Shown here: positions 1-21,269 of the stretch, in pieces | Position numbering within the stretch: position 1 is the stretch's first letter | Layout: each line of letters opens with the position of its first letter | Virus record (IMG/VR): IMGVR_UViG_3300013010_000090 | Coordinates: 1 to 21,269 of that record | DNA length: 21,269 bases | DNA from: a virus | Strand: one strand, 5' to 3' | Notes under the pieces: generated by a model | The model's input: only the letters and a program-made list of their open reading frames with translations | What the model was told of the DNA's origin: nothing | Database searches by the model: none | Position numbers and translations under genes: made by a program

Positions 1-11
1 CAATTTAACAA

Positions 12-28
12 AGTTAGTCTGGCTAACT
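12..28 (-). terminator. Weak hairpin, possible end of the leftward operon
   Basis: A 6-bp stem AGTTAG/CTAACT encloses the 5-base loop at 18-22. Read leftward it is followed by TTGTT, a poor U-tract. It lies about 150 bases beyond the stop of the 125-aa leftward gene, so it could end that transcript. The short stem and interrupted T-run make this a weak call. The remainder of 29-180 shows no convincing gene. Confidence 0.25.
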
Positions 29-180
29 CAATCAAATATTGTTTTTTATTAACTACTATCATCATTATTTTAAGCTAATAATTAATTGATTGATTTGAGC
101 GCTATATTTTAAAGACCATAAAAGGCACAATAAAATCACAACGAACAACGAGCAATCTATTATTTCAATTAATTTTTTCA

Positions 181-558
181 TTATGCTACCTCTTTTTTTT
201 GTTCAGGCTCAAAGCCTAAAATTATGTTAGCCATAAAATCAAAGTAACCTTGTTCAACTTTATTTCTTAGCTTATCACTAGGATTTTCATCTATTGAACC
301 CATTTCAATAGCTAGTTTTACTATATCATCATAGTAATATTCTATTGGTAAAGCCAAACCTGACAACCATTCACTCATAGCTTTTTGTTTTCCTACTTGC
401 TCAATCATAAAGCCATATTCATCATAAAAACGATCAAAAATATAATTGATTTTTTCTTGATCTGTTTTTAATTCTTTTTCTTCACAATCTAATTGAACAC
501 AATCAAGAATATATTTTTTATAATTCTTCTTGTATTCTGTATGGTGTAACTTAGTCAT
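181..558 (-). CDS. Hypothetical phage protein, 125 aa, leftward
   Basis: I do not recognise a named family. The protein is acidic overall and predicted soluble, with many aromatic residues: an N-terminal stretch rich in Lys and Tyr, a central segment with FYDEYGFMIEQVG (about residues 43-56) followed by EWLSGLALP, and a C-terminal YFDFMANIILGF. No signal peptide, membrane segment or catalytic motif stands out. Small proteins of this look are common in early regions of marine phages, so a host-takeover or regulatory role is possible, but that is a guess from position. The ATG at 558 follows AAAGGA at good spacing in an A-rich leader. A TTGACA-containing promoter block sits just upstream, so the gene probably has its own promoter and is the last leftward gene seen here. 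Confidence 0.75.
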   Translation of the reverse strand: MTKLHHTEYKKNYKKYILDCVQLDCEEKELKTDQEKINYIFDRFYDEYGFMIEQVGKQKAMSEWLSGLALPIEYYYDDIVKLAIEMGSIDENPSDKLRNKVEQGYFDFMANIILGFEPEQKKEVA

Positions 559-587
559 TTTTTGTTTCCTTTCGTTGTTTGTTTATG

Positions 588-620
588 TTACCTTATTGGT
601 TATAATTCTATTATTGTCAA
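588..620 (-). promoter_or_regulatory. Leftward promoter with operator-like near-palindrome
   Basis: On the minus strand a perfect TTGACA (620-615) is followed after 17 bases by AATAAG (597-592, 4 of 6 matches to TATAAT). The 15-mer TAACCAATAAGGTAA (602-588) covers the -10 position. Related 15-mers lie ahead of two other leftward genes (993-1007 and 1363-1377), which suggests a shared regulator site. It should drive the 125-aa gene. Confidence 0.5.
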
Positions 621-623
621 GCA

Positions 624-806
624 TTAAATAACCTCCACAAAATCAACGCAATAACCTGGATATTTGTTTTTTGCTGCTTCTAGTGCAACTTCCAACATAG
701 GTGCAGCTATAGCTATTTTTTTAGGCGTTTTATAATTAGATGTATTATAAACATTAAAAATATATCTAAAAATAGTTAATTGGTAGTTTTTGATTTGTGT
801 TTTCAT
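624..806 (-). CDS. Hypothetical phage protein, 60 aa, leftward
   Basis: The family is unknown. The N-terminal half is basic and aromatic (KTQIKNYQLTIFRYIFNVYN). The C-terminal half, EVALEAAKNKYPGYCVDFVEVI, looks like a small alpha/beta fold with a helix then a final strand. The start at 806 lies just after the stop of the preceding 47-aa gene (six bases between), and its ribosome-binding site AAAGGTAA overlaps the last codons of that gene. The two are therefore almost certainly co-transcribed and coupled. A five-codon mini-ORF (ATG at 823) ends in a TAA whose last A is the first base of this ATG, which could feed ribosomes by reinitiation. No catalytic motif is visible. Confidence 0.6.
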   Translation of the reverse strand: MKTQIKNYQLTIFRYIFNVYNTSNYKTPKKIAIAAPMLEVALEAAKNKYPGYCVDFVEVI

Positions 807-812
807 TATTGT

Positions 813-956
813 TTACCTTTCATTTTTTGTTTTAACTTCCCAATTTTTAGACAAATCTAAATGATTAATAACCCAAGTTTTTGCATCATCTATTGAATTA
901 AAATCTTTAGTATAACTTTCATTATCTTGTTTGTTTTTTATTGTTATTGTTTGCAT
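813..956 (-). CDS. Hypothetical phage protein, 47 aa, leftward
   Basis: This short ORF reads MQTITIKNKQDN...DDAKTWVINHLDLSKNWEV...NER. It has alternating hydrophobic residues at the start (a strand), an acidic middle and a helix with two Trp. This resembles very small two-strand/one-helix phage proteins, but I cannot name a family. Support comes from the AAAGGTAAAACA leader shared with the other leftward genes, the promoter block at 993-1018, and tight packing with the next gene. An in-frame ATG at 971 would add six residues, but it would place the ribosome-binding site inside the coding sequence, so 956 is preferred. Confidence 0.55.
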   Translation of the reverse strand: MQTITIKNKQDNESYTKDFNSIDDAKTWVINHLDLSKNWEVKTKNER

Positions 957-992
957 TGTTTTACCTTTCATTTGTTTGTTTATGCTATCAAC

Positions 993-1018
993 TTACCGAA
1001 TAGGTTATAATAAGTCAA
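993..1018 (-). promoter_or_regulatory. Leftward promoter with operator-like near-palindrome
   Basis: On the minus strand TTGACT (1018-1013) is followed after 17 bases by TAAGTT (995-990, a weak -10). The 15-mer TAACCTATTCGGTAA (1007-993) matches the site ahead of the 125-aa gene at 11 of 15 positions. After it comes the shared leader CATAAACAAACAA then GAAAGG. It should drive the 47-aa and 60-aa genes. Confidence 0.45.
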
Positions 1019-1030
1019 GAGCATTGTTTT

Positions 1031-1074
1031 GATCTTATTTTAAGATCTCATTACCCTATAAAATATAGGGTAAT
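1031..1074. repeat. Two tandem perfect hairpins between leftward genes
   Basis: Hairpin 1 is GATCTTA-TTT-TAAGATC (1031-1047), a 7-bp stem with a 3-base loop. Hairpin 2 (1050-1074) has an 11-bp perfect stem, ATTACCCTATA with its complement, around AAA. Both lie between the 73-aa gene (stop at 1095) and the promoter of the 47-aa gene. Neither is followed by a clear T-tract on either strand, so a simple intrinsic terminator is not well supported. RNA processing, transcript-end protection or protein binding fit equally well. Confidence 0.6.
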
Positions 1075-1094
1075 AAGTTATTAAAATTTAATAG

Positions 1095-1316
1095 CTAAAG
1101 ACTGACTTTATCTTCTAAAATATACTCTTCACCACACGCTTTTCTAAAATTATCAGGCTTAAAGTTAGGATTTAAATATTCAAAATACCTATTTAAATCT
1201 TCAACTAACCAAGTTGATATTTCAGTTCTTAAAGGTGAATTATTAAAGCTTTTAGTGTGAGTGTTTGCTCTAATAATTTTTGCTATTTGTTGATAGTGCT
1301 TTTTTGATAGTGTCAT
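1095..1316 (-). CDS. Hypothetical phage protein, 73 aa, leftward
   Basis: The sequence opens MTLSKKHYQQIAKIIRANT and ends with a stretch containing LNRYFEYLNPNF, FRKACGEEYILED. This layout of a basic helix with HYQxIAKIIR, a second helix with a WLVEDL-type core, then NPNFKPDNFRKACG recurs in small phage proteins I have seen, but no function is known to me. It is soluble and helical; a small DNA-binding or anti-host protein is possible but not shown. The start is supported by AAAGGA ten bases upstream, within the leader motif shared with its neighbours. It is the first leftward gene from the divergent control region, so it is probably transcribed first. Confidence 0.7.
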   Translation of the reverse strand: MTLSKKHYQQIAKIIRANTHTKSFNNSPLRTEISTWLVEDLNRYFEYLNPNFKPDNFRKACGEEYILEDKVSL

Positions 1317-1362
1317 TTTGTTTTATCCTTTCATTGTTTGTTTTGTTTATTAAATACGACAA

Positions 1363-1386
1363 TAACAGTTTCGGTTAATAGATCAA
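1363..1386 (-). promoter_or_regulatory. Leftward promoter with operator-like palindrome
   Basis: On the minus strand TTGATC (1386-1381) is followed after 16 bases by TATTGT (1364-1359). Between them lies TAACCGAAACTGTTA (1377-1363), in which TAAC and GTTA are exact inverted copies seven bases apart. It matches the pattern of the 15-mers at 588-602 and 993-1007. It should drive the 73-aa gene. Confidence 0.4.
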
Positions 1387-1460
1387 GAAAAAAAATCGTT
1401 AAAATACTAAGTCATTGAAATTAAACAATTCTTTTTTTAAGCGTATGTTTTACGCTGTAT

Positions 1461-1513
1461 TATTAAAGAGATTGAATAGAGTAAAGAGATTGAATAGTTG
1501 TTATTCTTTAATA
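1461..1513. repeat. Iteron-like block: two 16-bp direct repeats within 9-bp inverted arms
   Basis: TAAAGAGATTGAATAG occurs perfectly at 1464-1479 and 1482-1497 (period 18). The block is bounded by TATTAAAGA (1461-1469) and its exact inverse TCTTTAATA (1505-1513). A 6-bp hairpin lies just to the left at 1440-1456. Tandem sites of this kind bind replication initiators or repressors. Which applies here cannot be told from sequence alone. Confidence 0.65.
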
Positions 1514-1675
1514 CATTGCAGCTTTACCTTAATTCTATTTAATAATCGGTTTGACCTGGTTTATATCTAATGAGTACCAACCAATTATCTTTTTACTGAT
1601 AACGATTAATTATCGGAAGTAATTGCGCGCTATAGATTAAATGTTTTGCCTGCGTTCGTGCGTAAAAATCAAGAA

Positions 1676-1709
1676 TGCGCACCCCCCCGTCACCCGCGCG
1701 CCACCCGCC
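1676..1709. other. GC-rich C-tract island
   Basis: 29 of 34 bases are G or C in an otherwise AT-rich genome. It contains a run of seven C (1682-1688) and a CACCCGC direct repeat at 1691-1697 and 1702-1708, spaced 11 bp apart, about one helical turn. The minus strand has several G-runs that could form a G-quadruplex. An alternating TA stretch (about 1715-1727) follows directly. Possible roles are an origin, a packaging/terminus site or an upstream promoter element. Confidence 0.7.
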
Positions 1710-1722
1710 ATTTATTATATAT

Positions 1723-1746
1723 ATATACATGGGACTGTAGGACACC
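1723..1746 (+). promoter_or_regulatory. Candidate T7-like phage RNA polymerase promoter, rightward
   Basis: ATAC (1725-1728), five bases, then ACTGTAGG (1734-1741) has the same spacing as the T7 consensus ATAC-N5-ACTATAGG, with one mismatch in those 12 positions. By analogy, transcription would begin near G1740, about 97 bases before the first late gene. Outside these blocks the match is poor. The call needs a single-subunit RNA polymerase gene elsewhere in the genome, which this window cannot show. Confidence 0.35.
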
Positions 1747-1796
1747 TTTAGCCAGTCAGCCTCACCTCTATCCACAAAACAACCCACCACTTATTT

Positions 1797-1824
1797 TTGC
1801 TAGACCTCCTTTTAGAAATAAAAT
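1797..1824 (+). promoter_or_regulatory. Possible host-type promoter before the late module
   Basis: TTGCTA (1797-1802), a 16-base spacer and TAAAAT (1819-1824, 5 of 6 matches to TATAAT) would place the start of transcription near 1831. That is only about six bases ahead of the ATG at 1837, giving an almost leaderless mRNA, which would fit the lack of a ribosome-binding site there. In AT-rich DNA such matches arise often by chance. Confidence 0.25.
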
Positions 1825-1836
1825 AATACCAGATAT

Positions 1837-2022
1837 ATGGATTACGATAGCAAAGACATACAATCTGTAGTATTTATAGAACCTAAGACAAACAATGTTA
1901 TTATTAAGATTACAGGGTTTCCTAATAAAGACCTTGCCGATATGTATGTTAGTTGGATTATGGCAGAATTATCTTTTGATTTTACTCCTGCTAATGGAAC
2001 AATAGACACCACTATTAACTAA
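1837..2022 (+). CDS. Hypothetical protein, 61 aa, upstream of terminase
   Basis: The family is not recognised. The protein is acidic, with alternating strand-like segments (SVVFIEP, NVIIKITGF) then a helix NKDLADMYVSWIMAELSF and a polar tail. Its stop overlaps the terminase ATG (TAATG at 2020-2024), so the two are translationally coupled. By position it could be a small terminase subunit, which often precedes the large one. However, 61 aa is short for that role and no DNA-binding helix-turn-helix can be seen, so the name is not assigned. There is no Shine-Dalgarno sequence before the ATG. Confidence 0.6.
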   Translation: MDYDSKDIQSVVFIEPKTNNVIIKITGFPNKDLADMYVSWIMAELSFDFTPANGTIDTTIN

Positions 2023-3296
2023 TGAATATAGTTATTCCCTACACTGCTAGAAAACATCAGAAGTTTCTTCATTCTAAAATGCTAGAAAAGCGTTGGTCTG
2101 TATTAGTCTGCCATAGAAGATTTGGTAAAACAGTAATGATGATTAATCATTTGCTGATGACCGCACTACAATCCAAACTAAAGAACCCTAGGTTTGCTTA
2201 TATTGCGCCTACCTTCAAACAAGCTAAATCTATTGCTTGGGATTACATCAAACAATTTTCTGACAAGATCCCAGGAGTACGCTTTAATGAGACAGAGCTG
2301 CGTGTAGACTTGCCTAATGGCTCTAGGATAACCCTACTAGGCTCAGAGAACTGCGATGGTCTTAGAGGTATCTATTTGGACGGATGCGTCATAGACGAGT
2401 ATGCCAATGTAACAGAACGATTGTTCCCAGAAATTATTAGACCAGCTCTATCCGATAGAAAAGGTTACTGCGTATTTATAGGTACACCACAAGGAATGAA
2501 TAATAACTTTTACGATATGTACCAGCATGCACAAAAGAACCATAGTGATTGGTTTTATTTTAAAGCACAGGCAAGCAAAACCAAAATAGTAGACGAAGAG
2601 GAACTAGAAAAAGCAAGAGAGATTATGGGAGATAACAAGTTCAAGCAAGAGTTTGAATGTGATTGGATAGCTAACATTGAAGGTGCTGTGTATGGAGAGG
2701 TCATGCAAAAGATGGATGACAAGAACCAGATAACCAGAGTACCTTATGATCCTGCTTTGCCAGTCTCTACTGCTTGGGATATAGGAGTATCAGACCACAC
2801 CGCTATTATATTCTACCAACAACTAGGTTCAGCAATAAACATAATAGATTACTATGAAGAACGAAAACAAGGATTACCGCATTTTATAGAAGTAGTGAAT
2901 AGTAAGGAATACATTTATAAGGATCACTATGCTCCCCATGACATTGAAGTGATGGAATTTAGTAATGGCAAAACCAGAAGGGAAGTAGCCTATCAATTAG
3001 GAATAAGATTTAGAGTAGTGCCGAAGATTCCATTAGAAGATGGTATCCATGCAACAGCTATGACCTTACCTAGATGCTACATAGATGTAGACCATTGCAA
3101 ACAATTAATAGATGCGTTAAGACATTACCATCGGAAGTACATAGATAAAAATCGTATGTTCCGATCTAAGCCTGTACACGATTGGTCATCCCATGCTTGT
3201 GATGCCATGAGATATCTGTCTGTGGGATTAGAGGAATTAAACACTAGACAAACTGCTCCACAAAATGTAGCAGATAGTGATTATAGTATTTTATAA
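2022..3296 (+). CDS. terL: Terminase large subunit (packaging ATPase and nuclease)
   Basis: This is the motor protein that drives DNA into the prohead and cuts the concatemer. The N-terminal ATPase domain shows a Walker A-type loop CHRRFGKT (residues 30-37), Walker B VIDEY with Asp125 and Glu126, and a coupling motif GTPQG (154-158). The C-terminal RNase-H-like nuclease domain has its acidic residues in the expected order: Asp253 in AWDIGVSDHTAI, Asp307 in APHDIE, and Asp394 in SHACDAMRY. The length of 424 aa is on the short side for large terminases (often 450-600) but both domains look complete. It overlaps the preceding 61-aa gene by one base and leads the packaging/head cluster, just ahead of three tiny ORFs and the portal. 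No frameshift or missing motif is seen. Confidence 0.95.
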   Translation: MNIVIPYTARKHQKFLHSKMLEKRWSVLVCHRRFGKTVMMINHLLMTALQSKLKNPRFAYIAPTFKQAKSIAWDYIKQFSDKIPGVRFNETELRVDLPNGSRITLLGSENCDGLRGIYLDGCVIDEYANVTERLFPEIIRPALSDRKGYCVFIGTPQGMNNNFYDMYQHAQKNHSDWFYFKAQASKTKIVDEEELEKAREIMGDNKFKQEFECDWIANIEGAVYGEVMQKMDDKNQITRVPYDPALPVSTAWDIGVSDHTAIIFYQQLGSAINIIDYYEERKQGLPHFIEVVNSKEYIYKDHYAPHDIEVMEFSNGKTRREVAYQLGIRFRVVPKIPLEDGIHATAMTLPRCYIDVDHCKQLIDALRHYHRKYIDKNRMFRSKPVHDWSSHACDAMRYLSVGLEELNTRQTAPQNVADSDYSIL

Positions 3297-3307
3297 AAGG
3301 ATTTATT

Positions 3308-3529
3308 ATGGGTTCATTATTTTCGCCAAAGATGCCAGCGTTACCTCCAGTTCAACCTTTGCCTGAACCACCTTCAGCAGAGCTGAGTGCAGAGGAACAA
3401 AAAAAAATACAAGCAGAACAAGCGGCTATAGAAAGAAAAAGAAAAGGTCGTAAGTCTACTATTTTAACTGGACCTTTAGGTCTACAAGAAGAAGCAACCA
3501 CAGAAAAGAAAACTTTACTAGGAGGATAA
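3308..3529 (+). CDS. Small phage protein with C-terminal TILT/LLGG motif (copy 1), 73 aa
   Basis: It starts MGSLFSPKMPALPPVQPLPEP, a Pro-rich flexible segment, followed by a charged helix (about residues 26-48) and the tail KGRKSTILTGPLGL...KKTLLGG. The last 28 residues resemble the C-terminus of the 80-aa protein two genes on. Short proteins with a GR-x-STILT...LLG ending next to the portal are, as I recall, common in podophages. They may be minor head or tail-assembly components comparable in place to T7 gp7.3, though that link is only positional. AAAGGA six bases ahead of the ATG supports the start. The codons for the final Leu-Gly-Gly form the GGAGG ribosome-binding site of the next gene. 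Confidence 0.75.
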   Translation: MGSLFSPKMPALPPVQPLPEPPSAELSAEEQKKIQAEQAAIERKRKGRKSTILTGPLGLQEEATTEKKTLLGG

Positions 3530-3530
3530 T

Positions 3531-3677
3531 ATGGGAATTAAGAAAATGATTAAAGCAGTAAAAGATAAAATCAAACCAAAGGTTACAAAGCAAAAGGAAG
3601 TAATCTTAGAAAAGAAAAATCTAGTACAAGAAACTGTACAAGAATCTAAAAGTTCTATGACAAGGGAAACTAACTAA
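3531..3677 (+). CDS. Tiny basic protein, 48 aa, between two motif-sharing genes
   Basis: The sequence starts MGIKKMIKAVKDKIKPKVTK and ends KSSMTRETN. It is a strongly basic amphipathic helix followed by a mixed-charge tail, with no named domain. It begins right after GGAGGATAAT, an excellent ribosome-binding site made from the end of the preceding gene, and stops two bases before the next ATG, so it fits the operon exactly. Its first residues (MGI..KAVK) resemble the start of the next protein (MGIAAAITKAVKMG), which hints at a common origin. The T7 gp7.3 N-terminus is likewise Lys-rich and helical, so a minor virion or assembly role is possible. Confidence 0.6.
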   Translation: MGIKKMIKAVKDKIKPKVTKQKEVILEKKNLVQETVQESKSSMTRETN

Positions 3678-3678
3678 T

Positions 3679-3921
3679 ATGGGAATAGCTGCAGCAATTA
3701 CAAAAGCGGTTAAAATGGGTGCTGTTAAAAAAGTGGATAAACCGCAACCAGTGTCTCCTACAGTTGCAGAAGTTTCGCAAAGTGCAGCAACCGATTCAGA
3801 TGGTATGGGAGCTATGTCAAGAAAAGCAAAACGCAAAGGAAGATCAGCTACGATATTAACTTCAGCTACAGGTGTAGAAGGTAGTACAACACTAGGCACT
3901 AAAAGTTTATTAGGCGGATAA
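3679..3921 (+). CDS. Small phage protein with C-terminal TILT/LLGG motif (copy 2), 80 aa
   Basis: The N-terminus MGIAAAITKAVKMGAVKKV is a basic helix. The middle is Ser/Thr/Ala-rich and probably disordered. The end runs from KRKGRSATILTSATG to TKSLLGG, matching the first small protein (3308-3529) at KGR, TILT, TT, K and LLGG. This looks like a paralogue by duplication, with the 48-aa gene between the two copies. Its stop overlaps the portal ATG (TAATG), and the GGCGGA of the last two Gly codons serves as the portal's weak ribosome-binding site. A head-tail or tail-assembly accessory function is likely from position; no enzyme motif is visible. Confidence 0.7.
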   Translation: MGIAAAITKAVKMGAVKKVDKPQPVSPTVAEVSQSAATDSDGMGAMSRKAKRKGRSATILTSATGVEGSTTLGTKSLLGG

Positions 3922-5546
3922 TGGCAAAAACAGATTTAAGTAAAAGTTTATTAAAACGATTTGATCGTTTAAAAGCAGGCAGACAAAACTGGGAGTCGCA
4001 TTGGCAAGAAGTATCAGACTACATGATACCAAGAAAAGCAGATGTAACTAAAACCAGATCCAAAGGAGATAAACGAACAGAACTTATTTTTGATTCTTCT
4101 CCATTACAATCCGTAGAATTATTAGCAGCATCTTTACATGGTATGCTTACCAACCCATCCACCCCTTGGTTTTCTTTGCAGTTTAAAGAAGATGGAATGG
4201 AAGGAGAAGAAGAAGCAAAAGAATGGTTAGAGTCTGCAACTGAAACAATGTACGCAGCATTCAATCGTTCTAACTTTCAACAAGAAATTTTTGAATTATA
4301 TCACGACCTAATCACCTTTGGTACAGCAGCGATGTTTGTAGAAGAAGATGAAGAAGATGTACTAAAGTTTTCTACACGACACATTAACGAAATCTATATC
4401 TCTGAAAATGATAAGGGAAGAATTGATACCATCTTTAGAAAATTCAAACTAACTGCAAGAGCAGCCATCCAAAAGTTTGGTCAGAATGTTTCAGACAATA
4501 TTGCTACAACAGCAAGAAAAGATCCTTATGAAGAAATAGAAATACTACATGTAGTTTATCCAAGAACAGATTTTAATCCAAAGAAACAAGATAAACCAAA
4601 CATGCCTTTTGCATCAGTGTACTTAGAAGCAGGCACAGGAGATGAACTGTCGGTTTCTGGATTTAAAGAATTTCCTTTTGTAGTACCTCGTTACTTAAAA
4701 GCATCTCACGAAATTTATGGAAGATCGCCTGCGATGACTGCCTTACCTGATGTAAAGATGTTAAATGAAATGTCTAAGACAACCATTAAAGCAGCACAGA
4801 AACAAGTAGATCCACCTTTATTAGTTCCTGATGATGGATTTATTTTACCAGTACGAACTGTTCCTGGTGGACTGAACTTTTATAGATCTGGAACAAGAGA
4901 TAGAATTGAACCACTCAACATTGGTGCAAACAATCCACTAGGTTTAAACATGGAAGAGCAAAGAAGAAACTCTATTCGTAATGCGTTCTATGTAAACCAA
5001 CTTATGATGCAGAATGGTCCACAAATGACAGCAACCGAAGTAGTGCAAAGAAATGAAGAGAAAATGAGATTACTAGGACCTGTTCTTGGTAGACTTCAAT
5101 CTGAATTATTAAAACCTTTGATTGATAGATGTTTCTCTATTCTATTAAGAAAAAATTTATTTAAACCTGCTCCAGAATCTTTATCAGGAAAAGATATAGA
5201 AATTGAATATGTATCTCCTTTAGCCAAAGCTCAAAAATCTTCAGAGCTACAATCTATTATGAGAGGTATAGAAATTATGGGATCACTTGCAAATGTTGCT
5301 CCTGTATTTGATTATATTAATTTTGATAAACTAGTAGGTCATCTAATGGATATAGTAGGTGTACCTCAAAAGATTTTAAAACCAATGTCTCAAGTAAATT
5401 CAGAAAGACAACAGAAACAACAACAACAAGAACAAGCTATGCAGATGCAACAAATGCAACAAGTAGCACAAGCTGGAGGACAGATCGCACCATTGGCAAA
5501 AGCATTGCCAGAGGAAGCAAAGGCTTTAGTAAACCCAGAAGAGTAA
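3921..5546 (+). CDS. Portal (head-tail connector) protein
   Basis: This is the dodecameric ring protein at the capsid vertex through which DNA enters and leaves. Its 541 aa are close to T7 gp8 (536 aa). The N-terminus has the hallmark series: FDRLKAGRQNWESHWQEVSD, then YMIPRK, DSSPLQSVELLAASLHGMLT and NPSTPWFSL, typical of the podovirus head-tail connector family. Further along come YGRSPAMTALPDVKMLNEM and the long helical segment with NGPQMTATEVVQRNEEKM, which forms the stem/wing helices in this family. The C-terminus is Gln/Met-rich (QQKQQQQEQAMQMQQMQQ), a flexible tail common in such portals. It overlaps the 80-aa gene at TAATG and is followed after 13 bases by a Bbp19-like gene. Confidence 0.93.
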   Translation: MAKTDLSKSLLKRFDRLKAGRQNWESHWQEVSDYMIPRKADVTKTRSKGDKRTELIFDSSPLQSVELLAASLHGMLTNPSTPWFSLQFKEDGMEGEEEAKEWLESATETMYAAFNRSNFQQEIFELYHDLITFGTAAMFVEEDEEDVLKFSTRHINEIYISENDKGRIDTIFRKFKLTARAAIQKFGQNVSDNIATTARKDPYEEIEILHVVYPRTDFNPKKQDKPNMPFASVYLEAGTGDELSVSGFKEFPFVVPRYLKASHEIYGRSPAMTALPDVKMLNEMSKTTIKAAQKQVDPPLLVPDDGFILPVRTVPGGLNFYRSGTRDRIEPLNIGANNPLGLNMEEQRRNSIRNAFYVNQLMMQNGPQMTATEVVQRNEEKMRLLGPVLGRLQSELLKPLIDRCFSILLRKNLFKPAPESLSGKDIEIEYVSPLAKAQKSSELQSIMRGIEIMGSLANVAPVFDYINFDKLVGHLMDIVGVPQKILKPMSQVNSERQQKQQQQEQAMQMQQMQQVAQAGGQIAPLAKALPEEAKALVNPEE

Positions 5547-5559
5547 TAGAAAGGAACAC

Positions 5560-5793
5560 ATGGATCAGTTAAAACAATTAAAGATTAGCTATAAAAATAT
5601 TTTTGAATCAGATGACGGAAAATTAGTCATGTCTGATTTAGAACGAAGATGTCATTATCATGCTACTACTAATGTAAGAGGAGATAGCCATGAGAGTGCA
5701 TATATGGAAGGACAACGCAGCGTTCTTCTATTTATTAAAACTATGCTGCTAAAGGAAAATAAAGATGTCAAACGAACAGATAACGGAGAATGA
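5560..5793 (+). CDS. Bbp19-like small phage protein, 77 aa
   Basis: The pattern YKNIFESDDGKLVMSDL, then paired Cys/His (RRCHYHATT), then SHESAYMEGQRSVLLFIKTML matches the small family typified by Bordetella phage BPP-1 Bbp19. In that family F-x(3)-DG-x-x-V-x-x-DL and a later A-x-x-EG-x-R-x-V-x-x-x-I are the constant parts. The biochemical role is not known to me. It is regularly placed between portal and scaffold genes, as here, suggesting head assembly. AAAGGA lies five bases before the ATG. The last 29 bases overlap the start of the scaffold gene in another frame, so translation of the two is probably linked. Confidence 0.75.
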   Translation: MDQLKQLKISYKNIFESDDGKLVMSDLERRCHYHATTNVRGDSHESAYMEGQRSVLLFIKTMLLKENKDVKRTDNGE

Positions 5794-6658
5794 TTCTTCG
5801 CCTGTAGAACAAGAGACGCTACTAAACACCAACACTTCTACAGAAACGACTACACCAACAGAAGAAGCAACTATTTCTTCTACTACTAATAATACAGTAC
5901 AAACTTCCAAATCATGGAAAGAAATTATTAGTGAAGAGTACAGAAGCAATCCAAACATAGAAAAGTTTACAGAGATTGATGCGTTAGCCAAAAGCTATAT
6001 CAATGCTGTATCTATGATTGGTTCAGATAAAATTCCTGTACCAACTAACAATTCAACTGATGAACAATGGAATGAAATTTATACTAAGTTAGGTAGACCA
6101 GAATCTCCTGATAACTATAAATTAGATGTAAAATCAGATGTAGTTCCTATAGAAGAATCTGCAGTAAAATCATTTGCAGAAAATGCTCACAAGCTAGGTT
6201 TAAATAATAAACAAGCTCAAGGTATCTTAGAGTTCTATAAAAATAATATGGAACAAACTGCACAACAACAAAGCATCAATACTGAAACTGCACAAGCAGA
6301 TGCGGAAGCTCAACTACGAAAAGAGTGGGGTAGATCCTTTGATGAAAATATTAAACGAGCTGGATCATTAGCAAAAGCAAATATGAGTCCAGAACTTTTA
6401 GACATGCAAATGAAAGATGGAACTCGTTTAGGAGATCATCCTGAAATTATTAAAGGCTTTGCTAATATTGCTAATCTTATTTCTGAGGATAAAATCATTG
6501 GTACAGAACAAGAGAATATGTCTCAAGGAAGAGACTTAGAAACTGAGATATCTAGCATTGTTAATGACCGAGATGGACCTTACTGGAATAGAAATCATCC
6601 AGACCACGATAAGGTAGTTCAGCAAGTATTAACTTTAAGAAATATGATGAATGGATAA
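5765..6658 (+). CDS. Capsid scaffolding protein
   Basis: This assembly protein guides coat subunits into a prohead and then leaves. The first ~45 residues are an acidic Ser/Thr/Glu-rich disordered tail. They are followed by SWKEIISEEYRSNPNIEKF, the scaffold signature DALAKSYINAVSMIGSDKIPVP and a WNEIYTKLGRPESPDNYKL segment. The rest is helical, Gln/Glu-rich and without cysteines, with a charged C-terminus ending in LRNMMNG. The length of 297 aa is near the T7 gp9 size (307 aa). AAAGGA precedes the ATG, within the end of the Bbp19-like gene. The order portal, small protein, scaffold, capsid is the usual one for podophages. Confidence 0.88.
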   Translation: MSNEQITENDSSPVEQETLLNTNTSTETTTPTEEATISSTTNNTVQTSKSWKEIISEEYRSNPNIEKFTEIDALAKSYINAVSMIGSDKIPVPTNNSTDEQWNEIYTKLGRPESPDNYKLDVKSDVVPIEESAVKSFAENAHKLGLNNKQAQGILEFYKNNMEQTAQQQSINTETAQADAEAQLRKEWGRSFDENIKRAGSLAKANMSPELLDMQMKDGTRLGDHPEIIKGFANIANLISEDKIIGTEQENMSQGRDLETEISSIVNDRDGPYWNRNHPDHDKVVQQVLTLRNMMNG

Positions 6659-6833
6659 TAAGCAATTACGATTGGAAGTTATTAGAATGATATTAGAAAC
6701 AGGTTCTGAAAATCATAAATCTAATCCCTTGCCAATCGCTGATAATTATTATAAGTGGATTTCTAAGGCGGATGAAAGTTCGCCTAAGAAAAGTAAGATA
6801 ACTCGCAAGAACCTTACTGACAACAAGGAATAG
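6651..6833 (+). CDS. Hypothetical protein, 60 aa, between scaffold and capsid
   Basis: It begins MDNKQLRLEVIRMILETGSE, a helix, followed by NPLPIADNYYKWISKADES and a Lys-rich disordered tail ending DNKE. I cannot name a family. The 8-base overlap with the scaffold stop, plus a sensible helix-loop-helix pattern, supports it as a real coupled gene although its ribosome-binding site is weak. It ends about 120 bases before the capsid gene, in front of the structured region at 6834-6954. A Cys-rich frame in the -1 phase follows its end (see findings), so the natural C-terminus deserves checking against relatives. Confidence 0.6.
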   Translation: MDNKQLRLEVIRMILETGSENHKSNPLPIADNYYKWISKADESSPKKSKITRKNLTDNKE

Positions 6834-6876
6834 ACTGTGGTCTAACAGACCTTAAATGCAAGAGATGCCTGCTTTG

Positions 6877-6902
6877 CGGAGAACCTCTCTGTTTTATTTT
6901 TG
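6877..6902 (+). terminator. Intrinsic terminator ahead of the capsid gene
   Basis: The stem is CGGAGA/TCTCTG (6 bp with one G-T pair, 3-base loop, 6877-6891), followed by TTTTATTTTTG. A second hairpin GGTCT-AAC-AGACC lies upstream at 6839-6851. An AGAGA at 6861-6865 could compete for the TCTCT at 6886-6890, so an attenuator-like switch is conceivable. It would reduce read-through from the portal/scaffold genes into the capsid gene unless a new promoter follows. Confidence 0.55.
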
Positions 6903-6906
6903 TTAA

Positions 6907-6935
6907 TTGTCATGTGGATGATTAGCATTTAACTT
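6907..6935 (+). promoter_or_regulatory. Weak candidate promoter for the capsid gene
   Basis: TTGTCA (6907-6912, 5 of 6 matches to TTGACA) is followed after 17 bases by TAACTT (6930-6935, only 3 of 6 matches). The position between a terminator and the capsid gene's strong ribosome-binding site GGAGAG makes biological sense, but the -10 is poor. Confidence 0.25.
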
Positions 6936-6954
6936 TAACAATGGAGAGACAAAT

Positions 6955-7818
6955 ATGTCTACACAAGTAACAACAGCATTTGTAGAACAGTATAGTTCAA
7001 ACATACAAATGTTATCACAACAAAAAGGATCACTTTTAAGAGATAAAGTGAGACTTGAATCAGTTGTTGGAAAAAACGCTTTCTTTGACCAAGTTGGAAG
7101 CGTAACTGCAACTGTAAGATCAAGCAGACATTCAGACACTCCTCAAGCAGATACTCCTCACTCAAGAAGAAGAGTTTCCCTTGTGGACTATGAATTCGCT
7201 GATCTAATTGACGACCTAGATAAAGTAAGAATGTTGGCAGATCCAACTTCTTCTTACGCAATGGCTGCGGCTTATGCGATGGGAAGAGCTATGGATGACA
7301 ATATCATTGCTGCGGCAACTGGTAGTGCTAACACTGGCGTAGCTGGTGGAACATCTACTGCTTTACCTGCTGGTCAAATTATAGCAGAATCTGGAACAGG
7401 AAGATTCACAATCGCTAAACTAAGAGAAGCAAAAGAAATCTTAGACTTAGCAGATGTTGATCCTTCTCTACCTAGACACATCGTAGTAGGACCTAAACAG
7501 ATCTCTGATCTATTGGGAACTACTGAAGTTACTTCTAGCGATTTTAACACTGTAAAAGCACTTGCTTCTGGAGATGTTAATTCGTTTTTAGGATTTAACT
7601 TTGTTGTATCTAACAGACTAAATGTTGGTTCTAGCATCAGAGATTGCTTTGCTTTCGTAAACGATGGTATTGCTTTAGCTGTTGGAAAAGATGTAACTGC
7701 TAGAATAGACGAGAGAGCTGACAAAGGTTACGCTACTCAAGTTTACTACTCTGCTGCTTTCGGTGCAACCCGAATGGAAGAAGAGAAAGTAGTTAAGATC
7801 CAAGCATACGAAGGTTAA
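6955..7818 (+). CDS. Major capsid protein
   Basis: The shell-forming protein, probably of HK97 fold. The N-terminus (TTAFVEQYSSNIQMLSQQKG), the stretch RLESVVGKNAFFDQVG and the block DTPHSRRRVSLVDYEFADLI are typical of a podophage coat family found in many environmental and BPP-1-like phages rather than of T7 gp10. Further matches are DPTSSYAMAAAYAMGRAMDD and the C-terminal YATQVYYSAAFGATRMEEEKV. The length is 287 aa. It has the strongest ribosome-binding site of the region (GGAGAG) and is flanked by terminators at 6877-6902 and 7828-7860, in keeping with high, separately controlled expression. Codons look more balanced and less A-rich than in the late ejection genes. No cleavage or decoration domain is evident. 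Confidence 0.93.
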   Translation: MSTQVTTAFVEQYSSNIQMLSQQKGSLLRDKVRLESVVGKNAFFDQVGSVTATVRSSRHSDTPQADTPHSRRRVSLVDYEFADLIDDLDKVRMLADPTSSYAMAAAYAMGRAMDDNIIAAATGSANTGVAGGTSTALPAGQIIAESGTGRFTIAKLREAKEILDLADVDPSLPRHIVVGPKQISDLLGTTEVTSSDFNTVKALASGDVNSFLGFNFVVSNRLNVGSSIRDCFAFVNDGIALAVGKDVTARIDERADKGYATQVYYSAAFGATRMEEEKVVKIQAYEG

Positions 7819-7827
7819 TTCGTATTT

Positions 7828-7860
7828 AGATGGTGGGGAGCAATCCCCACTATCTTTTTT
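7828..7860 (+). terminator. Strong intrinsic terminator after the capsid gene
   Basis: An 11-bp stem with one G-T pair (7829-7839 with 7844-7854), whose inner part is GGGGA/TCCCC, closes on a GCAA tetraloop of the stable GNRA type. Six T follow at once (7855-7860). It sits ten bases after the capsid stop, the same place as the T7 terminator after gene 10. Confidence 0.93.
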
Positions 7861-7863
7861 AAA

Positions 7864-8064
7864 ATGAAACATATAAAAGAAGTAAAACCTGTGTTACATT
7901 TTAAGAAAGATGATTATGTGTATAGATTTGTTTTAGTAGATAGATTTAAACACACAGCATCTGTTCATCATGGATTTGATATTCATAATGAACGAACAGA
8001 AGCGGAAATCTGGCAACAGATGACCAATAGGAAGATAAGAAGAAAGTATATAACAAAGGAGTAG
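7864..8064 (+). CDS. Hypothetical protein, 66 aa, immediately after the capsid terminator
   Basis: The family is unknown. It reads as a small beta-rich then helical protein: VLHFKKDDYVYRFVLVDRF, TASVHHGFDIHNERTE, then AEIWQQMTNRKIRRKYITKE. It is basic at the end with a Trp-containing helix. The ATG lies only three bases after the terminator T-run and has no Shine-Dalgarno sequence, so expression depends on read-through and would be low. An in-frame GTG at 7891 is an alternative start but also lacks a clear site. The next small gene follows after five bases with a good AAAGGAG. Confidence 0.6.
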   Translation: MKHIKEVKPVLHFKKDDYVYRFVLVDRFKHTASVHHGFDIHNERTEAEIWQQMTNRKIRRKYITKE

Positions 8065-8069
8065 ATATA

Positions 8070-8216
8070 ATGAAAAAAGGTTTATACGCAAACATTCACG
8101 CAAAAAGAAAAAGAATTAAAGCTGGCTCAAATGAAAAAATGAGAAAGGTAGGATCTAAAGGATCTCCCACAGCAGCAAATTTTAAAAGAGCAGCTAAAAC
8201 AGCAAAGAAAAAATAG
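8070..8216 (+). CDS. Conserved tiny basic phage protein (KGLYANIHAKR type), 48 aa
   Basis: The sequence opens MKKGLYANIHAKRKRIKAGS and continues EKMRKVGSKG, SPTAANFKRAAKTAKKK. This KGLYANIHAKR...GS-x-E-x-MR-x-GS-x-G-x-PTA pattern is one I recognise from many podophages, where it is annotated as hypothetical. About a third of residues are Lys or Arg and there is no hydrophobic core, so it probably binds nucleic acid or an acidic virion surface. AAAGGAG lies nine bases ahead of the ATG. Its TAG is immediately followed by the ATG of tail tubular protein A with no gap, placing it firmly in the structural operon. Confidence 0.8.
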   Translation: MKKGLYANIHAKRKRIKAGSNEKMRKVGSKGSPTAANFKRAAKTAKKK

Positions 8217-8798
8217 ATGGCATCCATAGTAGACATTTGTAACGGAGCTTTAAACCAACTAGGTGCATCCACTATTATTTCTCTAACAGAAGATTCTAAG
8301 AATGCTAGATTGTGTAATGCAAGATACACTCAAGTAAGAGATAGTTTATTTAGACATCATCCTTGGAACTGTTTACAAAAACGAGTACAGCTTGCATCTG
8401 ATACAACAACTCCAGCTTGGGGATTTAGTTACCAATTTACCTTACCTGCAGACTGCTTACGAGTATTAGTTATAGAAGCACATGACCATGATTACAAAAT
8501 TGAAGGAAGAAAAATAGTATCTAACCTTGGTACAATGAAAATATTATATGTTGCAAGAATTGAAGATCCTAATGAATATGATGAAATTTTAAGAGAAACT
8601 TTATCTGCAGCATTAGCGGCTGATATAGCTTATGCAATTACTTCTTCTAATCCTGTATCTCAAAACATGTATACTTTGTATCAAGCTAAATTAAGAGATG
8701 CTAGATTTGTAGACGCTACCGAAGGACAAAATACAGTTCAAGACAATGGCATGACTGATGTAATCGGTGCTGGTACTTGGACTAACTCAAGGTATTAA
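8217..8798 (+). CDS. Tail tubular protein A (T7 gp11-like)
   Basis: It forms the ring that joins portal and nozzle (gatekeeper/adaptor) in T7-type tails. The 193 aa compare with 196 in T7 gp11. The diagnostic start is VDICNGALNQLGA, then ARLCNARYTQVRDSLFRHHPWNC, then the strand-rich part with WGFSYQFTLPADCLRVLVI, and a C-terminal helix bundle with LAADIAYAITSSN and MYTLYQAKLRDARF. These are the constant parts of the family. It starts directly after the stop of the 48-aa gene and is followed three bases later by tail tubular protein B, its structural partner. Confidence 0.92.
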   Translation: MASIVDICNGALNQLGASTIISLTEDSKNARLCNARYTQVRDSLFRHHPWNCLQKRVQLASDTTTPAWGFSYQFTLPADCLRVLVIEAHDHDYKIEGRKIVSNLGTMKILYVARIEDPNEYDEILRETLSAALAADIAYAITSSNPVSQNMYTLYQAKLRDARFVDATEGQNTVQDNGMTDVIGAGTWTNSRY

Positions 8799-8801
8799 GT
8801 T

Positions 8802-10829
8802 ATGGCACGAGTAGCGGTGCAATTAACAAACTTCACTGGTGGAGAATTATCACCACGATTAGATGGTCGTAATGATCTAACTAAATATGCTTCTGGCTGT
8901 AAGACCTTAGAGAACATGATTGTTTATCCTCATGGTTCATCTGCTAGACGACCTGGAACACAATTTGTAGCAGAAGTAAAAGACAGTTCTAAAAAAACAA
9001 GACTTATACCTTTTGAATTTTCTACTACACAAACTTATATGTTAGAGTTTGGAGATCAGTACATTAGGTTCTACAAAGACAATGGAGTTATTTTAGATGG
9101 TGGTTCTGCCTATGAGATTGCTACTCCTTATTTAGAGGCAGAGTTATTTCAAATTAAATTTGCACAATCTGCAGATGTTATGTACATTTGCCATCCTAAT
9201 CATCATCCTAGAAAATTAACTAGAACAGGTCATACCTCTTGGACATTAATTAATGATGTTATTACCAATGGACCATTCATGGATCATAATGTTGAAACAA
9301 CTACATTAAGTCCATCACACAAAGACGCAGGTCAAACCACAACTGTAACAGCAAGTGCAACAACAGGTATTAATGGTGGACAAGGTTTTTTATCTACGGA
9401 TGTTGGAAGATTTCTTCATATAACAGAAGGTCATTTAAAAATAACTTCTGTTACATCTACCACTGTAGTTGTTGGAACTGTTATTGTAGACTTAAATGAA
9501 ACAGGATCTACTACTGATTTTGCGTTAGGTTCATTTTCAGATACTACGGGTTACCCTTCTTGCGTTACTTTCTTTGAACAACGATTAGTATTTGCAGGAA
9601 CTTTATCTCAACCTCAAGCAATATTCTTTTCCAGATCTGGAGACTATGAAAATTTTGATGATAAATATCACGACACTGTATCAGATGATGATGCGATTGT
9701 GTATACGATTGCTTCTAACCAAGTGAATGCTATTCGCTTTATGACTGCGACTAGAACTTTAATTATAGGTACAGCAGGTGGAGAATTTGCGGTATCAGGT
9801 GGTGGAACAGATGTTGCTATTACTCCCACGAATATATTAATTAAAAAACAATCTAACCATGGAGCTGCAAACTTAGATGCAATTGCAGTTGGTAATGTAA
9901 CTTTATTCTTACAAAGAGCAAAAAGAAAAATTAGAGAACTAGCTTATAACTTTGATGTAGATGGTTATCTTGCTCCTGACATGACGATTCTTGCAGAACA
10001 TATTTCTGAATCAGGTATTACTCAAATGGCATATCAACAAGAACCCAATCAAATCATTTGGTGTGTACGAACCGATGGACAGCTCATTGCTTTAACCTAT
10101 CAAAGAGAACAACAAGTAGTAGCCTGGCATAGACATATTTTTGGTGGATCTTTTTCTACAGGTAATGCTATATGCGAATCTGTTGCTGTACTTCCTACCG
10201 ATGACAATGAATATCAGGTGTGGACTATTGTTAAAAGAACGATTAATGGAGCAACCAAACGATATGTAGAGTATCTTCATACTTTTGATTTTGATGAAAC
10301 AGATAATACTGATTTTAATTTTTTAGATTCTCAACTTGCTTATGATGGATCTGCAACGACTTCTATTTCTGGATTAGATCATTTAGAAGGACAAGAAGTT
10401 GCTATTCTTGCAGATGGATCTACACACCCTAGAAAAACAGTTAGTTCTGGTGCAATTACTTTAGAACGATCTGCAAGCAAAGTTAAAGTAGGATTACCTT
10501 ATACTTCTCTTTTGCAAACTATGCGATTAGATGCTGGAGCGCAAAATGGTACATCGCAAGGTAAAACAAAAAGAATATTTGATATTACTATTCGTATGTA
10601 TGAATCTATTGGTATTGAAGTAGGACCAAACTTAGATAACATGGAACGAATACCTTTTAGATCTTCTGCTAATGCTATGGATGTTGCTATTCCAGTATTT
10701 ACAGGAGATAAAGAAATTGAATTTAGAGGAAACTATGAGACTGATGGTTATGTGTATGTAAGGCAAGATCAACCTTTACCTTTAACTATTTTATCATTAT
10801 ACCCAAGGTTAGTAACTAATGACGGATAA
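8802..10829 (+). CDS. Tail tubular protein B (T7 gp12-like nozzle)
   Basis: It makes the hexameric nozzle of the short tail. It begins with the family signature VQLTNFTGGELSPRLDGRND, then YASGCKTLENMIVYPHGSS, RRPGTQFVAEVKD and a beta-propeller-like series of strands (QTYMLEFGDQYIRFYKDNG). The motif TFFEQRLVFAGTLSQPQAI with FFSRSGDYENFD is also typical, as is LFLQRAKRKIRELAYNFD in the middle. The 675 aa are shorter than T7 gp12 (794 aa) but in the range of marine podophages. The last 11 bases overlap the next gene. AAGG lies nine bases ahead of the ATG. Confidence 0.92.
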   Translation: MARVAVQLTNFTGGELSPRLDGRNDLTKYASGCKTLENMIVYPHGSSARRPGTQFVAEVKDSSKKTRLIPFEFSTTQTYMLEFGDQYIRFYKDNGVILDGGSAYEIATPYLEAELFQIKFAQSADVMYICHPNHHPRKLTRTGHTSWTLINDVITNGPFMDHNVETTTLSPSHKDAGQTTTVTASATTGINGGQGFLSTDVGRFLHITEGHLKITSVTSTTVVVGTVIVDLNETGSTTDFALGSFSDTTGYPSCVTFFEQRLVFAGTLSQPQAIFFSRSGDYENFDDKYHDTVSDDDAIVYTIASNQVNAIRFMTATRTLIIGTAGGEFAVSGGGTDVAITPTNILIKKQSNHGAANLDAIAVGNVTLFLQRAKRKIRELAYNFDVDGYLAPDMTILAEHISESGITQMAYQQEPNQIIWCVRTDGQLIALTYQREQQVVAWHRHIFGGSFSTGNAICESVAVLPTDDNEYQVWTIVKRTINGATKRYVEYLHTFDFDETDNTDFNFLDSQLAYDGSATTSISGLDHLEGQEVAILADGSTHPRKTVSSGAITLERSASKVKVGLPYTSLLQTMRLDAGAQNGTSQGKTKRIFDITIRMYESIGIEVGPNLDNMERIPFRSSANAMDVAIPVFTGDKEIEFRGNYETDGYVYVRQDQPLPLTILSLYPRLVTNDG

Positions 10830-11274
10830 TCTACTACATATAGTGCCTTATATTGCAAACCATGGTAAGATAATTTTATCTAGTCAAATGAACCATGCTT
10901 TAATGGATAAGGATGCGAGCTTTGACGGAGAAACAATAAATTTAGAAGAAGAAGGATTAGCTTTTACTTGTATGATTAATAACGAACCTATTGCCTCTGC
11001 TGGAATGAAAATACTTTGGAATGGTGTTGCAGAAGGCTGGGTACTTGCTACGAATAAAGTTTGGAAACATCCTGTCGTTATTGCAAGAGCTATTAAAAAG
11101 AATTTTGCAAGAGTGGCTAAAGAACATAATATTCACAGAGTACAAACTGCAGTACGATCAGAGTTTGCTATTGGTTTAAAATTTGCTAAATGGTTAGGAT
11201 TACAAGAAGAAGGATTAATGAAGAAATACGGATTTGATGGTGCAGACCATTACAGATATGCGAGGTTATTCTAA
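10819..11274 (+). CDS. GNAT-like internal virion protein (T7 gp13-type)
   Basis: In T7 and relatives a small acetyltransferase-fold protein (gp13, 138 aa) follows the nozzle gene and is needed for virion assembly. This 151-aa protein occupies the same place. Its C-terminal half has the GNAT look: a strand GWVLATN, helix VVIARAIKKNFARVAKEHN, strand RVQTAVR, then FAKWLGLQEEGLMKKYGFDGADHYRYARL, where a helix and the E-G-x(4)-G-x-D pattern close the fold. The acetyl-CoA loop is degenerate, so it may be structural, not enzymatic. It overlaps the nozzle gene by 11 bases and its stop overlaps the next ATG. Confidence 0.75.
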   Translation: MTDNLLHIVPYIANHGKIILSSQMNHALMDKDASFDGETINLEEEGLAFTCMINNEPIASAGMKILWNGVAEGWVLATNKVWKHPVVIARAIKKNFARVAKEHNIHRVQTAVRSEFAIGLKFAKWLGLQEEGLMKKYGFDGADHYRYARLF

Positions 11275-11786
11275 TGAGTTTTGTATTTGACATTGCTGCT
11301 GCCAAACAAGCAAAAGGTATTGGAAAATTTAATCAAGCTGTTCAAGAAAGAAATGCCACGATTGCAGAACAAGAAGGTGAACAAATAGAAAAAAGATTAG
11401 AAGAGTTTGATCTTCCTAGATTTGAAGAGCAATTTTCTCAATTACAAGGTCAAACAAAAACAGCAATATTAAAATCTGGAGTTGATTTATCTGGTTCTGG
11501 TTTAAGAATTTTAAGAAGAAATGCAGAACAAGCTGAGATAGAAAAAAATGTTATGGCTTATGATGCTCAAATTGGCAAATCAAGAAAATTTGAAGAAGCT
11601 AATTTTGCCAGAATGCAAGGAAGCCTTGCTAAAATGCAAGCTAAACAAGCTGAACTTGGTTACTATGCTAAAGCTGGTAAAAGTTTAATGGCTATGTCTG
11701 GTGGTTTCGGTGGAGGTGGTGGTGGTTCTACAGGTGGTTTTAGTGGTGAGTATGGTGGTATAACAGGTGGGAGCTTTGGAGAATAA
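11274..11786 (+). CDS. Internal virion protein (T7 gp14-type by position), 170 aa
   Basis: It is almost all helical: Ala/Gln/Glu-rich coiled-coil-like segments from about residue 5 to 140 (AAAKQAKGIGKFNQAVQERN, AEQEGEQIEKRLEEFDLP, MARMQGSLAKMQAKQA-type repeats). The tail is very Gly-rich (GGFGGGGGGSTGGFSGEYGG). T7 gp14 forms the first pore of the ejection channel and lies at the same place in the order. Similarity beyond helical character and location is too weak to be certain. GAGGT precedes the ATG, and start and stop overlap the neighbouring genes by one base each. Confidence 0.65.
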   Translation: MSFVFDIAAAKQAKGIGKFNQAVQERNATIAEQEGEQIEKRLEEFDLPRFEEQFSQLQGQTKTAILKSGVDLSGSGLRILRRNAEQAEIEKNVMAYDAQIGKSRKFEEANFARMQGSLAKMQAKQAELGYYAKAGKSLMAMSGGFGGGGGGSTGGFSGEYGGITGGSFGE

Positions 11787-12007
11787 TGGCAAGAAATTAT
11801 AAAAAAGAATACGCAAATTATCATTCTAAACCAGAACAAAAAAAAGACAGAGCTGGTAGAAATGGTGCAAGAAGAATAATGAAAAAAAAATATGGATCAA
11901 GTATTCTTGGTAGAGATGTAGATCACAAAGATAGAAATCCAAGAAACAACAGTATGGGTAATTTAAGAGTACAATCTAAATCAACAAATAGATCAAGAAA
12001 TACATAA
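11786..12007 (+). CDS. Small HNH nuclease-like protein, 73 aa
   Basis: The C-terminal half holds the HNH core: GRDVDHKDRNPRNNSMGNLR with Asp46-His47, Asn55, then NLRV at 59-62 and Asn68. The N-terminal half (NYKKEYANYHSKPEQKKDRAGRN) is the basic Arg/Lys-rich lead seen in short phage HNH proteins. HNH nucleases cut DNA with a metal ion held by the His and Asp/Asn residues. The protein could be a homing-type nuclease or an accessory factor. Unusually it lies inside the ejection-protein cluster, coupled by TAATG at both ends, so it is not a loose insertion. GGAG, encoded by the last Gly-Glu codons upstream, is its ribosome-binding site. Confidence 0.8.
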   Translation: MARNYKKEYANYHSKPEQKKDRAGRNGARRIMKKKYGSSILGRDVDHKDRNPRNNSMGNLRVQSKSTNRSRNT

Positions 12008-13773
12008 TGCCAAAAATTCCTACTTTTACATCACAATCAAGACCAACTGCAGAAGTTGCTAGTGTTAGAAGTAATATTCAATTATCTCCTACAGCAACAC
12101 CTGCTGCTGCTCTTGCAAAAGTAGCTTCTTCTGTAGAAGATTACTACATTAAACAAAGAGATAATGTTGAAAAATTAGAAGCTAAAAAAAAATATTTAGA
12201 ATTAAAAGGTCAATCTGATCTTATCATTGAAAAAAAAAAAAATAATGCCGATGAGTTTGGAGCTATATCTTCTTACACAGAAGAATTTAATTCACTTAAA
12301 ACACAAGAATTATCTAAAATAAAAAACAGAAGAGTTAAGAAAAAATTAGAAGAATATTTAGCTTTAGAAGAAGTTGAAGGAATTTCTGCTATTAAAAAAA
12401 ATTCTTTTAATGCTTTTGAAAAAGATAGCATTTCTATTTATAATACAGAACAAGAAACGCTTGCGGGAAAATATACTATTGAAACAGATCCAGAGAAAAA
12501 AAAATTAATTATAAAACAAAGAAAAGAATCTGCTATAGAATTTAATGGTGTTCACAACTTAGGAAAAGCAGCTTTAACTAAAGAAATAAAAAAAATAGAA
12601 AATGATTCTATTTTATTTGATGTGGATGTTTTAATATCAAAAAAACAATATGGAGCTGCAAAAGCATTATTATCTGATCCTAAAAATTTATCTAAAATAG
12701 ATAATGAGGAAAGACAAAAAAAATTATTAAAAATTGAAAAAGAGGGAGCTGAATTAAATGAAAATAATTACTATGCTTCTAATTTAATTAAAGGAAATAA
12801 TCTTTTAATTGGTGCAAAATTTACAAGCACAACAGAAAAAAAAGTTATTCAACATACAGAAAGAATATTATTTTCTTCTGCAGAAAAACAACAAAAAAAT
12901 CCAGAGGAAACTTTTGCTTTTGTTGACGAAACTATGGCAAAAAATGGAATTATATCTCCAACTTATAAGGATTTATTAGATACTGGATATAACGCTGGAT
13001 CTACTACTACTTTTGATTCTCTTTCTGATATACCCAAACCTTTAATTCAAGCGGTAAAAGTAGCTGAAACTGCAGATATAAATAAAAGATTAAATGTTTA
13101 TACAACTCAAGAACAAGAACGATTTTATAAAAATATTATTGTTTTAAAAAAAATAAAAGGGTTTGATGATTATCAAGCTATTAAACAAGCTAAAGAATTT
13201 GAACAAAATTATGATGCTAATATAACTAAAGGAACTGGTAAGCAAAGAGGAAAGACATTAGAAAAAGTTGAAAGTAAATTCAAAGATAGTAAATCTACTA
13301 ATATAAATCAAGTAAGAGGTTATGCTGGTCAATTATATGATATGTATATTATGTTAGGAATAGATGATAATAAAGCAAAAAACCAAGTTGTAGAAGATAT
13401 AGAAAAAAACATTGTAGAAGTAGATAATAATTCTTATTTAAAAAGAGATATTGTTGCCTTTCAAGCTATTGATGGAGTAGAAAATATTCCTGTTTATAAA
13501 AAATATATTATTAAAAATAATATGGAACAAGGAGAGGATTCTGATGATTATTACTTAAGACATAATGGTGGTGGTCAATTTGAAATAAGAAGAAGAGTTG
13601 ATTTATCTCCTGTATATAGCAAAGATAATAAACCAATGATCTTTTACGCTAAAGATTTAGATAAAATGAAATCAGAACAAACAGAGGAATTTAAAAAAGA
13701 TATTAGAGAACAACAAAGAAAAACTCAAGAACAAAGATTATTTGTTTTAGAGCAAGAAACTTATATGCCTTAA
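12007..13773 (+). CDS. Internal virion protein (T7 gp15-type by position), 588 aa
   Basis: It is very Lys/Glu/Asn-rich and helical. After a start of PKIPTFTSQSRPTAEVASVR, of a kind common in podophage ejection proteins, come long coiled-coil-like stretches (about residues 40-115 and 230-255) and later helical repeats. T7 gp15 (747 aa) forms the middle hub of the ejection tube and lies between gp14 and gp16, as this gene does. No enzyme motif is seen. The DNA is unusually rich in A-runs, including 13 A at 12230-12242 (Lys76-Lys78), where transcript slippage is possible. It overlaps the HNH gene by one base and is followed two bases after its stop by the gp16-type gene. Confidence 0.68.
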   Translation: MPKIPTFTSQSRPTAEVASVRSNIQLSPTATPAAALAKVASSVEDYYIKQRDNVEKLEAKKKYLELKGQSDLIIEKKKNNADEFGAISSYTEEFNSLKTQELSKIKNRRVKKKLEEYLALEEVEGISAIKKNSFNAFEKDSISIYNTEQETLAGKYTIETDPEKKKLIIKQRKESAIEFNGVHNLGKAALTKEIKKIENDSILFDVDVLISKKQYGAAKALLSDPKNLSKIDNEERQKKLLKIEKEGAELNENNYYASNLIKGNNLLIGAKFTSTTEKKVIQHTERILFSSAEKQQKNPEETFAFVDETMAKNGIISPTYKDLLDTGYNAGSTTTFDSLSDIPKPLIQAVKVAETADINKRLNVYTTQEQERFYKNIIVLKKIKGFDDYQAIKQAKEFEQNYDANITKGTGKQRGKTLEKVESKFKDSKSTNINQVRGYAGQLYDMYIMLGIDDNKAKNQVVEDIEKNIVEVDNNSYLKRDIVAFQAIDGVENIPVYKKYIIKNNMEQGEDSDDYYLRHNGGGQFEIRRRVDLSPVYSKDNKPMIFYAKDLDKMKSEQTEEFKKDIREQQRKTQEQRLFVLEQETYMP

Positions 13774-13774
13774 T

Positions 13775-16700
13775 ATGTCATCTGGAACTAATTTAGATTT
13801 ATTGTTAAGTACGGATTATTTAAGCACTACAGATGAAAAATTATTAAAAGAAAAACAAGAACAAGAAAAAGAAAAAGTTAAAGCAATCGGTATTTCAGAT
13901 ATTTTGGATGTTGTTCCAGGAGGAAAAGCAGCTAAAAAATTATTTCCAGAAACTCTTGGTGCTAAAGAAGATACTGGAATTAGTCTTGCTATTGAACAAG
14001 AAGCTATTTTACCATCTATATTAAAAACTTTTGGTCAAAAAAATTTAGAACCTGATTATGATTACCAAATAGATGATGAAACTTTTGAAGATCTTACTAA
14101 AGATTTAGATAAATTATATTGGGAAGAGTTTTCTACAGCTAGTTCTAAAGCAAATGCTTATCAAATAAGAGAGAGATTATTGAGATCTCAAGAAGCAGAT
14201 CAAAAATTATCTTCATTAGGAATTACAGGAACTGCTTTGCGTTTTGGAGCTGCTATGTTAGATCCACCTGCATTAATAGCGGATGCTGTAACCTTTGGTG
14301 TTGCTAGACCTTTTATCTATGCCAATAAAATATCTCGTACATCTAAATATATTCGTTCTGGTTTAGTTGGAGCTGGTCAAGCTGGTTTATTAACAGCTCC
14401 TGTTGCTGCTGCAGATCCTACTAGAGATATAGAAGATGTTGGTTATGCAATGTTGATGGGTGGAGCAATAACATCTGGACTAACTAGATTTTTAGCACCT
14501 AGACATCCAGATTTAAAAAATTTTGATGCTAAATCTCAAGAACTAGGAAAAGCAATAGAAAAAAGTACACTTAAAAATGATGGTTATAAAATAACACCTA
14601 AAGGTGAAAAGTATTTTCCACCAGAAAAACCTGTAACTACCTCTACATATATAGATGAAGTAGATGATTTGTTGCCTCCAGAGAGTAGTATCAAACCAAC
14701 AAGTAGAAATGTTTATTCTAAAGCAGAGACAGAAATAGTTACAAGTATTAAAAACAATAAAGAAGTTGATATACCTATTCCTAAAAAAGTAGTTGTTGGA
14801 GATTCTATAGAATTTTTTGATGATGCTGGAAACAAAGTAAAAAGAAAAATTATAAAAGTTAGCAGTTCAGGCACTTCTGTTAAAGTAAAAATAGGAAAAA
14901 AAGAAAAAATTATTTCTTTAACTGAAGGTGAAAGTAGTTTTGCTAATTTTAAAAATCCAAACTATGTACTAAAAGCTGCTGGTACTGGATTTCAAAGAAA
15001 AGTTATATCTGAATTAAAGAAACAAGAGTTAGAAGATTTAAGAATAGATTTGCAGAATAAAAAAACAAAAATGGAAGCAGATCAGCAAACAACACAAGGA
15101 ACTTACAGAGATATTGTTAAAGATTTAAAATCAGTTGAGTTTTCTTTGAATGTTTTGCCATCAAGAAAAATAGAAGATGTCGTTGTTAATTTTTTTGACA
15201 GACTAGATGTAACACCTAATGTTGGTTTTGCTAAATTCAGATTAGACAAATCATCTGTATTAAGAAGATCAGCATCTCCTTTTACTAGATCTTGGTCGGA
15301 AAAATTTGCTGAAGAAGCAGTAGGTAATGTGGATTCATCAAAATCTATTATTACAGCAGATCTTATTAAACACAATTATGCAACAACAGCAGAAACTTTA
15401 TTTTATAAATCTTATGCTCCTGCCTTTCAAAAGTTTATGAAAGAAGTAAAGAAAAAAAGATTTGGAAACGACTATAACATTAATGATCGTTTAGAATTTT
15501 CTAATCTAGTATCTCGTGGAGTACGAGGAGAAATTATAGATGTTCCTGGTGTTGCAGAAGGAGTGCTTGCCACAAGAAAACTGTTAAAAAAAATATTAGA
15601 TGATTTAAAAAAAGAAGGAGTTGAAGGTGCAAAAGAAGTTTTAGAAAATGCAAACTACTTTCCTAGAAAATGGTCTATTGAAAAAATACAAAATATTCAG
15701 GAAAAAATACCTTATGTTAAATTAATTAATTTTTTAAAAAATTCTTTAGTTAGAGGCTCAAAAGATTTATCAGAAGCTGATGGTTTAAAAATAGCCAAAC
15801 ATATTTATAAAGTAGTTAATACAAATAAATTTGGTGATGGTTTTTCTATTGATAGACTTTTATACACAACGGATGCAGATGAATTAAGAACTGTTATTAG
15901 GGATTATGCAGATTTAGATCCAGATGAAATAGAAGATTTAGTTAAAGTATTATTAAAACCAGGAAGAGATAAACCAACTGCAACACCTAGACTTAGAAGA
16001 AGAGCTTCATTTGATGAAAATTATGAAGAAACTATTGATGGTTTTAAAATTAAATTTACTGATTTATTAGATAATAATACAGAAGGTTTAGTAGGATCTT
16101 ACATTCAACAAATGTCTGGTCAAATTGCTCTTGCAAGAATTGGCATAAAATCAAGGCAGGATTATAATAAAATTTTCAAAAAAGTGAAAGATAGCTATGA
16201 TCTTCCAGAAATTGCAAAACAATATACAGGATTTAAAGGTAAGGCAAGAAAAGAGCTTGAGCTTTTATCAATAGATACAATTTATAAAAATATAGTAGGA
16301 ATACCTACGGAAAAAAATATTACAGGTTCTTGGTCAACAGTATTAAGAAATTTAAGAAAATACAATTATGTTAATGTATTTAACCAAGTGGGTTTTGCTC
16401 AAATTCCAGAAATGGGAAATATTATTGGTACAGCTGGAGTTAGAGGAATGATAAAATATATTCCTGAATTTAAAAATATTTTAACAAGAGCAAAATCAGG
16501 AAAATTATCTAATGAATTATTAGATGAAATAGAAACTGTAGTTAGTGGAACTGGTTCTAATAGACTTATAGATAGCACTATTAATAGAACAGATGATTTT
16601 GCTGGTGCAACTACAAGAGTTGGTAAAGTAGAAAAAACATTAGATATTGCTAGTAGAATTACTGCTGATTTTTCTGGTTTTCATGCAGTAGATACTTTGT

Positions 16701-17590
16701 CAAGAAGATTAGCTGCTATTACTTCCTTTGATAAACTAGCAATGCACGCAATAGGTAAATCAAAAGTAGATGATGCTGTTCTTAAAAGATATAGAAACAT
16801 TGGATTTAGTGACGATGAGTTACAAGCTGTATTTAAAAATATAAGAGAAAATTCTACTTTTGTAGAAGGTGGTTTAACAGGAAGAAAAATTAGAAGATTA
16901 AATGTAGATAAGTGGGATGACCAAGATTTAGTTAATAAAATGTCTTTGTATATGAGTAGACATTTACGAAGAGTAATTCAAGAAAACAATTATGGAGAAA
17001 TGATTGCTTTAGGAACAGATAGTGCTTTAGGAAAAACAATGCTTCAGTTTAGAAATTTTGTAATTACTGCTTATTCTAAACAATTATTACATGGTTTGCA
17101 TATGAGAGATTTTACAGCTTTCTCTAGTGCTATGTCATCAATGTTTATTGCTTCACTTGTTTTTGTTTCTCAAACTCATGTACAAGCATTAGGAAAATCT
17201 AGTAGTGAAAAAGAAGATTTTTTAGAAGATAGATTGAGTATAAAAAATATAGGAAAAGCTGCATTTCAAAGATCAACTTATGCTTCTTTGTTGCCAGTCT
17301 TTTATGATACATTAGCCTCTCCATTTGTAAGTGAACCTATGTTTAATTACAGAACATCTGGATTAGAAATTAATTTAATTACAGGAAATCCAACTTATAA
17401 TTTATTATTTGATAAAGGATTTGGTGCAATTAAAGCGATTGGTACATCAGCAGTTGATGATGAGTATGATTTTAGCAAACAATCTGCTTATAAAATAAAG
17501 GCTATTTTACCATATCAAAATATGCTAGGTGTAACAAACATATTGCAATATATGATTGATGAATCTGATTTGCCAGAAACATCTAAATAG
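13775..17590 (+). CDS. Large internal virion protein (T7 gp16-type), 1271 aa
   Basis: The largest gene of the window, comparable to T7 gp16 (1318 aa), which crosses the host envelope and helps pull in DNA. A charged N-terminus is followed by Gly/Ala-rich hydrophobic stretches at about residues 148-180 (with MLDPPALIADAVTFGVARP), 195-215 and 223-242, which may insert in membranes. The middle is helical and Lys-rich. The C-terminal LQFRNFVITAYSKQLLHGLH (about 1090-1109) and hydrophobic FIASLVFVSQTHV match the end of this family as I know it. I see no lytic transglycosylase motif (ES...N...GLMQ type) at the N-terminus, unlike T7 gp16. Codon use is AT-extreme like the preceding gene. Confidence 0.8.
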   Translation: MSSGTNLDLLLSTDYLSTTDEKLLKEKQEQEKEKVKAIGISDILDVVPGGKAAKKLFPETLGAKEDTGISLAIEQEAILPSILKTFGQKNLEPDYDYQIDDETFEDLTKDLDKLYWEEFSTASSKANAYQIRERLLRSQEADQKLSSLGITGTALRFGAAMLDPPALIADAVTFGVARPFIYANKISRTSKYIRSGLVGAGQAGLLTAPVAAADPTRDIEDVGYAMLMGGAITSGLTRFLAPRHPDLKNFDAKSQELGKAIEKSTLKNDGYKITPKGEKYFPPEKPVTTSTYIDEVDDLLPPESSIKPTSRNVYSKAETEIVTSIKNNKEVDIPIPKKVVVGDSIEFFDDAGNKVKRKIIKVSSSGTSVKVKIGKKEKIISLTEGESSFANFKNPNYVLKAAGTGFQRKVISELKKQELEDLRIDLQNKKTKMEADQQTTQGTYRDIVKDLKSVEFSLNVLPSRKIEDVVVNFFDRLDVTPNVGFAKFRLDKSSVLRRSASPFTRSWSEKFAEEAVGNVDSSKSIITADLIKHNYATTAETLFYKSYAPAFQKFMKEVKKKRFGNDYNINDRLEFSNLVSRGVRGEIIDVPGVAEGVLATRKLLKKILDDLKKEGVEGAKEVLENANYFPRKWSIEKIQNIQEKIPYVKLINFLKNSLVRGSKDLSEADGLKIAKHIYKVVNTNKFGDGFSIDRLLYTTDADELRTVIRDYADLDPDEIEDLVKVLLKPGRDKPTATPRLRRRASFDENYEETIDGFKIKFTDLLDNNTEGLVGSYIQQMSGQIALARIGIKSRQDYNKIFKKVKDSYDLPEIAKQYTGFKGKARKELELLSIDTIYKNIVGIPTEKNITGSWSTVLRNLRKYNYVNVFNQVGFAQIPEMGNIIGTAGVRGMIKYIPEFKNILTRAKSGKLSNELLDEIETVVSGTGSNRLIDSTINRTDDFAGATTRVGKVEKTLDIASRITADFSGFHAVDTLSRRLAAITSFDKLAMHAIGKSKVDDAVLKRYRNIGFSDDELQAVFKNIRENSTFVEGGLTGRKIRRLNVDKWDDQDLVNKMSLYMSRHLRRVIQENNYGEMIALGTDSALGKTMLQFRNFVITAYSKQLLHGLHMRDFTAFSSAMSSMFIASLVFVSQTHVQALGKSSSEKEDFLEDRLSIKNIGKAAFQRSTYASLLPVFYDTLASPFVSEPMFNYRTSGLEINLITGNPTYNLLFDKGFGAIKAIGTSAVDDEYDFSKQSAYKIKAILPYQNMLGVTNILQYMIDESDLPETSK

Positions 17591-17625
17591 TAGACAAAGG
17601 AACAGGAATTTAATATAGCAACAGT

Positions 17626-19800
17626 ATGACCATATCATCAACTACAGTTAAAAATTCGTACAATGGAGATAACTCCACTACTACCTTTAACTACACATTT
17701 AAGGTATTTGCAGATTCTGATTTACAGGTCATTATTCGTTCCGCACTAGGAACAGAAACAGTTAAAACAATTACCACACATTACACAGTTACAGGAGCAG
17801 GCAATGCTAATGGTGGTTCTGTTATCTTTACTGCAGGAAACATTCCAGCTTCTGGAGAGACTGTAGTTATAAGAAGAGCTGTTCCGCAAACACAAGCGAT
17901 TGACTATATTGCTAATGATCCATTCCCTGCGGAATCACACGAAGAGGGACTGGACAGAGCAATGATGACATTGCAACAAGTACAAGAAGAACTAGATCGT
18001 TCTATTAAGATTTCAAGAACCAACACTATGACTTCTACAGAATTTACTGTAGGTGCTGCTAGTCGTGCTGGTAAGATTTTAGGATTTGATGACAATGGAG
18101 AACTCGTTGTATCACAAGAATTAGGAACATACGCTGGCAACTGGACTGCTGGAGAAACTTATAACGCTAGAGATATTGTTAAAGATACTTCTAACAATAA
18201 CATTTATTTATGTAACACAGGTCATACTGCATCTGGAACAACTCCTATTAGTTCTAATGCCGATGTAGCTAAATGGGATTTATTAGTAGATGCTTACAGT
18301 GCTACAGCTAGTGCCACTGCGGCGGCGGCTAGTGCTAGTGCGGCTTCTACATCAGAGAGCAATGCGGCAACATCAGAATCTAATGCCGCAACCAGTGAAA
18401 CAAATGCAGCTACTTCAGCAACTAATGCTGCTAATAGTTTTGACAGTTTTGATGACAGATTTTTAGGAACTAAAGCTAGTGATCCAACCTTAGACAATGA
18501 TGGTAATGCTCTTGTTGAAGGTGCGATGTACTACAATTCCACAGATAATGATATTAGATTTTATAATGGTTCAACTTGGGATGCTCCTGCAACTGATGCT
18601 GCAACGAGTGCAACTAATTCTGCAACTTCCGCTACAGCTTCAGCAACTTCAGCTACCGCATCTGCCAACTCTGCTACTGCATCTGCAACATCTGCGACTA
18701 ACGCTGCAACTTCAGAAACCAATGCTGCAACTAGTGAAACCAATGCTGCGACATCAGCATCTACAGCTACTACACAAGCTGGTATTGCTACTACCCAAGC
18801 AAGTAATGCGGCTACTTCTGCAAGTACAGCAACTACTCAAGCAACCAATGCCTCAACTTCTGCTACTAATGCAGAGACAGCAAAAACTGCTGCTGAAACA
18901 GCTCAAGCTGCTGCCGAACTTGCTTTAGATAATTTTGATGATATTTATTTAGGTGCAAAAGCTAGCGATCCATCCGTAGATAACGATGGAGATCCTTTAA
19001 CTGCTGGAGATTTATATTTTAATACTACTGTAGATCAACTTAAATACTATGATGGTTCATCCTGGTCAGGTATTGGTGTAAACACAGATGAAACAACAAA
19101 GGTATCTGCAAACGATACAACGAATGGTTACTTAAATGGTAAACTTGTTGCAGGTTCTGGAATATCTTTTACTGAAAATAATGATGGTTCTAATGAAACA
19201 TTAACCATTGCTTCTGCTTTAATTTATCCTACCATTAGTTCTATTGCTCCAGACACAATAACTAATGATGCAAGTAATATTGTCATCACAGGAACAAACT
19301 TTGTCATTACACCTAATGTAGAAATCATATCTACTACTGGTGCTATTTATTACCCCAACACAGTTACAAGAGATTCAGCTACACAATTAACGATTAACGC
19401 AACTTTAGCTGTTGATGGAACATATTTTATTAGAGTAGAAAACCCAGATGGACTTGCAGTTAGAAGTTCTACCGCTTTACTAACAGTTTCAGATGCTCCT
19501 ACTTGGACAACTGCTTCAGGCTCACTTGGTTCAGTAGCACAGGGTGGTGCTTTCTCTTCAACTGTAGTAGCAACTTCAGATAGTGCGATTACTTATTCAG
19601 TACAATCAGGTGCGCTGCCAACAGGAATTACTTTAAATACTTCTACAGGTGTGATAAGTGGTACTGAAAGTGGTAGCGACAGTGGAGAAACTGTGTACAA
19701 CTTTACTTTAAGAGCAACTGACGCAGAATTACAAACCGCCGACAGAGCATTTAGCATAACTGTTACTGTAGGCATCAACAATGGAATACAATTTAACTAA
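17626..19800 (+). CDS. Tail fibre with T7 gp17-type anchor and modular adhesin domains
   Basis: The receptor-side fibre, fixed to the tail by its N-terminus. Residues 1-150 are a T7 fibre N-terminal domain (NSYNGDNSTTTFNYTFKVF, PASGETVVIRRAVPQTQ, DLDRAMMTLQQVQEELDRSI-like block). Residues ~171-222 (WTAGETYNARDIVKDTSNNN) look like a small carbohydrate-binding fold. Two Ala/Thr/Ser/Asn heptad-like regions (about 224-270 and 320-434) each precede a repeated 46-aa module (275-320 and 437-482) with KASDP-x-x-DNDG and a final GS-x-W. The C-terminus has an IPT/TIG-like domain (~532-622) and an Ig-like domain with ALPTGITLNTSTGVISGT (~626-718). No chaperone or autocleavage domain is visible. The start lacks a close Shine-Dalgarno sequence. 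Confidence 0.9.
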   Translation: MTISSTTVKNSYNGDNSTTTFNYTFKVFADSDLQVIIRSALGTETVKTITTHYTVTGAGNANGGSVIFTAGNIPASGETVVIRRAVPQTQAIDYIANDPFPAESHEEGLDRAMMTLQQVQEELDRSIKISRTNTMTSTEFTVGAASRAGKILGFDDNGELVVSQELGTYAGNWTAGETYNARDIVKDTSNNNIYLCNTGHTASGTTPISSNADVAKWDLLVDAYSATASATAAAASASAASTSESNAATSESNAATSETNAATSATNAANSFDSFDDRFLGTKASDPTLDNDGNALVEGAMYYNSTDNDIRFYNGSTWDAPATDAATSATNSATSATASATSATASANSATASATSATNAATSETNAATSETNAATSASTATTQAGIATTQASNAATSASTATTQATNASTSATNAETAKTAAETAQAAAELALDNFDDIYLGAKASDPSVDNDGDPLTAGDLYFNTTVDQLKYYDGSSWSGIGVNTDETTKVSANDTTNGYLNGKLVAGSGISFTENNDGSNETLTIASALIYPTISSIAPDTITNDASNIVITGTNFVITPNVEIISTTGAIYYPNTVTRDSATQLTINATLAVDGTYFIRVENPDGLAVRSSTALLTVSDAPTWTTASGSLGSVAQGGAFSSTVVATSDSAITYSVQSGALPTGITLNTSTGVISGTESGSDSGETVYNFTLRATDAELQTADRAFSITVTVGINNGIQFN
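18295..18435 (+). repeat. Alanine-rich heptad repeats, fibre shaft part 1
   Basis: DNA coding for repeats of the type SESNAATSESNAATSETNAATSATN, with a period of seven codons. Such repeats form trimeric coiled-coil shafts in tail fibres. Codon choices vary between copies, indicating old or selected repeats. Confidence 0.75.
18448..18585 (+). repeat. Fibre module, copy 1 (46 codons)
   Basis: Encodes FDDRFLGTKASDP...DNDG...YYNS...FYNGSTWDA. It shares 23 of 46 residues with the copy at 18934-19071, so an internal duplication within the fibre gene is clear at protein level. Confidence 0.8.
18586..18933 (+). repeat. Alanine-rich heptad repeats, fibre shaft part 2
   Basis: A longer Ala/Thr/Ser/Asn tract (types ATSATASATSATASANSA, TSETNAATSETN, STATTQAGIATTQASNA) ending in an AETAQAAAELALDN helix. 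It repeats the architecture of part 1 and ends at module copy 2. Frameshifted open frames across it are low-complexity shadows. Confidence 0.75.
18934..19071 (+). repeat. Fibre module, copy 2 (46 codons)
   Basis: Encodes FDDIYLGAKASDP...DNDG...YFNT...YYDGSSWSG, the partner of 18448-18585. In both copies an aromatic-rich end with GS-x-W suggests a small beta-structured head that caps the coiled coil. Confidence 0.8.
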
Positions 19801-21119
19801 TGGCTTCATCATATTTAACTAGAACCCCAGCATCAGCAACTAACAGAAAAACTTGGACTTTTTCAAGTTGGTTTAAAGTTAGTAGTGGCGGTAGATTTTT
19901 ATCATCACAAACAGACGCATCTAACATTGTAGATTTTTCTATAGGTAGTGACGGTGCAATGAATTTATCAATATATGAAAGTGCAAGTTGGAAAGACCTT
20001 GTACCTAGCATGTTATTCAGAGATAGGTCAGCTTGGTATCATATTGTTATAGCTTGTGATACTACTCAAGCAACAGCAAGTAACAGATTAAAAGTATATG
20101 TTAATGGTTCTCAGGTAACATCATTTAGTACAGAAGTATATGTTTCACAAAATTATGATACCGCAATAAATAATAATGTTATTCATAGAATAGGTGCTTA
20201 TATTAACAATGGTCTTACTTTTGATGGCTCAATGACACACATACACTTCATTGACGGACTAGCTTATGATGCAGATACTTTTGGCGAAACAGATTCTACT
20301 ACAGGAATATGGATACCTAAGACTGCACCTAGTGTTACTTACGGAACGAATGGCTTCTTCTTAAAAGGAGAGAATAGCGGTGCTTTGGGAACAGACAGTT
20401 CAGGTAATGCAAATAATTTTACAGTTAATGGTACACCTACGCAGACAATAGACACTCCTTCTAATGTTTTTTGTACTGGTAATCCTTTATATAAATATGG
20501 TTACAATCTTACTTTAAGTAACGGAAATACATCTTTTGCTGGTACTCAAAATCAATGGCAAGGTACAAATGGAACTCTAGCAATATCAAAAGGTAAATAT
20601 TATTATGAAGCAAAATTTACTAGTGCTACTGACAAACAACACTTTAATATTGGTTTTATGGGAGCAGAAGATTACAACACTTCTGATGCAACTAGAAATT
20701 TAGTGGGATTTTATAATAATGATGGTGGAGAAATAATTGTTGCAGATGCTACGAATACTACTGCTACAACTGCTAATTATGGAACTTTTGATAATGGAGA
20801 TATAATGGGTGTAGCTTTAGATTATGATAATGAATTAATTTCTTTTTATAAAAATGGAAATGCTTTAGTTACTGATTTTAATTATGGTGCATCTACATAT
20901 CCATCAACTTTAACTGATGGAAAATTTATTTCTCCAGTAGTGGCTACCTATGCAAGTGGAAGTGTATCATTAAACTTCGGCAACGGATTTTTCGGAACTA
21001 CTGCGGTAGCTTCTGCAGGTACATCTACTTCTGGTGACGCATCAATTTGGGAATATGATTGTCCAGATGGATATTATGGATTGAACACAAAAAACATTAA
21101 CGCACAGGAGTATAGCTAA
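19800..21119 (+). CDS. Adhesin/tail protein with LamG-like and SPRY-like domains, 439 aa
   Basis: Probably a second receptor-binding protein. Residues ~15-205 have the LamG/concanavalin jelly-roll pattern: TWTFSSWFKV, WYHIVIACD, LKVYVNGSQV, HRIGAYIN, then DGSMTHIHFIDGLAYD. Residues ~260-400 look like a SPRY domain: LAISKGKYYYEAKF, FNIGFMGAED, VGFYNNDGG, GVALDYDNELISFYKNG and FISPVVATYASGSVSLNFG. Both are beta-sandwich folds used to bind sugars or proteins. The start overlaps the fibre stop (TAATG) and the stop overlaps a mini-ORF in the same way. No enzyme residues are apparent, so adhesion, not depolymerisation, is the likely job. Confidence 0.82.
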   Translation: MASSYLTRTPASATNRKTWTFSSWFKVSSGGRFLSSQTDASNIVDFSIGSDGAMNLSIYESASWKDLVPSMLFRDRSAWYHIVIACDTTQATASNRLKVYVNGSQVTSFSTEVYVSQNYDTAINNNVIHRIGAYINNGLTFDGSMTHIHFIDGLAYDADTFGETDSTTGIWIPKTAPSVTYGTNGFFLKGENSGALGTDSSGNANNFTVNGTPTQTIDTPSNVFCTGNPLYKYGYNLTLSNGNTSFAGTQNQWQGTNGTLAISKGKYYYEAKFTSATDKQHFNIGFMGAEDYNTSDATRNLVGFYNNDGGEIIVADATNTTATTANYGTFDNGDIMGVALDYDNELISFYKNGNALVTDFNYGASTYPSTLTDGKFISPVVATYASGSVSLNFGNGFFGTTAVASAGTSTSGDASIWEYDCPDGYYGLNTKNINAQEYS

Positions 21120-21151
21120 TGGATAACATAATCAAATCGGAGATTTGCTAA
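21119..21151 (+). CDS. Ten-codon mini-ORF bridging two genes
   Basis: MDNIIKSEIC then stop. Its ATG overlaps the stop of the adhesin gene and its TAA overlaps the ATG of the next gene. The CGGAG inside it is the ribosome-binding site for that gene. It may act as a relay for terminating ribosomes and not as a peptide. Confidence 0.3.
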   Translation: MDNIIKSEIC

Positions 21152-21269
21152 TGGCACAGATAAACAAAGCTAACGAATATTTTAATACTAAACTTTATAC
21201 TGGTAATGGCTCTACTCAATCTATTACAGGAGTAAATTTTCAACCTGACTGGGTGTGGTTGAAGCAAAG
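21151..21269 (+). CDS. Start of a tail/adhesin protein, cut by the window end
   Basis: Only about 39 residues are present, opening AQINKANEYFNTKLYTGNGS and including QSITGVNFQPDWVWLKQ. The pattern YFNTKLYTGNG...ITG-V-x-FQPDWVW is one I know from the start of phage tail or receptor-binding proteins with repeated FQPDWVW-type domains. GGAG eight bases ahead of the ATG supports this start. Following the fibre and the LamG/SPRY protein, it extends a receptor-binding cassette. The rest of the gene, and so its fold and length, is outside the window. Confidence 0.7.
   Translation, partial: MAQINKANEYFNTKLYTGNGSTQSITGVNFQPDWVWLKQ

Follow-up and report, generated by a model that had tools for sequence, protein, structure and literature searches.

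A conserved element with a variable GC-rich box ahead of the terminase operon of HTVC010P-type pelagiphages, probably a control region for the late genes

What is a short, extremely GC-rich island followed by alternating TA doing directly ahead of the terminase genes of an AT-rich phage? We addressed this question in a window of 21,269 nt (the whole stretch of DNA analysed, IMG/VR virus record IMGVR_UViG_3300013010_000090), whose GC content is 33%. The phage is an HTVC010P-type pelagiphage, and megablast against phage records matched 20 of them, each a Pelagibacter phage, at 76–79% identity. Small leftward ORFs extend to 1316 and a rightward operon opens with a 61-aa ORF at 1837, followed by the terminase large subunit gene (terL) at 2022; the divergent early/late gap upstream of terL holds the island and the TA run. 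Both gene sides, leftward and rightward, are also present in the complete sister genomes that were read, and the Skadi phages are described, in the portion of the paper available to us, as having early and late regions and two regulators (PMC10504331). The features of the region are listed below.

1095..1316, minus strand: nearest leftward ORF, the other border of the divergent gap (mechanical ORF call; no match in a PHROG search)
1664..1675, plus strand: AT-rich block upstream of the box (AAAAATC in the window, T-rich in most relatives)
1676..1709, plus strand: GC island, the variable box (C7 left tract at 1682-1688)
1689-1695, plus strand: anchor GTCACCC (consensus TAYACCC, from the alignment of relatives)
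1702-1708, plus strand: CGC-rich block CACCCGC (from the alignment of relatives)
1710..1734, plus strand: ATTTAT, then (TA)6, then CATGGGA (core TATATATACATGGGA at 1720-1734, -10-like)
1735..1836, plus strand: leader preceding the first ORF (opens with a conserved GGACACCTTTA-like stretch and is C-rich and G-poor after it)
1837..2022, plus strand: small ORF of 61 aa, first of the rightward operon (ORF list; no match in a PHROG search)
2022..3296, plus strand: terL (phrog_2, 9.9e-39)

The first-pass annotation had described the contrast as unlike anything else in the window, and this holds. With 29 of 34 bases G or C, the stretches starting at 1676 and 1677 are the richest 34-mers present, the next best reaching 25 of 34 at 18311; in 300 first-order Markov sequences of window length the best 34-mer averaged 21.2 G+C, with a maximum of 25. 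The C7 at 1682 is the sole run of at least six C or G, CACCCGC stands at 1691 and again 11 bp further at 1702 with no further copy on either strand of the window, and (TA)6 at 1716-1727 is the only TA/AT run of at least four units. The TA stretch does not follow quite at once, as had been written, since six bases (1710-1715) intervene; the placement ahead of the terminase operon is correct.

To what extent is this arrangement shared? We took the best 80 of 597 loci by terL identity, picked without reference to the element. Among the 71 of them having at least 450 nt upstream, 64 carried the core TATATATACATGGGA with at most two mismatches within 1 kb, against 5 of 1420 shuffled sequences under the same criterion. 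Of the seven core-less loci, L007, L024, L025 and L071 carry altered versions by eye, the remaining three being L021, L048 and L054. A pattern scan for further loci yielded at least 119 stretches, and a fuzzy search gave 276 core matches, 181 of which lie no more than 900 nt upstream of terL; chance matches, such as those in the 3' part of terL, were dropped. The final alignment was built from 170 sequences with full flanks, reduced to 114 distinct and then to 105 dereplicated elements, in which L001 is the window itself. These 105 were picked by the core, and the 93 that could be registered were picked by the anchor (12 being unregistered), so the conservation of core and anchor in these sets is partly a result of selection.

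The element was recognised in all ten HTVC010P-type isolates examined, Greip, Skadi-2 and HTVC203P having modified cores. A 19-nt core, allowing up to four mismatches, gave one match per genome in HTVC010P, Lederberg, HTVC035P, HTVC100P, HTVC204P and Skadi-2, and the core differs at 0, 2 and 3 positions in HTVC034P, HTVC024P and HTVC203P, respectively. It lies on the terL strand, 125–818 nt (mostly about 265–450 nt) from the terL start; HTVC100P and HTVC034P have extra genes between element and terL, and the element remains 5' of those genes. HTVC028P has a single core match, with four mismatches, which is not upstream of terL, and HTVC106P has no core match, only a doubtful GATACCCC-like stretch. 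The best core matches in 1.2 kb of Venkman, P26218 and ctXG6705 (5, 4 and 4 mismatches) were taken as chance. Copies of the element away from terL were also considered and rejected: the core matches in L164, L177 and L187 sit on seemingly unrelated contigs (ORFs were listed for L177 and L187) and the box is absent. Nine core matches occur in genome contigs that bear titles of organisms other than SAR11.

Seen from the window, no other part of the gap is as well conserved as the core: 14-mers of the window taken from the core recur in up to 107 of 108 gaps (themselves picked by the core), whereas those from elsewhere in the gap, outside element and leader, recur in at most 29. Upstream of the island, at 1598-1619, the window has a dyad GATAA-N7-TTATC, a possible operator, of which HTVC106P has a near-perfect version (TTCCGATA..TATCGGAA).

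The alignment gives the element a constant order: a T-rich block, three GC blocks spaced 10–12 bp apart (a C or G tract, the anchor TAYACCC and a CGC-rich block), the core, and a C-rich, G-poor leader (27 C and 8 G at 1740-1819 of the window). With the core's first T (window 1720) as reference, the T-rich block lies at −55 to −50, block 1 at −37 to −33 and block 3 at −18 to −12. A binding-site-like motif stands at a fixed upstream distance, the anchor beginning at −32 in 74 of the 93 registered elements; between anchor and core follow an A-rich stretch, block 3 and TTTATTA. The core is near-invariant, at close to 2 bits per base in the 105 aligned elements, which were picked by it. On this alignment the two CACCCGC copies are the forms that the anchor region and block 3 take in the window.

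The GC maxima (−37 to −33, −28 to −25 and −18 to −12) have AT between them and are spaced by about 10 and 11–12 bp. Of 2000 column shuffles, 21 matched the power at 9.5–12 bp. In the S profile a period of about 23 bp was strongest and 11.5 bp came next, a point against the promoter reading given below. Block 1 is G or C in 88–95% of elements at its four best positions, with C exceeding G two to three to one. Nevertheless, 75 of 86 left tracts consist of a single letter, all C or all G, where 17 would be expected if the letters were independent; the half-site can therefore point either way, as CCCC-TATA-CCCC or as the palindrome GGGG-TATA-CCCC. Mapped on the terL tree, the tract class changes at least 16 times (117 labelled of 130, the 13 'mixed' rows being uncounted), compared with a mean of 28.6 and a minimum of 22 for shuffled labels.

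We found no clear covariation in the block 3 dyad, no stable fold of the leader RNA (z +0.65), and no match in Rfam (gathering threshold) or tRNA searches. A leader peptide starting at ATGGGA was considered and rejected: in the window the fourth codon of this frame is already a stop, and no codon-phase pattern is present in the information content. The count of elements with a stop within 12 codons in this frame (22 of 105, the fewest; 38 and 31 in the other frames) favours such a peptide; within 24 codons the count is 73 of 105 (45 and 78 in the others).

If the element is common, is the GC island common as well? The first-pass annotation had held that absence of the island from close relatives would speak against it, and the answer is divided: the close relative L002 has retained the element with a box much poorer in GC, which lacks the extra G runs of the window island. 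Although terL is 99% identical between the two and the flanks nearly so, about 40% of the aligned box differs (identities 0.98 upstream, 0.61 in the box, 1.00 in the core and 0.95 downstream). Likewise, alignment across related phages finds the element kept and the GC island as such not common to them. The best 34-mer at the element in 64 relatives ranges from 15 to 27 G+C with a median of 20. Since the box varies among relatives, the high GC of the window marks the far end of a varying box; judged by these alignments, the window island is an extreme version of a conserved element and not a GC island as such.

A G-quadruplex on the minus strand had also been suggested, and the suggestion is weak: the window's minus strand is G-rich, but it fits a loose pattern only, with loops up to 12, and lacks a canonical G3+N1-7 motif. 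Canonical motifs occur in 0 of the 105 elements, by which we rejected the quadruplex as a shared property, and loose ones in 3 of 105; the missing G runs of L002 point the same way. It is extremely improbable that the GC island works through such a fold or through another special structure.

We then compared the box with its surroundings. Among 124 distinct segments, 25 pairs share at least 85% identity in each flank, and in 20 of these the box has a lower identity than either flank (medians 0.89 upstream, 0.74 box, 0.92 downstream). Such a choice of pairs itself favours this outcome, and the pairs are moreover not independent. The T-rich block (0.88) and the core (0.93), neither used to pick the pairs, also exceed the box. 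When 932 pairs were picked by the downstream side alone, mean identity was 0.742 for the gap at −160 to −50, close to the 0.713 of the box; among the 148 pairs of the most similar bin, the gap (0.739) was slightly less alike than the box (0.774). This comparison speaks against the box as a special hot spot.

Box similarity correlates at r 0.108 (75 loci) with similarity of the leader, which lies 15 nt from it, and at r 0.201 (41 loci) with that of terL, while TerS similarity correlates with the leader, about 3 kb apart, at r 0.335. For box and TerS r is 0.111, with a partial r of 0.054 given the leader (75 loci; permutation 0.0165) and of −0.07 given terL (41 loci). Beyond the leader, partial r is 0.075 for the O-like protein (permutation 0.078) and 0.105 for the HGG-type protein (permutation 0.0015). 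Thus the box follows these three proteins weakly beyond the leader.

Could the box be a neutral or physical spacer, in which GC merely insulates the TA run and the sequence, free beyond its GC-richness, varies like the whole gap? The weak tie of the box to the backbone, the comparable variability of the gap further upstream in the 932 pairs and the presence of G or C at fixed positions with so mild a preference for C would agree with this. The excess of pure tracts does not, nor do columns −27 and −26, which carry 1.7 and 1.5 bits when the sequences are aligned on the core alone; together these indicate that the box sequence matters, and we regard a mere spacer as distinctly improbable. At the other extreme, the box might act as a fast-changing 'password', a lineage-specific recognition sequence for the late switch, set on a near-invariant promoter and read by a co-diversifying factor. 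We consider this quite unlikely, and the less probable because the upstream gap varies about as much as the box.

What, then, does the element do? Genes upstream of it run the opposite way, so the rightward operon should have a promoter in this gap. Our reading starts from what the sequences show: where the element sits, that it is conserved and occurs once in each of the genomes tested, that its GC blocks are phased, that a −35 is missing and that its box varies. As in an activator-dependent late promoter, the element lies upstream of the late operon on the same strand, and a TTGACA-like −35 (at least four of six positions) is not favoured (22 of 105 elements versus 46 of 105 in one shuffled set). 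The position in the gap, the best-conserved core and the lack of a favoured −35 lead us to take it as a putative late promoter with an upstream binding platform. We thus propose that the element probably controls the late operon (virion and packaging genes) in HTVC010P-type pelagiphages, most likely as its promoter. The 'promoter enhancer' of the first-pass annotation was accordingly the best supported of the functions it offered, on the strength of the early/late gap, the phased GC blocks before a TA core and the missing −35, while its other two fare worse, as described below.

The portion of the Skadi paper available to us reports no phage RNA or DNA polymerase and predicts that HTVC010P-type phages rely on host polymerases (PMC10504331). 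Because there is no −35 box and no phage RNA polymerase is reported for the type, an activator-dependent late promoter would fit best. In such a scheme, host RNA polymerase would melt the (TA)n/−10-like core and start transcription at about CATGGGA (window about 1731-1734). The role of a −35 box would fall to a DNA-binding protein, made by the phage or, with lower probability, an architectural protein of the host, which would occupy the three GC blocks at intervals of roughly one helical turn and recruit the polymerase. Counted from the assumed start, the anchor would lie near −41 to −45. The late genes would in this way be switched on after the leftward early genes. Several points count against the promoter reading: the box follows TerS, the O-like and the HGG-type protein weakly, conservation beyond the presumed start (CATGGGACT..GGAC) exceeds what a promoter needs, and the TA run reads TATAAT on the minus strand, making a bidirectional role possible. 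On the minus strand of the window, a CTTGAY...TATAACC/ATTAACC-like motif recurs by eye before leftward small ORFs (~585-615, 1000-1020 and 1360-1385), perhaps marking early promoters. A pelagiphage transcriptome paper, in its accessible part, covers HTVC022P and HTVC027P.

The proposed late promoter resembles the late or middle promoters that depend on host polymerase and an activator (P2 Ogr, Mu C and T4 MotA) in having a −10-like core without a −35 box, and these likewise combine an upstream dyad or tract with control of virion genes. It differs from them in its three phased GC blocks, strongly varying box and single copy, and in a left half-site made of C in some elements and of G in others. 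Antitermination by lambda Q at pR' offers another parallel, with one start for a long late operon and conserved sequence around and after that start; unlike the pelagiphage element, that design has no upstream blocks.

A replication origin had been offered as a second function. In such a reading the TA run would serve for unwinding, DnaA-like boxes would lie in the leader and an initiator would bind the GC blocks. An AT run does adjoin GC here, and the phages encode a free-standing protein with the DnaA C-terminal, box-binding domain (PF08299, 1e-14; L088 29919-30440). DnaA-like boxes, a weak point in favour, stand about 50–60 nt past the core in the window (1768) and in HTVC010P and HTVC204P; with the pattern used, Greip, Lederberg, Skadi-2, HTVC035P and HTVC100P have none next to the element. 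The gap also contains two exact 16-nt copies of TAAAGAGATTGAATAG, 18 nt apart (1464-1497). In seven genomes the cumulative GC-skew minimum lies no more than 0.7 kb from terL, although this minimum also marks the switch of coding strand. The iteron-like repeats sit elsewhere: exact 8-mers repeated 18–26 nt apart, with a peak at 21–22 nt, were found in 41 of 47 lambda-O-like genes, kilobases away, where 7.8 were expected (the set was not dereplicated). The repeats lie within the gene and point to an origin there, and the O-like gene is a likely origin site on this sequence evidence; for the element itself the role is very improbable. In Greip, HTVC035P and HTVC100P the O-like gene (L088 25761-26444, L091 4180-4845 and L092 3008-3670, with lineage-specific repeats) has been annotated as a putative transcriptional regulator, and the Greip protein resembles lambda O-like initiators (phrog_678, 1.1e-4).

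The third function offered, a packaging or terminus signal, takes two forms. A cos site or other fixed terminus at the element was rejected, as 64 loci span the core, contig ends are spread without a sharp peak there, and sister Skadi records are cut at differing places. A 125-bp terminal repeat, which may be an assembly overlap, is given for Skadi-1, -2, -5 and -6 (PMC10504331); the records OP131302, OP131299, OP131293 and OP131294 start at differing points relative to terL, which argues against one fixed end.

A headful pac start, with the small terminase binding the GC blocks and TerL cutting near the TA core, is unlikely, albeit with more to recommend it: terL is close by, the core is conserved, and the box is variable and recognition-like. 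A small terminase of the Sf6 type is present (PF20901, 5.5e-7; phrog_1482, 1.9e-7), the Greip, Lederberg and Skadi-2 records are circular, and the Skadi paper mentions, in the portion available, pac headful packaging (PMC10504331). The weak correlation of the box with TerS would also agree, yet the two are uncoupled once terL is allowed for. Among the best 80 of 597 loci, 47 have contig ends within 3 kb upstream of terL, with 26, 10 and 11 in successive kb; this excess in the first kb is, however, spread over it, the 250–500 nt bin, which holds most elements, having 8 ends and the 750–1000 nt bin 9, and it could stem from local variability breaking assemblies. P22-type pac lies within terS. 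Pelagiphages share with P22/Sf6 headful packaging an Sf6-like TerS, circular assemblies and a site near terL, but their terS is about 3–4 kb from terL and the element lies in the gap, not in terS. The terS gene (L088 24999-25391, annotated 'putative DNA binding protein'; tblastn matches in 95 loci) overlaps in Greip a gene annotated as a methylase, which we take to be an HGG-motif-like zinc-finger protein.

Within the accessible parts of four papers on HTVC010P and pelagiphages (PMC10504331, PMC8163748, PMC12753301 and PMC3861242), we found no mention of the element. As judged from these genomes, an abundant group of ocean phages would have in common, before its virion genes, an element whose GC part differs even between close relatives. 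This conserved element with its varying box provides a concrete place for testing, and TATATATACATGGGA upstream of terL offers a sequence handle for the early/late border in metagenome contigs. Should the box indeed act as a lineage-specific password, co-infecting phages or satellites would be barred from each other's late switch.
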